A stretch of 64,000 bases of DNA from Thermotogaceae bacterium (GTDB taxonomy: Bacteria > Thermotogota > Thermotogae > Thermotogales > Thermotogaceae). The notes below the pieces were generated by a model. That model made no database searches, was not told the origin of the DNA, and saw only the letters and a list, made by a program, of their open reading frames with translations. How positions within the stretch are numbered: position 1 is the first letter of the stretch; the number at the start of each line of letters is the position of its first letter. Where the stretch lies: NCBI GenBank assembly GCA_027077795.1, contig JALWTT010000006.1:372001-436000 (forward strand), written 5' to 3'. This document shows, in pieces, positions 1-64,000 of the stretch. A program made the translations under genes and the position numbers.

Positions 1-258
1 AGTATGGTCAGCGTTACAACGAAATTCAACATGGGTGATGTTGTGAGCGCTCCAAACACTTGGAGTGCTGAAGTTGATACCACTTTAACGCCGGTTAAAC
101 CTCTCAGCATATCCGCAATCTTCAAGACGGATAACACAATGGCTTACACATGGAACGTTTCCGCCTCCTACACAGTTGAGAGTGGGCTCACCGCTGGAGC
201 TTACTACGATTCTTCGAACAACTGGAACGCAACTCTCAGCTACAGCGCGAGCTTCTGA
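1..258 (+). CDS. C-terminal part of an outer-membrane beta-barrel-like protein (5' truncated)
   Basis: The reading frame is open from the first base of the window, so the gene starts upstream and only about 85 C-terminal residues are seen. These residues alternate polar and hydrophobic positions (for example ISAIFKTDN, AYTWNVSASYTV, GLTAGAYYD) and the chain ends in Ser-Phe. Amphipathic strands and a terminal Phe are typical of outer-membrane beta-barrel proteins, and in Thermotogota such proteins belong to the toga. The exact family cannot be named from this fragment. A strong terminator follows directly. Confidence 0.55.
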   Translation, partial: SMVSVTTKFNMGDVVSAPNTWSAEVDTTLTPVKPLSISAIFKTDNTMAYTWNVSASYTVESGLTAGAYYDSSNNWNATLSYSASF

Positions 259-274
259 TCTAAACTAAAATGAA

Positions 275-301
275 AGAGCCCCCTCAATGCGAGGGGGCTC
301 T
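275..301. terminator. Bidirectional Rho-independent terminator
   Basis: A perfect 11-bp stem (AGAGCCCCCTC / GAGGGGGCTCT) with a 5-base AATGC loop lies between the convergent barrel-protein gene and fliI. It is followed by TGTTTATT on the plus strand and preceded by A-rich sequence that becomes T-rich on the minus strand. It can serve both genes. Confidence 0.9.
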
Positions 302-314
302 TGTTTATTGAGGG

Positions 315-1628
315 TTATATCACCTTTGAAGCCATTTCCAGAAGTCGCGATACGGTCGTCTCGAACGGGGCTTTTTCAAATATTCCCTGGCGCAAAAACG
401 AATTTATCTCATCGATCATCTCTATGGCGGTGTCTATCTTTGGGTTTGAACCTTTTCTGTAAGCTCCGACGTCTATCAAATCCTTCGCATTCCTGTAGGT
501 TGCCATCAAGTCTCTTATCTTTGCCGCAGCCCTCTGATGCTCTTCGCTCACGACTTCTTTCATAAGTCTGCTTATGCTCATGAGAACATCAACTGGTGGG
601 TAGTGGTTCGATTCAGCCAAGCTTCTCGAGAGGATTATATGACCATCAACTATAGACCTGACGGTATCCGATATTGGATCGTTGAAGTCGTCTGCTTCAA
701 CAAGGACTGTGTATATCGCAGTGATGCTCCCCCTGTCGGAGTTTCCGGCTCTTTCGAGTATCTTCGGAAGACCTGCAAAGACGCTCGGTGTATACCCACG
801 TGTTGTTGGAGGTTCTCCTATAGAGAGACCGATTTCCCTTTGAGCCATAGCCCATCTCGTAAGCGAGTCGACCATTAGCATGACGTCGTGTCCCATATCA
901 CGGAAGTATTCCGCTATGGCTGTAGCAGTTAAAAGGGATTTCACCCTGACAAGGGCCGGCTGATCTGATGTTGAAACAACGACGACTGATCTTTTCAAAC
1001 CTTCTTCTCCTAAGTCTCTTTCTATGAACTCCCTGACTTCCCTTCCTCGCTCGCCTATGAGTGCTATGACGTTTATATCCGCATAGGTATTCCTCGCTAT
1101 CATTCCAAGGAGTGTGCTCTTTCCAACGCCGCTCCCCGCGAATATCCCTATTCTCTGACCTTTTCCAAGCGTTATGAAACCATCTATCGATCTGATCCCA
1201 ACCGGAAGCGGTTCTGTTATCCTCTTTCTTTTGAGGGGATGTGGAGATTCGTTTGAGATTGGATACCTCTCTTCGGGTACGAACGGTTTTCCATCGATGG
1301 GCCTTCCAAGACCATCGAGCACCCTTCCCGTTAAATCTTTCGATACTCCGACATCTAAAACTCTTTCTGTACCTACCACCTCACATCCGGGCCTGAGTCC
1401 AGTCGCATCTTCAAGTGGCATCAAGAGGACGTTTTCATCTTGAAATCCCACAACCTCTGCCAAAATTCTCTTTCTTCCCGTGAAAATCTTGCAGAGCTCC
1501 CCAAGGGATACATCCGGACCTTCAGACTCTATCGTCAACCCGACGACTCTTTTAACCCTTCCGTTCGGCTTGTCCAGGTCAAGCTCTTCTATCCTTCCTT
1601 TTAAAACCTCAAAGATGTCTTCTCTCAT
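315..1628 (-). CDS. fliI: Flagellum-specific ATP synthase FliI
   Basis: Cytoplasmic ATPase of the flagellar type III export apparatus, homologous to F1-beta. At 437 residues it has the usual family length. Walker A GSGVGKST lies near residues 165-172, and Walker B plus the following conserved segment reads VMLMVDSLTRWAMAQRE. The N-terminal beta-barrel segment (about 25-95) and GRVLDGLGRPID are also typical. The start overlaps the stop of the inositol-phosphatase-like gene by 4 bases (ATGA), so it is the last gene of the infB-containing operon. With fliS and cheX elsewhere in the window it indicates a motile organism, although no other flagellar export genes lie next to it. Confidence 0.95.
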   Translation of the reverse strand: MREDIFEVLKGRIEELDLDKPNGRVKRVVGLTIESEGPDVSLGELCKIFTGRKRILAEVVGFQDENVLLMPLEDATGLRPGCEVVGTERVLDVGVSKDLTGRVLDGLGRPIDGKPFVPEERYPISNESPHPLKRKRITEPLPVGIRSIDGFITLGKGQRIGIFAGSGVGKSTLLGMIARNTYADINVIALIGERGREVREFIERDLGEEGLKRSVVVVSTSDQPALVRVKSLLTATAIAEYFRDMGHDVMLMVDSLTRWAMAQREIGLSIGEPPTTRGYTPSVFAGLPKILERAGNSDRGSITAIYTVLVEADDFNDPISDTVRSIVDGHIILSRSLAESNHYPPVDVLMSISRLMKEVVSEEHQRAAAKIRDLMATYRNAKDLIDVGAYRKGSNPKIDTAIEMIDEINSFLRQGIFEKAPFETTVSRLLEMASKVI

Positions 1629-2386
1629 TTCACGCTTCTCACAACTTTCAGGAGATTTTTAAAAAGTGAGGGCTTCCCAGCGACGACTTCTCCCAATTCT
1701 AGATCGAACGAATCTTTGGATATTGAACTTACAAAGGCTCCAGCTTCCGTTGCTATGAGATACCCAGCTGCCAAGTCCCAAGGGCCGAGTCCTATCTCGA
1801 AGTACCCATCTATCCTTCCAGCAGCCAGGTATGACAGTTCAGCGGCGCAACTCCCGAGTATCCTTATCTCTCTGACTTTCTCGTTCACAACTTCTATCGC
1901 TTTGTAAGTCCAGAGCGTTCCGTTGTGATCGTATGGCCAACCTGTGACCACGAGACTTTTCTCTAGCTTGTTATCACCGCTCTCTATCCTTCTGCCGTTC
2001 AGGTAGCTTCCTTCGTTTTTAACCGCGTGGAACACCTCACCTGTTTCTGGCAGATAAACAACTCCTTCGATTATTTCACCGTTTTCTATCTTTGCTATCG
2101 ATACCGAATAGAATGGAAGACCGCTCACGTAGTTCAGAGATCCATCAAGCGGGTCAACAAGGAATATCTTTCCTTCCTTCAGATTTCTCTCGGAGTAGTT
2201 TTCCTCTCCTACAACTTCGTAATCTGGATAGTTTTCTTCTAAGAGCCTTCCTATCAAACTCTGCGATCCGTAATCTGCTTCGCTCACAAGATCAGAAGGC
2301 GAGGATTTCTCCTCGATTTTTTTGAGTTTTCCCTTGAGATTTAGAAGCAGCTTTCCGGCACTCTTGGCAATTTCTTCAAGATTCAT
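1625..2386 (-). CDS. suhB: Inositol monophosphatase family protein (SuhB-like)
   Basis: Mg-dependent sugar/inositol phosphatase family, 253 residues. The metal-binding motifs are present in order: [17 protein letters not shown] and, near the C-terminus, WDLAAG. Family members hydrolyse inositol-1-phosphate or fructose-1,6-bisphosphate; the substrate here cannot be fixed from sequence. I chose the ATG at 2386 because GGAGGAAGGAG lies 3-4 bases upstream, while the TTG at 2407 has no ribosome binding site. The gene overlaps the infB end by 11 bases and fliI by 4 bases. SuhB is linked to ribosomal RNA transcription in E. coli, which would suit its place behind infB, but that is inference. Confidence 0.85.
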
Positions 2387-4445
2387 TTTCTCCTTCCTCC
2401 GAGACAAATGTAAGCTTTTTGGGAACTTTCCTTATCATGTAGAAGTCAAGCTCGTCTCCTTCCTTCATGTCGTCGAAACCCTCGAGTTTTATTCCACACT
2501 CTTGTGGAGCTTCCATTCTGCTCACATCTTCTTTATAGTGTTTGAGGGATTCTATCCTTCCTTCAAAGACCATCTTCCCTTCCCTGTAAAGCCTCGCAAA
2601 ACCGCTCTTTTCCACAAAGCCTTCAGTCAGCTGCACCCCGGCAACTTTTCCCAACTTTCCTATCTTGAATACCTTCTTTATCTCTCCCTTTCCCGTGTAC
2701 TCCTCTACCTCCTCTGGTTCTAGCATGCCCTCGAGGGCTTTTTTTAGATCCTCTATGAGTTTGTATATGACAGAGTAAAGCTTCAGCTGAACGCCTTCTA
2801 TTTCAGCTTGCTTTCTAGCCTTCAAATCTGCCTTAACCCTGAAGCCAAGTATGACAGCATCAGTTGCGGCGGCTAGCATCACATCCGACGCATTGACTGC
2901 GCCAACGCCAGCGTGGACGATGTTTATATCTATCTCCTTCGCCTTGAGTTTCTCTATCGCGTTTCTCAAGGCTGCCACAGATCCCTGAGTGTCCGCTTTT
3001 ATCACCAGGTTCAACACCTTGTTCTCCTTTTCCTCGAGAGCTTTGAACAGATCTTCGAGTCTTATGTGCCTGACCCTCGATAGCTTCTGAGCTCTGAGCT
3101 TTTCCTTCTGGCTTTTTGCAAGCTTTTCAGCCACTTCCCTGCTCTCGACGACGTAGAGCATAGAATGTGGATCCGGGACTTCCTCAAATCCCAGGACCAT
3201 CACAGGCCTTGACGGCTCGGCTTCCTTTATCCTCTTTCCTTTGTCGTCTATCATCGCTCTCACTCTTCCAAATGTATGCCCCGCTACAACATAATCTCCA
3301 ACCTCAAGGATTCCATCCCTTACTATTACATTTGCCGTCGGTCCGAGATTTCTGTCGAGTTTCGATTCTATTATCACTGCTCTCGCTGGAGGCTTGGGAT
3401 AGCACTTTATCTCCTGCATTTCCGCGACTAAAAGAACCATCTCCAAAAGCTCATCAATACCGATACCCTTCTTTGCAGATATCGGTACCATTATCGTGTC
3501 TCCTCCCCAATCCTCTGGCACCAAGCCCAGCTTGCTCGCAAGATCCTGCTTCGTCTTCTCAACATTTGCATTCGGCTTGTCTATCTTGTTTATGGCTACC
3601 ACAACTGGAACTCCAGCGGATTTCGCGTGATCGTAAGCTTCTATAGTCTGTGGCATCACGCTGTCATCCGCCGCCACAACGAGTATGACAATATCTGTCG
3701 CCTGAGCTCCCCTTGCCCTCATTTCTGTGAAAACCTCGTGTCCCGGCGTATCTATGAAGGTTATCTTCTTTCCATTCACCTGTACTTGATAAGCACCTAT
3801 AGACTGGGTTATTCCACCCTCTTCCCTTTCGGCGATCCTCGTGTTTCTTATGTAGTCAAGCAAGGTAGTTTTCCCGTGATCGACATGTCCCATAACCGTG
3901 ACTATCGGGGGTCTTGGAACCAGTTCTTCTTTCCTTTCCTCGTATATATTCTTCCAGTACTCCTCTATTTTTCTAAAATCTTCATTTTCTTCTTCAACCA
4001 CGGGTTTGCTCTTTATCTCTATCTCTAGGTTGTACATACCTTCCAGCATGGCTAAAATAGCTTCTTCGAGCTTTTGACCAGGTTTGAGGGGGACACCTTT
4101 TTTCACAAACATGTCCTGTATAATCTGTGTCTGGTTCTTTCCAATTTTGCTGGCGAACTTATCAAGCCTCAGATCCTCTTCTCCTTCTATAACCACGACA
4201 TTCCTTTTCTTCCCTTTTATCTCTTTTATTTCCTTTTCTTCTATCTTCTTTGGTTTTACCTTATATGATTTTTTCTCCTCTTTCTCCACTTCCTCGAAAA
4301 GCTCCAGTATTATCCCCACAGTTTCTTCGTCTATATAACTCATGTGGCTTTTCGCCGATATTCCAAGCTCCTCGAGCTCCTGAAGAAGCTCACGCGATGT
4401 CATTCCAAGCTCTTTTGCGAGCTCGTAAACTCTGATTCTTCCCAA
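2376..4445 (-). CDS. infB: Translation initiation factor IF-2
   Basis: GTPase that places initiator fMet-tRNA on the ribosome. The N-terminal IF2N domain ([10 protein letters not shown]), a charged linker and a second IF2N-like segment precede the G domain with [12 protein letters not shown] (G1), DTPGHE (G3) and NKID (G4), followed by EF-Tu-like domain 2 and the IF-2 C-terminal domains. With 689 residues it is a short bacterial IF-2, as in Thermotoga. An upstream GTG at 4454 directly abuts the G-run, so I prefer the TTG at 4445, which stands 6 bases after GGGGGTG and gives an N-terminus like that of T. maritima IF-2. The usual neighbours nusA and rbfA are absent. Confidence 0.96.
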
Positions 4446-4459
4446 GATCTTCACCCCCT

Positions 4460-5053
4460 TTAAAGCACTTTCTCAAGCGCGTCTATGATCGAGAGGGCAC
4501 AGGATCTCTCAAAATTTTCTCCCCTGGGGGCTATGCCTATGACCTCCCACTCTCCATTTCCATCAAAGCAGGTCAGATGAGAGAGAATGTACTCCCTGTT
4601 GAACACTTTTGCCATTTGAACATCATCGACGGAGATAGCTATATCTTCTTCATGCAGAGCGTTTATGAGGGCTTTTCCTATGATGATTGGCACACTTGGA
4701 CTGGTTAAAGGACCCGTGCTTTCACCAGAGTATTCCTCACCCTCTTTCTGAACGGTTACTCTATATGTGACTTCGAACTTCTTGTCAATTCTCTCCAGAT
4801 CCACGAGGGCGATTCTCCTTCTCCTTATAGCTTCCCCTGTTATCTGAGCAACGGAGACTATCTTCCTGTCTATTTTCAAACCAGTTATCGCGAATATCGC
4901 CGTCTCAACATCCCTAACCACTTGCTTTGGGTTCTTCTCAGCACTTGCCAGGATGTGGATCTCCTTTATATCCTCCCCATCTCCAACAACTTTAACGGCC
5001 TTTATTCCTTCGATTTTCGATATGATATCCTCTATTTCCCTAAGGGCTGCCAT
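4460..5053 (-). CDS. Conserved protein of unknown function upstream of infB
   Basis: A 197-residue soluble protein that I cannot assign. The N-terminal half has an alpha/beta pattern resembling ACT- or dodecin-sized modules, including the block [19 protein letters not shown], which I have the impression of from conserved hypothetical proteins in other thermophiles. The C-terminal half (about 90-195) contains a second alpha/beta module with [19 protein letters not shown]. There is no signal peptide or membrane segment. The start ATG has GAGGGGG at good spacing. It lies 5-15 bases upstream of infB and probably shares its transcript, suggesting a housekeeping role. Confidence 0.8.
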
Positions 5054-5105
5054 TCTATCGCCCCCTCACGGAGTATCCTAGCACAACAAAGATGCTTTCT
5101 CCACC

Positions 5106-6023
5106 TCAGAAAACTTCCACCACTTGGAAGGTCCTGAGTTTGGTGTTCTTCGACTCGATCCACTCGTATTCTCCCGGAAGTCCTATGTAAAACTCGATAT
5201 TTTTTCTCACCTCGGGATTTCTGTATATTGGTTTCGAAGCAACGACTTTTACCCTCATTCCTTTTTTGAACACTATGACTTGATCTATCTCACTTAGGTT
5301 TGCGATCTCTCTTGAAATCTTCTCAAAGATACCCTTACTGAGGGGTGGATCTGCATAAACAACCGCGATGTTCTTTGACAAAGGTCCTATTATTTTCACG
5401 AAAGCTTCCTTGAATTTTTTGTTCAAATTTTTTAGGAGGATCTCATTGGATTTACTTACAGCATTTCCGTGGTATTCACAACTTATGAGAGGCTTTAAAA
5501 GGTGCTTCAATTTGCATCCCTCACGCTTTTCCGACTCGCCTATCTTCCCTATTTTAAGGTCCAAGTAATCTATCATCGCTCTTATATCCTCTTTCTCCAA
5601 ATCCTGGAGCGGTGCGTATACACCGCCAAAGACTTTCAGCCCTGTCTTTCCCCAGCTGTCATAGCTATTTGCCCCGGTCATTATAAGGCGTCCAGCGGCG
5701 AACTCTTTCAGTATTCTTAGCTTTACGAACTTTGTACAAGAATTACACGATGGGCCAAATCTCCAGACTTTTTTTTGCTTGCAGCTACCATCTAAAAAAA
5801 CGTGATTTAATCCGAGCGATTTTGCAAATTCTTTTACTATTCTTCTGCTCTTTTTGTAGGTGAAAATGCCCCAATCTATTGTTGCCAGAATGACTTTTTC
5901 TTTTCCAAGGGACATTTTAGATAGAGCGGCGACTAAAGAGCTGTCCTCTCCCCCAGAGAATCCGATCACCACTTCTAAGTCGCCGACAATCTCTCTTATC
6001 TCCTTTATCTTCTCATCTATCAA
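5106..6023 (-). CDS. PP-loop (N-type ATP pyrophosphatase) family protein, possible thiolation enzyme
   Basis: 305 residues. The PP-loop SGGEDSS at residues 23-29 binds ATP for adenylation of a substrate, as in TtcA, TtuA, LarE and asparagine synthetase-like enzymes. A CxxC at C93/C96 together with C170 resembles the three-cysteine iron-sulfur or sulfur-relay sites of TtuA/LarE-type sulfurtransferases, so tRNA or cofactor thiolation is a reasonable guess. The C-terminal 100 residues are not like either family. The start is a TTG whose TTGA overlaps the stop of the phosphoesterase gene, indicating translational coupling. The substrate is unknown. Confidence 0.7.
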   Translation of the reverse strand: MIDEKIKEIREIVGDLEVVIGFSGGEDSSLVAALSKMSLGKEKVILATIDWGIFTYKKSRRIVKEFAKSLGLNHVFLDGSCKQKKVWRFGPSCNSCTKFVKLRILKEFAAGRLIMTGANSYDSWGKTGLKVFGGVYAPLQDLEKEDIRAMIDYLDLKIGKIGESEKREGCKLKHLLKPLISCEYHGNAVSKSNEILLKNLNKKFKEAFVKIIGPLSKNIAVVYADPPLSKGIFEKISREIANLSEIDQVIVFKKGMRVKVVASKPIYRNPEVRKNIEFYIGLPGEYEWIESKNTKLRTFQVVEVF

Positions 6024-6502
6024 AGATGCTGGATTTCGAATTCCAAATCACTCCCAACTATCGTCATTATCGCGTAAGTTCCCCCGGGAATAGCGGCTCC
6101 CGGATTCAAGAATCTCTTTCCGTATTCGAACCCATCGAACGCTTCGTGGGTGTGACCGTATAAAAACACGTCTATATCCGGAACATCCAAGAACTTTTTG
6201 TATATCCTTTCCCTGAGATCCCATGGTGGTCCCCATCCGTGAGTCAGAGCGAGAGTTAAGTTCTCGATGACTATTATCTTAGAATCTGGAAGGTATTCCT
6301 TTACATCTATTCTGTCAGCGTTTCCGTGAACTCCGTAAAAGGTTCTCGTAATCGCTTGAAGAGAAAGAACAGTATCCAGCGTAACATAATCGCCGAGAGC
6401 TATTATCCCGTCGACTTCTTTGGAAAGTCTGTAAAACCTTTCCGGGATATCTCTTTGATACCTTGGAACGTGCAAATCTGAGACAACGAGGAATCTCTTC
6501 AT
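6020..6502 (-). CDS. YfcE/MJ0936-type metallophosphoesterase
   Basis: Small calcineurin-like phosphoesterase of 160 residues. The dinuclear metal motifs are in order: SDLH, ALGDYV, GVHGNADR, LTHG and YGHTHEAF. This family hydrolyses phosphodiesters such as cyclic nucleotides or bis-p-nitrophenyl phosphate in vitro; the natural substrate is not evident. The ATG at 6502 follows GGGGG by about 7 bases and is preferred to the TTG 21 bases upstream. It is the first gene of the leftward operon leading to infB and fliI and diverges from pyrH with about 80 bases between them. Confidence 0.88.
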   Translation of the reverse strand: MKRFLVVSDLHVPRYQRDIPERFYRLSKEVDGIIALGDYVTLDTVLSLQAITRTFYGVHGNADRIDVKEYLPDSKIIVIENLTLALTHGWGPPWDLRERIYKKFLDVPDIDVFLYGHTHEAFDGFEYGKRFLNPGAAIPGGTYAIMTIVGSDLEFEIQHL

Positions 6503-6551
6503 ATCAAAACCCCCTATGTTCAAATCTTCTCTATTTTACATCCCGTTTGGA

Positions 6552-6557
6552 TATAAT
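6552..6557 (+). promoter_or_regulatory. Candidate -10 element for pyrH
   Basis: A perfect TATAAT lies in the short region between the divergent phosphoesterase gene and pyrH. Transcription would begin near 6564, giving a leader of about 20 bases that holds the GGGGAGGG ribosome binding site. No good -35 hexamer is seen at 17 bases. Confidence 0.45.
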
Positions 6558-6584
6558 TTCTCCATGGAGAGGGGAGGGATATCT

Positions 6585-7286
6585 TTGAAAGTTCTTCTGA
6601 AACTCTCAGGAGAGGTTCTCAGCGGTGAGGGAAAGAAAGGCTACGATGAGGGTGTTGTGAGACATGTAGCAAACGAGATAAAGTCTTTGGTGGATGATGG
6701 AAATAGAGTCGGGGTTGTCGTCGGAGCCGGGAATCTTATCAGGGGAAGGGATCTCAAAAATATCAGCACGATAATGGCGGATCAGATTGGAATGCTCGCG
6801 ACCGTTATGAACGCGATCTATTTGAAAGAAGTTTTGGAAAACTACGAAATACCATCCGTTGTTTTCTCCTCGATAACGGATCTTCCAGCGGTGAAAAGGC
6901 TCGAATATGGTGAAGTGGATAACGCGCTTAAGAGTGGCAGGGTGGTTGTGTTTGGAGGAGGAACTTCCAATCCGCTCTTTACAACTGATACTGCTGCGGC
7001 TTTGAGAGCCGCGGAAATGGGAGCGAAGGTTCTCCTGAAGGCGACGAAAGTGGATGGAGTTTACAGCGACGATCCGAAGAAAAATCCAAATGCCATGAAG
7101 TTCAAAAGGCTCACATTTAATGAGGTGATAAATAGAGACTTAGAAGTTATGGATCTTGAAGCTTTCAACATGTGCAGAAGGCTTGGAATAGAAGTAGTTG
7201 TCTTCAATTTCTTCGTCCCTGGAAACACGTTGAAAGCTTTGAGAGGTGAAGTTGGAACGAAGATAACTCAAAATGAAAGTTTTTAA
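6585..7286 (+). CDS. pyrH: UMP kinase
   Basis: Phosphorylates UMP to UDP for RNA, DNA and cell-wall precursor synthesis. At 233 residues it matches the bacterial hexameric UMP kinase. Family segments are KLSGEVLSG near residue 6, VVVGAGNLIRGRDL, the phosphate-binding FGGGTSNPLFTTDTAAALRA and the C-terminal region VVVFNFFVPGN. The reading frame extends further upstream, but the TTG at 6585 stands 6-7 bases after GGGGAGGG and gives the family N-terminus. In many bacteria pyrH sits next to frr, uppS and cdsA; here those genes are 51 kb away in this window. Confidence 0.95.
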   Translation: MKVLLKLSGEVLSGEGKKGYDEGVVRHVANEIKSLVDDGNRVGVVVGAGNLIRGRDLKNISTIMADQIGMLATVMNAIYLKEVLENYEIPSVVFSSITDLPAVKRLEYGEVDNALKSGRVVVFGGGTSNPLFTTDTAAALRAAEMGAKVLLKATKVDGVYSDDPKKNPNAMKFKRLTFNEVINRDLEVMDLEAFNMCRRLGIEVVVFNFFVPGNTLKALRGEVGTKITQNESF

Positions 7287-7295
7287 GGGCTGTTA

Positions 7296-7304
7296 TGATA
7301 TACT
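7296..7304 (+). promoter_or_regulatory. Extended -10 promoter element for tldD
   Basis: TGA followed by TATACT forms an extended -10 (TGN-TATACT) in the 44-base gap between pyrH and tldD. No clear -35 is present. Transcription would start near 7311, leaving a short leader with GAGGAGGGAT before the ATG. Confidence 0.45.
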
Positions 7305-7330
7305 TTTTCCCGTGCTAGAGGAGGGATAGA

Positions 7331-8716
7331 ATGATAGAGAAAGATGTTGCTAAGGAAATATTGGATCTGTCTCTTTCAAAAGGAGGGGACTTCTCTGAAA
7401 TTTTCATAGAGGAAAAGCTGGGGACTACCATAAGATATGACAACGGGAAAATCGAAGTGGCGTCTTATGGGAAAGACAAGGGCTTTGGTATAAGGGTTAT
7501 AGATGGTGAACTTACATATTATGCTTCTTCAACAGGGATAAGTTTGGAGAAGATGAGGAGACTTGCTGAATCTCTAGCAGATGCTGTGGGAAAGATAAGG
7601 AGCGTGAATGCCATAGATTTGGTTCAAGAGCTTACTCCCAATCACACCCCATTTGAAATAGCCTTTGAGGAGGTCCCTGTGGATAGGAAGATGGAAATGG
7701 TGAAAAAGGCTGCAAAGATAGCGAAGGATTACGACGATAGAATAGTTCAGGTGAAGGTCTACTACTCTGATCAAGAGAGAGACGTCTGGATATACAACTC
7801 TGAAGGGAAATTCGTTACAGATGTCAGAAATTATCCGTTCATATATGTGGAAGTCGTTGCGAGTGATGGAAAAGAGGTCTTCATGGGAAGGGATGTCTGG
7901 GGAGAAAACAGGGGGTTTGAGTTCTTCACTGATGAAATCATCGAAAAAGTGGCAAAAACCGCCGCAGATATCGCAATCCATCAGCTTGAGGCCGAAGATG
8001 CGCCGGCTGGAGAGTTCACCGTGGTGATATCTTCCCAGGCTGGTGGTACGATGATACACGAGGCATGTGGTCACGCTTTGGAAGCTGATTTGGTTCTCAA
8101 AGGTGGATCGGTTTTCGCCGGGAAAGTTGGTCAGAAAGTTGCTTTTGAGAAGGTCACTGTCGTCGATGACGGAACTTTGAATAACTACAGGGGAACGATG
8201 AATTTCGACGATGAAGGGAATCCAACCGAGAGAACGGTTCTCATAGAAAGTGGTGTTCTGAAGGGTTATATGCATTCAATGCTCACTGCCAAAAAGATGG
8301 GAGTAAAATCCACGGGTAACGGAAGAAGAGAGAGCTACGAGCACATACCTATTCCGAGGATGAGAAACACATTTATAGAAGCTGGGGATACTGATCCGGA
8401 AGAGATCATATCGTCCGTCGATAAGGGAGTATTCGTGGTGAAAATGGGCGGAGGACAGGTGGATATAGTCTCTGGGGATTTCACCTTCGGCGTTCCAAAG
8501 GCTTTTCTAATAGAAAATGGAAAGATCACTAAGAAGCTCCGAGGGGCATCACTTGTGGGAAACGGCGCGGAAGTTCTCAAGGATATAGAGATGGTTGGAA
8601 ATGATCTTGGATTCGCGGTTGGGACATGCGGTAAGGATGGGCAAGGAGCTCCTGTCTCGGATGGACTCCCGACTATAAAGATAAAGAAGATGGTGATTGG
8701 TGGCAAGGCGAAGTGA
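7331..8716 (+). CDS. tldD: TldD family zinc metalloprotease
   Basis: 461-residue TldD/PmbA superfamily protein. The metal site HEACGH (HExxxH, about residues 243-248) sits inside GGTMIHEACGHALEAD, the hallmark of the TldD subunit. In E. coli TldD pairs with TldE to degrade peptides such as unfolded CcdA and to mature microcin B17 by passing the chain through a tunnel. The non-catalytic TldE/PmbA partner usually lies next door but is absent here; the next genes are BMP-type binding proteins. GAGGAGGGATAG precedes the ATG. The TldD assignment is secure; its partner must be elsewhere, if present. Confidence 0.92.
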   Translation: MIEKDVAKEILDLSLSKGGDFSEIFIEEKLGTTIRYDNGKIEVASYGKDKGFGIRVIDGELTYYASSTGISLEKMRRLAESLADAVGKIRSVNAIDLVQELTPNHTPFEIAFEEVPVDRKMEMVKKAAKIAKDYDDRIVQVKVYYSDQERDVWIYNSEGKFVTDVRNYPFIYVEVVASDGKEVFMGRDVWGENRGFEFFTDEIIEKVAKTAADIAIHQLEAEDAPAGEFTVVISSQAGGTMIHEACGHALEADLVLKGGSVFAGKVGQKVAFEKVTVVDDGTLNNYRGTMNFDDEGNPTERTVLIESGVLKGYMHSMLTAKKMGVKSTGNGRRESYEHIPIPRMRNTFIEAGDTDPEEIISSVDKGVFVVKMGGGQVDIVSGDFTFGVPKAFLIENGKITKKLRGASLVGNGAEVLKDIEMVGNDLGFAVGTCGKDGQGAPVSDGLPTIKIKKMVIGGKAK

Positions 8717-8743
8717 AAAATTCACAGGAGGGGGTGTAAAAGT

Positions 8744-9808
8744 ATGAAAAGACTATTGCTGGCTCTTTTCATAGTCGTAGCTCTTATAGGATTTTCCATG
8801 AAGGCTGCATTCCTCTACATAGGCCCCGTTGGAGATCACGGCTGGACATATGCCCATGACCTCGGAAGACGCTATCTTGAAGAGCACGTTGCTGGTGTTG
8901 AAACAACATACGTTGAGAGCGTTCCCGAGGGAATGGAAGCGTATCAAACCATAGAGAGCTTGGTCAAACAAGGTTATAAGGTGATATTCGCGACGAGTTT
9001 TGGTTATATGGACGCCGTTGCAAAAGCTGCTAAGGCCTACCCCAACGTGTACTTCTTCCACTGCTCAGGTTACAAGTACAACAACACGAACTTTACGGCT
9101 TATTTTGGAAGAATATACCAGCCTTCATTCTTGGCAGGTATAATGGCTGGCATGATGACGAAGACGAACAAGATAGGTTATGTCGAGCCAATACCGATAC
9201 CAGAAGTTGTCAGGATAACGAACGCATTCGCTCTAGGCGTTAAGATGGTTAACCCACAGGCGAAGATCTACGTGGTCTGGACTCACAGCTGGTTTGACCC
9301 GGCAACCGAGAAGGAAGCAGCTGAAGCCCTTTTCGATCTCGGCGTTGACATCTTAGCCCAGCAAACGGATTCCTCAGCTCCAGTCCAGGCAGCTGAAGAA
9401 AACGGGACATACTCTGTAGGGTACAATTCCGATATGAGTGCATTTGGTCCTGATTTCTATCTTGGAGCCCCTGTATGGAATTGGGGAGTTTACTATGCTA
9501 AGGTTGTTAAAGAAATAATGGATGGAACATACAAAGCGGGGTTCTACTGGGGTGGAATGGATGATGGAGTGGTTGATATTCAGATGACAGATAAGGTTCC
9601 AGATAATGTTAGGAGTATGGTCAACGCCTTTGCCACATTGATGAAGGAAGGGAGGTTTGATCCTTTCAAGACACCTATAATGAAGATATACGATCAGGAT
9701 GGAAACTTGAAAGCCGAACCTGGAAAGGGACTTTCAGATAAGGAGCTTCTCAGTATGATGTGGTTTGTTGACAACGTAGTTGGGAATATCCCAAAGGGTT
9801 CTGAATAA
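8744..9808 (+). CDS. BMP family ABC transporter substrate-binding protein, copy 1
   Basis: 354-residue secreted binding protein of the basic membrane protein family (PnrA/Med, COG1744), whose members bind nucleosides or related ligands for ABC import. The mature region begins with AAFLYIGPVGDHGWTYAHD, and VIFATSFGYMD and FHCSGYKYNN follow, all family-typical. The N-terminal signal is short and hydrophobic and has no lipobox Cys, so the protein is probably free in the periplasm. AGGAGGGGGTG precedes the ATG. A close paralogue follows after 22 bases. No permease or ATPase gene is adjacent. Confidence 0.9.
   Translation: MKRLLLALFIVVALIGFSMKAAFLYIGPVGDHGWTYAHDLGRRYLEEHVAGVETTYVESVPEGMEAYQTIESLVKQGYKVIFATSFGYMDAVAKAAKAYPNVYFFHCSGYKYNNTNFTAYFGRIYQPSFLAGIMAGMMTKTNKIGYVEPIPIPEVVRITNAFALGVKMVNPQAKIYVVWTHSWFDPATEKEAAEALFDLGVDILAQQTDSSAPVQAAEENGTYSVGYNSDMSAFGPDFYLGAPVWNWGVYYAKVVKEIMDGTYKAGFYWGGMDDGVVDIQMTDKVPDNVRSMVNAFATLMKEGRFDPFKTPIMKIYDQDGNLKAEPGKGLSDKELLSMMWFVDNVVGNIPKGSE
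9655..9729 (+). repeat. 75-base direct repeat, copy A (within BMP gene 1)
   Basis: This stretch is base-for-base identical to 10748-10822 in the paralogous gene, at the same place in the coding frame. It encodes the segment around FDPFKTPIMKIYDQDGNLK. Flanking DNA of the two genes is clearly diverged. Confidence 0.95.
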
Positions 9809-9830
9809 TATTTGATAAGGGGGGGTTTCT

Positions 9831-10895
9831 GTGAAGAAGCTTCTGTTTGCAGGATTGATTCTCGTGGCTTTCTTGAGTTTTGCAGTTACCAAGGTGGCTT
9901 TCATATATGTTGGACCGGTTGGTGATGCCGGTTGGACTTATGCACATGACCTTGGTAGAAAGTACTTGGAGGAGCATGTTCCTGGCATAGTCACGGACTA
10001 CCAGGAAAGCGTTCCAGAAGGTAAAGAGTCCATCAAGGTTATAGAGTCCTATGTCAAGAAGGGTTACAAAATCATATTCACGACAAGCTTTGGCTATATG
10101 GACGCCACAGCAGAGATGGCTGAAAAATATCCTAATGTCGCGTTCTTCCACTGCTCGGGTTACAAATACAATCACACGAACTTCTCCGCTTATTTCGGTA
10201 GGATGTATGAGGCAAGGTTCCTCACTGGAATTGTCGCTGGTATGATGACTAAAACGAATATCATAGGCTATGTTGCAGCTCACCCAATACCGGAAGTTAT
10301 CAGAGGGATTAACGCATTCGCACTCGGTGTGAAGCTTGTCAACCCAAAGGCCAAAGTCAAAGTTGTCTGGACGCACACTTGGTTTGATCCATCAACTGAG
10401 AGAGAAGCAGCTGAAGCTCTCCTTGATGCTGGAGCGGACATCATAGCCCAGCACCAGGATTCCCCGGCACCGGTTCAAGCTGCCGCAGAAAGAGGTATGT
10501 ATGCCATTGGGTACAATTCCGATATGAGTGCGTTTGCTCCGGATAACATACTCACATCCGCCGTTTGGAACTGGGGACCGTTTTATGTTGCAGCTGTCAA
10601 GGGTGTTATCAATGGAACTTGGAAGCATGGATTCTATTGGCTGGGAATGGATAAGGGGACTGTCGATATAGCACCGTTCGGTCCAGCTGTCCCGGACAAC
10701 GTCAAATCTGTTGTCAACGCATTCAAGAGCTTGATTAAACAAGGTATGTTTGATCCTTTCAAGACACCTATAATGAAGATATACGATCAGGATGGAAACT
10801 TGAAAGCCGAACCTGGAAAGGGTTTGACTGATGAGAAGCTCCTCAGCATGGACTGGTTCATCGATAACGTCGAAGGAACAATTCCGAAGGAGTAA
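9831..10895 (+). CDS. BMP family ABC transporter substrate-binding protein, copy 2
   Basis: Tandem paralogue of the preceding gene, also 354 residues, with the same order of motifs (VAFIYVGPVGDAGWTYAHD, IIFTTSFGYMD, FHCSGYKYNHTNF). It starts with GTG after a run of seven G. A signal peptide without lipobox is present. The two proteins differ at many positions, but 75 bases near the 3' ends (9655-9729 and 10748-10822) are identical, suggesting recent gene conversion or selection on that segment. The pair is closed by a strong terminator. The permease partner is not in this window. The ligand may be a nucleoside, by family only. Confidence 0.9.
   Translation: MKKLLFAGLILVAFLSFAVTKVAFIYVGPVGDAGWTYAHDLGRKYLEEHVPGIVTDYQESVPEGKESIKVIESYVKKGYKIIFTTSFGYMDATAEMAEKYPNVAFFHCSGYKYNHTNFSAYFGRMYEARFLTGIVAGMMTKTNIIGYVAAHPIPEVIRGINAFALGVKLVNPKAKVKVVWTHTWFDPSTEREAAEALLDAGADIIAQHQDSPAPVQAAAERGMYAIGYNSDMSAFAPDNILTSAVWNWGPFYVAAVKGVINGTWKHGFYWLGMDKGTVDIAPFGPAVPDNVKSVVNAFKSLIKQGMFDPFKTPIMKIYDQDGNLKAEPGKGLTDEKLLSMDWFIDNVEGTIPKE
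10748..10822 (+). repeat. 75-base direct repeat, copy B (within BMP gene 2)
   Basis: Identical to 9655-9729. The two copies are 1,093 bases apart, one in each tandem BMP gene. Confidence 0.95.
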
Positions 10896-10915
10896 AAATG
10901 CTCTGATGAAAAAGA

Positions 10916-10939
10916 GGGCGCCAGACGGCGCCCTTTTTT
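10916..10939 (+). terminator. Rho-independent terminator after the BMP pair
   Basis: A 7-bp stem GGGCGCC / GGCGCCC with an AGAC loop is followed by six T. Upstream AAAAAGA can extend the stem against the T-run. It ends the tldD-BMP transcript. Confidence 0.93.
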
Positions 10940-10992
10940 GTGATGAGGTGGATGAAGATGTTTAGCAAACCTGAGATTGCGACAGGTGGTGC

Positions 10993-11021
10993 TGGAAAAC
11001 GGAAGGTGAGGATGATAAAAT
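10993..11021 (+). promoter_or_regulatory. Promoter of the fruK-mtaB-dus operon
   Basis: TGA-TAAAAT (extended -10, 11013-11021) lies 17 bases after TGGAAA (10993-10998, 4 of 6 matches to TTGACA). It stands between the BMP terminator and the phosphofructokinase gene, where a new transcript is needed. Confidence 0.5.
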
Positions 11022-11039
11022 GAGCAGGGAGGGATGAAC

Positions 11040-12002
11040 TTGAAAGTTCTCACAGTTACTCTTAACCCCGCTCTCGATAGGGAGATGTTCATAGACGACT
11101 TTCAGGTGAACAGGCTTCATAGGATTCTTCGTTCCGATAGAAGTATTTTGTCACCTGGTGGGAAAGGTGTGAATGTCTCTGTGGCTCTCGCAAATTTTGG
11201 TGTTCCATCTGTAGCCACCGGATTTCTAGGAGGATACATGGGTAGGATACTCATAGAGGAGCTTCGCAGAACCAGCAATTTGATAACAACCAACTTTGTT
11301 TTTATAAAGGGTGAGACCAGGGAGAACATAGCGATAATAGATGAGAAGAATCACACCATAACTGAGATAAATTCTCCGGGTCCACTGATAGAAGATATAG
11401 ACTTAGATCATCTGATGAGAAGATACACCATGTCACTTTCCAGAGTGGAGCTGGTCGTCATTTCCGGTAGCGTTCCAGAAAGCCTTGGCAGTGATGTCTA
11501 CGTAAAGCTAGTCAGAGTAGCGAGGGAAAAAGGTAAAACTGTTTTCATGGAGGTCAGGGACAGGCACATCTCTACCCTCTACGAGAACGATGCTTTACCA
11601 GATGTCATCAAACCGGATTTTAGGATGGAATACAGGCTTTTGAGAAAAAGTCTGGAAACCACCGATGATTTCATTGAACAGGCTAAAAAACTTATAGAGA
11701 GAGGCTCGAAGTTGGTTGTTCTTTCTTATCAGGTTGATAAAGATCTGATAGTGACCTCTGATGGTGTTTGGCTTATAAAGCCAAAAGTTGGGGTTGAGAT
11801 ATCGCACATTCTTGGAACAGGTGATACCTACATGGCGGCTATGGTTTACAGGTATCTAAGTGGAATAAGGGATATGTTGGATGTGGGACGGTTTGGATAC
11901 ATAGCCGCCTTAGCTAAGACTAAAAAGGCCAAGAAAAAGCCCCCAAGCCTTCAGGAGATAGAGGAATTCTCTGACAAGTACATCCTCGAGAGGGTGATAT
12001 GA
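11040..12002 (+). CDS. 1-phosphofructokinase-type PfkB sugar kinase
   Basis: 320-residue ribokinase-fold kinase of the 1-phosphofructokinase/tagatose-6-phosphate kinase group. The N-terminal TVTLNPALDR, the PGGKGVNV substrate segment (about 39-46) and the anion-hole/catalytic GTGDTYMA (about 259-266, Asp retained; most members have GAGD) support this. The likely reaction is ATP-dependent phosphorylation of a sugar phosphate, but no PTS gene is nearby to confirm fructose-1-phosphate. The ATG at 11034 touches the GGAGGG, so I take the TTG at 11040, which has 6-base spacing. It is the first gene of an operon with CBS, mtaB, aminotransferase and dus genes. Confidence 0.82.
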   Translation: MKVLTVTLNPALDREMFIDDFQVNRLHRILRSDRSILSPGGKGVNVSVALANFGVPSVATGFLGGYMGRILIEELRRTSNLITTNFVFIKGETRENIAIIDEKNHTITEINSPGPLIEDIDLDHLMRRYTMSLSRVELVVISGSVPESLGSDVYVKLVRVAREKGKTVFMEVRDRHISTLYENDALPDVIKPDFRMEYRLLRKSLETTDDFIEQAKKLIERGSKLVVLSYQVDKDLIVTSDGVWLIKPKVGVEISHILGTGDTYMAAMVYRYLSGIRDMLDVGRFGYIAALAKTKKAKKKPPSLQEIEEFSDKYILERVI

Positions 12003-12452
12003 GTGAAGGTATCAGATGTGATGGTTTATGACATATCAGCGGTCTTCGAGGATGACACCGTTGAAAGAGCCGTTGACATAATGGAAAGGCATGTGGTTTC
12101 GGGTGTACCTGTGGTTGACGAAGACATGAGAGTTGTGGGATTCGTGACCGAAGCGGACATAATGAGAGCATCTATTCCGAGCTATTTCACACTTCTTCAA
12201 TCTGCATCTTTCCTCCCCGACACAGATCAATTCATGAAGAACGTGTTGAAGATAAGAGATCACAAGGTGAGTGAGTACATGAGCAAGCCTCCAATAGTCG
12301 TGAAAGCTGATTCCACTCTCATATACACGGCAGACTTGATGATGAGGCATAACATCAAGACCATCCCCGTTGTGGACGATGAAGGAAGGTTGATAGGGAT
12401 AGTAACTAAAATAGGTATACTCAAAGCAGCTCTCAAGGGTGAGCTTGAGTGA
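12003..12452 (+). CDS. Two-CBS-domain protein
   Basis: 149-residue protein made almost entirely of a CBS pair: V-S-D-V-M begins the first repeat (1-60) and VSEYMSKPPIVVKADSTL begins the second (about 83-145), each ending in VVDEDMRVVGFVTEADIM or VVDDEGRLIGIVTKIGIL. CBS pairs bind adenosyl ligands such as AMP, ATP or SAM and act as energy sensors; no catalytic domain is attached. The GTG start follows the fruK-like stop without a gap, and its own stop overlaps mtaB by 4 bases. Coupling to a kinase gene hints at metabolic control, which is inference. Confidence 0.88.
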   Translation: MKVSDVMVYDISAVFEDDTVERAVDIMERHVVSGVPVVDEDMRVVGFVTEADIMRASIPSYFTLLQSASFLPDTDQFMKNVLKIRDHKVSEYMSKPPIVVKADSTLIYTADLMMRHNIKTIPVVDDEGRLIGIVTKIGILKAALKGELE

Positions 12453-13738
12453 AAATCGCGATAATAACATTTGGTTGCAAGGTGAACCAGTACGAGAGCG
12501 AGTACATGGCTGAGAGACTTGAGAAATCTGGTCATTTGGTAGTCCCACCTCAATTCAAGGCGGATGTCTATGTTGTGAATTCCTGTGCTGTCACTAAGGT
12601 TGCGGAGAGAAAAGTGCAAAACAGGATAAGGAGGATAAAGAGGGAGAACCCGTCTGCCAAGGTTGTGGTGGCCGGGTGCTATCCCCAGCTCAACCCGCTG
12701 GATCCGAAGAAGTACGGCGCAGATCTTGTGATAGGTAACAAGGAAAAGAAGGAGATAGAGAAGTACGTGGATCTCTCAGGGGTGTTCGTTGATAGGTCTT
12801 ACTGGTTGAAAGACTTTGAAATAGAATCGGTGGAGAATGGCTACGATACGATGAAAAGGGCTTATGTCAAGGTAGAAGATGGTTGCGATAGGTCTTGTAC
12901 ATATTGTGCTATAAGGCTTGCTCGGGGAACGAAGGTCAGGAGTAAGCCTATAGACATTGTGGTTCAGGAAGTCAAAAGGCTGCTAGAATCCGGGTATGGG
13001 GAAATTGTCATAACTGGGATAAACTTAGGTAGATACGGTGTTGACAGTGGAGAAAAGCTCTATGATCTCATGAAGAGTTTAGAAAAAATGAAAGGTGATT
13101 TCAGAGTAAGGCTGTCTTCCATGAATCCGGAAGATGTGGATGAAGAAGTTATCAAGATGTTTAAAGATTTTGGAAAACTTGTGAACCATCTCCATCTTTC
13201 TGCTCAAAGTGGCTCGGATAGGATTCTAAGGAAGATGAGGAGGAATTACACTCACGAAGAGTATTTGAGGATCGTAGAGCATTTGCGAGAGATAGATCCC
13301 TTGTTTTCTATAACGACTGACATAATAGTTGGATTTCCTGGAGAAACCGACTTGGATTTTGATCAGACTTTGAAACTTGTGGAGAAGGTGGCTTTTAGCA
13401 GGGTACATGCATTCAGGTTCTCTCCAAGACCTGGGACTCTCGCTGCTAAAATGGAGGGAAAGGTTCCGGGAGATGTGAAGAGAAGTAGGATGATGGAGCT
13501 TGAAAAAATTGCGAGAAGTGTTTCTGAGTCTTATCGGAAGAGCCTTGTCGGTAAGAAGCTCAGGGTTCTAGTGGAGAAGGTGGAAAATGAGATATCCTTT
13601 GGACATGATGAATATTATGTGCTCCACGAGTTCAGTGGAGGAGAAGAAGGACGGTTCAGTGAGGTGGTAGCACTTTCCACCACTGATCAAGGGATGGTGT
13701 CGAAAGTTGCCGATCGTTATAAATGGGAAGCGATATGA
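12449..13738 (+). CDS. mtaB: tRNA t6A37 methylthiotransferase MtaB
   Basis: Radical-SAM methylthiotransferase that converts t6A37 to ms2t6A in tRNAs reading ANN codons. The UPF0004 domain has cysteines C10, C46 and C77 (TFGCKVNQYE is the MtaB signature), and the radical SAM CxxxCxxC is C146/C150/C153 in DGCDRSCTYCAIRLARG. A TRAM-like domain ends the 429-residue chain. It starts at a GTG overlapping the CBS gene stop (GTGA). The aminotransferase gene begins inside its 3' end. Confidence 0.93.
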   Translation: MKIAIITFGCKVNQYESEYMAERLEKSGHLVVPPQFKADVYVVNSCAVTKVAERKVQNRIRRIKRENPSAKVVVAGCYPQLNPLDPKKYGADLVIGNKEKKEIEKYVDLSGVFVDRSYWLKDFEIESVENGYDTMKRAYVKVEDGCDRSCTYCAIRLARGTKVRSKPIDIVVQEVKRLLESGYGEIVITGINLGRYGVDSGEKLYDLMKSLEKMKGDFRVRLSSMNPEDVDEEVIKMFKDFGKLVNHLHLSAQSGSDRILRKMRRNYTHEEYLRIVEHLREIDPLFSITTDIIVGFPGETDLDFDQTLKLVEKVAFSRVHAFRFSPRPGTLAAKMEGKVPGDVKRSRMMELEKIARSVSESYRKSLVGKKLRVLVEKVENEISFGHDEYYVLHEFSGGEEGRFSEVVALSTTDQGMVSKVADRYKWEAI

Positions 13739-14465
13739 CGGTCGAGTAAAGTTTGATCCGTTTGAACCCGTCGTTTATGAAACTGTCAGAACATATTGTG
13801 GGAAACCCTTCATGCTGAGAGAACATATGTTGAGGCTAGCTGGTTCAGCGAAAATAGTCGGTATGGATAGAATTCCAGATGTCGAAGAAGTTGCAAAACT
13901 TCTCGAAGAACTGAAGAAGGAGATCAAGGGAGAAGTTTATTATAAGATTTATCTGAGACCAAATGGAGATCTCATTGTGGAGTATCAGCCTGTTCCTTCA
14001 GGCTCTGTTGTAGCAACTCTGGAGTTCTCGCCCTTCAGGAAATCAAAGTCGATACCCTCCCAGCTCAAAGTTGTGGGGAGAACCGATGTCCTCCTAGCCA
14101 GGATTCACAAAAGAACCTACGATGCTCTCATGCTGAACGAAGATGGCTTTTTGGCTGAAGGATCGTTCTCAAATGTCTTTTTAGTGAAAAACGAGGTGCT
14201 GATCACACCATCCATCGAGACAGGAATTCTCAGTGGTATAACAAGGGAAATTGTGATAAAGGTTGCCAAGAATTCCGGTTTGTGTGTCGAGGAGCGACTA
14301 GTCCATCCTTGGGAAGTTTTGGAAGCAGACGAGGTTTTCCTCACCCACACTAGTCGAGGGATCGTTCCCGTTCAGAGTGTTCAAGGCTTCAAATTCAAGG
14401 TTCCGGGAAAGCTCACCGGTGTTATTAAAGAAGCATTCAAAAGCTTCGTGATGGAGAGGTGCTGA
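13707..14465 (+). CDS. Class IV PLP aminotransferase-like protein
   Basis: 252-residue fold-type IV enzyme (branched-chain aminotransferase / D-amino acid aminotransferase / aminodeoxychorismate lyase group). It has VVYETVRTYCGKPFMLREHM near the start, DALMLNEDGFLAEGSFSNVF and the cofactor loop PSIETGILSGITRE. The Lys in SQLKVVGRTD is at the spacing expected for the Schiff-base lysine. The N-terminal motif is reduced compared with classical members, and the region between the lysine and the GSFSN motif is about three residues short, so the substrate is uncertain. The TTG start overlaps mtaB by 32 bases, with GGGATGG upstream. Confidence 0.75.
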   Translation: MPIVINGKRYDGRVKFDPFEPVVYETVRTYCGKPFMLREHMLRLAGSAKIVGMDRIPDVEEVAKLLEELKKEIKGEVYYKIYLRPNGDLIVEYQPVPSGSVVATLEFSPFRKSKSIPSQLKVVGRTDVLLARIHKRTYDALMLNEDGFLAEGSFSNVFLVKNEVLITPSIETGILSGITREIVIKVAKNSGLCVEERLVHPWEVLEADEVFLTHTSRGIVPVQSVQGFKFKVPGKLTGVIKEAFKSFVMERC

Positions 14466-15409
14466 GCCTGCCCTGCAAGGTTGGCCTTGCCCCTCTTGCT
14501 GGATACACGAACTCTCCTTTCAGGGAAGTGTCATATGAACACGGTGCATGTTTTGCATACTCCGAGATGATTTCAGCTGAGAGTGTTCTTTTTACCTTCC
14601 GTTCAGTTGCGAAGATGCTGCCGTCCTTGGATGAGCCCTTCACTGGAATCCAGATATACGGATCTGATGAGAAACAAGTGTTAAAAGCCTCGATGAAGCT
14701 TCAAGGCTACGGAAAATTTCTGGATATAAATGCAGGATGTCCTGTTAAAAAAGTTGTTAGGAAGGGAGCAGGAGGAGCGCTTTTAAAGGATATCTTAAAG
14801 TTGGAGAGAGTTGTGAGAGCGCTGAAGAAAAACCTGGGGATTCCTATCACCGTGAAAACACGTTTGGGATGGGACAAAGATGAATCCAAGACGATATACT
14901 ACAGATTGGTGAACGCCGGTGTGGACATGGTGGCGATTCATGCTAGAACTGTGAAACAAGCTTTCAAGGGAAAGGCAGATTGGAAAGCGTTATCGAGGAT
15001 TGGAGAAAAGCCTGTGCCACTCTTTCTGAGCGGCGATATTTTTTCTCCCAAGGATGCCATCAGGGCTCTCGAAATGTCAGGAGCAAGTGGGATTCTGGTG
15101 GCTAGGGGCGCAATCGGTAATCCATGGATATTTCATCAGATCAGAGCTCTTATAGACGGGAATGTGTATTCAAAGCCTTCATTAGAGGAGAGGATGAAAG
15201 TAATGATGAGTCACCTCGGAAAAAATGTGGAATTCCTTGGGGAAAAAAGAGGTGTGGTTGAGTTCAGAAAGATTGTGCCTGGCTACACGAAATCCTTACC
15301 GAACGCCAGAGAATTCCGGGCGGCTTTCATGAAGATAGATGACTATGAATCGGCTATAAAGCTCATATTGAACTTCTTTGGCCATTTTCAGCGAAGTGAT
15401 AGTTTCTGA
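14459..15409 (+). CDS. dus: tRNA-dihydrouridine synthase
   Basis: FMN-dependent enzyme that reduces specific uridines in tRNA D-loops. The 316-residue TIM barrel has LAPLAGYTNSPFR at the start, TGIQIYGSD, DINAGCPVKKVV with the catalytic Cys, AIHARTVKQAFKG and LVARGAIGNPWIF for FMN phosphate binding. The GTG start at 14459 overlaps the aminotransferase by 7 bases; GGAGA lies close upstream, so the exact initiation codon is slightly uncertain. It is the last gene of the operon and, with mtaB, the second tRNA modification gene in it. Confidence 0.92.
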   Translation: MLSLPCKVGLAPLAGYTNSPFREVSYEHGACFAYSEMISAESVLFTFRSVAKMLPSLDEPFTGIQIYGSDEKQVLKASMKLQGYGKFLDINAGCPVKKVVRKGAGGALLKDILKLERVVRALKKNLGIPITVKTRLGWDKDESKTIYYRLVNAGVDMVAIHARTVKQAFKGKADWKALSRIGEKPVPLFLSGDIFSPKDAIRALEMSGASGILVARGAIGNPWIFHQIRALIDGNVYSKPSLEERMKVMMSHLGKNVEFLGEKRGVVEFRKIVPGYTKSLPNAREFRAAFMKIDDYESAIKLILNFFGHFQRSDSF

Positions 15410-15513
15410 CGGATCTCATCATGGGGGTTGTAATCAGAACCTGGAAAGTTCAGAAAGCTTTTCTACAGTAGCGTTGACCTTGGTTATGAAAACGATTTTG
15501 CGATCCGAATATT

Positions 15514-15542
15514 TTCAGATAGATACCTGAGTTTGGTAGAAT
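15514..15542 (+). promoter_or_regulatory. Promoter of the MalE-like gene
   Basis: TTCAGA (15514-15519) is followed after 17 bases by TAGAAT (15537-15542), preceded by TGG as an extended -10. It lies in the 170-base gap between dus and the binding-protein gene, with GAGGAGGTGATG about 20 bases downstream. Confidence 0.6.
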
Positions 15543-15579
15543 AAAAGCGTCAGAAAATTTTTGAGGAGGTGATGTAGCT

Positions 15580-16755
15580 TTGAAAAGGTTACTGATTTTA
15601 GGTTTGGTTGTTTTGACGATCTTTGCTTTTTCCTCTAAGATCGTCATTTGGTGCTCTGAGAAACAGGTTGACATACTTCAGAGGCTTGGCGAGGAGTACA
15701 AGGCAAAAACGGGGATAGATGTGGAAGTTCAACAGATGGACTTTGGATCCATAAAACCTAAGTTTCTCAACGCTGCTCAGGCTGGAAATGGTCCTGATAT
15801 AATTGTCGGTCCGCATGACTGGGTTGGAGAACTCGTTGTTAACGGTCTCCTTGAGCCCATAAGCGTCCTTCCTGAGAAGGATGAGTATTACAAAACAGCT
15901 CTTGACGCATTCACGTTTAACGGAAAACTCTATGGCGTTCCGTACGCTATGGAAGCCGTGGCTTTGATATACAACAAAGATTATGTTGAAAACTTACCGA
16001 AGAGCATGGAAGATCTCATAAAGATGGCTAAAGATATAGATAAGGAGTACGAAGGAGAAGTCAGGGGATTCATCTACGATGTCACGAATTTTTACTTTTC
16101 AGCTCCTTTCATATTTGGGTATGGCGGATACGTGTTCAAGAGGACCCCAAATGGACTGGATGTTCATGACATAGGGTTGGACAACGAAGGAGCTATAAAG
16201 GGCGCGAAGCTCATAAAGAGATTTTTCGATGAAGGAATACTTCAACCTGGTGATAACTACAACATAATGGACAGCTTGTTCAAGGAAGGTTCAGCCGCCA
16301 TGATAATAAACGGGCCTTGGGCTGTGAAGGCTTATAAGGAAGCGGGAATTGACTATGGAGTGGCACCGATACCAGATTTGGAACCTGGAAAGAGAGCAAA
16401 ACCGTTTGTTGGAGTTCAAGGATTCATGGTGAATGCGAAGTCTCACAACAAGATAGCAGCTCTTGATTTTCTCCTCAACTTTATGGCTAAGAAAGATATT
16501 TTCTACAAACTCTATCTCGCCGATCCACGCCTTCCATCCAGGAAAGATGTTCTGTCCATGGTTAAGGATAACCCGGACATCGTTGGATTTACAGAGAGTG
16601 CTTCAAGTGGTATACCTATGCCAAATGTTCCCGAAATGGCCGCCGTCTGGGGAGCCATGGGTGACGCTCTGAACCTTATTGTCAACGGTAAAGCCACACC
16701 AGAAGAGGCCATGAAAAACGCAGTGGAGAAGATCAAGAGCCAGATTGAGAAGTGA
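15580..16755 (+). CDS. Extracellular sugar-binding protein (MalE family)
   Basis: 391-residue family 1 extracellular solute-binding protein, most like maltose/maltodextrin-binding proteins. After a signal peptide (about 1-18, no lipobox Cys) come KIVIWCSEKQVDILQRLGEE, GNGPDIIVGPHDWVGEL, LYGVPYAMEAVALIYNKD and AAMIINGPWAVKAY. It would deliver oligosaccharide to an ABC importer, but no MalF/MalG-like permease is adjacent; the gene is monocistronic between its own promoter and a terminator. The TTG start is supported by GGAGGTG 8 bases upstream. Maltodextrin is the most likely ligand but is not proven. Confidence 0.9.
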   Translation: MKRLLILGLVVLTIFAFSSKIVIWCSEKQVDILQRLGEEYKAKTGIDVEVQQMDFGSIKPKFLNAAQAGNGPDIIVGPHDWVGELVVNGLLEPISVLPEKDEYYKTALDAFTFNGKLYGVPYAMEAVALIYNKDYVENLPKSMEDLIKMAKDIDKEYEGEVRGFIYDVTNFYFSAPFIFGYGGYVFKRTPNGLDVHDIGLDNEGAIKGAKLIKRFFDEGILQPGDNYNIMDSLFKEGSAAMIINGPWAVKAYKEAGIDYGVAPIPDLEPGKRAKPFVGVQGFMVNAKSHNKIAALDFLLNFMAKKDIFYKLYLADPRLPSRKDVLSMVKDNPDIVGFTESASSGIPMPNVPEMAAVWGAMGDALNLIVNGKATPEEAMKNAVEKIKSQIEK

Positions 16756-16769
16756 CATCTGAGACCTTT

Positions 16770-16798
16770 GGGCCCCGGTTATCGACTGGGGCCCCTTT
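16770..16798. terminator. Bidirectional terminator between convergent genes
   Basis: GGGCCCC and GGGGCCC form a stem that extends inward by about three pairs around a TATCG loop, followed by CTTTTG. It closes the MalE-like gene; the 3' end of the MFS gene on the other strand lies inside it. Confidence 0.85.
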
Positions 16799-18119
16799 TG
16801 CTTCCTCTTCTGAGAAAGGTTCTTCTGAATGTGTAGACATGCTCATGAAGTCTGAAAGGGATTCTTCTGATGACAACCGTTAAAGAGTTGAAGAAATACC
16901 TTCTGAATGGCACATGTTTTCTGACTCTGACCCTATCCAGGAAAATCAAGCTGTTTGCCCTCAGAATAGACCCTACCACAAAAATGAGTTGAAGGCCGTA
17001 GAAATCCATTCCGAAGTATTGCCAGTGATAAGCTGAGAGCATCTTGCCAATAACCCCGCCTAGGAGCGATCCTACCAGCCCGCCTATCCCACCGAACGTG
17101 GTGTATACAGAGAAGTAGGCGCTTTGAATTCCCTGTGCAACCTCCATGGGAAGCGTCACCATGGATAAGTTTATGGCCGACCAGCCTACACCCGTTATCA
17201 TCGCGTCTACCAACAAGAGGTAATGATACGTCTTTGTGTTCATGAAGAGCCATAGAGCGGGGGTTATAGACGCGAATGAGATGCCAAATTCCGCTATACT
17301 TTTGTGCCCTATTTCGTCAGATAGGTTCCCGAAGGCCCTGTAAAACACCATGGCGATGAGACTTGAAATCACGGTGCAAATTCCTATGAACCTGAAAGAC
17401 ACGTGGAGGTTTTTAATCAAATGATATGTGAAAAAGGGTGAAGTAAAGGTGATCGCGAAGTTCCAAAACATGAAGAATATCGATAGTTTCATGAAATTCC
17501 TATCCTGAATCACTTTGGTAACGGCAGCCAAAGCTCCCACTCTTTTTATTGGAATGTCCTTGAGCTTTTTCATGTAATGGAAGGATAGTATCGATCCTAT
17601 CAATCCCGATATGGTTACCAAGAGATATCCATTCTTTTTGAAATTGTCAACGAGTTCCGAATACCCGTAGAATACTAGCAATGTGGTGAGTGAAGTATAG
17701 AGGTTTCTCCTGCCAAAGGTCCTCCCTCTTTTTTCTTGAGGTATGAGGTCTCTTATCCAGGACAGCCATATGTTCGCAGCCATGGATGTGAGTAATTGGG
17801 ATATAGCAAAGGCCAGGATGAATTGGGAAGATCTATGCCAGCCAAGACTCAGGGATACGATTATAAAGCTCGCCCAAAGAACCCTTCCAGATAGGTTGAA
17901 CACATTTGTGAGAAGCTTCCTATTTCCAAATTTCTCGATGAGATAAGGAGTTACTATCTGGAGTACCTGTGCTATCAAGGGAAAAGAGGCTGCAACACCT
18001 AGCATGAGCTCATCTAATTTGAACATAACTGCAAGGCCTGTGAAAATTGCTCCCTGCGATATCAGCACGTAGAGTACAGAAGAGATTCCCTCTAATATGA
18101 AGTATTTTTCTCTTTCCAT
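16779..18119 (-). CDS. Major facilitator superfamily transporter
   Basis: 446-residue membrane protein with about twelve hydrophobic segments arranged in two halves and an MFS-like loop PQEKRGRTFGRRN between early helices. About 45 basic residues follow the last helix (RRYFFNSLTV, RRTFLRRGSKRG), probably cytoplasmic. The substrate cannot be told. No Shine-Dalgarno precedes the ATG, but a TAGAAT ends about 10 bases upstream of it, so the mRNA may be leaderless or nearly so. The stop lies within the terminator shared with the MalE-like gene. Confidence 0.85.
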   Translation of the reverse strand: MEREKYFILEGISSVLYVLISQGAIFTGLAVMFKLDELMLGVAASFPLIAQVLQIVTPYLIEKFGNRKLLTNVFNLSGRVLWASFIIVSLSLGWHRSSQFILAFAISQLLTSMAANIWLSWIRDLIPQEKRGRTFGRRNLYTSLTTLLVFYGYSELVDNFKKNGYLLVTISGLIGSILSFHYMKKLKDIPIKRVGALAAVTKVIQDRNFMKLSIFFMFWNFAITFTSPFFTYHLIKNLHVSFRFIGICTVISSLIAMVFYRAFGNLSDEIGHKSIAEFGISFASITPALWLFMNTKTYHYLLLVDAMITGVGWSAINLSMVTLPMEVAQGIQSAYFSVYTTFGGIGGLVGSLLGGVIGKMLSAYHWQYFGMDFYGLQLIFVVGSILRANSLIFLDRVRVRKHVPFRRYFFNSLTVVIRRIPFRLHEHVYTFRRTFLRRGSKRGPSR

Positions 18120-18200
18120 ATCATGGCAATTCTAATTCTCAACGTGGCTTCCCGGAAGCCCCTTTTACAAATATGAATGGTAAAATCGGAAAAACAGAAG

Positions 18201-18209
18201 TGATAGAAT
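18201..18209 (+). promoter_or_regulatory. Extended -10 element for alaS
   Basis: TGA-TAGAAT lies about 20 bases upstream of the alaS start, just before AAGAGGAGGGAG. A second TGG-TAAAAT stands at 18178-18186. Neither has a good -35, matching the extended -10 style of other promoters in the window. Confidence 0.45.
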
Positions 18210-18228
18210 CTCTAAGAGGAGGGAGCTT

Positions 18229-20820
18229 ATGAGGAAGCTCAGCGGTGATGAGATAAGATCGGAGTTCTTGAAATTCTTTGAAAAAAAAGGTCATGAGATC
18301 CTTCCGAGTGCATCACTCGTACCAGACGATCCTCAGCTTATGTTCACAGTTGCGGGAATGGTACCCTTTAAACCCATATTTTGGGGAAAAGTTGATCCAG
18401 TTTACAAAAGAGTTACAACTTGCCAGAAGTGCTTGCGAACCACGGATATAGAGAACGTTGGGAGAACACCAAGACACCACACTTTTTTTGAAATGCTGGG
18501 GAATTTCTCGTTTGGTGATTATTTCAAAAGAGAAGCCATAGAATGGGCTTGGGAGTTTGTAACAGACGTTCTGGAGATACCTGAGGATAGATTGTGGGTA
18601 ACCATATATGAGGAGGACGATGAATCCTTCAAGATATGGAACGAGGTAGTTGGCCTTCCGGAATGGAGAATCGTTCGTATGGGAGAGAAAGACAATTTTT
18701 GGGGACCGGCAGGCCCCACAGGTCCATGTGGCCCGGATTCGGAGATCCATTATCTTTTGGATCCATCATGTGAAGGATGTTCCCCGAAGACTCATGAGGA
18801 CAAATTTCTCGAGATATGGAATTTAGTTTTCACAGAACTTTACATGGATGAGAATGGGGACTATCACCCACTTGAGAGGAAGAACATAGATACGGGAGCA
18901 GGCCTTGAAAGATTAGCAGCGGTTCTTCAGAATACCCCTACAAACTTCGATACGGATATATTTAAGCCGATAATAGAAAGGATACAGGAAGTTTTAGATG
19001 TTGAATATGGAAAGAATGAGAAGTCAGATACATCCATTAAAGTTGTAGCAGATCACATAAGGGCAATAACCTTTTTGATAGCCGATGGCGTGTTCCCATC
19101 GAACGAAGGAAGAGGCTATGTTCTGAGAAGAATAATAAGGAGAGCACAGCGCTATGTTACACTTCTGAGGAAGAGTGAGCCAGTTCTTTATAAAATTGTC
19201 GATGCAGTCGTGCGGAAGATGGGAAAAGTTTATCCAGAGATAGTGGAAAAGCAAGCCCTTGTAGAAGAAATCTTGAAAGCAGAAGAAGAGCGTTTCTTGA
19301 AAACGCTAGACCAAGGAATGGGGATGCTAGAGGAACTCCTTGGAAGGGGAAAGATCAGTGGAAGTGATGCTTTTAAACTCTACGACACGTACGGATTTCC
19401 AATAGATTTGACGATTGAGATAGCAAGGGACAGAGGAGTTGAGGTTGACGTAGAAGGCTTTAGAAAAGAGATGGAGACTCAGAGAGAGAGAGCGAGAAAA
19501 GCTTTGGGAGAGGTTGAATATTCGAGAAAAGAGCATGTGTTCGATGAAATTTTAAAAAGGGTGAGGGTCGAGTTTACTGGATATGAGAAGATGGAAGATG
19601 AGTCAGAAATAGTCGCTCTGGTTAGAGATGGAAGAGAAGTTGAGAGGTTGTCTGAAGGGGAAGAAGGAATAGTTGTGGTTGAAAAAACACCTTTTTACGC
19701 GGAAAAAGGAGGGCAAGTTGCGGATACCGGGAAGATGGTGTGGGACGGTGGATCTGCAGAGGTCGTGGACGTGAGATCTCCAGCTGAAGGGTTAATCGTT
19801 CACTTCTTGAAGATAAAAAAGGGGAACCTGAGAAGAGGAAACAAGATGAGGCTAATCGTTGACAAGAGCAGAAGAAAATCCACCATGAGAAACCATACTG
19901 CGACGCATCTTCTCCATGCGGCTCTTAGGAAAGTTCTTGGAAGTCATGTCAGGCAGGCTGGATCTTTGGTGTCTCCCGAAAGGCTTCGTTTTGATTTCAC
20001 CCATTACAAGGCGCTCTCGGATGAGGAGATAGCCGAGATAGAGAACCTGGTGAACGAAAAGATAATGGAGGCAATCCCTGTGGTGACGGAAATCAAGAGC
20101 TATGATGAAGCTGTGAGAGAGGGTGCAATGGCTCTTTTTGAAGAGAAGTATGGTGATACAGTCAGGGTGGTGAAAATAGGAGACTTCTCAGAAGAGCTGT
20201 GTGGAGGCACACACGTATCGAACACGGGAGAGATAGGGATGTTCAGGATCGTTTCGGAAGAGGCGATATCCGCTGGAATCAGGAGGATTGTTGCGGTGAC
20301 GGGATTCGGTGCTCTGGATTACTCAAGAGAGAACGAGAAAATCGTCTGTGATATCAGATCGATTTTGGACGTACCTAAAGAGAAAATCGTCGAGCGTTTG
20401 GAAAAGCTCCTGAGGCAGATAAAAGACTACGAGAAAAAGATAAAGGAGCTTCAGACGAAGCAACTTTCAAAGAGTGTCGGAATAGTGAGAAAAGACATAA
20501 ACGGCGTAAGCTACGCAGTTGTAAAGCTTGAGAATGTCCCTGGAGATGTTCTCAGAAACACCGCAGACAGCCTGCTTTCAAAACTCAAGAGTGGTATCGC
20601 GGTTGTCTTCAACGTTTCTGAGAATAAAGTTTCGTTCGTTGTAAAGGTTTCGAAAGATTTGACGGATAGATTTAAAGCGGCCGACTTGGCAAGACGGATG
20701 GCCAAGGTTTTGGGCGGAGGTGGAGGAGGAAGAGAAGATTTCGCCCAAGCTGGTGGTAAAGATCAAAAAAAGATAGAGGACGCGATGAAAGAACTAGAGA
20801 AAGTTCTCGGGGGGGATTGA
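18229..20820 (+). CDS. alaS: Alanyl-tRNA synthetase
   Basis: 863-residue class II synthetase that charges tRNA-Ala. The catalytic domain begins [20 protein letters not shown], with [15 protein letters not shown] and [18 protein letters not shown]. The editing domain carries the zinc ligands HTATH and [13 protein letters not shown]. The C-Ala domain contains a coiled coil ([17 protein letters not shown]) and ends with a Gly-rich segment before QAGGKD. GAGGAGGGAG supports the ATG. It leads an operon with a B12-binding protein, aminopeptidase and Nudix gene. Confidence 0.97.
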
Positions 20821-20821
20821 T

Positions 20822-21229
20822 ATGGGCAGAAAAATGAGGGTTCTCATAGCGAAGCCGGGACTGGATGGTCACGACAGAGGAGCAAAAGTTGTTGCGAGAG
20901 CTCTGAGAGATGCAGGAATGGAGGTGATATACACAGGTTTGCGCCAAACCGTCGATCAAATAGTGAGAACGGCAGTGCAAGAGGATGTGGATATAATTGG
21001 ACTTTCCATACTTTCGGGAGCTCATATGAGGATCTGTGAGAAGATCCTCAAGAAGATGAAGGAGATAGGACTCAGCATTCCTGTGTTCGTCGGGGGGATA
21101 GTTCCCCAAGATGATTCAAGGAAGCTCAAGGAAATGGGGATATATGACGTGTTTGGGCCTGGAACACCATTATCTCTTGTGGTCAAAAGGATTAGAGAAG
21201 CTGTTCAGAAGGAAGGTGTAGAAGCATGA
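20822..21229 (+). CDS. Stand-alone cobalamin-binding protein (methylmalonyl-CoA mutase small-domain type)
   Basis: 135-residue Rossmann-like B12-binding domain. GLDGHDRG contains the DxHxxG motif whose His ligates cobalt, and LSILSGAHM and VFVGGIVP are the matching SxL and GG motifs. This is the same module as the C-terminal domain of methylmalonyl-CoA mutase. The catalytic alpha subunit, MeaB and the epimerase are absent from the window, so it either serves a mutase encoded elsewhere or has another role. It sits between alaS (one base away) and the M55 aminopeptidase (ATGA overlap). Confidence 0.88.
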
Positions 21230-22062
21230 AGATATACATATCCGTTGATATGGAAGGGCTCGCTGCGATCCACACCTGGAAGGATGTCACTTTTGGGGGC
21301 CCTCATTATAAGCAAAAGGAACTTGAGGAACAGCTCAGGTGGGTGCTGGAGGAGATTGTGAAGTACGAGGATGTGGAACTCATCACCGTTGCTGATTCTC
21401 ATTCAGTTGGAGATAACATTCCTTATTCTATAACGGACATAGATGAGAGAATAGAGCTGATATCTGGTTTCCCAAGGAAGAGATATATGATGGCTGGTTT
21501 GGATGAGAGCTACGATAGAGTGATATTCTTTGGGTATCATGCTGGTGTAGGAGCGCTTGGTGCTCTGATGGATCACACATATTCAAGCACAACTTTTCAT
21601 GGGGTCTGGATAAACGGCATAAGAATGAACGAGGCTCTGATAAACGCCGCTTATGCGGGATACTTGGATGTACCTGTTGCTATGATCGTTGGTGATGCAG
21701 CTCTTAGGGAGGAAATGAAAGAATTTCTCGACAGAGTGGTTTTCGTGACCACAAAAGAAGGGCTTGGAAGGTTTTCAGCTAGGTTTGTTTCGAAGAAAAA
21801 ACTTGAGATGGACATAAGAAGTGGAACAAGCGAGGCCATGAGAAGGAAGAGGGAGGACCTGAGAATATACAGGTTCGAGCCGCCGGTGGAGCTCAAGGTG
21901 GAGACTTCCAGGACGGAATTTGCGGATGCTTTAGAAATGATTCCGGGGGTCGAGAGATTAAATGGAAGGGTGCTGAAGTTCATCCATGATGACTATGTTG
22001 TGGTATTCGACACTCTTTTAATCATGGCCACCATTGGAAGCATGATGGGGAGGATGCTATGA
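21226..22062 (+). CDS. M55 family (DppA-like) aminopeptidase
   Basis: 278-residue zinc peptidase of the D-aminopeptidase family. Metal and active-site motifs are SVDMEG at the N-terminus, ADSHS near residue 61, [10 protein letters not shown] near 103 and HTYSS after it. DppA of Bacillus releases D-Ala from D-amino acid peptides; some thermophile homologues cleave ordinary peptides, so stereospecificity is open. The start overlaps the B12-binding gene by 4 bases and its end overlaps the Nudix gene by 4 bases, indicating one operon. Confidence 0.9.
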
Positions 22063-22604
22063 GGGATTTCGCAGAGAAGACCATATCAAGTAAGGTGGTT
22101 TTCAGGGGGAAAGTAATAGAGGTTAGAACCGATGAGGTCCTCCTTCCAAATGGAAAGAACGGTTACAGGGAGATAGTGTATCATCGTGGAGCTGTCGCAG
22201 CGGTTCCATATGAAGGTGGGAAAGTCTACTTGGTCAGGCAGTACAGATATGCTGCGAAAAGGCATCTCCTTGAAGTTCCCGCAGGTAAGCTGGACAGTGA
22301 TGACGAAGATCCAGAATGGAGAATGATCAAGGAACTCCGCGAGGAGATCGGGAAGGAGCCATCAAGGATGGTGAATTTAGGCTACATATATACGTCACCA
22401 GGATTTGCAACCGAGAGGATACATATTTACTTCGCATCGGATTTTAAGAATGCCAAGGATAAAGCAGACGAGGACGAATTCCTAGAAGTAGTCGAAATGG
22501 ACTTCGATCGGGCACTGGAAATGTGCTTGAACGGGGAAATAGTCGATTCCAAAACCATAGTGGCTATTACGAGAGCCAAGAGGTTTCTAGAGGAGGGGTT
22601 TTAA
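22059..22604 (+). CDS. Nudix hydrolase, ADP-ribose pyrophosphatase type
   Basis: 181 residues. VYLVRQYRYAAKRHLLEVPAGKLD is the ADP-ribose pyrophosphatase-type lead-in. The Nudix box follows (about residues 77-100), but compared with GX5EX7REUXEEXGU it has one extra residue before the first Glu and Lys in place of the first Arg, ending KELREEIGK. The metal-binding EE is intact. The product would be AMP and ribose-5-phosphate from ADP-ribose. The ATG overlaps the aminopeptidase stop (ATGA). Confidence 0.88.
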   Translation: MRDFAEKTISSKVVFRGKVIEVRTDEVLLPNGKNGYREIVYHRGAVAAVPYEGGKVYLVRQYRYAAKRHLLEVPAGKLDSDDEDPEWRMIKELREEIGKEPSRMVNLGYIYTSPGFATERIHIYFASDFKNAKDKADEDEFLEVVEMDFDRALEMCLNGEIVDSKTIVAITRAKRFLEEGF

Positions 22605-23210
22605 GTGGTTAAATTGATAGTGAACGGTGAGGAGAGGGAGATAGACGCGAAAAACTACAAAAACTTTGGCGAACTTGTAGAAGAACTTAAAAAAGAGCAC
22701 AAAAACATGGTCGTTTCCAAGTTAACAGTCAATGGAAGTGAGATTCCTTTAGCCCGAGTAGATGAACTCCTTGGGGCGACTATGGATGAAGAAGGCTTGA
22801 CGATAGAGATAGAATTTCGATCCATACGGGAATTTCTCATAGATACCCTCGAGGAGGTTGTTAAGTACGTTGATAACGTCATAAGACTCCTTCCAAAAGT
22901 TTCAGAAGATATGATCGTTGATACTCAGAAAGGTTACAGGGCTATAAAGGATTTAACAGATGGATTAACGGCGGTTGAAAACCTCAGGGAGAACACGATG
23001 AAAGTTTCCAAGATAACACCGAGCGATGTTGGGATGAAAGACCGGGAAGGCGAAGTTGTCGGGATCCTGAAGAAGTTTGTGGGAGGACTTGAAAAAAGTG
23101 ACATAATCGATCTGTCGGACATGATAGAGCAGCAATTGCCTGTGGTTTTGAATTACTATAAAGAGTACTTTTCCAAAGTCTTGGAGATTCTCAAATCGAA
23201 AGCCAACTGA
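22605..23210 (+). CDS. Unknown protein next to fliS
   Basis: 201 residues, not recognised. The first 75 residues (VKLIVNGEEREID, SKLTVNGSEIPL, TIEIEF) look like a small beta-grasp or ubiquitin-like strand pattern. The rest is mostly helical with amphipathic repeats (FLIDTLEEVVKYVDNVI, LPVVLNYYKEYFSKVLEIL). There is no signal or membrane segment. The GTG start follows GAGGAGGGG. It is immediately followed by fliS with 16 bases between start choices, so a flagellar chaperone or regulator role is possible, by context only. Confidence 0.75.
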   Translation: MVKLIVNGEEREIDAKNYKNFGELVEELKKEHKNMVVSKLTVNGSEIPLARVDELLGATMDEEGLTIEIEFRSIREFLIDTLEEVVKYVDNVIRLLPKVSEDMIVDTQKGYRAIKDLTDGLTAVENLRENTMKVSKITPSDVGMKDREGEVVGILKKFVGGLEKSDIIDLSDMIEQQLPVVLNYYKEYFSKVLEILKSKAN

Positions 23211-23226
23211 CTGAGAGGTGATCCAC

Positions 23227-23655
23227 TTGCAGCAAAATTGGCAAAGCACATACATCGAGAATATGGTGAAAACGGCGAGCCCTGCTAAGCTCATAGAGCT
23301 TCTCTACATGAAAGCTATAGATGTCCTGAAAGAGGCTGAAGAGTTCATAGAGAAGAGAGATTACGTTAACGCCAACGAAAAGATTAAGAGAGCCCAAGAT
23401 ATAATCATAGAGCTCAATTTGTCCCTGGATGTTGAGAGGGGAGGGCAAATCGCTCAAAATCTCAGAGCACTTTACAATTACATGTTCCAGAGGTTAATAG
23501 ATGGCAATGTGAAAAAGGATGTTAAGGCTGTTGAAGAGGTGAAAAGCTTTCTGAATGAACTTCTTCAAACTTGGAGGGAAGTGATGAAAAAAGTGGGTAA
23601 TACAGTGGAAACCTCCTCCAAGAAAAAGCAGGGAGGGCTCGATGTCAGCCTGTAA
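23227..23655 (+). CDS. fliS: Flagellar export chaperone FliS
   Basis: Binds newly made flagellin in the cytoplasm, prevents its polymerisation and hands it to the export gate. The 142-residue four-helix protein has the family N-terminus YIENMVKTASPAKLIELLY and the following helix AIDVLKEAEEFI. The reading frame allows a GTG at 23218, but that codon lies inside the Shine-Dalgarno GAGAGGTGA, so the TTG at 23227 is preferred. Flagellin and fliD are not nearby. Confidence 0.9.
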   Translation: MQQNWQSTYIENMVKTASPAKLIELLYMKAIDVLKEAEEFIEKRDYVNANEKIKRAQDIIIELNLSLDVERGGQIAQNLRALYNYMFQRLIDGNVKKDVKAVEEVKSFLNELLQTWREVMKKVGNTVETSSKKKQGGLDVSL

Positions 23656-23667
23656 GGTGGTGATACT

Positions 23668-24522
23668 ATGGAGAAGGTAGTTACCCTGAGTGAGTATCCA
23701 CTCGTGGATTTCGTGAATCTTGTCAATCTAATCTTCTCAGATTACGCAATTCCAATAAACTGGAATGTTCTAGATTTTCGGTTGGACGCACGAGAGAATT
23801 CCCTCTCTTTTGGGAACTCTTTCGTCTTTTTAGAGAACGATTCCCCGGTCGGATTTGTCGTGACGGGTGTGAGGAGAGACGTTGGAAGAATAGATGCTAT
23901 GGGAGTTATCAGGGAGAAAAGGGGAACAGGTTTAGCACAAAAAGTTCTTCAGTACGCCATAGAGAATCTCGAGTGGGTTGGTGTTAAAAGGATCCTGCTG
24001 GAAGTAGCGGCGAATGATGCAAGGGCGGTTCGGTTTTATGAAAAAAGTGGCTTTCGTCAAATCAGGAAGCTTTACACGGTTGCCATACGACCTGAGGATT
24101 TCGTGAAACAGAGCGATGGAAAATTCTTCAAAACAGAGGTGAAATGGATTTACCGGTCGGCTGTGGAGGCGCAAGTGAACATTCCAAGGAAGCCAAACTG
24201 GCAGCGAGAACCCATAACACTTCTCCTGTCTGATGGTAGATATAACATGGAAAGAGTGATAACTTCCAATGAGGAAGGTTATGTTGTTTGGGGAGAAACT
24301 TCTGATAGCTCTTTCATAGTTGACGCTTCACCTGTGGAAAATCCCGAGCTCTTTCAAGCCATCCTGGCTTCTTCTGTCAACTGGGTTTTCTCCACAACTG
24401 GAAAGGGAATTATAACCATGTCATCTGTTCCTGAGGATGATCCGTTATATGACAACGCCATAAAAGTCGGCTTTAAGACTGTTTTCGAGCAGATTGAAAT
24501 GTGCTTCAGATTGCCTTCGTAA
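23668..24522 (+). CDS. GNAT family N-acetyltransferase
   Basis: 284 residues. The N-terminal GNAT domain (about 1-140) contains the acetyl-CoA pyrophosphate-binding loop REKRGTGLAQKVL and the C-terminal motif NDARAVRFYEKSGF. Residues 145-284 form a second domain without recognised motifs, possibly a degenerate GNAT-like fold (WGETSDSSFIVDASPVENPE). The acceptor substrate is unknown. AAGGTGGTGAT precedes the ATG, 12 bases after fliS. About 90 bases separate it from the dnaA start. Confidence 0.85.
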   Translation: MEKVVTLSEYPLVDFVNLVNLIFSDYAIPINWNVLDFRLDARENSLSFGNSFVFLENDSPVGFVVTGVRRDVGRIDAMGVIREKRGTGLAQKVLQYAIENLEWVGVKRILLEVAANDARAVRFYEKSGFRQIRKLYTVAIRPEDFVKQSDGKFFKTEVKWIYRSAVEAQVNIPRKPNWQREPITLLLSDGRYNMERVITSNEEGYVVWGETSDSSFIVDASPVENPELFQAILASSVNWVFSTTGKGIITMSSVPEDDPLYDNAIKVGFKTVFEQIEMCFRLPS

Positions 24523-24561
24523 TTTCTTCAAACTTCCTTAACAACACCTCCTTCACGCGAG

Positions 24562-24570
24562 TGGTAAAAT
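24562..24570 (+). promoter_or_regulatory. Extended -10 promoter element for dnaA
   Basis: TGG-TAAAAT stands about 44 bases upstream of the chosen dnaA start. The AT of the first in-frame ATG belongs to this hexamer, so that ATG cannot be the translation start of a transcript made here. No convincing -35 and no cluster of classical DnaA boxes is seen in the 91-base gap. Confidence 0.5.
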
Positions 24571-24613
24571 GAAATTCAGGCCTTCCACCTATTCCATCTC
24601 GGGAGGAAATGCT

Positions 24614-25927
24614 GTGAAAGAGGGAATTCTAAACGCTATAAGGAATCGGGTTGATGATAAAGTATGGAGGAAATGGTTTTCATCTTTTGATGTTCAAACC
24701 ATCTCGGACAATGAGGTGGTCTTTGTTGTATCAAACCTCTTCATGAAAGACTGGCTTGAAAAGAAGTACAAACGAGTCATAGAGAACGCCATAAAGGATG
24801 TTGTAGGCGAGAGGATCCCTTTTAAAATAGAGTACTGCGCTTCTTCTACCGTGAATCTGAAAGAGCATAGAAAGCCTAGTTTGCCACCTCCTGAAGATAC
24901 GAATGTTAACCCGAATCTCAAATTCGACAATTTTGTCGTAGGCGGAGGAAATAAAGAAGCTTACAGGTTTGCCGAGAAGATTTCTAAAGAGCCGGGAAGA
25001 TTTTCCCCACTGTTTATCTATGGCGGTGTTGGAGTTGGGAAAACGCATTTACTCCATGCCATAGGAAATGAGATATATTTCAGAAACTCCAGGCTGAAGA
25101 TCATATACACCACGAGTGAGAGATTCATGAATGAAATGATAAGAGCCTTAAAGGAAAATCGCATCCAGAAATTCAAGGAGAAGTACAGAAATGTGGATGT
25201 GCTTTTGATGGATGATGTGCAGTTTTTGATGGGGAAAAATGGGGTTCAGTTTGAGCTTTTCAACACGTTTAACGAGCTAATGGACAAGAAGAAGCAGATG
25301 GTTTTTTGCTCCGATAGGTCTCCCGATAGGCTTCAGGATTTTCAGGATAGGTTGATTTCCAGGTTCAGAATGGGGATAGTGACTGAAATGGAAATCCCCG
25401 ATGTTGATACCAGAAAGAAGATAGCTAGGAAGATAGTCGAAGTAGAAGGGGGATCTCTGAAGGGGGAGATTCTGGATTTTCTCGCGGAGAATGTGGATGG
25501 ATCTCTAAGAGAGCTCAGAGGGGCAATAATAAAGTTAATAGCCTATCAAGAGATTGAGAGAAAAGAGCTGAATCTTTATGGTGCTATAGGAATAGTTGGG
25601 AATTTGCTGAAAGGTTCTTCAAAAGTTGATTTCTCTGAGAAGCTCCTTGCAACCTTGGCAGTTGTATTCGACGTTTCTCCCTCTGAAATAAAGGGAAGGA
25701 GTAAAAAAGTCTCGGCAATCTTGGCGAGGCAGATCGGCATATACTTTGCAAGAAAATACCTTAAACTCTCAGCGAGTGTCGTTTCAAAGACATTTAATCG
25801 CTCTCCATCTGTGATTTCTTCAACTGTTAGAAAAACCTCCGAGAAAATCAGTAGGAATCCACTTATGGAAAGTTACGTTCGAAAAATTCTTTCCCACATG
25901 AGCCCAGCTATAGGGAGAGATCTCTAA
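24614..25927 (+). CDS. dnaA: Chromosomal replication initiator protein DnaA
   Basis: AAA+ ATPase that opens the replication origin. From the GTG start (GGGAGGAAAT upstream) it has 437 residues. Domain I (1-75), a short linker, then Walker A GGVGVGKTH (about 137-145), Walker B LLMDDVQFL, and sensor region SPDRLQDFQDRLISRF. Domain IV keeps SEIKGRSKKVSAILARQIGIYFARKYL-type helices, but where most DnaA have RDHTTV it reads RSPSV (about 396-400): the Asp and His that contact the DnaA box are missing. The gene is convergent with, not divergent from, the rpmH-rnpA-yidC cluster. The stop overlaps that of the cupin gene by 4 bases. Confidence 0.93.
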   Translation: MKEGILNAIRNRVDDKVWRKWFSSFDVQTISDNEVVFVVSNLFMKDWLEKKYKRVIENAIKDVVGERIPFKIEYCASSTVNLKEHRKPSLPPPEDTNVNPNLKFDNFVVGGGNKEAYRFAEKISKEPGRFSPLFIYGGVGVGKTHLLHAIGNEIYFRNSRLKIIYTTSERFMNEMIRALKENRIQKFKEKYRNVDVLLMDDVQFLMGKNGVQFELFNTFNELMDKKKQMVFCSDRSPDRLQDFQDRLISRFRMGIVTEMEIPDVDTRKKIARKIVEVEGGSLKGEILDFLAENVDGSLRELRGAIIKLIAYQEIERKELNLYGAIGIVGNLLKGSSKVDFSEKLLATLAVVFDVSPSEIKGRSKKVSAILARQIGIYFARKYLKLSASVVSKTFNRSPSVISSTVRKTSEKISRNPLMESYVRKILSHMSPAIGRDL

Positions 25928-26205
25928 ATCTCTCCAAAATGGTAATGCTTTCTTATGGGCTTGATAACTTTCCAGGTGCACTTCGTTCCTTTCTTAAAGG
26001 TAACGAGGTCTCCTGTCCCGAATTTCACCTTTCCTCCGTCGTCTAGTGTAACCTCCACTTCACCTTCAATTACATAGAAGGTTTCATCTTCATCGTAGTA
26101 CCAATCGAATTCGCTCGCCTCTTTCTCCCAAATTGGCCAGTTGAACACTCCCAACTTTTCCAACTCATCTTTCGATGGCTTTTTAACAACAGCCTTTTCA
26201 CTCAT
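25924..26205 (-). CDS. Small cupin (DUF861) protein, TM1112-like
   Basis: 93-residue single-domain cupin. Its sequence (NWPIWEKEASEFDWYYDEDE, VIEGEVEVTLDDG, GDLVTFKKGTKCTWKV) closely resembles the T. maritima protein TM1112, whose structure is known but whose function is not. DUF861 cupins are related to ureidoglycine aminohydrolase. Metal-ligand histidines are not in the canonical places (only the C-terminal KHYHFGEI holds His), so enzymatic activity is uncertain. ATGA overlap with jag places it at the end of the rpmH operon. Confidence 0.85.
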   Translation of the reverse strand: MSEKAVVKKPSKDELEKLGVFNWPIWEKEASEFDWYYDEDETFYVIEGEVEVTLDDGGKVKFGTGDLVTFKKGTKCTWKVIKPIRKHYHFGEI

Positions 26206-26849
26206 CTTTTAACCCCCTTTCTGGTTTTTCCAGGAACGTATTCTATAACTACACGTCTGTACGGCTCAACACCAACTGAGTAGCTGGCCACCCTTTTGTA
26301 CTTTTTGACGATCTCATGGACTATTCGCCTTTCAAAAGGGAACATTGGGTCCAGCGTGACCTTCCTCTTGCTCCTCAGAACCTGCCTTATAGCGTCTTTG
26401 GCTATGATTTCGAGCTGTTTTTTCCTCCGTTCTCTGTAATTTCCGGCGTCTATCACAACGTTCAGTTTAACATCGCTGAGTCTATTTAAAAATATCGATG
26501 AAATATGCTGAAGAGCTCCCAAGGTTTTCCCGTGCTTTCCTATGAGTTTCCCCACACCGGTGCCCCCCAAAGTAACGAAATATGTTTTTCCATCCGAGTC
26601 TATGGAGATCAGATCTACTCCGCCAGTTTTCTCTAAGATTACTTCTAAAAATTTCGAGAGTTTCCTTTCGAAGTATTTTTTTTTGAAAATCACTTTCACT
26701 TCCGCCATCTTGGAGAACATACCCAGAAATCCCTTCGACCCTTTTTCCACAACATCGATTTCATACTCGTCATCTAGGAGGGAATATTCGTTGACAACCT
26801 TTTGAACTGCTTCTTCCACTGTTTTACCGCTCGTTATAACTGTCTTCAT
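26202..26849 (-). CDS. jag: RNA-binding protein KhpB (Jag/SpoIIIJ-associated)
   Basis: 215-residue RNA-binding protein. The Jag-N domain is at 1-55 (TVEEAVQKVV, KGSKGFLGMF), a type II KH domain at about 70-145 with GKLIGKHGKTLGALQ, and an R3H domain at about 150-212 with FERRIVHEIVKKY. It binds many transcripts with KhpA in Gram-positive bacteria and is nearly always encoded next to yidC, as here (12 bases away). Confidence 0.93.
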   Translation of the reverse strand: MKTVITSGKTVEEAVQKVVNEYSLLDDEYEIDVVEKGSKGFLGMFSKMAEVKVIFKKKYFERKLSKFLEVILEKTGGVDLISIDSDGKTYFVTLGGTGVGKLIGKHGKTLGALQHISSIFLNRLSDVKLNVVIDAGNYRERRKKQLEIIAKDAIRQVLRSKRKVTLDPMFPFERRIVHEIVKKYKRVASYSVGVEPYRRVVIEYVPGKTRKGVKR

Positions 26850-26861
26850 CAGTTCACCTCC

Positions 26862-28100
26862 TCAAGATTTCTTGGTGAGACCGAGCAGTTCCCTAACCGT
26901 TAGTCCTTTTATCTTGTATTTCCTGTAAATGTAGTAAGTTATCACCAACTGAATAATGGTGTTGGTGGCGTAATACAAGAACAGTCCTGAGGGAAGTGAT
27001 ATGAAAAGAAACGGGAATATGATGGACATCATTATCCCCTGCCAGGCACTTCTAGTATCTTGACTGGTTATCAGGGTTGAGTAGAAACTGGCGATAACTG
27101 TTATGAGAACGAGCAATATGTTAGCTTTGAAACCGCCAGCTGATAGATCTTTCCATACGAGGAACCCCTTTCCATAGGCGAACTCCTCTTGGAAATGTCT
27201 GAGAACCCCCCAGAGCATGAAGAATATTGGAAGTTGTATGAGTAGCATCAGGCAGCCACCCATCGGATTAACGCCCTTTTCTCTGTAAAGTTTCATGAGC
27301 TCCTCTTGTTGCTTTCTAGGATCTTTGTACTTCTTCCTTATCCATTCCACATCCTTCTGGATCTTCCTCATATTTATCATAGATTTCGTTTGAGCGTGAT
27401 AGAGGGGGTACAATATAAGTCTTATAATAAAGGTGAACAAGATTATCGCCCAGCCGAAATTTCCGGTGATCTTGTACAAATACTCAAAGAACCACACCAT
27501 CCAGTAGAAGACCACATCGTAGGCGTTGTACATATCCTTTAATTCTTTCATTATGTTCTCATAATATTCTGGGAAGGCACCTTTTATAAGATCTTGTTTC
27601 CCCGGTCCCAGAAAAACTTTCACATTCTTCGAGATTGCTATTCCAGGTTCTAGCATCTTTCCGTCGAATTCCGATATAGATACGTATTTTTTGGGGGAGA
27701 AGGACATGAATATGTTGCTTGCATATCTGTCATTGCTGGGGTACCAAACCCGAGGTAGCTTTATCTCTGTTGCTTCACTAAGCGCAACCGTAAATTCGTA
27801 ATAAGGTCCGTCTATGAAGTGAAAAGTCTTGGTGTACCCTCTGTACTTGAACTGAAGATAAACATCTTGATCTTCCTTCCAAGCCTTGTAATCAGTTGGA
27901 GTGGATGGGGTATCAAATCCGTCGGAATCATAGGAGTATATGAGCCTTTTCTGATGATACACACTCTCCAAGTGGCCAGAGGTGGAAAACTCATATTTTA
28001 TGAACCTACTTTCAACGGTTATGAGGTTACCTTGAACCGTGTAGTTCAGAGGCAGTGCAACGATAGGCACGATCATCAAGAGCAGCGTGATTTTCCTCAA
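26862..28100 (-). CDS. yidC: Membrane protein insertase YidC
   Basis: Inserts and folds inner-membrane proteins, alone or with SecYEG. The 412-residue chain has an N-terminal signal anchor, an extracytoplasmic domain (about 20-190), and then the conserved five-helix core with [20 protein letters not shown], carrying the hydrophilic-groove Arg, and [18 protein letters not shown]. The presence of a periplasmic domain is the pattern of didermic bacteria. The TTG start overlaps the yidD stop (TTGA), with AAGGAGGGAT upstream. Confidence 0.95.
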
Positions 28101-28345
28101 CTCTTATCCCTCCTTACTGTGAAGAAGTGGAACTCTTCTGGAACGGGATCATATCCACCCTTATTCAAAGGGTTACATCGAAGAACACGCCTGAAGCCCA
28201 AGTACAGCCCCTTGATCACCCCAAACCTTTCAACAGCTTGCAAAGTATAATTTGAGCAGGTTGGATAGAACCTGCATGAGGGTGGAAACAACGGAGATAT
28301 GAATTTTTGGTAAAACTTTATCAAAAGGATTATTATCTTCTTCAT
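28097..28345 (-). CDS. yidD: Membrane protein insertion efficiency factor YidD
   Basis: 82-residue protein assisting YidC. After an amphipathic N-terminus it has the family core [24 protein letters not shown] with three conserved cysteines and [24 protein letters not shown]. It overlaps rnpA and yidC by 4 bases each, the classic rpmH-rnpA-yidD-yidC order. Confidence 0.95.
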
Positions 28346-28689
28346 CTTATTTTCTCCAAAAGGTCCATGGTGATTTCCAAGATGTTTGGATATTTCGCAC
28401 CCTTCAGCTCCTTCGCTTTTTCTCTGAACAGAAATACCGCATCTATATTCGGAAACTTTTCTTTGTTCAACCTGTAAACTTCTCTCATCAGTCTTTTCAA
28501 TCTGTTCCTGAAAACAGCCTTGCCAACTTTCTTTCTAACAATAATGGCTATCCTAGGGTGATCAAGTCCATTCTCCAAGTAAACCAACCTTAAATATTCG
28601 TTAAAGACGGATTTCCCCTCTGAGAAGACCCTTCTGAAGTCACGCTTGAGCTTCAGGCGCTCTTCACGAGTTAAACGGCGAGTCTCCAC
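28342..28689 (-). CDS. rnpA: Ribonuclease P protein component
   Basis: Protein subunit of RNase P, which removes the 5' leader of pre-tRNAs. 115 residues with [12 protein letters not shown] at the N-terminal region and the RNR signature [17 protein letters not shown]. The GTG start gives an N-terminus (TRREERLRL-like) matching T. maritima RnpA. As a result the gene overlaps rpmH by 19 bases, an arrangement recalling the deeper overlap known in Thermus. Confidence 0.94.
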
Positions 28690-28805
28690 CTACCCTTTCT
28701 CCTCCTACGTCTGAGAATCTCTCTACCGGACTTGTTTTTACTTCTCACGAGAAATCCATGCGTTCTCTTTCTCTTCCTGCGTGAAGGTTGGTAAGTTCTT
28801 TTCAC
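28671..28805 (-). CDS. rpmH: Ribosomal protein L34
   Basis: A 44-residue very basic protein starting at [22 protein letters not shown], then [15 protein letters not shown] and KGRWRLAV. This is an almost standard L34 of the large ribosomal subunit. GGGGGGATGAATC precedes the start. It leads the rpmH-rnpA-yidD-yidC-jag-cupin operon and overlaps rnpA by 19 bases in a different frame. Confidence 0.95.
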
Positions 28806-28866
28806 GATTCATCCCCCCTAAGCCTTTTTGATCCTTCGGTATATTACAACAAACGTCCTCCATCGT

Positions 28867-29775
28867 CTACAACCTGATCTTCAAGCCTCTATTCGCGATC
28901 TCAGATTTAATTTCCTCAATGCTGGGAAAGGATGATGTGGTTCCTTTTCTCGATACGGTTATGGAAGCGGCAAGTGCAGCTAGTCTGGCGCTTTCTTCAT
29001 CATCCATTCCTTTCAGTCTTCCATAGATGAAAGCGGCGTTGAAAGAATCCCCCGCACCTGTGGTGTCAACGGTGCTTGATTTGAAAGCTGGAATGTCCAG
29101 GATTCTCTTTTCCAAGTACACTTTGGCCCCCTTTTCACCCATCTTTGCGATGACACTTTCCACACCCTTCTTAAAAAGATGTTTTACAGCCTTCTCTGAG
29201 CTGCTTTTCCCTGTGATCTGGAGGAGCTCCCGCTCGTTCGGAGATATATAATCGAAATAGTAAAAGGCATCCCAAGGAATGTCCGAAGGGTATGAAGGGT
29301 CCACGTAAACCATCATACCGGCTCGTTTTGCCATGGAGGAGAGTTCAAAAATAGTGTCTGCTGGTATTCCAAATTGTATGAACAGCGCGTCTCCTTCTTC
29401 AGCCAGTGTCCAATCGATCATCTCAGGCGAGAAGGCCTCATTCACTCCCGGATAGTTGAGCATAGTGTTCTGACCGTCTTTCGTCACGGCTATTGCGGTT
29501 CTTCCACTGTCTCCCTCGCACCTCTTGAGATGCGACGTGTCCACTCCAAATTCTCCGAGTTTTTTCACAATGAACTCTCCAAAGATGTCGGTTCCTACAC
29601 ATCCGGTTATCATCACGTCAACTCCGAGTTTTTTCAAAGCAACCGCCACGTTTGAAGCCTTTCCCCCGAGCTCCATCATCGATTCTTTAGCGATGTTGTT
29701 TGAAAAAACCTCTAAAGAGTCAAGGTAGTAGAATATGTCCACGTTTAGCTTCCCTGCTACGATGACTTTCTTCAC
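28867..29775 (-). CDS. PfkB family (ribokinase-like) sugar or nucleoside kinase
   Basis: 302-residue ribokinase-fold kinase. Motif 1 is GGKASNVAVALKKLG (about 37-51), and motif 2 is VDTTGAGDSFNAAF with the catalytic Asp near residue 241. GDSGRTAIAVTKDGQN is ribokinase-like. The acceptor (ribose, adenosine, another sugar) is not determined. The GTG start overlaps the plsX stop (GTGA) after AAGGGGTGA. It is the last gene of the DUF177-rpmF-plsX operon. Confidence 0.88.
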   Translation of the reverse strand: MKKVIVAGKLNVDIFYYLDSLEVFSNNIAKESMMELGGKASNVAVALKKLGVDVMITGCVGTDIFGEFIVKKLGEFGVDTSHLKRCEGDSGRTAIAVTKDGQNTMLNYPGVNEAFSPEMIDWTLAEEGDALFIQFGIPADTIFELSSMAKRAGMMVYVDPSYPSDIPWDAFYYFDYISPNERELLQITGKSSSEKAVKHLFKKGVESVIAKMGEKGAKVYLEKRILDIPAFKSSTVDTTGAGDSFNAAFIYGRLKGMDDEESARLAALAASITVSRKGTTSSFPSIEEIKSEIANRGLKIRL

Positions 29776-30740
29776 TTTATTTCACCCCTTATCATGTCGA
29801 GAAGCTTCATCTTCACTCCTTCCGCAGCGACTCTCACAGCGTTCTTTATGGCTAGCCTATCGGAGTTTCCATGGGCTTTCACAACGATGCCGTTTACACC
29901 GAGTATGAATGCTCCACCGTACTCTCTGGCATCAAGTAGCCTCTTGAATCTGTCAAAAGCTTTCTTCATCATCAGAGCGCCTAGCATCGAGAGAAATCCC
30001 GTCTCCTTCACCGATCGCTTTAAAACAGCTGCAACGAGTTTTCCAACACCTTCCATTGTTTTCATAGCCACATTTCCGACGAATCCATCCGTAACCACGA
30101 CGTCAACTACACCGGTGTTTATGTCCCTTCCCTCGACATTTCCATAAAAAGCCTGACCAATCCTATCCTTCAAAAGCCTGTAGGCTTCTTTCACAGTATC
30201 AGTTCCCTTGATCTCTTCCTCCCCTACATTCAAGAGTCCGACTTTTGGATCTCTCTTTCCAAGGATCTTAGCGTACGCAATTCCCATGATCGCAAAATCC
30301 ACTAGGTGCTCTGGCCTTACCGCGACATTTGCTCCGTTATCTATTAAAATTGTGAAGCCGTTTATGGAGGGAACTGGTACAGCCAAAGCTGGCCTCTCTA
30401 TACCCTCCAATTTCCCCAATATGCTGGTTGATCCTAAGAAAAGTGGTCCAGTTCCACCAGCACTAACAAATGCATCTATCTTTCCAACCTTTAGATATTC
30501 TAACCCTAGGTGCATAGAGGAACTTCTCTTCCTGAGGACTTCCAATGGCTTTGAATCCATTCTCAAGTCATCGCCGGACGGGACGACTTCAAATCCTGGT
30601 AATCTCTGTTTCAACATCGATTCGTTTCCAAATGCTACTATGTCCACATCGAGATCCTTTGATGCCAAAAGGGCGCCTTCGATTATTTCAGAAGGCGCCC
30701 TATCGCCGCCCATTATGTCCAGCCCTATCCTCGGCTTCAT
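29772..30740 (-). CDS. plsX: Phosphate acyltransferase PlsX
   Basis: Makes acyl-phosphate from acyl-ACP for the first acylation of glycerol-3-phosphate in phospholipid synthesis; peripheral membrane enzyme. 322 residues with IGLDIMGGDRAPSEIIEGA at the N-terminus, SAGGTGPLFLGSTS, and the C-terminal GVNGIVVKAHGNSD, all family marks. It follows rpmF by 4 bases, the common DUF177-rpmF-plsX order. GGAGTGA precedes the ATG. Confidence 0.95.
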   Translation of the reverse strand: MKPRIGLDIMGGDRAPSEIIEGALLASKDLDVDIVAFGNESMLKQRLPGFEVVPSGDDLRMDSKPLEVLRKRSSSMHLGLEYLKVGKIDAFVSAGGTGPLFLGSTSILGKLEGIERPALAVPVPSINGFTILIDNGANVAVRPEHLVDFAIMGIAYAKILGKRDPKVGLLNVGEEEIKGTDTVKEAYRLLKDRIGQAFYGNVEGRDINTGVVDVVVTDGFVGNVAMKTMEGVGKLVAAVLKRSVKETGFLSMLGALMMKKAFDRFKRLLDAREYGGAFILGVNGIVVKAHGNSDRLAIKNAVRVAAEGVKMKLLDMIRGEIK

Positions 30741-30744
30741 GCTA

Positions 30745-30927
30745 TCACTCCGCTACCTCGAAAACCTGCCTTCCTTTGTAATACCCACAATTTAGGCAGA
30801 CTCTGTGAGGTAGCTTTGGTGCGCCACAATTCGGGCAAATTTCGTAGGCCACACTTGCGGCTCTGTATATTTTCGCTCTCTTTTTGTGTGTCCTACTTCT
30901 GGATCTCTTCTGCTTTGGAACGGCCAT
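30745..30927 (-). CDS. rpmF: Ribosomal protein L32
   Basis: 60-residue zinc-ribbon ribosomal protein. It begins MAVPKQKRSRSRTHKKRA and has a CPNC...CLNC zinc site, ending in the usual short tail. Lies 3 bases after DUF177 and 4 bases before plsX. Confidence 0.96.
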   Translation of the reverse strand: MAVPKQKRSRSRTHKKRAKIYRAASVAYEICPNCGAPKLPHRVCLNCGYYKGRQVFEVAE

Positions 30928-30930
30928 GGT

Positions 30931-31476
30931 TCACCCCTCCTCAAGCTTTTTCTTGATCTGTGCCAATGCGGCAAATTTGTTACTTCCGACGAGGAATTCC
31001 TTCTCTCTGTCACAAACGTGATCTGGATGCTCGTTTAAATTCACGCCACAATATGGGCATAATCCCTTACAATCTGGTTTGCACAAAACTTTTTGTGGGA
31101 CTTCTACCACCATAGCCTCTATTATCCTGTCGGATAGATCCACCACCGGGCTTGTATAGTATATCACGTTTCTGAGATTTTCAAGGTGAATTTCCCTCTC
31201 CACATTCTCATGGATCCTCTTAACGTATATAGCTTCTATAGTTCCGTTTATCTCCACTCTTACAGGTGTCAAACATCGCGTACACGGATGCTGAATAGCA
31301 GTCCTCACATACCCTCCAATCACAAACCCTTCTCTCGCTTTGGCTACGACCACCTTCACCTTGATATCCTCCAAAAATGGCATACATCCTGCTTCCAGAT
31401 CTAGGCAATCCAGTTTGAAAATACCCTCTAGTATTCTCCTCTTTTTTATGCTGGATAAATCCACTTTCCAACTCAT
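30931..31476 (-). CDS. DUF177 (YceD-like) protein
   Basis: 181-residue YceD-family protein, nearly always upstream of rpmF. In plants and some bacteria the family affects 23S rRNA accumulation. The core has YVRTAIQHPCTRCLTPVRVE, and the C-terminal CKPDCKGLCPYCGVNLNEH adds a putative zinc site. GGAGGGG supports the ATG. It is the first gene of the rpmF-plsX operon. Confidence 0.9.
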   Translation of the reverse strand: MSWKVDLSSIKKRRILEGIFKLDCLDLEAGCMPFLEDIKVKVVVAKAREGFVIGGYVRTAIQHPCTRCLTPVRVEINGTIEAIYVKRIHENVEREIHLENLRNVIYYTSPVVDLSDRIIEAMVVEVPQKVLCKPDCKGLCPYCGVNLNEHPDHVCDREKEFLVGSNKFAALAQIKKKLEEG

Positions 31477-31507
31477 CTAACCCCTCCAACACATATTAAA
31501 CCATGAG

Positions 31508-31533
31508 GACTTCTCAATCAATCGGGAGAAGTC
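31508..31533 (-). terminator. Possible weak terminator after the LivJ-like gene
   Basis: An 8-bp stem (GACTTCTC / GAGAAGTC) with a 10-base loop sits directly after the stop of the binding-protein gene. The T-tract on the minus strand is poor (GGTTTAAT), so termination may be inefficient. Confidence 0.4.
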
Positions 31534-32649
31534 TCATCTGGTGCTTTTAGGGTAAATTGTTTCCACGAATTCAAACCTTCCGTTCCTCACGATATCCACC
31601 ACCACTGGCTTGACGACGTTACCATTCTCGTCTATCGTTATTCTTCCAGTAACGCCTTGAAAGTTTCTGATCTTTCTGATGTTCTTGGCTATTTCTTCCG
31701 GATTAGAGCTTCTCGCCATCTCCATAGCTTTTAGAAGTACCATGTAAGCATCATAGGTAAGTGCGGCAATTGCTGAGGGGGTCTCCTTGTACTTTTTCTC
31801 ATACTCCGTGGTGAACCTCCTTGAGATCTCATTTGTAGCAACACTAGGGTGGTAATGAGTTGTGAAATACATCCCTTCAGCTGCCTTGCCTCCGATTTTG
31901 ATCAAATCCGGACATTCCACACCGTCCCCTGCGAGAAATTTCCCATTGAATCCCATCTCCCTGGCTTGCCGTACTATCAATGCCGCCTCCTTGCAGTATC
32001 CGGAGATGTATATGGTGTCGGCATCAAATTGCATGGCTGCGGCGATTTGAGTCGAAAAGTCTTTATCCACGCTTCTGTAAAACACTCTCAGTATTTTCAC
32101 CCCTTTTCCTCCAAGCTTTTGAAACTTTCTGGAGAAGAAGTTCGCAAGTCCTACGCTGTAATCCTGATCAACGTTGGCGAACACCACAATTCTTCGAGAT
32201 CCCATCTCCTCATAGGCGAATCTCGCAGCGGCAGCTCCTTGAAATGAATCCGTGAAACAGACCCTGTTTATATATTTCCAACTTTGGGTCACCAGTGGAT
32301 TGGTAGATGAAGGTGAGATCACAGGTATGTGTTTTTCCTCTGCTATAGGTGCCCCAGCTAGAGTGTTTCCGGAACTCATCGCTCCTATTATTGCAACAAC
32401 TCCTTTCTCGTATATGAGCTTTCGAAAGGCTTCAGCGGACTTGGATTTTTCACTCTTGTTATCAACAAGTATGAGTTGTATCTCTTTCCCTAGAACATCG
32501 TGCTTTTCCTCGTACGCCAGATTAAGGCTGTTCCAAGCTGCTTCACCGGCGTCCAGAAGACCTCCTGTCATCGGTAACACAACTCCGATTTTTATAACAG
32601 CCAGAGAAATCACAGAAAGCAGTGCAAAAAACACTGCGATGAATTTCAT
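31534..32649 (-). CDS. LivJ-type ABC substrate-binding protein
   Basis: 371-residue periplasmic binding protein of the branched-chain amino acid type (type I fold). A signal peptide (about 1-18) precedes IKIGVVLPMTGGLLDAGEAA, IGAMSSGNTLAGAPIAEE, IPVISPSSTNPLVTQ and DADTIYISGYCKEAALIVRQ. The ATG at 32649 has GGAGGTG 7 bases upstream; a nearer ATG falls inside the ribosome binding site and longer frames lack one. No LivHMGF genes are adjacent. It lies 46 bases after the AOR-like gene and could share its transcript. Confidence 0.88.
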   Translation of the reverse strand: MKFIAVFFALLSVISLAVIKIGVVLPMTGGLLDAGEAAWNSLNLAYEEKHDVLGKEIQLILVDNKSEKSKSAEAFRKLIYEKGVVAIIGAMSSGNTLAGAPIAEEKHIPVISPSSTNPLVTQSWKYINRVCFTDSFQGAAAARFAYEEMGSRRIVVFANVDQDYSVGLANFFSRKFQKLGGKGVKILRVFYRSVDKDFSTQIAAAMQFDADTIYISGYCKEAALIVRQAREMGFNGKFLAGDGVECPDLIKIGGKAAEGMYFTTHYHPSVATNEISRRFTTEYEKKYKETPSAIAALTYDAYMVLLKAMEMARSSNPEEIAKNIRKIRNFQGVTGRITIDENGNVVKPVVVDIVRNGRFEFVETIYPKSTR

Positions 32650-32695
32650 TTTCATCACCTCCAAATGCTTTGTGAATTTCTCCCTGGTATTTTTA

Positions 32696-33703
32696 TCACT
32701 TGAGGCGGTTTCTAACAAACCCTCTTTCGTAGAGTTCATGGAGTTTCTCGATGTCTGATCTTTCTAGAAGCTTTGCCGCATCTTTACAGATTCCCAAGGA
32801 GTCCAGATAGTCTGACCACGGATCTAATCTCCTTATTGGATAATTCACATCGAAATCCATGCCATTTCCAGCTAGCTCTATGACCTTCTCAATAGGGAGA
32901 TCAAATTTCTTAGAGGCAAGATGCGCGCCGAAAAGGTCTACACCAAAATCGTTGGCGATCCTCACGATTCTTTCAGGGTTATCAACACCTTTTAGTATTC
33001 CAGAAATTCCTTTCTTCAGTTTTCCAACCATCGCCACGCAACTTATTGGGCAGCCATAACATGGATGTCCTACTTTTTCTGTCCTGAAAATTTCGGCCTT
33101 GAGTTTCTCACGAATCCCAGATGCAAATTTCAAGAAGGATTTATTCTCACATTTCAGCTGCTCAGGATAAAACACCAGAGCTTTTATTCCCATTTCATAG
33201 AGCTTTTCCCCTGCACCTTTCCCGAATGACCTGAAGTTCTCGGAAATCACAGATGATATTCCCACTCTTTTTTCCCCTGCTGGGCCAACTACTATGGATT
33301 TTCTTCCACGTCTTTCGAGCTTCTTCGAAACATCTGACACTTTTTCTCCGATAAAACCATCAGCTTTTTCAAAAAGCACCTGCGTTTTTCTGAACGCCAG
33401 GATGAATTTTTCTCTAGATTTCCCAACGATCGACACGGCATCTATTCTGTATCCCTTTATATAAGCCCCTATGAATCCCCCTATGGAGGATATATGAACC
33501 CCATGTCTGGTCTCCGTTCCGATGGAATACCGCCCGCCTGTAGGAGCCGGGGTACCAGTTAGAAGTCCAGGAGATATGATGAAGGACTCCGGATAGATCG
33601 AAAAAAGCTCCCTTGTCAAGGAGCTTCCACCTATGGAATCCAAGTTCAAATTTTCGATGTAGAAGGATCTTTTCTCAACATCCACTAAAAGAATCCTTTT
33701 CAA
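32696..33703 (-). CDS. Miniature aldehyde ferredoxin oxidoreductase (AOR) family protein
   Basis: 335 residues, about half the usual AOR length (roughly 600). The N-terminal domain is recognisable: SPGLLTGTPAPTGGRYSIGT, GYRIDAVSIVGK, GPAGEKRVG and GKGAGEKLYEMGIKALV. C215, C218 and C222 (HPCYGCPISC) match the three clustered 4Fe-4S ligands, and C306 in DSLGIC matches the fourth ligand and the second pterin motif DxxGLC. NDFGVD (251-256) resembles the first pterin motif. The two motifs are 50 residues apart instead of about 150, so the middle domain is cut down. A tungsten or molybdenum pterin enzyme is possible. The TTG start overlaps the rubrerythrin stop (TTGA). Confidence 0.78.
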   Translation of the reverse strand: MKRILLVDVEKRSFYIENLNLDSIGGSSLTRELFSIYPESFIISPGLLTGTPAPTGGRYSIGTETRHGVHISSIGGFIGAYIKGYRIDAVSIVGKSREKFILAFRKTQVLFEKADGFIGEKVSDVSKKLERRGRKSIVVGPAGEKRVGISSVISENFRSFGKGAGEKLYEMGIKALVFYPEQLKCENKSFLKFASGIREKLKAEIFRTEKVGHPCYGCPISCVAMVGKLKKGISGILKGVDNPERIVRIANDFGVDLFGAHLASKKFDLPIEKVIELAGNGMDFDVNYPIRRLDPWSDYLDSLGICKDAAKLLERSDIEKLHELYERGFVRNRLK

Positions 33704-34203
33704 AACTCTTTGAACGTCTCTCCTTTAGCACCGCATATTGGACATTTATCTGGAGCTTCACCTTCAACGGTGTATCCACATATTGGACATATGTATATCT
33801 TCTTATTTTCATAGTCCTCTCCTTTTTCCAGCTTCTCTTCTGCCCTCTTGTACATCTCAACATGAATCTTTTCAGCTTCAAGTGCAAATCTTGTACTTAT
33901 CTGAGCACCCCTTTCCCCCTGAATTTTCGCCGCTTCGTTGTAAATCGGGTACATTTCTTCCACCTCGAACGTTTCACCATCTATGGCTGTTCGGACATTT
34001 TTCACATCTTCTCCAATTCCACCAAGTTCCCTGAGGTGGTTCCTCGCATGAACATACTCCGCGTAGGCTATGGCCCTGAACAACCTGGCGAGATTTTTCC
34101 TTCCCCGCTTTTCCGCCTCTTCAGCGAATATGGTGTATCTCATGTGCGCCATGGATTCTCCGGCGAAGGCTTCCTCTAAAAACCTCTTTGTCATCTTTCT
34201 CAT
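33700..34203 (-). CDS. rbr: Rubrerythrin
   Basis: 167-residue non-haem iron peroxidase that removes hydrogen peroxide in anaerobes. The ferritin-like four-helix domain (1-130) carries the diiron Glu/His residues in FAEEAEKRG, AYAEYVHARNH and ALEAEKIHVEMY, and the C-terminal rubredoxin domain has CPICGYTVEGEAPDKCPIC. GAGGGAGGTGAGG precedes the ATG. It is the first gene of an operon with the short AOR homologue, which may exchange electrons through ferredoxin or rubredoxin (inference). Confidence 0.95.
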   Translation of the reverse strand: MRKMTKRFLEEAFAGESMAHMRYTIFAEEAEKRGRKNLARLFRAIAYAEYVHARNHLRELGGIGEDVKNVRTAIDGETFEVEEMYPIYNEAAKIQGERGAQISTRFALEAEKIHVEMYKRAEEKLEKGEDYENKKIYICPICGYTVEGEAPDKCPICGAKGETFKEF

Positions 34204-34269
34204 TACCTCACCTCCCTCGAAGATTCTACAGAAGTTGGAGTGAGATTTCCAAATTGTGGGAAAATGTTT

Positions 34270-34275
34270 TAGAAT
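34270..34275 (+). promoter_or_regulatory. Candidate -10 element for cheX and the ATP synthase operon
   Basis: TAGAAT in the 109-base divergent gap, with TTCCAA (34247-34252) 17 bases upstream. It would give a leader of about 30 bases ending in AGGGGTGGAAT. This is the only obvious promoter before the atp genes. Confidence 0.4.
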
Positions 34276-34312
34276 ACACTACATGACTAATCCAAAGTTA
34301 GGGGTGGAATAA

Positions 34313-34771
34313 ATGGATGCAAGAATGGTTAATGCGCTTATCACCTCTGTTGCCAACATATTCACCCAGGTGTTGCAGCTTGAGCCGAAGCTTGGGAGAC
34401 CACAAGTTTCAAGAGAAATCGAACCCAGATATTCGATAGTAACGGTTCTAGGATTTGTAGGGGATATAGAGGGAAACATGATATATTCGTTCAACGAGAA
34501 GACGGCGATCAGAATCGTCTCCAAAATGATGGGTATGGAATATGGCCAGCTTGATGAGCTGGCTCTATCGGCACTTGGAGAGCTTGGAAACATGACAACT
34601 GGTGCGCTTGCGATGAATCTCGAAAAGATAGGTTACAAGACTGATATAACTCCTCCAACGGTTGTAACCGGTAAGGAGATAAAGGTTTCAGTTGAGGGTG
34701 TCATATTGCGTCTTCCCGTCCAGCTTTTCAGTCCAGATGATGTAGAGCTCAACCTAGTTGTGAAAAAATGA
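34313..34771 (+). CDS. cheX: CheY-P phosphatase CheX
   Basis: 152-residue chemotaxis phosphatase that dephosphorylates CheY-P. GFVGDIEGNMIYSF, the catalytic ELGNM (Glu and Asn of the E-x-x-N motif) and ITPPTVVTGKEI match Thermotoga CheX. A second lobe after ELGN completes the CheC-like fold. The last 4 bases overlap the AtpZ-like gene, so this motility gene is translationally tied to the ATP synthase operon. Confidence 0.92.
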   Translation: MDARMVNALITSVANIFTQVLQLEPKLGRPQVSREIEPRYSIVTVLGFVGDIEGNMIYSFNEKTAIRIVSKMMGMEYGQLDELALSALGELGNMTTGALAMNLEKIGYKTDITPPTVVTGKEIKVSVEGVILRLPVQLFSPDDVELNLVVKK

Positions 34772-35034
34772 AGGGCTTCAGAGACTTTGTGAAATTTAAT
34801 TTGATAACGGCTTTTGGAGCTACAGTCGTGGCGAATATCGCGGTAGTAGGTTTTATCGGATGGCTGATAGATAGGTACACTTTCAACAACAAGGTTATAT
34901 TCATAATATCGCTGTTCCTTGGAACAGTTTCAGGTGTGTACAACGGCATCAGGGAGCTTTTGAAAGAAGCTGAAAGGTATGAAAAACTTGATAGGAAAGA
35001 TGATAACGATAATGATGATTCTGATAGCAGCTGA
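34768..35034 (+). CDS. atpZ: AtpZ/AtpI family protein
   Basis: 88-residue membrane protein with two hydrophobic helices (TAFGATVVANIAVVGFIGWLI and VIFIISLFLGTVSGVYNGI) and an acidic tail (DDNDNDDSDSS). The AtpZ (AtpQ) family is found at the head of atp operons, and has been proposed to form a Mg2+/Ca2+ channel with AtpI. ATGA overlap with cheX. Its 3' end overlaps the next reading frame by up to 56 bases. Confidence 0.8.
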   Translation: MKGFRDFVKFNLITAFGATVVANIAVVGFIGWLIDRYTFNNKVIFIISLFLGTVSGVYNGIRELLKEAERYEKLDRKDDNDNDDSDSS

Positions 35035-35307
35035 ATGTTTGATAGCTGTATTTTTTTATCCGAAGTTCTCTCTGGGTGTGTTGATGGGAGGTGGTGGAGC
35101 TTTAGTAAATCTATTCTCCTTATGGTATGATATAAATCGAGCCGTTGAGAGAAGAAAAACCCCCAAAGGATTCATTGGAAGATACGTTTTTAATGCAGTT
35201 TTGATGCTATTAGGGGGGTTGATTTCTTTAAGTGCTCTTCTAGGGGTTTTTGTTGGGCTCGTTAATCTGAAAATTTCTGCTTACCTTCTGGGCTGGAGGG
35301 GAAGAAT

Positions 35308-35311
<4 letters not shown>
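34979..35311 (+). CDS. atpI: ATP synthase subunit I (AtpI-like)
   Basis: 110-residue protein with four hydrophobic helices and the loop SLWYDINRAVERRKTPKG, as in AtpI. AtpI helps assemble the c-ring, notably in Na+-translocating synthases. The start is uncertain: ATG at 34979, TTG at 34988 and ATG at 35000 or 35012 are in frame, all inside the AtpZ-like gene. The stop overlaps the atpB GTG start. Confidence 0.8.
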
Positions 35312-36397
<1,086 letters not shown>

Positions 36398-36410
36398 GGG
36401 GGAGAGGTAT

Positions 36411-36914
36411 ATGAATGCCATGAAGCCTCAGTTGATAAATTTCAATTGGACTTCTGTTGTGATGCTGTTGATGCTACTTATGCTCATGTATATCCTGTAT
36501 AAGCTCTTGTACAAGCCTTTTTTCCACATAGCAGACGAGAGAAGAAGAAAGGTGGAAGAGGATATATCTTCAGCTGAAAGGGCAAGGAAAGAAGCGGAAG
36601 ATCTCAGAGCTCAGATGGAGGATGAACTCAGAGAGGCTAGAAAGACGGCAGAAGAGATCGTGAGCAGGGCCAGAAAAGAGGCGGAAGAAATCGTAAACGA
36701 GGCGAAGGATAGAGCTAAGGAGGAAGCGGGCAGGATAATAGAATCGGCCAAGAAACAGGCTGAAGTGGAAAAGGGAAAGGTTCTAGAGGAAGTGAGGTCG
36801 AAAGCTGGGGAACTTGCAGTGGCACTGGCAATGAAAATATTGTCCGGCGTTCTGGATGAGAAGGCTAAAAGGGAATATTTAATTAGGATGATCGATAAGG
36901 AGCTGAAAAAATGA
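36411..36914 (+). CDS. atpF: ATP synthase F0 subunit b
   Basis: 167-residue peripheral stalk protein: one membrane helix (about 10-30, SVVMLLMLLMLMYILYKLL) and a long charged coiled coil of Glu/Arg/Ala heptads. The reading frame is open upstream, but the ATG at 36411 follows GGGGGAGAGG. It overlaps atpH by 4 bases. Confidence 0.93.
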   Translation: MNAMKPQLINFNWTSVVMLLMLLMLMYILYKLLYKPFFHIADERRRKVEEDISSAERARKEAEDLRAQMEDELREARKTAEEIVSRARKEAEEIVNEAKDRAKEEAGRIIESAKKQAEVEKGKVLEEVRSKAGELAVALAMKILSGVLDEKAKREYLIRMIDKELKK

Positions 36915-37450
36915 AGTACTCCGCTGTTGCGGGGAGATATGCCAAAGCTCTACTCGATGTCGCCATAGGTCTGGAAAAGGAAGAAGAGTATGGCTTGCTC
37001 CTTGAAATAGTTGCAAGGGCATATGATTCTCTGAAGGATTTCTTCGATGATCCGACGATAAATCCTTTGAAAAAGCACGAGAAGATCCTCTCTCTGTTGA
37101 AAGGTGTTGTCAGTGTTGACAAGCCTTTTGAGAACTTCCTGAGAATCGCTTTTGAAAGGAAAAGACAGAGGTATTTCCCGTTGATGGTGGCTCTTTACAG
37201 GGATATGAGAATAGAGTCCGAGGGCAAAATCCCGGTGGAGGTTTATACCCCTCAAGAACTTTCTGAAGAGGAGAAGGAGATTCTCGCTAAATTTGTTAAG
37301 AAGCATTCTTTGAGAGAGCCAGTCTTTAGGGAGCACATATCGGATGGTCTTATAGCTGGCGTGAGGTTGGAATTTCAAGGTATGACCTACGACATAAGCG
37401 TCAAAGGGAGGCTCCTTAAGATGGTCAAAGGGATATTCGGAAAGGGGTGA
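36911..37450 (+). CDS. atpH: ATP synthase F1 subunit delta
   Basis: 179-residue OSCP/delta subunit linking the b stalk to the alpha subunits. AGRYAKALLDVA is the N-terminal family motif and DGLIAGVRLEFQGMTYDISVKGRL the C-terminal one. ATGA overlap with atpF. Confidence 0.94.
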   Translation: MKYSAVAGRYAKALLDVAIGLEKEEEYGLLLEIVARAYDSLKDFFDDPTINPLKKHEKILSLLKGVVSVDKPFENFLRIAFERKRQRYFPLMVALYRDMRIESEGKIPVEVYTPQELSEEEKEILAKFVKKHSLREPVFREHISDGLIAGVRLEFQGMTYDISVKGRLLKMVKGIFGKG

Positions 37451-37456
37451 TACTCC

Positions 37457-38986
37457 TTGAGACTTTCGCCTGGAGAACTCACCAAAATACTCGAGCAGAG
37501 AATAAGTGAGTTTAAGGAAGAAATAGGTCTCGAAGACACGGGAAAGGTTATACAAGTTGGGGATGGGATAGCAAGGGTCTACGGACTGAACAACGTCATG
37601 GCCAATGAGCTTGTGGAATTCGTTGAAACAGGTGTCAAGGGCTTGGCTTTCAACTTGGAAGAAGACAACGTGGGAATAATAATATTAGGAAAATATGAGA
37701 ACATAAAAGAAGGATACACGGTTAGAAGATTGAAAAGGATCATACAGGTCCCAGTTGGTGAGGAACTTCTCGGAAGAGTTGTTAATCCACTGGGAGAACC
37801 CATCGACGGTAAGGGGCCGATAGATACTAAAAATTTTAGGAACGTTGATGTCAAGGCCCCTGGGGTTATTTACAGAAGGCCTGTGGATACACCTCTTCAG
37901 ACTGGCATAAAAGCGATAGACTCGATGATCCCCATTGGAAGAGGACAAAGGGAACTCATAATAGGGGATAGAGGAACTGGAAAAACCGCCATTGCTGTCG
38001 ACACTATAATAAATCAAAAAGGGCAAGGGGTTTACTGCGTGTACGTCGCGATAGGTCAAAAGTCGGCAACTGTTGCGAGAATCATAGACAAACTGGAGCA
38101 GCACGGTGCGATGGAATACACAACAATCGTCGTTGCATCCGCATCTGATCCCGCATCCTTACAGTATCTAGCACCTTATGCTGGAGCGGCTATGGGAGAG
38201 TATTTCATGTTTAGCGGAAAGGATGCCCTGGTTGTGTACGATGATCTGTCGAAACACGCTGTGGCTTACAGGCAACTCTCACTCCTTTTGAGGAGACCTC
38301 CCGGAAGAGAGGCATATCCTGGGGATATCTTCTATCTGCATTCCAGGTTGCTAGAGAGGGCAGCTAGACTCGATGAAAGGTACGGTGGAGGATCCATGAC
38401 CGCCTTGCCGATAATTGAAACCCAGGCGAATGACGTTTCCGCGTACATACCCACCAACGTCATATCCATAACGGATGGGCAGATCTATTTGGAACCAGGT
38501 CTATTTTATGCTGGCTTTAGACCTGCAATAAACGTCGGACTCTCGGTTTCAAGAGTCGGAGGAGCGGCGCAGATAAAAGCTATGAAAAAGGTCGCCGGGA
38601 TGCTCAGGTTGGACTTGGCTCAGTACAGAGAACTGGAAACGTTCGCTCAATTTGCAACCGAACTTGATCCGACAACGAGAGCTCAGATAATTAGAGGGCA
38701 ACATCTCATGGAACTTCTGAAGCAGGAGCAGTACCAACCTATGACTGTTGAAGATCAGGTTGTTGTAATTTATGCGGGAATAAACGGATATCTGGATGAC
38801 CTTCCTGTGGATTCTGTGAAGAAGTTCGAGAAGGAATTTTTAAGATTCATGAAAGATGAGCATAAAGATATCCTGAGCGACATAAGGGAATCAAAGGATC
38901 TCACGGAAGAGACGGAAGAGAAATTGAAGAAAGCCATAGAGGAGTTCAAAGAGGATTTCAAGAAGGAGATAGGGGTTGAAGCCTGA
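37457..38986 (+). CDS. atpA: ATP synthase F1 subunit alpha
   Basis: 509-residue regulatory subunit of the F1 head. Walker A is GDRGTGKTA, the alpha signature [20 protein letters not shown] is present, and [18 protein letters not shown] follows. TTG start after GGGGTGATA. The stop shares a base with the atpG start. Confidence 0.97.
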
Positions 38987-39831
38987 TGAGTAGAGGTAGA
39001 CTCAGAGCGATAAAGAAGAAAGTTGAAGCAACAAAGAGCTTGATGAAGATAACCCGTGCCATGGAGATGGTGGCGAGGGCTAAAGTCAGAAAACTCGAGA
39101 GGGAATACAGGAAGTTCAAGGATTATCTTGCTGAACTTGAGAGGATAAGACAAAAGCTTCCACTAAAGGGCATGGAAAATCCCCTAATTTCGGGTACTGG
39201 GAAGAAACTTCTGATGGTTGTGAGCTCGGATATGGGACTTTGTGGGGCATTCAACTCTGAGATTCACAGAGCAGCCGAAGAGAGGGCGAATAACATCACG
39301 GATTTTGCAGGATACATAGTTTTGGGAACTAGGGGGGTTTCTCACTTCAGGAAAATGAACCTGTTAAAGGGGTACGAAAAGCTCTATGATGTACCCAATA
39401 TGAAGGTTGCTTCTGAGATTGCCGATTATCTGATCTCCATGGTGAAAAGTGGAGAGGTTGGGAAAATTGAGGTTGTTTATGGAAAGTTTTTGAATGCTCT
39501 CATACAGCGCCCTGAGTTGGATACACTTGTACCTGTTGAGGTATCAAGTGGAGATGAAAGCGTGGAATTCGAGCCAGATGTTGATAAAATGGTCAATCCT
39601 TTCCTCTTTTTCTACATATCGTCAAAGATATTGGGGTACATGTTTGAAACCAAGGTAAGTGAGTATTATGCAAGACAAAATGCAATGAAGAATGCAACTG
39701 ATAATGCGAATGAGATGATAAGGACTCTGACGCTGGAGTACAACAAAGCTAGGCAGGCATCTATCACACAGGAAATAATCGAGATAGTGAACGGAGCAGA
39801 GGCTCTTAAAGAAATAGAAGAGGCTGGATGA
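38986..39831 (+). CDS. atpG: ATP synthase F1 subunit gamma
   Basis: 281-residue central shaft. The N-terminal helix KKVEATKSLMKITRAMEMVA and the C-terminal helix ASITQEIIEIVNGAEAL form the coiled coil that turns within the alpha/beta hexamer, and SSDMGLCGAFNSEI is the conserved middle motif. One-base overlap with atpA. Confidence 0.96.
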   Translation: MSRGRLRAIKKKVEATKSLMKITRAMEMVARAKVRKLEREYRKFKDYLAELERIRQKLPLKGMENPLISGTGKKLLMVVSSDMGLCGAFNSEIHRAAEERANNITDFAGYIVLGTRGVSHFRKMNLLKGYEKLYDVPNMKVASEIADYLISMVKSGEVGKIEVVYGKFLNALIQRPELDTLVPVEVSSGDESVEFEPDVDKMVNPFLFFYISSKILGYMFETKVSEYYARQNAMKNATDNANEMIRTLTLEYNKARQASITQEIIEIVNGAEALKEIEEAG

Positions 39832-39843
39832 GGGGTGATTTAG

Positions 39844-41265
<1,422 letters not shown>

Positions 41266-41520
41266 ATGAAGATAAAGCTCCAAGTTTTTACACCGAGTGG
41301 AAGGATTTTTGAAAGGGAAGGAGACCTGGTGAATTTCAGGACGGTTGAGGGTGCTATGGGAGTTCTTCCAAGGAGGGCTCATATAATCACGCACCTTGCA
41401 GTGAGCGAAGTCGAGGTGGTAAATGATGGAAAAAGAGAAAGAATTGGTGTGGCGGGTGGATTCCTGTATTGTGATGGAGAGCGAGTGGTAGTTCTGACCG
41501 TCGATGCAGCTGAGAGGTGA
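41266..41520 (+). CDS. atpC: ATP synthase F1 subunit epsilon, short form
   Basis: 84 residues containing only the N-terminal beta-sandwich (LQVFTPSGRIFE, VLPRRAHIITHL, GVAGGFLYCDGERVVVLTVDAAE). The usual two-helix C-terminal domain (about 45-50 residues), which inhibits ATP hydrolysis in many bacteria, is absent; the frame stops cleanly and the next gene begins within 5 bases. Regulation of hydrolysis is therefore likely to differ. Confidence 0.92.
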   Translation: MKIKLQVFTPSGRIFEREGDLVNFRTVEGAMGVLPRRAHIITHLAVSEVEVVNDGKRERIGVAGGFLYCDGERVVVLTVDAAER

Positions 41521-41524
41521 TTCT

Positions 41525-42376
41525 ATGAAGAGAGGAGTAGTTGTAGATAGCTTGGCAGATTTTCCACCTTTCTTCAAAACTTCTCTTCCAGTGAAGACCG
41601 TTCATTTCAAAGTTTATGTGGATGGCAAAGAATACGCTGATGGAAAGAGTATAACTAAGGAAGAATATTATGAGATAGCTTCTAAGACCATGGATCTCAG
41701 GACCTCTTACCCCCCTCCGCAGGAAACTCTACAGGTCTACAGAGAGCTCGAGGAGGAGGGTGTGGAGGAGATACTTGCGCTTCACCTTCCAAAGAGGATG
41801 AGCGGTTTCCTTTCTTCTCTCAACGAGGTGTTGGATAAAGTGAAAGCCAAGGTTAAGGTCTTCGATGTGAGAACGGTATCTGCGGGAGCAGGCATGGTTG
41901 ACGCGAAGATGATAGAACTCTTCGAGAACGGGGTTACTTTTGAGGATCTTGAGAAAAAATTCTGGGATATAAGGAAAAGAGTTCTGTTGCAATTCAGTGT
42001 GTCCTCACTGAAGTTTCTCATAAAAAATGGAAGGATAGGAAAGGCCAAAGGCCTCATGGGAACCATTATGAATATACTCCCTGTTCTCACCGTCGATGAG
42101 GATGGAGAGGTTTCACCGCTCGGGAAGGCTAGAGGACGCAAAAGGGTGATAGATATGATGGTGAAAAACATGGTTAGGTTGGCTGAGAATAGGAAGATAG
42201 AGCTCGTGATTGGTTGGGGAACAGCTGCCATGAAGGAAAGGGCGGAAGAGATAAAAGAGAAAATTTTTGAGGTTATTGGGGACAAAATTGTAAAATTTGG
42301 AGAGATAAGGGTTTCACCGACCGTTGCATCTCACACTGGACCCGATGTTTATGGATGCAGCATATACGTCCTTTGA
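41525..42376 (+). CDS. DegV family fatty-acid-binding protein
   Basis: 283-residue EDD-fold protein. VVDSLADFP, TSYPPPQETLQVYREL and LHLPKRMSGFLSSL are DegV/FakB motifs, and LKFLIKNGRIGKAKGLMG is the typical lipid-binding region. In Staphylococcus the family presents fatty acids to the kinase FakA; no FakA gene is here. The ATG at 41525 follows GAGAGGTGA, whereas the reading-frame ATG at 41504 lies inside atpC. Confidence 0.9.
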   Translation: MKRGVVVDSLADFPPFFKTSLPVKTVHFKVYVDGKEYADGKSITKEEYYEIASKTMDLRTSYPPPQETLQVYRELEEEGVEEILALHLPKRMSGFLSSLNEVLDKVKAKVKVFDVRTVSAGAGMVDAKMIELFENGVTFEDLEKKFWDIRKRVLLQFSVSSLKFLIKNGRIGKAKGLMGTIMNILPVLTVDEDGEVSPLGKARGRKRVIDMMVKNMVRLAENRKIELVIGWGTAAMKERAEEIKEKIFEVIGDKIVKFGEIRVSPTVASHTGPDVYGCSIYVL

Positions 42377-42388
42377 GGAGGGGATAAG

Positions 42389-43462
42389 GTGAAAGAACTT
42401 ATTAGGATCAAAGATGGATCTTTCGATGTGGTGATAACTCTCAACACACCTTTGGTGGTTATCATACGAGATTTGTTTTATGAAGGTGATTGGGAAGCGA
42501 TGGAAGAGGATTTAGGGAGAAACAAAACCTTGAAAAGTGAAATGGAAACCTGTAGGAAGATTGAAGAATATCTCGTTCAATTAGGTGAGGAAGTATATGA
42601 GCCTGTTTCGTTTCCGGAGTTGAAAGAGTGGCTAAACGAAGTGGGTATCAAAACCTCGGATATGAACCATATTTCCTTAAACGGCCTGTATGACCTGGCT
42701 TTAGATTATGCAGACAGAGGTCTATATGACACCGCGCATGAGATAATAAGCTTCATGTTGGACTTCGATCCACATTACGCACCGGCTTATGAGCTTAAAG
42801 GATCTTTGCTCATAGAGCAGGGAAGAGTTGAAGAAGGGCTGGTCTATCTCGATAAGGCTATAGATATAGATCCGTGGCTCATAGAAGCTTATTCTTCGCT
42901 TGGTGAGGGTTACTACAACCTTGGTGAATACGAGAAGGCAACCTACTATTGGGAAAAGGAGATAGAGAAAGCTCCCGAAAACAAGCTTACTTATTTCATG
43001 TTGGCGGAAGCTTATGAGAAATTGGGAAATCATCAGAGAGCGATTAACACGTTGTCCAGGCTCCTTCATAGAGATCCCGACAGTGTTCTGGCTTTGTACG
43101 AAATGAAAGAGATTTACGAAGAGATGGGAGATAAAAAGAGAGCCGAAGAGATGGAAGATAGAATAGCTTCTATAGAACCCAAGTACAGTAGTGACATAGA
43201 AGTCTGGGCAAAAGTCATGCTGAGGAGAGGTGAGTATGAGAAGGTGTTGAAAGTTCTCGAGGAAAAGTTAAGCAGCACGAAACTAAACACTCACATAAAA
43301 TTGCTTTTGATAGTTCCCTACATAAAGCTTGGGATGAAGGACAAAGCCAAGGAGATAATAGAGGAGATAAAAGATAACAACATGTGGTATTACTACGGGA
43401 AGAAGGAACTCTTTGGGGAATTCTTGAGCGAGGAGGAAATGGCTGAGTGTGGTATATCCTAA
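42389..43462 (+). CDS. TPR-repeat protein
   Basis: 357 residues. From about residue 90 onwards there are at least five tetratricopeptide repeats, for example LYDLALDYADRGLYDTAHEII, PAYELKGSLLIEQGRVEEGL and AYSSLGEGYYNLGEYEKATY. The N-terminal 80 residues are not TPR and are unknown. It is soluble without a signal and likely mediates protein-protein contacts. GTG start after GAGGAGGGG. It overlaps the prepilin peptidase gene by 16 bases, so a link with type IV pilus-like secretion is possible. Confidence 0.87.
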   Translation: MKELIRIKDGSFDVVITLNTPLVVIIRDLFYEGDWEAMEEDLGRNKTLKSEMETCRKIEEYLVQLGEEVYEPVSFPELKEWLNEVGIKTSDMNHISLNGLYDLALDYADRGLYDTAHEIISFMLDFDPHYAPAYELKGSLLIEQGRVEEGLVYLDKAIDIDPWLIEAYSSLGEGYYNLGEYEKATYYWEKEIEKAPENKLTYFMLAEAYEKLGNHQRAINTLSRLLHRDPDSVLALYEMKEIYEEMGDKKRAEEMEDRIASIEPKYSSDIEVWAKVMLRRGEYEKVLKVLEEKLSSTKLNTHIKLLLIVPYIKLGMKDKAKEIIEEIKDNNMWYYYGKKELFGEFLSEEEMAECGIS

Positions 43463-44160
43463 GTGGGGTTTTAGGAGCGGTCATAGGTAGCTTCCTAAAC
43501 GTCGTGATCTACAGGTTACCAAGGGAGGGTCTCAAGCTATGGGACCCTCCTTATTCATTCTGCCCAGTCTGCGGTCATAGATTGTCTTGGAGAGATAACA
43601 TTCCGATCCTGAGTTATATATTTTTAAGAGGAAAGTGCAGGTACTGTGGTGCTAAGATACCTCTTCGCTATCTTGTTGTCGAGATTCTGAATACCGTTGC
43701 ATACGTAGCTGCTTCCACCCTCGCAAGGGATTTGCTTCTCTTGATTTCACTGTTTGGCATTACATCCACCCTTATAGCCATCTCTTTCATGGATTTGGAG
43801 GTTATGGGAATCCACGATGGTTTGAACATATCGCTTTTCATCTTTTCCTTCCTTTTCGCTTGGAGACTGGGAAGCTTGGCAACTGGTTTGATAAGTGGAG
43901 CGATAGGTGCGGGAGTTTTCCTTATACTCATGTTTGTGAAAAAAGGCATGGGTATGGGAGATGTTTTCATGATGGGAGCTGGTGGTGTGGCTCTGGATCT
44001 CTTCACCATGGATATAGCAATCCTTGTTGCTGCTGTGAGTGGAATCATCTATTCCCTGTTTTACCACAAAGGCTTTAACATGAAAAACACGATACCTTTT
44101 GGGCCATTTCTCGCTGCTGGGATAGCAGTGGGTGTTACGATAAGGATTATTTCTCTATGA
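43447..44160 (+). CDS. pilD: Prepilin leader peptidase (A24 family)
   Basis: 237-residue membrane aspartyl protease that cleaves and N-methylates type IV prepilins. SFLNVVIYRLPREG starts the chain, followed by two CxxC zinc pairs (CPVC, CRYC) typical of the methylase loop. The catalytic aspartates are in SFMDLEVMGIHD and MGMGDVFMMGA, although the family more often has GMGDVKL. About seven hydrophobic helices follow. It overlaps the TPR gene by 16 bases and the convergent methyltransferase by 14. Confidence 0.9.
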   Translation: MWYILSGVLGAVIGSFLNVVIYRLPREGLKLWDPPYSFCPVCGHRLSWRDNIPILSYIFLRGKCRYCGAKIPLRYLVVEILNTVAYVAASTLARDLLLLISLFGITSTLIAISFMDLEVMGIHDGLNISLFIFSFLFAWRLGSLATGLISGAIGAGVFLILMFVKKGMGMGDVFMMGAGGVALDLFTMDIAILVAAVSGIIYSLFYHKGFNMKNTIPFGPFLAAGIAVGVTIRIISL

Positions 44161-44773
44161 GGACGCATACAAATCCAGCCGGTTTCTTTGTGTTTTCATC
44201 AAATATGCTCACCTTCTCTCCAGGTGGCGTTCTTAAACAGAATTTCATTGCACTGGCAAATTTCGAAAACTCATCCAGCTTTGGAAAATTTGCGTGTGAG
44301 AAAACTTTATGGCCTTCCCTAGCTTTACGTTTGTAGAACTCTGCCCATGGTCCCGTTATGAAGCACACCACGACCTTTCCTCTTCTTTTAACCACCCTCA
44401 ACATTTCTCTCACGGCTTTTAATCTATCCTTGAAGAATTCTACAGCTGCTATGGAGATAACCGCATCGAAGGAATTTTTCTCAAAAGGCAAATCCTCTGC
44501 TAACCCGCTAGTACACCTCACTCCCTTTTGAACAGCTTTTCTCCTCATAGGTTCGCTTGGTTCCACTCCGACTACTTCGTAACCTAAGACCTGGAGCTTT
44601 CTCGTGAAGTTTCCGGTTCCGCAACCTACATCCAAAACCTTCTTTCCCTTTATCGGTAGGATCAGTGAGAGAGCGCATTCGGTTTCTATGAGATCTATGG
44701 TCTTCCCTGGTTCTTTCTCATACCACTTTTCGTACTCCTCAGGATCCCATTCTATATCTTCGAACCTTTTCAT
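44147..44773 (-). CDS. Class I SAM-dependent methyltransferase
   Basis: 208 residues. Motif I is KVLDVGCGTGNFT (about 45-57), then VVGVEPSEPM and SFDAVISIAAVEFF, as in Methyltransf_11 enzymes acting on small molecules. The substrate is unknown. The start lies 35 bases inside the thiamine-binding-like gene, with GGAGTGAG upstream, so the two are coupled. Confidence 0.88.
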   Translation of the reverse strand: MKRFEDIEWDPEEYEKWYEKEPGKTIDLIETECALSLILPIKGKKVLDVGCGTGNFTRKLQVLGYEVVGVEPSEPMRRKAVQKGVRCTSGLAEDLPFEKNSFDAVISIAAVEFFKDRLKAVREMLRVVKRRGKVVVCFITGPWAEFYKRKAREGHKVFSHANFPKLDEFSKFASAMKFCLRTPPGEKVSIFDENTKKPAGFVCVLIEK

Positions 44774-45023
44774 CTATACTCACTCCACCCCTCTTTATGT
44801 CTATTTGGAACGTGAAAACGCATCTTTCGCACAGGCCTTCACAGATCTCGATAACCTCTTTTTGAATTTTTAGAAGTTCGTTGACTTCGCCTTCAACAAC
44901 CGTTGAATGTGCATTCACTTCATATCTCAATCCGGAATTTTCTATCACATCGATCACTTTGTCCATAACCTCAGTGAGGTTGGAAGCCTTTATGGGAACC
45001 ACCTGAAAGCTCGCCGTGTACAA
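44739..45023 (-). CDS. MTH1187/YkoF-type thiamine-binding protein
   Basis: 94-residue single-domain protein of the DUF77 family: FQVVPIKASNLTEVMDKVI, YEVNAHSTVVEGEVNELL and VFTFQIDIKRGG. Such proteins form tetramers with a ferredoxin-like fold, and some bind thiamine. I chose the TTG at 45023 because GGAGGT lies 6 bases upstream; the longer frame would put its start before that site. Not part of a visible thiamine operon. Confidence 0.82.
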   Translation of the reverse strand: MYTASFQVVPIKASNLTEVMDKVIDVIENSGLRYEVNAHSTVVEGEVNELLKIQKEVIEICEGLCERCVFTFQIDIKRGGVSIDEKVRRYRMGS

Positions 45024-45048
45024 CCTACCACCTCCGTTTATCAAATGG

Positions 45049-45068
45049 GCGGGGCGGAAAAGCCCCGC
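45049..45068 (-). terminator. Hairpin after the barrel-protein gene
   Basis: A 7-bp GC-rich stem GCGGGGC / GCCCCGC with a 6-base loop lies between 45023 and 45079. On the minus strand it is followed by CCATTTG rather than a clear T-run, so it may terminate only partly. Confidence 0.5.
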
Positions 45069-45078
45069 TCGTTGTGAT

Positions 45079-46287
45079 TCAGAAACCTAGACCGAATCCA
45101 GCTGATACAGTAACACCTGTCATCTTGGACGGATCAAGGTTGAACAGTCCCCCGTAATCTATAATCCCAGCCGTTGCTGTTAATCTCATTAAATGAAGGT
45201 CCAGATTCAGTCCAACTGTCTTTTTCCAGGCGGGCCCGGCACTCGTTATATCCATCCAAATTGTGTTCAAAAGGCTCAGATACACACCAAACTCGCTTGT
45301 TCCCAGGTCTGGAATGCCTTTATAATGTGCACCAATCTCCGCGATTGGAAAGTCGTACAGCGCAGCAACGGATATCTCCATTGGCATTTTCACCGGGATG
45401 GGTTCTGGAAGTTTCGAGAGCTTTTCAGGTAAGCTTTCTTTCGGCTCCGTTTCGCTCATTTCCAAATTCACCAAACTTGCTTCGAAGCTCACAGAAGCAT
45501 ATCCCTCGTATCCGAGATTTGCCGGAACAACGGATATGTTGCTCACTCCTCCAGCAACCTTTACGTCACCAAATTTGGCCATCGCACCTATGTCTAAGTA
45601 ATATCCGAAGTTTCCAGTTAAGCCGTTGAGATCCAGCTCTTCGAAGTTCTCAAAGCTTGGAAGAACACTTAGAAGTCTAACATTTCCGTTCACCTTAACC
45701 TCAACGCTGGCTTTTTCCTCATCGGAGCTGTAGTAAAAATGAGCCTTTGATTCTTTGTCAAACCACAAAAGAGGTAGGTACGTACCTCCTGACAGGGCTA
45801 TGAAATACTTGTCTTTTATCCCTATCCCAAACACTCCTCCAACCTTTGCAAAGAGTCCTCCACTCAGTATGTTGAATGTGCTCTCTTTCGTCTCGCCAAT
45901 TTCAGCGTTTCCAAAAATGACTTCCATAAGTTCGTGAGGAAGCATAAGAGATATATTGCTCTCAGCACTTGCGCCTATTCCAAACCTCGCTGATCCAACG
46001 CCGATCCCTAGGTATTCGCTGATAGAGAGTGCTGGGGAAAGATAAAGACCTCCTTTGAGAAGATTCAATCTAGATTTGTCCAAAACCACTTTCTCACCTT
46101 TCGCCATTTTCATCATGTCTTCCACTGAAAACAGGTTTTGGTTCAGATCAAGAGACACTTGAAATTCTGAAATATCTAGAGTTGCCCTGGGGTTGTCGAA
46201 AACCATAACGGGATTGCTGGGCCATAGGAAATTTGCGAATCCAAAGTAAACAGCTGGAATTAGCACTAGGAGTATTAGCTTTTTCAT
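45079..46287 (-). CDS. Probable outer-membrane beta-barrel protein (unknown family)
   Basis: 402 residues, not recognised. A signal peptide (about 1-18) is followed by many short alternating strands (GIGVGSARFGIGASAES, GGLFAKVGGVFGIGI, VTVSAGFGLGF) and a terminal Phe, which fits an outer-membrane barrel. A Pro/Glu-rich insert (ETEPKESLPEKLSKLPEP) may form a loop or periplasmic linker. It is coupled by ATGA to the upstream lipoprotein gene, so the two are probably made together as an envelope complex of the toga. Confidence 0.72.
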   Translation of the reverse strand: MKKLILLVLIPAVYFGFANFLWPSNPVMVFDNPRATLDISEFQVSLDLNQNLFSVEDMMKMAKGEKVVLDKSRLNLLKGGLYLSPALSISEYLGIGVGSARFGIGASAESNISLMLPHELMEVIFGNAEIGETKESTFNILSGGLFAKVGGVFGIGIKDKYFIALSGGTYLPLLWFDKESKAHFYYSSDEEKASVEVKVNGNVRLLSVLPSFENFEELDLNGLTGNFGYYLDIGAMAKFGDVKVAGGVSNISVVPANLGYEGYASVSFEASLVNLEMSETEPKESLPEKLSKLPEPIPVKMPMEISVAALYDFPIAEIGAHYKGIPDLGTSEFGVYLSLLNTIWMDITSAGPAWKKTVGLNLDLHLMRLTATAGIIDYGGLFNLDPSKMTGVTVSAGFGLGF

Positions 46288-48479
46288 TCTTCATCACCCC
46301 CTTCAGTACTCACTGTAACATCGGCGATGAGCTTAACTATCAGGTCTATAAAGCCTTCACTGGAGATCTTTTGATCTCCCGTTAGAACCGCTGTGGCGGA
46401 TATGGGAAGGGAGTTTCCTTCCAGATCGCTTCCGGAGACCGTTATCTCACCGCTGAAGCTACCTTCACCGATCATCAGAGAACTTTCTGCCGAGCCGACA
46501 TCTAAAACTATTCTGGGGCTCATGCCTGTGGTATTAGTTCCCTCTATTAGAAGTGTGGCCGAATGGACTTCTGAACCTGATGTGTGAAGACTAGAGATAT
46601 CCACCGGTCCACCTAGTAAATCGCTCAGCGGAACACTTATCTCATCACTCCCAAGGTTTAATTCAAGGGGCATCTCAGCTTCTACCCTCGCATACATGGG
46701 TTTATCGACATCCAAGACAGCACTTTCGATGTTCAGATCGACATCATAGATAATGGCGTTCGATTCTGATTCTGAGACGGCACTCTTCAGCGCGTCTATC
46801 AGATCATTCATCGAGGTTTCACCGGATGATATGGTCACGGAAGCACCTTGATCGTTAAAAGTGGCATCGATCGTTCCACTTATATCTATGTTGGACACAA
46901 GTGTCCCCGATATATCCAAGTAGGGGAGGAGATCTCTTACAACTGAAAGATCATCAACTGGAATTTTCCCGTTGTATTTTACAGTTGTGGAGTTTAAAGT
47001 AACCTGGCTTACTTTGATCCCATCAATCACTATCGTTGCACTTATCCCGAGGTTGCTTCCAAGAGTAACGTTGTTCAAAACAAGCCTCTCACCATCGTAG
47101 TTTTCTGGAGAAGCGTTGTAAGATATGTCAAAGCTGTTGTTAACCAAGAGCCTCTCGCTGGACAAATCAAGAAGAGTTAGTTTTGAGGAGCTTTCCTTCT
47201 CTATGACGAAGGATTTGTTAAGGATTGGATCAAAGTCGCTTGAGTTTAGAACCACGTTTACATCCATTGGAAGGGATGATTCATATTCTAAGGTAACTTC
47301 CCCCGCAGAGAATTTGATACTCCTCAAGAGCTGAGCCAGGCTGCTCAAGGAAACACTTTTTGTGCTAGACACATCGAGATCGCTGTTTAAGTACACGAGG
47401 GTAGCTACATTCAAGTCTTCCAAGTCACCGTTTATATCTATAGGGGATTCTAGGGATTTCACGGTAGCATCAACTGTGTCGATGTTTATATCGACAGGTA
47501 AGTTGATGCTCTCAAGGTTAGTAATGATTCTTCCGCTATCAACGCTCATGGGATTTCCTCCTATGCTCCCAGAAACTGAGGCAAATTCAAGTTGTGAACT
47601 CCTTATCACCAGTTTTCCACTTTCTATGTCAAGTTCTTCCACCCCGGAGGGCTTATCGACTCTTTGCGAGAAATCTATTTTTAAACCTTTTACAAAATCT
47701 ATCTCAACTTCGGGCTTCACAGAAAGTATGATATCTCCTTCACCGTGAGGAGATTTGGAATACAAGGTTAGCGAGAAGGAAATTTTCAAGTTGCCATTAC
47801 CAACTTCGATACTTTTCCCGCTTAGATCTATATATACCTTGTTACCACTGGATGAATATGTGCCGTGCGATACGATATTGCCCTTTCCATCTGTTACCGT
47901 GGCATTCACATCAATCAAGCTGACATCACTCCATGGAAGGTCCACTGACATCTCTATTCCACCACTGATTTTAAAAGATATGAGCTTTGAAGAATCAACG
48001 CCCATGTTTAAAAGTACATCAGTTGAATCCGTCGTGGATTCTCCGGCAAGTACTCCAGGCAGGTGAATGCTCATGTTCACAGAGCTGAAAGTTGGCAGCT
48101 CTGCATCCACATTGCTGTTGATTTTCCCAATTGTTGGAAGAGTCACCCCGAGGTTAATGGGAATCTCTTCTGAAAGTTCTGGGATTTGTTCTTTCAGGTC
48201 GTCGGGATTTATCTGCAAAAAAGTGTTGCTGTATGTCGCTAAAACCGGGTTCCCCTCTTTAAAGTGCAATCCTTCTACATCTTTTTCCAAATTTTTGAGA
48301 CTGCTCATAATGAATTCACCTGTGTTAACACTTGTGGCAATTACGGGTATTCTCACGGTGGTCTTTAAACCTATCTTTGGATGCTGAAAATTTTGGATAG
48401 CTTGCTTGGGATTCACACCGCACGAAGTCATGAGCACGGTGAGAACTGCCGCTAAAAGAACTATCGTTCCCTTTTTCAT
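46284..48479 (-). CDS. Large beta-rich lipoprotein of unknown function
   Basis: 731 residues. The signal ends in LTVLMTSC with Cys20, a likely lipobox. The rest is Ser/Asp/Val-rich and built of many short strands (for example SVNMSIHLPGVLAG, VSLSSLAQLLRSIKFSAGEVTL, VSNIDISGTIDATF) without enzyme motifs. The repeated 'I-D-I' strand pattern suggests a long beta-solenoid or groove-like structure, possibly of the lipid-transfer kind, but this is inference. GAGGAGGTGAT supports the ATG. The downstream barrel gene overlaps by 4 bases. Confidence 0.75.
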   Translation of the reverse strand: MKKGTIVLLAAVLTVLMTSCGVNPKQAIQNFQHPKIGLKTTVRIPVIATSVNTGEFIMSSLKNLEKDVEGLHFKEGNPVLATYSNTFLQINPDDLKEQIPELSEEIPINLGVTLPTIGKINSNVDAELPTFSSVNMSIHLPGVLAGESTTDSTDVLLNMGVDSSKLISFKISGGIEMSVDLPWSDVSLIDVNATVTDGKGNIVSHGTYSSSGNKVYIDLSGKSIEVGNGNLKISFSLTLYSKSPHGEGDIILSVKPEVEIDFVKGLKIDFSQRVDKPSGVEELDIESGKLVIRSSQLEFASVSGSIGGNPMSVDSGRIITNLESINLPVDINIDTVDATVKSLESPIDINGDLEDLNVATLVYLNSDLDVSSTKSVSLSSLAQLLRSIKFSAGEVTLEYESSLPMDVNVVLNSSDFDPILNKSFVIEKESSSKLTLLDLSSERLLVNNSFDISYNASPENYDGERLVLNNVTLGSNLGISATIVIDGIKVSQVTLNSTTVKYNGKIPVDDLSVVRDLLPYLDISGTLVSNIDISGTIDATFNDQGASVTISSGETSMNDLIDALKSAVSESESNAIIYDVDLNIESAVLDVDKPMYARVEAEMPLELNLGSDEISVPLSDLLGGPVDISSLHTSGSEVHSATLLIEGTNTTGMSPRIVLDVGSAESSLMIGEGSFSGEITVSGSDLEGNSLPISATAVLTGDQKISSEGFIDLIVKLIADVTVSTEGGDEE

Positions 48480-48621
48480 GAAATCACCTCCTCGATGATC
48501 GACTTCGTTCCTTCTAGATAGATAGCCTATCTTCGCCTTAAGCGTTTCTTCAAGATAAAGCTAGACTTTCTTCAATTTTAAAGGTGGCTAAATACTCGGA
48601 GAGGATATTGTGAATATTATA

Positions 48622-48638
48622 GGCGGCGGAACGCCGCC
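48622..48638. repeat. GC-rich hairpin, possible weak terminator
   Basis: GGCGGCG / CGCCGCC with a GAA loop lies about 20 bases after the GTPase-like gene and before the lipoprotein gene. A TATAAT on the minus strand (48621-48616) partly overlaps it and could be the lipoprotein promoter. No strong T-run follows. Confidence 0.45.
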
Positions 48639-48656
48639 CAGAGTTTGAGAAGAATT

Positions 48657-49988
48657 TTATTTGCCTAGTTTGTCAAAGAACTTTTTTATCACATCTTCGA
48701 GATTTGGCTTTCCTACCTCTTGCAGTTCATATCTGACTCTGACTGCTGGTTTGTTGAGCTTCACAACCCTTCTGAGATCTATCGGAGTTCCAATAATGAC
48801 CAAATCCGCATCAGACCTGTTTATCGTTTCCTCCAGTTCCTTCATCTGCTTTTCGCCGTAGCCCATGGCTGGTAATATTCTATCGAGGTGAGAATACTTC
48901 TCATATGTCTTAACGATAGATCCAACTGCATATGGCCTTGGATCAATTACCTCGGATGCCCCAAATTTCTTAGCCGCTATGTATCCCGCTCCGTATTTCA
49001 TTTCTCCGTGTGTTAGGGTTGGACCGTCTTCTACTACTAGGACTCTCTTGCCTTTAATTGCGTTCGGTTCATCCACAAATATAGGACTGGTGGCATCGAT
49101 CACTACTGCATTTGGATTCCACTTCTCTATGTTTCTCCTGACGGTTTCAATCCCCTCAAAGTCCGCCGTTTCTTCCTTGTTTATTACCACAACATCCGCC
49201 ATCAAAAGGTTACTCATGCCGGGGTAGTAAGAAACCTCGTGCCCTGGTCTGTGCGGATCCACAACTACTATGAAGAGATCTGGCTTGTAAAACGGAAAGT
49301 CGTTGTTTCCACCATCCCACAGAATTACATCGGGATCGTCCTTATAGACTTCCTCCAGTATCGCTTCATAATCCACTCCAGCGTATATTATCGACCCTCT
49401 GTCTATGTGGGGTTCGTATTCCTCCCTTTCCTCTATCGTGCACTCGTATCTATCCAAATCTTCGTATGTCTCAAACCTCTGGACTTTTTGCTTAACCAGA
49501 TCTCCATAAGGCATGGGATGTCTGATGGAGACCACTTTCTTTCCCATGATCCTGAGTATGTCAAGGACCCTCCTTGTGGTTTGGCTCTTCCCGCAACCGG
49601 TTCTGACAGCTCCAACGGCTATTAGAGGCTTCTTCGCTTTTATCATCGTGCTTTCCGGACCCATGAGTTTGAAATCAGCTCCAGCGGCTAAAACGATTGA
49701 CGCCCTTGTCATAACGTATTCGAACGGCAGATCTGAGTATGCCAAAACGACTTCATCAATCTTCTTCTCTCTTATTATCTTAGAGAGATCTTCTTCGGGG
49801 AGAATAGGTATACCTTTGGGGTACAGCTTCCCTGCGAGTTCAGGTGGATAGACCCTCCCTTCTATATCTGGTATCTGAGTTGCCGTGAAGGCCACTACCT
49901 CATACTCTTCATTATCCCTGAAGAAGACGTTGAAATTGTGAAAATCTCTTCCCGCTGCTCCCATTATCACTACTCTTTTTCTCCCCAA
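48657..49988 (-). CDS. Cyclic 2,3-diphosphoglycerate synthetase-like P-loop protein
   Basis: 443 residues. An N-terminal Rossmann-like half (KRVVIMGAAGRDFHNFN) is followed by a P-loop GAVRTGCGKSQTTR (about 126-139), LWDGGNNDFPF and NKEETADFEG. The whole resembles proteins annotated as cyclic 2,3-diphosphoglycerate synthetase, an enzyme making a thermoprotective solute in methanogens; a GTPase with another role is equally possible. The TTG start follows GAGGAGGTGA. It lies just after tRNA-Arg on the same strand. Confidence 0.65.
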   Translation of the reverse strand: MGRKRVVIMGAAGRDFHNFNVFFRDNEEYEVVAFTATQIPDIEGRVYPPELAGKLYPKGIPILPEEDLSKIIREKKIDEVVLAYSDLPFEYVMTRASIVLAAGADFKLMGPESTMIKAKKPLIAVGAVRTGCGKSQTTRRVLDILRIMGKKVVSIRHPMPYGDLVKQKVQRFETYEDLDRYECTIEEREEYEPHIDRGSIIYAGVDYEAILEEVYKDDPDVILWDGGNNDFPFYKPDLFIVVVDPHRPGHEVSYYPGMSNLLMADVVVINKEETADFEGIETVRRNIEKWNPNAVVIDATSPIFVDEPNAIKGKRVLVVEDGPTLTHGEMKYGAGYIAAKKFGASEVIDPRPYAVGSIVKTYEKYSHLDRILPAMGYGEKQMKELEETINRSDADLVIIGTPIDLRRVVKLNKPAVRVRYELQEVGKPNLEDVIKKFFDKLGK

Positions 49989-50015
49989 TGTTGTTCACCT
50001 CCTCATGAGCTTGTG

Positions 50016-50092
50016 TGGCGTGCCCGGCGGGATTTGAACCCGCGGCCCCCGGATCCGGAGTCCGGTGCTCTATCCAACTGAGCTACGGGCAC
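50016..50092 (-). tRNA. tRNA-Arg (anticodon CCG)
   Basis: A complete 77-base cloverleaf: acceptor GTGCCCG / CGGGCAC, D stem GCTC/GAGC, anticodon stem CCGGA/TCCGG with loop CTCCGGA (anticodon CCG, codon CGG), variable GGGCC, T stem GCGGG/CCCGC with TTCAAAT, discriminator G and encoded CCA. The first ten bases coincide with the end of the YqgF-like gene upstream. Confidence 0.96.
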
Positions 50093-50730
50093 ACTATTTT
50101 TCCCCTCGGAGACAGGAGATTTTCAACGCGCTCAGGACTTTCAGTGATGATTATATCGTAATCACCCTTCAAAAACTCTTCAAATCTTTCCACAAATCTA
50201 ACCTTCTTTTTAAAAAGATAAGCGATGTACGGATCCTTCTGCAGAACATCCAACTCGGTAGCATCAATTTTATCCAGGACAGATGCATCTGGTATGTTGT
50301 GGATGAGGATTCTGTCTGCGCTCAGTGGATCTAAATCGATTCTCGGTATCTCGTCCGGTATTGAATAGGAAGAGTTGGGGTTTCTCACAAAAGATTCGAA
50401 AATCAAGGAGGCACTTATAGCATCAACAGGTGTACTACTTCCCGATCTTTTCAATATCTCATGTGCTATCTTTGTGGATAGTCTCTCATCAACCAGTCTG
50501 ACCATAAACCCCATACTTTTAATACCCTCTGCAAACTTTATCACTTCGAATGTCTGGCAAGAGTACCTTCCACTCATGGAAAGTGGTAGCCCCATCACAA
50601 CTGTGGAAGGGTTTATATCAATGAGAAGCTTTTTTATACCACCTTGAGAGGTTACACCGAAGTTTCTGGGAGAAATCTCACCGTAGGCATATCCACATCG
50701 TTTTCTTCCAAAATCCACAGCGAGAATCAT
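50083..50730 (-). CDS. YqgF/RuvX-like RNase H-fold protein with C-terminal extension
   Basis: 215 residues. The N-terminal 115 residues are a YqgF domain (16S rRNA maturation nuclease / resolvase-like) with the acidic residues in AVDFGRKRCGYA, VDERLSTKIA and VDAISASLI. Typical YqgF is about 140 residues; here 100 more follow (DPLSADRILIHNIPDASVL and so on), which I do not recognise. The stop codon TAG uses positions 8-10 of tRNA-Arg, so the CDS overlaps the tRNA by 10 bases. ATGA overlap with recJ. Confidence 0.82.
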   Translation of the reverse strand: MILAVDFGRKRCGYAYGEISPRNFGVTSQGGIKKLLIDINPSTVVMGLPLSMSGRYSCQTFEVIKFAEGIKSMGFMVRLVDERLSTKIAHEILKRSGSSTPVDAISASLIFESFVRNPNSSYSIPDEIPRIDLDPLSADRILIHNIPDASVLDKIDATELDVLQKDPYIAYLFKKKVRFVERFEEFLKGDYDIIITESPERVENLLSPRGKIVCP

Positions 50731-53315
50731 ATTATCTCACCGGGATCTTGAAGATGCCTCAAGATGCTCCTGGCTCCCTTTTCCAACACACCTTTTGTGA
50801 TATTTTCGTAGTAAACCTCATCTAGCCCTTTTAATTCCACAGGTGTGCTTTCGTAGACTAGTACGAGAACAAAGGTTTTTTCATCAAGGATTGGATGAGC
50901 TGCATCGAGAAGCTCATAAAGTGTCAAAGGTTTTGATACAAAGAACACCTCATTACCTGGAATGAAGGTTGGAAGCCCATCAGTTGATGGCGTTGTGGCA
51001 AACTTTCTCAACACCCCACGCTTTATCAGGTTCACAACGGATGCTCTTTGAAACTTGTTCAAAACGTTTGAGTAGTATTGTCCAGAAGTGAGATCTTTGA
51101 AATTCTCAGGTGTTCTAGAGACAATTGCAAAGGATCTAGATGTTGGTTTTATATCGGTTTGACTTTGGATTCTGACTTTGAGTTTCTTCAGCTTAACTTT
51201 TAACCTTTTAAATCTCATATCTCTCAAGAGCTTTCTCATACCATCGGGTATCCTGGTTCCGATGGCACACTTCTCCAACTTGGATATCTCTTTTATGAAA
51301 TCTTCAACTATGGGTTCCCCTCTCATACTCAACAAGATCTGCGGTTCAAGTAAAACAATCTTCCCCTCAGCACCATTCGATAAAAACTCCTCTATCGTTA
51401 GAAAATCTGAGCGGTTTACTTCTCTGTGCCTCAGCAGACTGTTTACTATGTGCTCTCTCACTATGTTGCAACACGATACGAATTTGGCATTTCCAAGGAG
51501 ATTCAAGATCATAGAGTTCCTCGTTCTTATGTCCACAAAGATAGCACTCCCATTTTTTAAATCCTCGGCAGCAGCTCCTCTTTTCTTTACAATCATCTCC
51601 TCCTTGTCAAGCTTGCTCCTCACCTTTAGGTCCACCATGGAGTCTATCTCGTCTATGCCACTCTTGAACCTCGCATCTATGATCTTTATCTTAGGTGACA
51701 GGAAATTCGGCTCTATTTCGCACAGAACATCTAGCTTCACAGCACCCTGCTTTATCATAGTTGCAAAATCCTTATCGATCCCCATCCAAGTGGCGTTCAC
51801 TCTCCTACCCTCTCTTTTAAAGACCAGGTTCACGGAATTTCCTCCGTTGAAGAACGAAGCTCTCCTTATGTCCAGGTTTCGAATCAAGAACACAAGAGGG
51901 GGATTACCTAGGCCGAACGGTTCAAACAAATCTATAACTTCGAATAGTTCAGGATTGATATCATGTGGAGTTATCTCAGCGTCTATTCTCACGGCTTTTT
52001 CCTCTATCTCGAGCTTTACTTCCTTCATCAGCTCCTTCAGCTTCTCGTATTCGGTTCGTTTTATCGTGAACCCCACTGCCATTGCGTGCCCACCGAACTC
52101 TTCAAACGATTCACTGAATCTCTGAAAGATCTCGTAGATATTCGTTCCATTCACACTCCTGGCCGATCCCTTTCCTACACCATTGGTGAAGGATATCACC
52201 AAAGTTGGCTTTCCATACTTGTTTGCAAGCCTACTCGCGACTATCCCTATGACCCCAACGTGCCAATTCTCACCACCAACAACTATAACAGAACCGCGAT
52301 CTAGACCATCTCTTTCAACCATTTCTACAGCTTCTCTGAATATGCTGGTTTCTATTTCTTGTCTGAGTAAGTTGTGATTGAGTAACTTTTCAACCATTTC
52401 CTCCGCTTCCCTTTCACTCCCAGATACAACGAGTTTGAAAGCATCCATGGCGGTTCCCATTCTCCCCGCAGCATTGAGTCTTGGGGCGATTTTATAGCTT
52501 ATATCCTTCGATCTAACTTGAGATAGGCCCAGTTTACCTACAAGCTCTCTTAGTCCAGGCCTTTCTCTGGACCTGCCCAGAACTTTCAAGCCTTTTTTCA
52601 CGTAAAACCTATTTTCTCCAGCCAGTTTCACCATATCCGCTACAGTCCCCAATGCAACGAGATCCAGGCAGCTTTCTATGTCTTCGAATGCCATTCCGAA
52701 TCTATCCGCCAGCGCTTGGATGAGCTTGAATGCCACACCTACCCCTGCCAGTTCTTTGAAGGGATATTTGTCCCCAGGTCTGTGAGGATTGACTATGGCA
52801 TCCGCCGGTGGAAGCTCGTCCTTCACTTCGTGATGATCCGTGACGATGACGATGAGTCCAAGCTCTTTTGCCCTTTTCAGTTCTTCTACAGCGGTTGTTC
52901 CGCAATCCACAGTTAGAAGTAGATCCCCACCTCTTTTTGCGAAATCCTCTACTGTTTGAACACTGACGCCGTAGCCTTCGCTCATCCTATCGGGTATGTA
53001 TACCTCTACATTCCACCCTCTTCTCTTCATGAAAGAATAGAGTAGGGAAGCCCCGGTTATCCCGTCGACGTCATAGTCCCCGTGTATGAGAATTCGCTTC
53101 TTCTCCCTCCAAGCTTTCACGAGGAGATCCACTGCCTTATCCATGTCTGTCATCAAGAAGGGATCATGAACAGACCTCATACTGGGGTTTAGGTAGTCTT
53201 CTATGTCCTCTATTTCTCTTCTTAAAATTATTTCAGCAGCGAGTTTTGATATCCCAAACTCATGTGAGATTCTCACAACCTCACTACGGTCTACATCTTC
53301 GTATACCCACTTCAC
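50727..53315 (-). CDS. recJ: Single-stranded-DNA-specific exonuclease RecJ
   Basis: 5'-3' ssDNA exonuclease in recombination and repair. 862 residues: the DHH domain has HGDYDVDGITGASLL, TVDCGTTAVEEL and VTDHHEV; the DHHA1 domain has GKGSARSVNGTNI and FGGHAMAVGFTIK, and an OB-like domain extends to about residue 560. A further 300 residues without nuclease motifs follow, as in the long RecJ proteins of Firmicutes. GTG start with AAGGTTGAAGG upstream. Confidence 0.93.
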   Translation of the reverse strand: MKWVYEDVDRSEVVRISHEFGISKLAAEIILRREIEDIEDYLNPSMRSVHDPFLMTDMDKAVDLLVKAWREKKRILIHGDYDVDGITGASLLYSFMKRRGWNVEVYIPDRMSEGYGVSVQTVEDFAKRGGDLLLTVDCGTTAVEELKRAKELGLIVIVTDHHEVKDELPPADAIVNPHRPGDKYPFKELAGVGVAFKLIQALADRFGMAFEDIESCLDLVALGTVADMVKLAGENRFYVKKGLKVLGRSRERPGLRELVGKLGLSQVRSKDISYKIAPRLNAAGRMGTAMDAFKLVVSGSEREAEEMVEKLLNHNLLRQEIETSIFREAVEMVERDGLDRGSVIVVGGENWHVGVIGIVASRLANKYGKPTLVISFTNGVGKGSARSVNGTNIYEIFQRFSESFEEFGGHAMAVGFTIKRTEYEKLKELMKEVKLEIEEKAVRIDAEITPHDINPELFEVIDLFEPFGLGNPPLVFLIRNLDIRRASFFNGGNSVNLVFKREGRRVNATWMGIDKDFATMIKQGAVKLDVLCEIEPNFLSPKIKIIDARFKSGIDEIDSMVDLKVRSKLDKEEMIVKKRGAAAEDLKNGSAIFVDIRTRNSMILNLLGNAKFVSCCNIVREHIVNSLLRHREVNRSDFLTIEEFLSNGAEGKIVLLEPQILLSMRGEPIVEDFIKEISKLEKCAIGTRIPDGMRKLLRDMRFKRLKVKLKKLKVRIQSQTDIKPTSRSFAIVSRTPENFKDLTSGQYYSNVLNKFQRASVVNLIKRGVLRKFATTPSTDGLPTFIPGNEVFFVSKPLTLYELLDAAHPILDEKTFVLVLVYESTPVELKGLDEVYYENITKGVLEKGARSILRHLQDPGEII

Positions 53316-53354
53316 CGTCCTTCAACCTTCTTTCTGATATTTTCATTTGTCTTG

Positions 53355-53363
53355 ATTATACCA
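53355..53363 (-). promoter_or_regulatory. Extended -10 promoter of recJ
   Basis: On the minus strand TGG-TATAAT is a full extended -10 consensus. Transcription would start near 53348, giving a leader of about 33 bases with the recJ ribosome binding site. Confidence 0.55.
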
Positions 53364-53398
53364 CTCACTTTCAGAGAATTTCGGATATGGAAAAGGGT

Positions 53399-53404
53399 TA
53401 TAAT
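53399..53404 (+). promoter_or_regulatory. Candidate -10 element for the macro-domain gene
   Basis: TATAAT lies 22 bases before the ATG at 53426, in the divergent gap with recJ. The mRNA would start almost at the GGGGGTGA ribosome binding site. No clear -35. Confidence 0.5.
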
Positions 53405-53425
53405 CCATACTCGGGGGTGATTTAG

Positions 53426-53995
53426 ATGAACAAGATCAAGAAGGTGATAATGATACACGACAGGGAAATCGAGATAGTCAATGGTGATATAACGGATGAA
53501 AACACTGACGCTATAGTGAACGCTGCAAATTCGCACCTTCAGCACGGAGGAGGAGTTGCTGCCGCGATAGTGAGAGCGGGTGGGTATGAAATTCAAAGGG
53601 AATCAAGCGAGTACGTTAGAAAAAATGGGCCCGTTCCAACTGGACAAGCTGCTGTGACAGGTGCAGGAAGCCTCAAGGCAATGTACGTTATCCATGCAGT
53701 TGGCCCCATTTGGAGGGGAGGAAAGAGCAAGGAAGAGGAACTTTTATTCAGTGCTGTTTACAATGCTCTACTGAAGGCACATGAGTTGAATCTTGAGAGT
53801 GTTTCCATGCCGGCTATAAGTATGGGAATATTTGGTTTTCCAAAGGATAAAGGAACAAGAGTTATGCTTAAAGCTGTTGAAAAGTTTCTTGAGGATCATC
53901 CACATACCTCCATTAGAAGGATCAGAATAGTGAATCTTTTTGACGAAATGAGTGATGAGTTCATAAGGGCAGCTTCAGATGTATTTAAAGTGTAA
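53426..53995 (+). CDS. Macro-domain ADP-ribose-binding protein
   Basis: 189-residue single macro domain (T. maritima TM0508 type). IEIVNGDITDENTDAIVNAAN and the Gly-rich loop HGGGVAAAIVRAGG bind ADP-ribose, followed by VIHAVGPIWRGG and the second loop SMPAISMGIFGFP. Family members bind or remove ADP-ribose or hydrolyse O-acetyl-ADP-ribose. A Nudix ADP-ribose pyrophosphatase elsewhere in the window would act on the product. Confidence 0.93.
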   Translation: MNKIKKVIMIHDREIEIVNGDITDENTDAIVNAANSHLQHGGGVAAAIVRAGGYEIQRESSEYVRKNGPVPTGQAAVTGAGSLKAMYVIHAVGPIWRGGKSKEEELLFSAVYNALLKAHELNLESVSMPAISMGIFGFPKDKGTRVMLKAVEKFLEDHPHTSIRRIRIVNLFDEMSDEFIRAASDVFKV

Positions 53996-54009
53996 TAGGA
54001 GGGATCTTA

Positions 54010-54420
54010 TTGAACTACGTGAACCTGGAAATCGGATACGATTTGATCAAGGAGCTCATAGAAAAGACAGGGGGGTTCCAGGAGGTCAGAATTGAGAGAA
54101 AGAATGATATTTTAAACCTCATTCTCACGAGTAAAGTTATGGGATTTGTGAAGATACCCGTATCGATAAAGTTCAAGCTCAAAAGAGCTCAGAGCTTTCC
54201 AAGTGATCCTTTGGTTTTCTCGATTGATACCATGTCAATGGTGAAAAAGATCATTCAGGAGCATTCAGGGAAGATGTTTGAGTACGATAGAGATGAGCTA
54301 CGGGTGCACCCAGATAGGGCATTTTCGCTGTTCAAAAAAATGGTGATATTCGACTTGAATTTCGAAGAGGACAGAGTTTCTATGAAAGTGAAGCCGTTTG
54401 ATATGAAAGTGGAAACCTAG
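54010..54420 (+). CDS. Unknown 136-residue protein
   Basis: Not recognised. It has no signal or membrane segment; the predicted pattern is a helix followed by alternating strands (NDILNLILTSKVMGFVKIPVS, SPKFKLKRAQSF-like basic stretch, LNFEEDRVSMKVKPFDMKV). The TTG start follows AGGAGGGATC. It lies 14 bases after the macro-domain gene and 37 before the DUF59 gene, which has its own promoter-like element. Confidence 0.72.
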   Translation: MNYVNLEIGYDLIKELIEKTGGFQEVRIERKNDILNLILTSKVMGFVKIPVSIKFKLKRAQSFPSDPLVFSIDTMSMVKKIIQEHSGKMFEYDRDELRVHPDRAFSLFKKMVIFDLNFEEDRVSMKVKPFDMKVET

Positions 54421-54438
54421 GATATGGTGTAGTAAAAT
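54410..54438 (+). promoter_or_regulatory. Candidate promoter of the DUF59-prmC operon
   Basis: TGGAAA (54410-54415, four matches to TTGACA) is followed after 17 bases by TAAAAT (54433-54438). It overlaps the end of the preceding gene and stands just before CGGAGGTGA. Confidence 0.45.
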
Positions 54439-54457
54439 CCGCTCCGGAGGTGAAAAA

Positions 54458-54766
54458 ATGGCGGAAAATAGGTTAACTGAGCAGGATGTCAAAGAGGCAC
54501 TCAGGGATGTCATAGATTATGAGGTTGGACTTGATGTGGTATCCCTGGGGCTCATTTACAAAATAGATGTTGATGAGAACAACAATGTCAAAGTTCTCAT
54601 GACGCTCACCACTCCCGCATGTCCACTCGGCCCTATGATAATATCCGATGTGGAGAGAAAGGTAAAAGAGCTTGGAGTCAACGAGGTTGAAGTGGAACTC
54701 ACGTTTGATCCACCTTGGTCCCCAGAGATGATGGATCCGGAGATCAGAAAAGCTATGGGAATATGA
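54458..54766 (+). CDS. DUF59/MIP18 (SufT-like) metal-sulfur cluster protein
   Basis: 102 residues. DVIDYEVGLDVVSLGLIY, TLTTPACPLG with the conserved Cys and ELTFDPPWSPEMM are the hallmarks of DUF59, known from T. maritima TM0487 and from PaaD and SufT, which take part in Fe-S cluster assembly. CGGAGGTG precedes the ATG. The prmC start overlaps its stop (ATGA). Confidence 0.93.
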   Translation: MAENRLTEQDVKEALRDVIDYEVGLDVVSLGLIYKIDVDENNNVKVLMTLTTPACPLGPMIISDVERKVKELGVNEVEVELTFDPPWSPEMMDPEIRKAMGI

Positions 54767-55554
54767 AAATAGGAGATCTTCTTGATGGTGAATATCTAGC
54801 AGATGAGATATTGATAATAGCCCACGCATTGAACAAGGACAAAGCGTGGGTTTTGTCTCATTTGGATTACGATATTCCGCAGGAAGAGCTTTCAAGAGTT
54901 CAGAGGGAGATAAATCTCAGGAAGTCTGGCTACCCTCTTCATTATATAATTGGACACAGAGAATTCATGGGTATGGAATTTCTCGTAGAAGAAGGGATTT
55001 TTATACCGAGGCCTGAGACTGAAACCCTGGTTGAGATAGTTCTCGATCATATACGTAGAAAAAGGGTAGGGGTCGTAGCGGAGATTGGAATAGGAAGTGG
55101 TGTCATAGCCATCTCGTTGGCGAAGATGTCAAGGGTGAAAGTCTTTGGAAGTGATATCAACGAAAGAGCGGTGGAGCTTTCTTACGAGAATGCCAGGAGG
55201 CTGGGGGTTAGCAAGCTAGTTGATTTCAAAGTGGGGGAGTTTCTGGAACCGTTCACGGAAATCTTCGATGAAATACAGCTGGTTGTTTCCAACCCACCCT
55301 ATGTTGAGGAAGGGTATGAACTCCCAGAAGATGTAAAAAGAGAGCCAAGAGAAGCGATATTCTCTGGAAAGGACGGGATGGCCTTTATACGGGAGTATTT
55401 CAGAAGATACGGAAGGCGATGGGAGACCTTCATGGAGTTCTCCGGGGAAACTTCCGCTCGAAGTACCTTGAAGGGGATATGTAAGGACGTCGTGTTCCTG
55501 AGGGATTTGGACGGAAAAGAAAGGTTTTTCTTTTGCCCGTCAAAAGCGGTATGA
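54763..55554 (+). CDS. prmC: Release factor glutamine methyltransferase PrmC
   Basis: Methylates the GGQ glutamine of RF1 and RF2. 263 residues with PLHYIIGHREFMGMEFLVEE, FIPRPETETLVE, motif I EIGIGSGVIAISLA and the catalytic NPPY (VVSNPPYVEE). The reading frame extends into the DUF59 gene, but the ATG at 54763 gives the family N-terminus and a coupling overlap. The end overlaps the convergent barrel gene by 15 bases. Confidence 0.93.
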   Translation: MKIGDLLDGEYLADEILIIAHALNKDKAWVLSHLDYDIPQEELSRVQREINLRKSGYPLHYIIGHREFMGMEFLVEEGIFIPRPETETLVEIVLDHIRRKRVGVVAEIGIGSGVIAISLAKMSRVKVFGSDINERAVELSYENARRLGVSKLVDFKVGEFLEPFTEIFDEIQLVVSNPPYVEEGYELPEDVKREPREAIFSGKDGMAFIREYFRRYGRRWETFMEFSGETSARSTLKGICKDVVFLRDLDGKERFFFCPSKAV

Positions 55555-56862
55555 GAATTTCACCGAGATGTTCAGGGAATTTTCCACTCCATTTGAAGGT
55601 CTGTACAAAGCTCCATCACCATCTGTTCCATTGACAACTCTCAGAGGATTTTCAATATGCTCAAATGAGAATGTAAAAGACGTGGAAAAGCTCCCAAAAC
55701 TTTTTTGAACGTTTCCAGTAGCTCTAAAGATTTTCTCAATCTTTTTATCATCCAGTAGATGCGTTCCACTCGGGACGATTTTCAACTCATGCCATGGATT
55801 TATAGGGGACTTAGCCCCGGAGAGAACCATCTCCAGGTGTAAATCTGTGTCAATTCCCTTTGTATTTGGCTCAAAGCCGATCATGAAAGAAAGCGCATTC
55901 TCACCATATTTGTACCCTATATATCCCTCTTCGGGGGAGACGACTCTAGTTGATTCTCCAAGAGGGGCAATTACTGATGGATAGCGGAAATATTCATCAG
56001 ATATATCAGCTGCCGAGGGTTCGAATGTGTATTTCGTCGATCCCGCATGATACACATAAAGTTCTCCTATGGGGAAGTGCATGCTCAACCCAAGCGACCA
56101 AGCGATTTTATCGGGGTTCTGATACCCTCCGTAGAACCTATCCATGTTGAGATCGTCTACCAAAACTTGAGCGTACCAGTGGAAATCGGTGGAGCGATAA
56201 TCGGTGAAAAATCCCAAGATCGAGTTATCGTTTGTTCCCTGTTTAAAAGGCCTTCCCACAACGTTTATATACTGTGTGAAAAAATTCGGTAGGGGATTGA
56301 AAAAGTACTCGAAATCGAATGTTCTTTTCGTATAGACGATTGACTCCTGATACCCGATACGGAGCTTTCCGAATTTCAGTCCAATTACTCTGTAATTCAT
56401 TCCACGATCGGGAAAACTGTATGAAAAGGTTGGACTTTCCACAGAAATTTTCTTTGTGAGTTCGATCCAAATCGTTTTGAAGAAAAACCAGGTGTTTTCA
56501 TAAGACAGCTTCATGGACACATAGGGTTTTTTCTCCGAGCTGAGGAACAAAGAATAAGGAGAATGAATTTCATCTTTCTGTATGAGTTTGCCAGCTGAAA
56601 ACGATAAATTTTTCCCAGTTATTGAAAGTCCTCCATAACCGTTGAAGTAGTATCCAAAGTAGTATTTTGAATGAAGGGGATCGTAGTATTTACCATCGTT
56701 GGAGAGGGTTAAATGCGCAAAGACATCGAAATTCTCAGAGGTTTCCTCCGCTTCCATGTCAATTCTGTTTTTAAATGGGAGGGAAAAACTCGTCTGAATC
56801 AGGACTCCGATGGAGAAGAATGTAACCGATGGGACGAGAAAAAGAACCGTCAAAGCTCTCAT
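55540..56862 (-). CDS. Probable outer-membrane beta-barrel protein (unknown family)
   Basis: 440 residues. An N-terminal signal (about 1-20) is followed by long alternating strands rich in Tyr and Phe (YYFGYYFNGYGGLSITG, FSYSFPDRGMNYRVIGLKFG, NSLNISVKFSYRF) and a C-terminal Phe, as expected for an outer-membrane barrel. The appearance is Wzi-like, but I do not see a decisive motif. It follows cdsA by 6 bases and so belongs to the frr-uppS-cdsA operon of envelope lipid genes. Confidence 0.72.
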   Translation of the reverse strand: MRALTVLFLVPSVTFFSIGVLIQTSFSLPFKNRIDMEAEETSENFDVFAHLTLSNDGKYYDPLHSKYYFGYYFNGYGGLSITGKNLSFSAGKLIQKDEIHSPYSLFLSSEKKPYVSMKLSYENTWFFFKTIWIELTKKISVESPTFSYSFPDRGMNYRVIGLKFGKLRIGYQESIVYTKRTFDFEYFFNPLPNFFTQYINVVGRPFKQGTNDNSILGFFTDYRSTDFHWYAQVLVDDLNMDRFYGGYQNPDKIAWSLGLSMHFPIGELYVYHAGSTKYTFEPSAADISDEYFRYPSVIAPLGESTRVVSPEEGYIGYKYGENALSFMIGFEPNTKGIDTDLHLEMVLSGAKSPINPWHELKIVPSGTHLLDDKKIEKIFRATGNVQKSFGSFSTSFTFSFEHIENPLRVVNGTDGDGALYRPSNGVENSLNISVKFSYRF

Positions 56863-56868
56863 TTCACC

Positions 56869-57672
56869 TCACCCCATGAAGTGCAAGTAAATGTACACAA
56901 CGGGAGTAACAAAGAGGAGCCCATCTATTCTGTCAAGCATCCCTCCATGGCCGGGCATTATGACCCCAGCATCCTTCACTCCGAAGTAGCGTTTCAACGA
57001 CGATTCGAATACGTCACCTAGTGTGTCCATCACCGCCACTATGAAAGAGAAAATCACGAACTGCTGGATATTCAAATAATTCTTTCCCATCAGATGTGAT
57101 ATGAGTGAGTACACACCCGAGTACAACATCGTTCCTAGAAATCCTCCAGCTACACCTTCCCAACTCTTGTTGGTGTACTCTTTGAATATCCTATGCTTTC
57201 CAAAAGACATGCCAATGAAATACGCGAATGAATCGAAAGCCCAAGTTGACGTTAGGGTTAGAAGTGCTATGGCTCCTCCCTTCTCCTTGTAAATTGGAAG
57301 GAAGAACGAAAGCCCTGCGGATATGTACAGAAGCACCGTGAAAAATGCTGAGTAGTCCACAAAAGCTTTGGAATAGTTCTTCTTAGATATCATTATCGAT
57401 ATGGCACCTGTCATAAACAGTACGGAAAGCGATACTTGGGGATAGCCTTTCAACCACAAGCCGTAAATTATAGGATGAAGTGTTGCTAGGGCAGTTAAAT
57501 AAGCTATATAGGACTTCCTTTCATCTTTCATTGAGAAATTCATGAGCTCGAAACTCGACAGCATTATTATGGATGCAACTAGCCCGATCAAACTCTCGTA
57601 TGAGATGAAGCACGCCACAACTGCAGGTGCAACAACTATAGCTGTGATAAAGCGCGTTTTCAGATCCTTCAT
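56869..57672 (-). CDS. cdsA: Phosphatidate cytidylyltransferase
   Basis: Makes CDP-diacylglycerol for phospholipids. 267-residue membrane protein with about eight helices. The C-terminal signature KRYFGVKDAGVIMPGHGGML followed by DRID is complete. Coupled by ATGA to uppS. Confidence 0.95.
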   Translation of the reverse strand: MKDLKTRFITAIVVAPAVVACFISYESLIGLVASIIMLSSFELMNFSMKDERKSYIAYLTALATLHPIIYGLWLKGYPQVSLSVLFMTGAISIMISKKNYSKAFVDYSAFFTVLLYISAGLSFFLPIYKEKGGAIALLTLTSTWAFDSFAYFIGMSFGKHRIFKEYTNKSWEGVAGGFLGTMLYSGVYSLISHLMGKNYLNIQQFVIFSFIVAVMDTLGDVFESSLKRYFGVKDAGVIMPGHGGMLDRIDGLLFVTPVVYIYLHFMG

Positions 57673-58337
57673 AGTCCCCCAAACCTCCTATTACGCCTCT
57701 TGAACTCTTCTATGATCCCTACGAGATCTTCTTTCTCAAAATCCGGCCAATACTTTTTTATGAAGAAGAGTTCAGAGTAAGCTATCTGCCAGAGTAAGAA
57801 GTTGCTGATCCTCATCTCCCCAGAAGTTCGGATAACCATATCCGGATCGGGCATATCTGGAAGGTACAGGTAGTTTCTGAAAGTTTGCTCGTCTATGTCC
57901 TTTACACCCGATGAAATGATCTTTTTAACCGCATCTGTTATTTCAGAACGTCCCCCATAGTTCAGAGCTACGGCCAGAGTTATCCTCTTCCCATCCGAAG
58001 TCTCTCTCTCTACCATATCCCAAACATCTAAAACCTTCTGGGGGAGTTTATCCCTTCTACCGATTATGCGTAATCTAACCCCCTCGCTTTTCATCTTTTC
58101 GATCTTTGACTTCATGAATTCGACAAAAAGCTCAAAGAGGAAGGAGACTTCTTCCCAAGGCCTCTTCCAATTTTCCGTTGAGAAGGCGTACAGCGTGAGA
58201 TAGTCTATACCTAGATCTGCCGCCCATTCTGTCACGCTTTCTACTTTCATCGCACCTCTGCGATGACCTTCAATTCTAGGTAGGCCCCTCTCTCTTGCCC
58301 ATCGACCGTTTCCATCCATGATTATCGCGACATGCAT
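57669..58337 (-). CDS. uppS: Undecaprenyl diphosphate synthase
   Basis: Makes C55 lipid carrier by condensing isopentenyl units. 222 residues with IIMDGNGRWARERG (catalytic Asp), YLTLYAFSTENWKRP and DPDMVIRTSGEMRISNFL. It follows frr by one base and overlaps cdsA by 4. Confidence 0.95.
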   Translation of the reverse strand: MHVAIIMDGNGRWARERGLPRIEGHRRGAMKVESVTEWAADLGIDYLTLYAFSTENWKRPWEEVSFLFELFVEFMKSKIEKMKSEGVRLRIIGRRDKLPQKVLDVWDMVERETSDGKRITLAVALNYGGRSEITDAVKKIISSGVKDIDEQTFRNYLYLPDMPDPDMVIRTSGEMRISNFLLWQIAYSELFFIKKYWPDFEKEDLVGIIEEFKRRNRRFGGL

Positions 58338-58338
58338 C

Positions 58339-58896
58339 TCAGAACTCCATTATTTCTTCTTCTTTTTTTTGGAGCACTTCTTCTAATTTCTCCACATATT
58401 CATCAGTGAGCTTTTGCAGTTCTTCTTCCAACCTCTTTGCATCGTCTTCAGGTAACTCCCCATCATTTTTTTCTTTCTTTATCGCTTCTCTTATCTCCCG
58501 TCTGATGTTCCTAACTGCTATCTTCCCATCTTCAACTATTTCCTTGGCCTTTTTCACCCATTTTTGCCTTTGCTCAGTAGTTGGTGTTGGGAATACGAGC
58601 CTTATCACATTCCCATCACTCTGTGGGTTGATACCAAGATCAGACATCATGATTGATTTCTCTATGGATTTTATGATGGATCTATCCCATGGTTTCACCA
58701 AAAGTGTTCTTTCCTCCGACACACTCACGGTTGCCAATTGATTTATGGGAGTAGGTGTTCCATAGTAATCAACCTTTATTTCCTCTAGAACGGCAGGGGA
58801 AGGTCTACCCGTTCTCATCCTTTTCAATTCGTTTTCTATAGCCTTTAGGGTTTTTCCCATCTTTTCCTTGGCATCTTTTATGAGCTTGTGCTTCAC
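58339..58896 (-). CDS. frr: Ribosome recycling factor
   Basis: 185-residue factor that splits the post-termination ribosome with [23 protein letters not shown] and [25 protein letters not shown]-type helices form the three-helix bundle with a small domain II. First gene of frr-uppS-cdsA. Confidence 0.95.
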
Positions 58897-58990
58897 AGAA
58901 TGGCACCCCCTCTCATGATTTTTCCATTCAGGGTTTATGATATCACAATATCAAAATGGCGTTGGATACTTTTTGCAGAATTATTACGGT

Positions 58991-59019
58991 TAGGCACCTA
59001 GGTCAAGATTTTGTATAAT
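58991..59019 (+). promoter_or_regulatory. Candidate promoter of the GAF-like gene
   Basis: TATAAT (59014-59019) lies 17 bases after TAGGCA (58991-58996, 4 of 6 matches to TTGACA) in the 147-base divergent gap between frr and the GAF-like gene. Confidence 0.55.
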
Positions 59020-59043
59020 AATCTGGGTTGAGGGGGAGTGGAC

Positions 59044-60834
59044 ATGAATTGGAAGGAACTCTTGTTGAACCTAGGCACGCCGGTTATAGAGACCCTTATT
59101 GCTGAGGAAATAGGAGATGTGGTAGTTTTTCAAAGGAGTGGTGAGGAATTCATAGTCATAGAATCCACAGGTGTTATGCCAAAAAGGGCGATTTACTCTT
59201 CTGAAGATGAGATAAAAGAGGAATTTCCGAGCTATAACCTTGTAAGAGTGACAGATGAGATATATTACCTCTTGAGAAAAATGCCGGATGGTTTCAACGA
59301 GATAGTCCGTGTTGAAGAACTATCTGAGAGATTCAGATCGATCGAAAAGCTGGAGAGTAGGATAGAGAAGCACATATATCAACTTGAAGGTATGGATGCC
59401 ATAATTTCATCTTTGTTGGAACCTTTTCCAATGGATATTCTTCTTTCCATGGTTCTCGATGCGATTAGCGAACTCTTCGTCACCTCGTCAGCTTTGTACG
59501 AGCTCAAGGAAGAGGAATACTCCTTGGTGATGAACATAGGTTCCAAAGATTTTCCAGAGAGTTTCGATGCTTCTCAGGTGAGAAATGCCACAAGGGTTTC
59601 CACAATTCTGGATGCTGGGAATATCACTGGCTATGATGGCTTGATAATTCCCATAAGTGAGGATTTGACCAACAAATACTTGATATTCGTTAGAAGAGAA
59701 GAGGATTTCGCACCGGAGGAAAGGGCACTACTAACTGCGATAATGAAGATATTGATCAAATCTAGAGAATCGATTAGAAGTAGAGAGAAAGAATTGGCTA
59801 TGGATAAATTGATCAGCCAGATGAGATTCGTGATGGAGTCCTTAGGGGAGTTCGCCATGAGATCCCTGTCAATTCATGATGAGGAAGAACTTGCCGAAAT
59901 GACCGTGGATATGATGAGGGAAATGCTCCAAGCATCTTGGGCCGCGATCTACGAGGTGGAAGATGAAGAGCTTCTTTTCAAATGGAAATCCTCAGTTAGA
60001 AAGGTAGAACTTCCTCTGATTTTAAAGATAAGAGTTGAAGACATGGTGTGGAAACCAAAAAGGGTTGAAGGGATATCTGAGGAGGTTTGGCTCGCTGTTC
60101 CGATAGTGGTTGGTGAAAGCAAAAGGCTAGTCGTGCTCGTAGGATCACCGATTACGAAGGATTTCCTGAACCCAGACATCATGGATCTTTATGTTGAAAT
60201 CATTTTCAAAATGATAAGGGAGAGCTTTGGAAGCATCGAATATGAATCAGAGTTGAAAAGAAGAGAGGAGAAGATAAGACGTCTTTATGAGTCGATGATC
60301 GCCATAGAGAATTTTTCCAAAAGACTCAGGAGGCTAAGTGACCCTGGTGAGGTGTATGAGTTGATCTATAAATATGCCTCTGAAAACGCTCAAGTGGATG
60401 GTATGAAGGCTGTCATTAGGGGGATATCGACGACCTCAGGGAAAGAAGTAGGAGAAAAGCTCGTGGTGGTTTCTGAGGATGGGGGAGAGATAACTTTCTA
60501 CAAATTAAAAGGGTTCTCGGAATTCGACAGAGCTGTTCTGAAGGTCTTGGCAGAGGAAGCAGTTGCTATTCTCAAAGATTTGTATCTTCTCGTTCCAAGT
60601 GAGAAGATCCTTGGGGTTGATGAGATCAAGTTCAGATTTTTAAGAGAGAAAGCAAAAAGGTATAACATCCCTGAGGAGAATCTACGGTTTTATGTAATTA
60701 GGCACACGAAGAAATTGGAGAAGATCTCCGAGATTGGAGTTGGAATTGTAGACGACGGTAAGATATTCGTGGCTACTGACAGGACGAAAGAAGAACTGGA
60801 AAAAATGGGTTACGAAGTAGAAGAACTTTATTGA
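59044..60834 (+). CDS. GAF-domain-like multi-sensor protein without output domain
   Basis: 596 residues, soluble. Three regions of GAF-like alpha/beta pattern are seen: about 125-240 (LVLDAISELF, GLIIPIS, FAPEERALLTAI), about 260-400 (EMTVDMMREMLQASWAAIYEV, LAVPIVVG) and about 420-520 (IYKYASENAQVDGMKAVI). Coiled linkers (SIEKLESRIEKHIYQLEG) separate them, and a 70-residue C-terminal piece follows. There is no kinase, GGDEF, HD-GYP or DNA-binding domain. ATG at 59044 is preferred to a GTG inside the ribosome binding site. A 5'-nucleotidase gene follows after 13 bases. Confidence 0.7.
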   Translation: MNWKELLLNLGTPVIETLIAEEIGDVVVFQRSGEEFIVIESTGVMPKRAIYSSEDEIKEEFPSYNLVRVTDEIYYLLRKMPDGFNEIVRVEELSERFRSIEKLESRIEKHIYQLEGMDAIISSLLEPFPMDILLSMVLDAISELFVTSSALYELKEEEYSLVMNIGSKDFPESFDASQVRNATRVSTILDAGNITGYDGLIIPISEDLTNKYLIFVRREEDFAPEERALLTAIMKILIKSRESIRSREKELAMDKLISQMRFVMESLGEFAMRSLSIHDEEELAEMTVDMMREMLQASWAAIYEVEDEELLFKWKSSVRKVELPLILKIRVEDMVWKPKRVEGISEEVWLAVPIVVGESKRLVVLVGSPITKDFLNPDIMDLYVEIIFKMIRESFGSIEYESELKRREEKIRRLYESMIAIENFSKRLRRLSDPGEVYELIYKYASENAQVDGMKAVIRGISTTSGKEVGEKLVVVSEDGGEITFYKLKGFSEFDRAVLKVLAEEAVAILKDLYLLVPSEKILGVDEIKFRFLREKAKRYNIPEENLRFYVIRHTKKLEKISEIGVGIVDDGKIFVATDRTKEELEKMGYEVEELY

Positions 60835-60847
60835 AAGGGGGGGAATT

Positions 60848-62386
60848 ATGAGGAAACTTCTGCTGATTTCAGTATTGGTTTTGGCAGCTTTGATGGTGTT
60901 CTCGGTTCAGTTGACGATCTTGCACATGAACGACACACATGGTCACGCTTGGCCGTTCAACGAGTGGCACAATCCAGGTATAGGGGGATTCGCCGCAATA
61001 GCAACACTGGTCAATGAGTTCAAACAGGAGGTGGAGAGTGAAGGAGGACATGTTCTGCTTCTGCACGCTGGAGATGTGAACACGGGAATACCAGAATCAG
61101 ATCTCCTGAATGCGGTGCCGGACATCACAGCACTCAACATGATGGGTATAGATGCGATGACGATAGGCAACCATGAATTTGACAAGCCTAGGGATGTTTT
61201 GGAGATGCAGATGAAGCTCGCTAAGTTTCCATTCCTCAGTGCTAACATAGTTTGGGAAAAGACGGGAAAGCTATTCGCAAAACCCTACATTATAAAGGAC
61301 TTTGGGGACCTCAAAGTGGCCGTCATAGGACTGACCACAGAGGAAACAAGGATTTTAGAGCCGCTATACCTGAAAGGGTTGAAATTCCTCGACGCAGCCA
61401 AAGTGGCACAGAAGTACATAGATCAGCTCAAGGACAAAGTGGATGTGATAGTGCTGCTAGTCCACTTAGGATTTGGTGAGCCGACGTCCAGTGATTACAA
61501 CACGAGCTTTTCACTGGCCAGAAAGATACATTGCAAGAAGGCTGTGATAATAGACGGTCATTCTCACGATTTAGGAATGAAAGTTATAAACGGAATAACG
61601 ATAGTGCAGGCAGGGTATTACACGAAGTGGCTTGGAAGGCTTGACTTGGATGTGGAGAATGGAAAAGTCACAGTTAAGAGCTGGAAAGCCTACCCGATAA
61701 ATCTGAAGAAGTATGACAAAAAGACCAAGAAATACTCATATGTGTGGAAGGAAATAAAGCCGGATCCGATGATAGAGATGGCGTTAGCAGGATTTAAAGC
61801 ACTAGGAGGTAGAGAGCTTGATAAGGTTATTGGGGTTTCTAAAATACTTCTTAAAATTTCGAGAGGTCAGAGCACTAATCTTGGAAACTTCGTTGCAGAT
61901 TCTATTCGTTGGAAGGTTAATGCCGATGTGGCAATAACAAATAGTGGAGGAATAAGAGCTAACATTCAACCGGGATCCATAACGATGAGGGAGATTCTCA
62001 CAGTTGAACCATTTGGAGACACAATCTATGTTATGAAGCTCAAAGGTTCTCAGATAGAGAAGATATTCGAATACACAGCCACCTTGCCACCGGGTAAAGG
62101 TGCATGGCCGCAGATATCCGGAATGACGGTTAAGGTGAAAGGCGGCAAGGTGGTTGAGATTAAGGTTCATGGCAAGCCTCTTGACCCGAACAAAATCTAT
62201 GTCTTAGCGACCAACAACTACATGGCTGATGGGGGAGATGGCTACTACATGCTGAAGGAATGGAAGTCTCAGGGATACGATACCGGATTCACTATGTCTG
62301 ATGCGATGGCCCAATATATAAAAGAAGCTCTAGGTGGCGTGATAAAGAGCTATGACGATAGTCCAAGGTACACAGTGGTTAAGTAA
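60848..62386 (+). CDS. Secreted 5'-nucleotidase / UshA-like metallophosphoesterase
   Basis: 512 residues. A signal peptide (about 1-20) precedes the calcineurin-like domain: LHMNDTHGH, HAGDVNTG, GNHEFD and GHSHD. The C-terminal 5'-nucleotidase domain has LGNFVADSIRWK, ITNSGGIRANIQPG and NNYMADGGDGY, the last contributing to nucleoside stacking. It would release nucleosides from nucleotides outside the cytoplasm, which could feed BMP-type nucleoside uptake. AAAGGGGGGG supports the ATG, and a terminator follows. Confidence 0.92.
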   Translation: MRKLLLISVLVLAALMVFSVQLTILHMNDTHGHAWPFNEWHNPGIGGFAAIATLVNEFKQEVESEGGHVLLLHAGDVNTGIPESDLLNAVPDITALNMMGIDAMTIGNHEFDKPRDVLEMQMKLAKFPFLSANIVWEKTGKLFAKPYIIKDFGDLKVAVIGLTTEETRILEPLYLKGLKFLDAAKVAQKYIDQLKDKVDVIVLLVHLGFGEPTSSDYNTSFSLARKIHCKKAVIIDGHSHDLGMKVINGITIVQAGYYTKWLGRLDLDVENGKVTVKSWKAYPINLKKYDKKTKKYSYVWKEIKPDPMIEMALAGFKALGGRELDKVIGVSKILLKISRGQSTNLGNFVADSIRWKVNADVAITNSGGIRANIQPGSITMREILTVEPFGDTIYVMKLKGSQIEKIFEYTATLPPGKGAWPQISGMTVKVKGGKVVEIKVHGKPLDPNKIYVLATNNYMADGGDGYYMLKEWKSQGYDTGFTMSDAMAQYIKEALGGVIKSYDDSPRYTVVK

Positions 62387-62392
62387 GTCAAA

Positions 62393-62419
62393 GGGGAGGC
62401 TTTTGCCTCCCCCTTCATT
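62393..62419 (+). terminator. Rho-independent terminator after the 5'-nucleotidase gene
   Basis: An 8-bp stem GGGGAGGC / GCCTCCCC with a TTTT loop is followed by CTTCATTTTT, 6 bases after the stop. Confidence 0.88.
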
Positions 62420-62527
62420 TTTCCGCTCAGAGGTTTCCTGATGATCACGCGAGTTTGTTGATCTCTAGATGTTTTCAACCTGCCTTTGAGAATCATTGGC
62501 TAAAGAATTTCAGAGAGGGGTGGGGGT

Positions 62528-64000
62528 ATGCGATTTAAGGTGTTTATCCTCCTGATGCTTATTTTGGTTTCACTGATTTTTTCATATGACAGGGTCATAA
62601 ACACGTACATATATCTCAACTACACAGGTGGAGCTGATGTGAAAATCGAAGAGGAGGTTTACAACGGCGATCTTTCAAAGATTTACATACTCCACGATGA
62701 GGAACTGAGAAAATATTCGGATGTGAAAAAGGAATTTCTCAAGGATATTTCTGAGCAGTTCTATCTCATTTACGGAACCACTGAGGTGCCAAATAAGATG
62801 CGTGTGTCAAAGGCTAAGACAGAAAGGGGTTTTAAGAGAGTCGTAACTTTTAAGGTGCCAGGAATATACAAATTTTCAGACCGCAACGAATTTTTCGTCC
62901 TCTCGAGAAAACATTACCGTTCCACGAGGGATCTTCAGAACTACTTTGAATTGTTCATGGATGGCAAATTTTTTGAGAGTACGTTTGTCTCGAGTGCTTC
63001 GGGAAAGAACTTAGATACGCTCAAGATCACCCACATATACCTTCCAAGAGGAAGCAAAATTATATCCTTGAAGCCGATCTTCTCGAAGAAAGTTCTCTTC
63101 GATTGGAAAAAGGATTGTGGGAACGGAAACGCGCTTGCAGGAGAAATCGTCGTGAAGGGATCCGAGATAGTGGTAGAAGAGCGGGAGATAACATCTTTGG
63201 AAGCACCAGATGCCATAGTCACCGGGAAAAACGAGTGGTTTTTCGATTTTCTCAGGGATATAGGGGCTTTCGATCTAGAATTCATCAATCCGAAGATCGA
63301 TCCTAAGCGTCTTACGAAATCCATCGAGTACAACCCAAAGTGGGATTTTTCAAAGGGGTGGAGCTACAATATCTCGGTTGGTAAAAGCTATAAGTTCTGT
63401 GATGGGAACGTCTGTCTCACTCCTGGGATAACCGCTGGAACGAATTTAAATGTCCACATAAAGTGGGAGCACAAATGGGAAAGACATGGCTGGCACTTCA
63501 GCTACAAGTTTAAAAAATTCGAAGGGAAGATAACGATAAACCCATACACCAAGATATCTGTCAAACTCAGTGCAGGTTCGTCCAAGAGTAAAAGCTGGTC
63601 AAAAACTCTGATAAGCAAAGATAGGTGGTTCACATTCTGGGTGTCTGGTACGCCTGTTCTCATAGTTTTAGAAGGAACTGTCGAAGCGAAAGCGAGTGTT
63701 GGAGTTTCCGGATCGATAACTGAAAGTGTCTCCACGAGATTCGATGTTTACACAAACGTTACATTCAAATACCAAGGTGGATGGAGCAAATCATTTAGCA
63801 AGTCCTATAGTTATTCTGGGGTGAACTTCTCGGCAAACGCAAAGGTCAACGCTTGGGCTAAGGGAGAACTCCCCGTAACATTCAGTGGATACATATATAA
63901 CATATCGGGTCCTTATGTACAGCTTACGCCTTGGATCAAAGGACAAGCGAACGCCTCGGCTGGGACATCTCAAAATCAAGTTGGATATTCCGTAAATGGA
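62528..64000 (+). CDS. Large secreted protein of unknown function (3' truncated)
   Basis: Reading from the ATG at 62528 (GAGAGGGGTGGGGG upstream) the frame is open to the last base of the window, at least 491 residues. The first 20 residues are a signal peptide (RFKVFILLMLILVSLIFS). Residues about 20-280 are mixed; the rest is beta-rich and aromatic, with Ser/Lys/Trp repeats (GWSYNISVGKSYKF, SSKSKSWSKTLISKD, GGWSKSFSKSYSYSG, VNAWAKGELPVTFSGYIYN). Few cysteines (pair near FCDGNVC). It looks like a surface or extracellular protein; the family is not recognised. The 140 bases before it hold the upstream terminator and no strong promoter. Confidence 0.8.
   Translation, partial: MRFKVFILLMLILVSLIFSYDRVINTYIYLNYTGGADVKIEEEVYNGDLSKIYILHDEELRKYSDVKKEFLKDISEQFYLIYGTTEVPNKMRVSKAKTERGFKRVVTFKVPGIYKFSDRNEFFVLSRKHYRSTRDLQNYFELFMDGKFFESTFVSSASGKNLDTLKITHIYLPRGSKIISLKPIFSKKVLFDWKKDCGNGNALAGEIVVKGSEIVVEEREITSLEAPDAIVTGKNEWFFDFLRDIGAFDLEFINPKIDPKRLTKSIEYNPKWDFSKGWSYNISVGKSYKFCDGNVCLTPGITAGTNLNVHIKWEHKWERHGWHFSYKFKKFEGKITINPYTKISVKLSAGSSKSKSWSKTLISKDRWFTFWVSGTPVLIVLEGTVEAKASVGVSGSITESVSTRFDVYTNVTFKYQGGWSKSFSKSYSYSGVNFSANAKVNAWAKGELPVTFSGYIYNISGPYVQLTPWIKGQANASAGTSQNQVGYSVNG

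Follow-up and report, generated by a model that had tools for sequence, protein, structure and literature searches.

A half-size aldehyde ferredoxin oxidoreductase-like protein of Thermotogota, conserved in hosts without MoaA and MoaC

Introduction

According to a 2025 review, the cofactor of all known members of the AOR/WOR family (AOR, aldehyde ferredoxin oxidoreductase) is a W- or Mo-bis-metallopterin (PMC12096430). The window (the whole stretch of 64,000 nucleotides analyzed here, from the genome of a Thermotogaceae bacterium, G000 below) encodes a protein of this family that has about half of the usual length, and the question is what such a protein can still do. An earlier note on this DNA had taken it for a functional miniature W/Mo-pterin enzyme keeping all cofactor motifs. 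What we find is a conserved AOR core, under selection and predicted to fold well, which is devoid of the aldehyde-type active site and resides in hosts without MoaA and MoaC; it is probably a cofactor- or electron-handling protein and not a miniature enzyme. A conserved half-size member in such hosts would either break the rule given in the review or represent a fold put to new use.

The Gene, Its Product and the Predicted Structure

The reading frame is intact, with no internal stops, and the product is a variant of the known AOR/WOR family (Table 1), as the earlier note had proposed. The N-terminal domain characteristic of the family, AFOR_N (IPR013983), is matched in all seven short forms described below. 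As to the C-terminal domains 2 and 3, demanded of AOR/WOR large subunits (PMC13328260), the corresponding AFOR_C model (PF01314/IPR001203) scores 14.3 bits in the window protein against a cut-off of 27, and this over residues 199-228. In a phmmer search of the PDB, the significant matches were AOR-family proteins only, the best of them 1aor (1.6e-15). The cluster ligands and both pterin-type motifs lie where they had previously been read, and the motif starts are indeed 50 residues apart vs 150 in full-length relatives, as exemplified by L008 (NQYGLD at 360, DAGGLC at 510).

Modeling, which the earlier note had suggested as a check, gave a confident, AOR-like predicted fold: the AlphaFold model of the window protein has a pLDDT of 91.2 and a pTM of 0.91 (84.2 and 0.87 for an Athalassotoga form), its best Foldseek match is 1aor_A (TM 0.76 by query length), and Foldseek matched no structure outside the AOR family at E up to 0.001.

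Table 1. Features of the locus in window coordinates.
Feature	Position	Strand	Remarks
Peripla_BP_6 substrate-binding protein (branched-chain amino acid type), downstream	31534..32649	minus	start 32649 set by ribosome-binding site
Half-size AOR-like protein	32696..33703	minus	335 aa, TTG start; same-span homologues in six other genomes
Second pterin-type motif DSLGIC with fourth cluster ligand C306, residues 301-306	32786..32803	minus	alignment
Shortened inter-motif linker, residues 257-300	32804..32935	minus	~100 residues gone, including the Tyr427 and His448 region (alignment)
First pterin-type motif NDFGVD, residues 251-256	32936..32953	minus	TIS that follows the motif in full-length enzymes is replaced
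CxxCxxxC cluster ligands C215, C218, C222	33038..33061	minus	invariant in 7 short and 21 full-length proteins
AFOR_N domain, residues 3-178	33170..33697	minus	Pfam PF02730, 9.8e-27
Arg58, equivalent of PfAOR Arg76 (GGR motif)	33530..33532	minus	alignment with 1aor; invariant in 7/7 short forms
Rubrerythrin, 167 aa	33700..34203	minus	overlaps short-AOR start; order conserved in genus only

Distribution, Selection and Origin

Our survey of 103 Thermotogota genomes revealed short full-span homologues in seven of them, the window's own included; the homologues of similar length which the earlier note had advised to look for are thus present in six further genomes. Two belong to the genus of the window (G012 and G013, 56-59% identity), two to the same family (G003 and G002, 45-47%), and two to another family (G021 and G022, about 25%, down to 24%), G021 being the cultured strain Athalassotoga saccharophila NAS-01. 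Most of the other AOR matches across the phylum are full-length proteins of about 570-700 aa. One of the proteins of near-full length, that of G036 (565 aa, L089:5432-7129), is devoid of the CxxCxxxC motif, and MoaA, MoaC and MoeA were not found in its genome. Outside Thermotogota, no members were detected in genome contigs, viral contigs or plasmids, the genome and viral scans having used two short peptide patterns only; the sole further match, L043, is spurious and sits at a frame of a carboxylase-like protein. We found no description of a short AOR in the literature, which is weak evidence of novelty, because open-licence papers only were searched.

The short form is under purifying selection, with dN/dS of about 0.15-0.2: 0.149 for the window protein and G012 (NG86) and 0.17-0.21 for G021 and G022, most of the remaining pairs being saturated at synonymous sites. 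A decaying pseudogene or an assembly artefact, for which the length alone speaks, is extremely improbable in view of these values, of the confident predicted fold, and of seven intact genes without internal stops from independent assemblies, one of them the closed genome of A. saccharophila (PMC7163026). The homologues of similar length rule out a frameshift, a sequencing error or a pseudogene, and here the earlier note, which had argued against decay, was right. We also rejected the possibility that the missing half is encoded by a separate gene, which the same note had named as a finding that would speak against its reading: no short-form host has an AFOR_C (PF01314) match over the cut-off, and the best one in these hosts (21.6 bits, G022) is the short gene itself.

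As for the origin, the five Thermotogaceae short forms constitute one clade (100/100). A branch supported at 79/94, which is not decisive, has all seven on the same side, and a tree in which the Athalassotoga forms join the full-length enzymes of their family is disfavored (AU p = 0.02); by pairwise identity, however, the Athalassotoga forms are nearer to full-length AORs. The short form may have arisen either once or twice.

Residues Retained and Lost

Eleven residues are invariant in all seven short forms: R58, C215, C218, C222, N251, D252, G254, D256, D301, G304 and C306. They include the four predicted [4Fe-4S] cysteines expected of AOR/WOR large subunits. At least 20 of the 21 full-length AORs agree in 106 alignment columns. 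The short forms lack 33 of these columns and share 62, of which 24 keep the conserved residue, all the cluster ligands included.

About 270 residues are gone in comparison with the full-length enzymes, including the walls of the substrate pocket and the second shell. In aldehyde-oxidizing members the tungsten second shell is made up of Thr243, Glu313, Tyr427 and His448 (PMC13328260, PMC12096430). The GPEYE, YDPR and HVRG segments, which by alignment would correspond to Glu313, Tyr427 and His448 in PfAOR numbering, are missing from the short forms shown in the alignment, as is the region ahead of the cysteines, where Thr243 lies; the conserved columns at all these places are gaps. The two pterin motifs retain their core residues, the TIS after the first one being lost, and Asn93, a main-chain Mg site, is substituted in five of the seven short forms. 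The statement that the protein keeps all cofactor motifs is therefore not supported, since the second-shell regions are deleted and the TIS after NDxGxD is lost.

With the large subunit of PfAOR (1AOR) the short form shares the N-terminal domain, the CxxCxxxC motif and the distal cysteine, the DxxGxD-like and DxxGxC motifs and the fold of the common part; it differs from it in length (335 vs ~600 aa), in the AFOR_C score, in the deleted second-shell regions and in the hosts without MoaA and MoaC. The BamB/YdhV branch likewise lacks the aldehyde-type second shell (PMC12096430), but has an extra cysteine metal ligand, and BamB is of full length. BamB (4z3w) is not especially close to the short form either (phmmer E 2.2e-6, weaker than 1aor).

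Cofactor Supply in the Hosts

MoaA and MoaC, the proteins that start the synthesis of the pterin cofactor, were absent from all seven hosts in genome searches which were positive in 11 of 14 control genomes and which found MoaC in 36 and MoaA in 33 Thermotogota genomes. Late steps of cofactor synthesis are kept: MoeA is present in six of the seven hosts (it is missing in G003), and MogA-like and MobA-like proteins are present where looked at. The pterin biosynthesis pathway that was to be looked for in the host thus lacks its known starting genes. FdhD is also absent from all seven. MoaE was not found in any of the 103 Thermotogota genomes searched, though 33-36 of them have MoaA or MoaC, which agrees with published work on T. 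thermarum, where the genes of molybdopterin synthase likewise escaped identification (PMC4148951). The search for PF12849 proteins, which covered the TupA family of transporter proteins, gave one match each in G021 and G022 and none in the five Thermotogaceae hosts, which therefore have no TupA of that family.

All seven hosts possess a DMSO-reductase-family gene (PF00384), and in G000 and G021 the encoded protein exceeds the NCBIfam cut-off for the formate dehydrogenase alpha subunit, with the active-site context CARLCHAS. Of the 14 genomes that have PF00384 and lack both MoaA and MoaC, seven have a short form, as against none of the 89 others; the Fisher test (p = 1.7e-7) takes no account of phylogeny, is descriptive only and overstates the association, because the co-occurrence comes from two lineages only. 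G023 and G024 have a PF00384 gene and neither MoaA nor MoaC, yet no short form.

The formate dehydrogenase alpha genes of the window's own genome (L097:4767-7568) and of Athalassotoga (L099:5793-8531), located in genomes without MoaA, MoaC and FdhD, are orphan molybdoenzymes. Such molybdoenzyme-family genes in hosts without a complete cofactor pathway have been surveyed as orphan molybdoproteins (PMC6147048); that survey covers homologues of molybdoenzyme families, and the case considered here is one AOR-family member cut down to its core.

Gene Neighborhood

The start of the short AOR gene overlaps the stop codon of the rubrerythrin gene (TTGA), and the order rubrerythrin, short AOR, Peripla_BP_6 is conserved in G000, G012 and G013. 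The coupling to rubrerythrin, from which a redox or peroxide role had been surmised, thus holds in the window and in these two relatives of one genus; it does not extend to the four other genomes, where the two genes are unlinked, and rubrerythrin as a general partner is rejected outside the genus. In G003 and G002 the short AOR precedes genes of a nucleotidyltransferase and an iron-dependent-repressor-like protein, and in G021 and G022 it overlaps the gene of a TPR protein. The neighbors differ among the lineages, and there is therefore no conserved partner. No formate dehydrogenase or cofactor genes adjoin the short forms in any of the seven genomes.

The start codon varies within the genus: the TTG at the rubrerythrin stop in the window (region 33685-33740) is CTA at the same position in G012 and CTG in G013, neither of them a usual start codon, and both sister species (L031:10420-10500 and L032:3010-3080) have an in-frame ATG upstream, inside the rubrerythrin gene.

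Possible Function

We favor, with a probability of about 0.38, a [4Fe-4S] protein of AOR descent, without catalytic activity, which would hold salvaged metallopterin or pass it on. An AOR/WOR large subunit would have been reduced to its cofactor-cradling core, i.e., the N-terminal domain, the [4Fe-4S] site and the two pterin-holding loops, and would have lost the helical parts which surround the substrate pocket and bear the acid-base residues. Such a protein should be incapable of aldehyde oxidation; it would carry a [4Fe-4S] cluster, could bind a scavenged metallopterin or its precursor without catalysis, and may either keep the bound cofactor or deliver it to the orphan formate dehydrogenase. 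Binding of pterin or of a cluster is predicted here from the motif residues, which are invariant down to 24% identity; this invariance, the deleted second-shell segments, the purifying selection, the confident model, the co-occurrence with PF00384 in genomes without MoaA and MoaC, and the retention of formate dehydrogenases and late cofactor steps are in favor of a holder. The replacement of N93 in five of seven forms, the loss of TIS, the neighborhoods, which lend no support, the lack of MoeA in G003, the restriction of the co-occurrence to two lineages and the absence of a short form from G023 and G024 speak against it. The wider scenario, in which hosts unable to start pterin synthesis, though keeping a formate dehydrogenase, recruited the cofactor-binding part of a tungsten enzyme as a holder of salvaged metallopterin without catalysis, perhaps twice independently, seems to us unlikely.

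The protein could also be a pterin-free [4Fe-4S] electron-transfer or sensor protein, its scaffold kept as a cluster holder after the loss of pterin synthesis and, in the genus of the window, perhaps passing electrons to rubrerythrin. We regard this as only slightly less probable than the holder: four invariant cysteines beside a lost second shell and a partly lost first pterin motif, the absence of MoaA and MoaC from all hosts and of TupA-type proteins from the five Thermotogaceae ones, and the rubrerythrin overlap in three genomes all suit it, but D301, G304, N251, G254, D256 and R58 are invariant at ~25% identity, although a protein that simply holds a cluster could do without them, and rubrerythrin is unlinked in four of the seven genomes. 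As to the active miniature W/Mo-bis-pterin enzyme of the earlier note, whose cofactor would be scavenged or made by an unfamiliar route, its conservation, selection and predicted folding stand, and so does the retention of the two pterin motifs and of every cluster ligand; judging by the formate dehydrogenases of G000 and G021, these cells seem to obtain some pterin cofactor, and YdhV and BamB are known members that also do without the second shell (PMC12096430). These two, however, have the extra ligand discussed above, the substrate-pocket walls and the second shell of the short form are deleted, and no host has MoaA or MoaC, which makes a working enzyme unlikely; the reading keeps some weight in view of the DMSO-reductase-family genes of all hosts and the MoeA of six of the seven.

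Moco carrier proteins are, to our knowledge, not homologous to the AOR fold. They may nevertheless offer an analogy to the favored metallopterin holder, as they bind and protect the pterin cofactor without catalysis (PMC9571131). The short form bears on the problem of orphan molybdoproteins, namely on the source of the cofactor for an apparently intact formate dehydrogenase (PMC6147048), and since one of its members comes from the cultured A. saccharophila NAS-01, the question is directly testable. In the window's own genome, which has neither MoaA nor MoaC, a MoeA fused to a PBP-like domain and flanked by MoaB/MogA-like genes is located a few kb from a gene of a 626-aa DMSO-reductase-family protein (L083:4666-7465 and L094:7211-9091).

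Follow-up and report, generated by a model that had tools for sequence, protein, structure and literature searches.

A lipoprotein gene and a predicted outer-membrane barrel gene exchanged and lost as a pair in Thermotogota

Within the window, a 64,000-nt stretch of contig JALWTT010000006.1 from a Thermotogaceae bacterium, two overlapping genes are located on the minus strand. The upstream gene (46284..48479), delimited by its ORF and homologs, encodes a predicted lipoprotein of 731 aa with the lipobox MTSC, including Cys20, and tandem beta modules, and the downstream gene (45079..46287), for which profile matches were obtained in addition, encodes a predicted outer-membrane barrel of 402 aa related to DUF5723. 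Stop and start codon overlap in the sequence ATGA (46284..46287, minus strand; 'tcat' on the plus strand). Checking of the ORFs reproduced all of what a sequence-only reading had recorded here, i.e., the coordinates, the protein lengths, Cys20, the terminal Phe of the barrel, and the ATGA overlap. A G+C-rich hairpin just 3' of the barrel gene (45052..45070, strand not assigned) is a possible terminator, in a region in which terminator-like hairpins were no more frequent than in shuffled sequences, and a promoter scan of the region stayed at chance level.

The N-terminus of the upstream protein, MKKGTIVLLAAVLTVLMTSC, carries the Cys at position 20 behind a predicted signal peptide (residues 1-19; 48423..48479, minus strand), and the equivalent region in relatives holds the cassette breaks described below. 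This cysteine was invariant in an alignment of 14 sequences and nearly invariant in 34 sequences, and the protein has, as judged from its sequence, the signal peptide and conserved lipobox Cys that define a bacterial lipoprotein. Three copies of a repeat module were detected on the minus strand with an iterated module profile, namely at residues 168-239 (47763..47978, 25.7 bits), 271-345 (47445..47669, 54.1 bits), and 386-461 (47097..47324, 15.3 bits), the null maxima being 9.5 bits for reversed lipoproteins and 9.4 for unrelated neighbours. HHalign also related residues 264-330 to residues 366-447 (score 49.8, E 9e-9; reversed control 15, shuffled maximum 14). The module of ~108 aa occurs in tandem in lipoproteins of family f9 as well, and one in-frame module (about 110 aa) distinguishes the lipoproteins of the close relatives G050 and G088. 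No single tandem period across the entire lipoprotein was found, the ~108-aa module alone being clear. The C-terminal region, in which the alignment revealed an NTTG motif conserved in most members (residues 649-652; 46524..46535, minus strand), is retained even in the shortest forms, which cover only the N-terminal ~95 and the C-terminal ~235 positions of the profile. Overall, ortholog lengths ranged from 324 to 1171 aa for the lipoprotein versus 374 to 425 aa for the barrel. The lipoprotein of the window is acidic (net charge -58) and Ser-rich, with strand-like (i, i+2) alternation of 29 compared to 21.4 in shuffles (sd 3.0).

The downstream protein has a signal peptide and ends with the beta-signal-like sequence TVSAGFGLGF (45082..45111, minus strand), with hydrophobic or small residues at positions 1, 3, 5, 7, and 9 from the terminal Phe end. 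Its strand-like alternation reached 16 compared to 10.6 in shuffles (sd 2.4), a positive control, the protein at the OmpB position of the same genome (see below), reached 14 compared to 6.9 (sd 2.1), and cytosolic proteins of the window did not exceed their shuffles. Comparison with DUF5723 (PF18990) resulted in 23.3 bits (E 6.3e-5) for the window copy, below the Pfam gathering score of 26.8, which is exceeded by three orthologs (L044, 34.8 bits; L124, 33.5; L191, 33.4); matches at E <= 0.1 were obtained for 6 of 39 barrel family members. By way of these orthologs, the predicted barrel is related to DUF5723. Both proteins had been proposed to belong to no known family, which stood for the lipoprotein, as it gave no match in Pfam or NCBIfam and its family appears to be described by no library searched, and gave way in part for the barrel, whose window copy is sub-threshold. 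DUF5723 also matched proteins of Bacteroides among the control genomes, and a literature search returned no paper mentioning DUF5723 and none on this pair. Based on signal peptide, C-terminal end, alternation, and DUF5723 relation, the second protein is probably an outer-membrane beta-barrel. In the alignment, N25 was invariant and an NPA motif common; an N-terminal hatch and an NPA motif are hallmarks of the FadL-type superfamily of 14-stranded barrels. AlphaFold2 modelling with alignments of five rows yielded 14 strands for the barrel, at a pLDDT of 30.9, and a lipoprotein model with a pLDDT of 37.5, both below usable confidence, and because of these values no fold is claimed for either protein. 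Foldseek hits of the barrel model to barrels at TM about 0.2-0.3 (OMPLA 0.23) were treated as meaningless, and the lipoprotein model found nothing. Single-sequence and profile searches against PDB sequences likewise resulted in no hits for the pair.

Protein searches in 61 related genomes were followed by profile searches in 103 genomes of the phylum, which yielded the barrel in 49 genomes and the lipoprotein in 38; a contig scan, dependent on close sequences, gave four loci only. The sequence-only reading had regarded the two genes as coupled and had suggested a search for them in other Thermotogota, and this was borne out, contrary to the lack of conserved pairing that it had named as refuting: in 40 loci with a visible gene upstream of the main-copy barrel, a homologous lipoprotein gene lies directly upstream in the same order and on the same strand, with spacings of -17 to +42 bp (homology assigned by profile or blastp, some genes being cut by contig ends and that of L128 being broken by a stop). 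These loci span five families, i.e., f1 (the family of the window), f3 (Fervidobacteriaceae), f4, f8, and f9. The genes further out vary widely from genus to genus and include flgBC/mutL, asparaginase, ACP/pyrG, SUF, and the ATP-synthase side, among others, and the pair has therefore survived numerous rearrangements intact. In one f8 locus, a gene about 2 kb from the pair (L042:5481-7739, plus strand) encodes a 752-aa protein that resembles BamA (Omp85) by eye.

With a wider barrel profile, the barrel was detected in 52 of the 103 genomes. Thus, roughly half of the phylum has the pair, and it is not a general component of the toga, since the other 51 genomes do not contain the barrel. In the 103-genome search, f2 lacked the pair, as did genera g4 and g5 within f1. 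A search at the conserved flanks in pair-less genomes showed differing neighbourhoods and no replacement pair, and tblastn against plasmids resulted in no match. In f11, the equivalent position is occupied by a 223-aa lipoprotein, and the barrel behind it scores above the DUF5723 cut-off; homology of this lipoprotein to that of the pair was not shown (2.8 bits). Moreover, some barrels appear to act alone, since they occur without a lipoprotein as second copies in f9 (L125:4615-5838 and L126:4813-5967) and as relatives present in sole copy in f4 g15 (L121:5618-7015 and L122:6000-7496).

In the barrel tree, G021 (g8) and G031 and G039 (g12), which all harbor short lipoproteins, cluster across genera (support 85/88), and the long forms of G033 (g12) and G017 (g8) cluster together. 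The tree of the C-terminal 240 lipoprotein residues recovered the same short group (support 100/98), and the two trees agree. The trees of the two flanking genes, on the other hand, follow genus, and G021 and G017 are almost identical there. At the DNA level, the flanks of G021 and G017 share 94.5% identity across 4,443 bp on one side and 94.8% across 4,915 bp on the other, compared to identities of 30% for the barrels and about 27% for the lipoproteins, which have 340 and 838 aa, respectively. DNA similarity is lost ~65 nt after the start of the lipoprotein frame and regained for the final 36 nt of the barrel gene, the breaks lying in the signal peptide, within the first 22 codons of the pair, and in the final 12 codons of the barrel. 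As the flanks are ~95% identical, the pair is divergent, and the breaks lie at its two ends, both genes were replaced together. G031 and G033 revealed a similar pattern, with flanks 77-78% identical. The joint exchange arose either by recombination within the flanks or by sorting of old alleles; in a published survey, very little recombination was found between Thermosipho species (PMC6211235).

Joint loss was observed as well. In G035, the last ~138 nt of the barrel gene alone are left at the same site, and G060, in comparison with G085, has lost the lipoprotein gene and retains only the 3' third of the barrel gene (scars of G035 and G060 at L216:3313-3589 / L220:6471-6947). Thus, the lipoprotein gene and most of the barrel gene were deleted jointly in both genomes. 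In several close genome pairs, the pair also evolves faster than most of its flanks. The excess is modest in some of these comparisons, such as G015/G042, and the rates of certain flanks (MutL, a secreted protein) match that of the pair. Kept together, swapped together, and deleted together, the two genes represent one dispensable, fast-diversifying envelope unit of toga-bearing bacteria. That they are unrelated genes and mere neighbours, as the few second-copy barrels standing alone might suggest, is practically untenable given 40 adjacent pairs in five families, concordant trees, and joint deletion, and the joint swap already refutes it.

The toga periplasm is wide, and little of this envelope is known beyond OmpA1, a spacer with a reach of ~50 nm, OmpB, and a few hydrolases (PMC3387000). 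A barrel with a long partner lipoprotein of beta repeats could be placed in this space as a strut, in which the barrel would be the outer-membrane anchor and the lipoprotein would bridge to the inner membrane or wall and set the gap. The sequence-only reading had likewise proposed that the lipoprotein could span the wide periplasm. A fixed strut predicts a conserved length, and the variable length of the lipoprotein therefore argues against it: orthologs range over the 324-1171 aa given above next to a barrel of nearly constant size, and differ 2.5-fold (340 versus 838 aa) in near-identical genomic backgrounds. In addition, half of the phylum does not have the pair, relatives have deleted it, and the genome of the window encodes an SLH spacer of its own with a porin gene next to it, so that we regard the periplasm-spanning strut as unlikely. 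This SLH (OmpA-type) gene lies just upstream of the window and is followed by the gene of a 379-aa barrel (both genes at G000:C6 369774-372258, L159), the last 258 nt of which form positions 1-258 of the window; by position, as in the published arrangement, the 379-aa barrel is the OmpB of this genome (PMC3387000). The 402-aa barrel was accordingly rejected as a candidate for OmpB, the OmpB-position protein being encoded elsewhere and scoring ~0 bits against the barrel profile, and the lipoprotein was rejected as OmpA1, as it gave no SLH match and has beta-type repeats instead. Next to an SLH gene of G009, we also noticed a gene (L162:2957-3574, minus strand) whose 205-aa product exceeds the Pfam cut-offs for LptA/LptD_N (39 bits) and LptC (29 bits), which would be unexpected if the phylum had no lipopolysaccharide transport.

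A role in transfer of lipids or other hydrophobic compounds, with the lipoprotein as a beta-groove chain that passes lipid to the barrel and replaces AsmA/TamB, is attractive because the Pfam models for TamB (PF04357) and AsmA (PF05170) each matched in 0 of 103 genomes of the phylum, control diderms being positive, although these models may miss remote AsmA-like proteins. The strand-like alternation of the lipoprotein would also fit. We nevertheless judge this role to be quite unlikely, as an essential lipid route should not be dispensable for half of the phylum or disappear with nothing in its place, and as the lipoprotein is acidic and Ser-rich and differs in length between near relatives. 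Uptake of nutrients by a passive barrel with a ligand-capturing surface lipoprotein, similar to SusCD and independent of TonB, would be in line with a barrel-lipoprotein operon and with an accessory, exchangeable distribution reflecting differences in substrate niche. Yet Pfam searches revealed no TonB-dependent receptor or SusD family match in either protein or family, and no transporter or hydrolase genes consistently accompany the pair, which makes such an uptake system rather unlikely.

Replacement of both genes by distant alleles, loss of both, differing module numbers, and faster change than in most neighbours are typical of surface-exposed units selected by phages or competitors. Since the pair displays this pattern, we favour a barrel that carries or displays a cognate lipoprotein of variable length, both forming a matched pair that is probably surface-located and subject to diversifying selection and that likely serves binding or adhesion, a functional interpretation to which we give about an even chance. 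The second gene would encode a DUF5723-related outer-membrane beta-barrel and the first its dedicated lipid-anchored partner, in which the N-terminal piece and the C-terminal domain are constant and the ~108-aa beta modules vary in number. Synthesised jointly from the overlapping genes, the two proteins would function as a matched set. The C-terminal domain would most likely dock on, or thread through, the cognate barrel, and the modules might be displayed at the cell surface and bind surfaces, polymers, or solutes. Pressure by phages or competitors may then diversify both the module number and the identity of the whole pair. It is the evolutionary pattern that suggests surface exposure of the lipoprotein, and a periplasm-facing lipoprotein could also be swapped with its barrel. 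More tentatively, the pair might be the first hypervariable locus for surface proteins to be recognised in Thermotogota, a cassette replaced as a whole or shed under phage pressure, in which module number tunes reach. In any case, the pair adds a unit found in about half of the phylum to the poorly known toga envelope. The joint swap with its sharp breaks amounts to a natural experiment with near-isogenic short- and long-form strains, which could reveal the role of the pair, its possible use as a receptor by phages, and any dependence of a physical distance on the number of modules.

In comparison with known systems, the pair shows partial similarities to several of them. SusCD-type pairs have a dedicated lipoprotein encoded beside an outer-membrane barrel, and the adjoining of lipoprotein and barrel genes is shared, but here the lipoprotein consists of tandem modules. 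TamA-TamB and AsmA-like systems, in which a barrel is paired with, or serves, a long beta-rich envelope protein, resemble the pair in this combination and differ in that the partner here is a lipoprotein of very variable length, with no TamB/AsmA match in the phylum. DUF5723 proteins are of similar length to the barrel, and three orthologs score above the cut-off of this family, whose definition includes no partner lipoprotein. Finally, OmpA1-OmpB of Thermotoga maritima is, like the pair, a two-gene unit of the outer envelope in Thermotogota whose second member is a Phe-ending barrel of ~400 aa, but OmpA1 is an SLH coiled-coil spacer and not a lipoprotein (PMC3387000).
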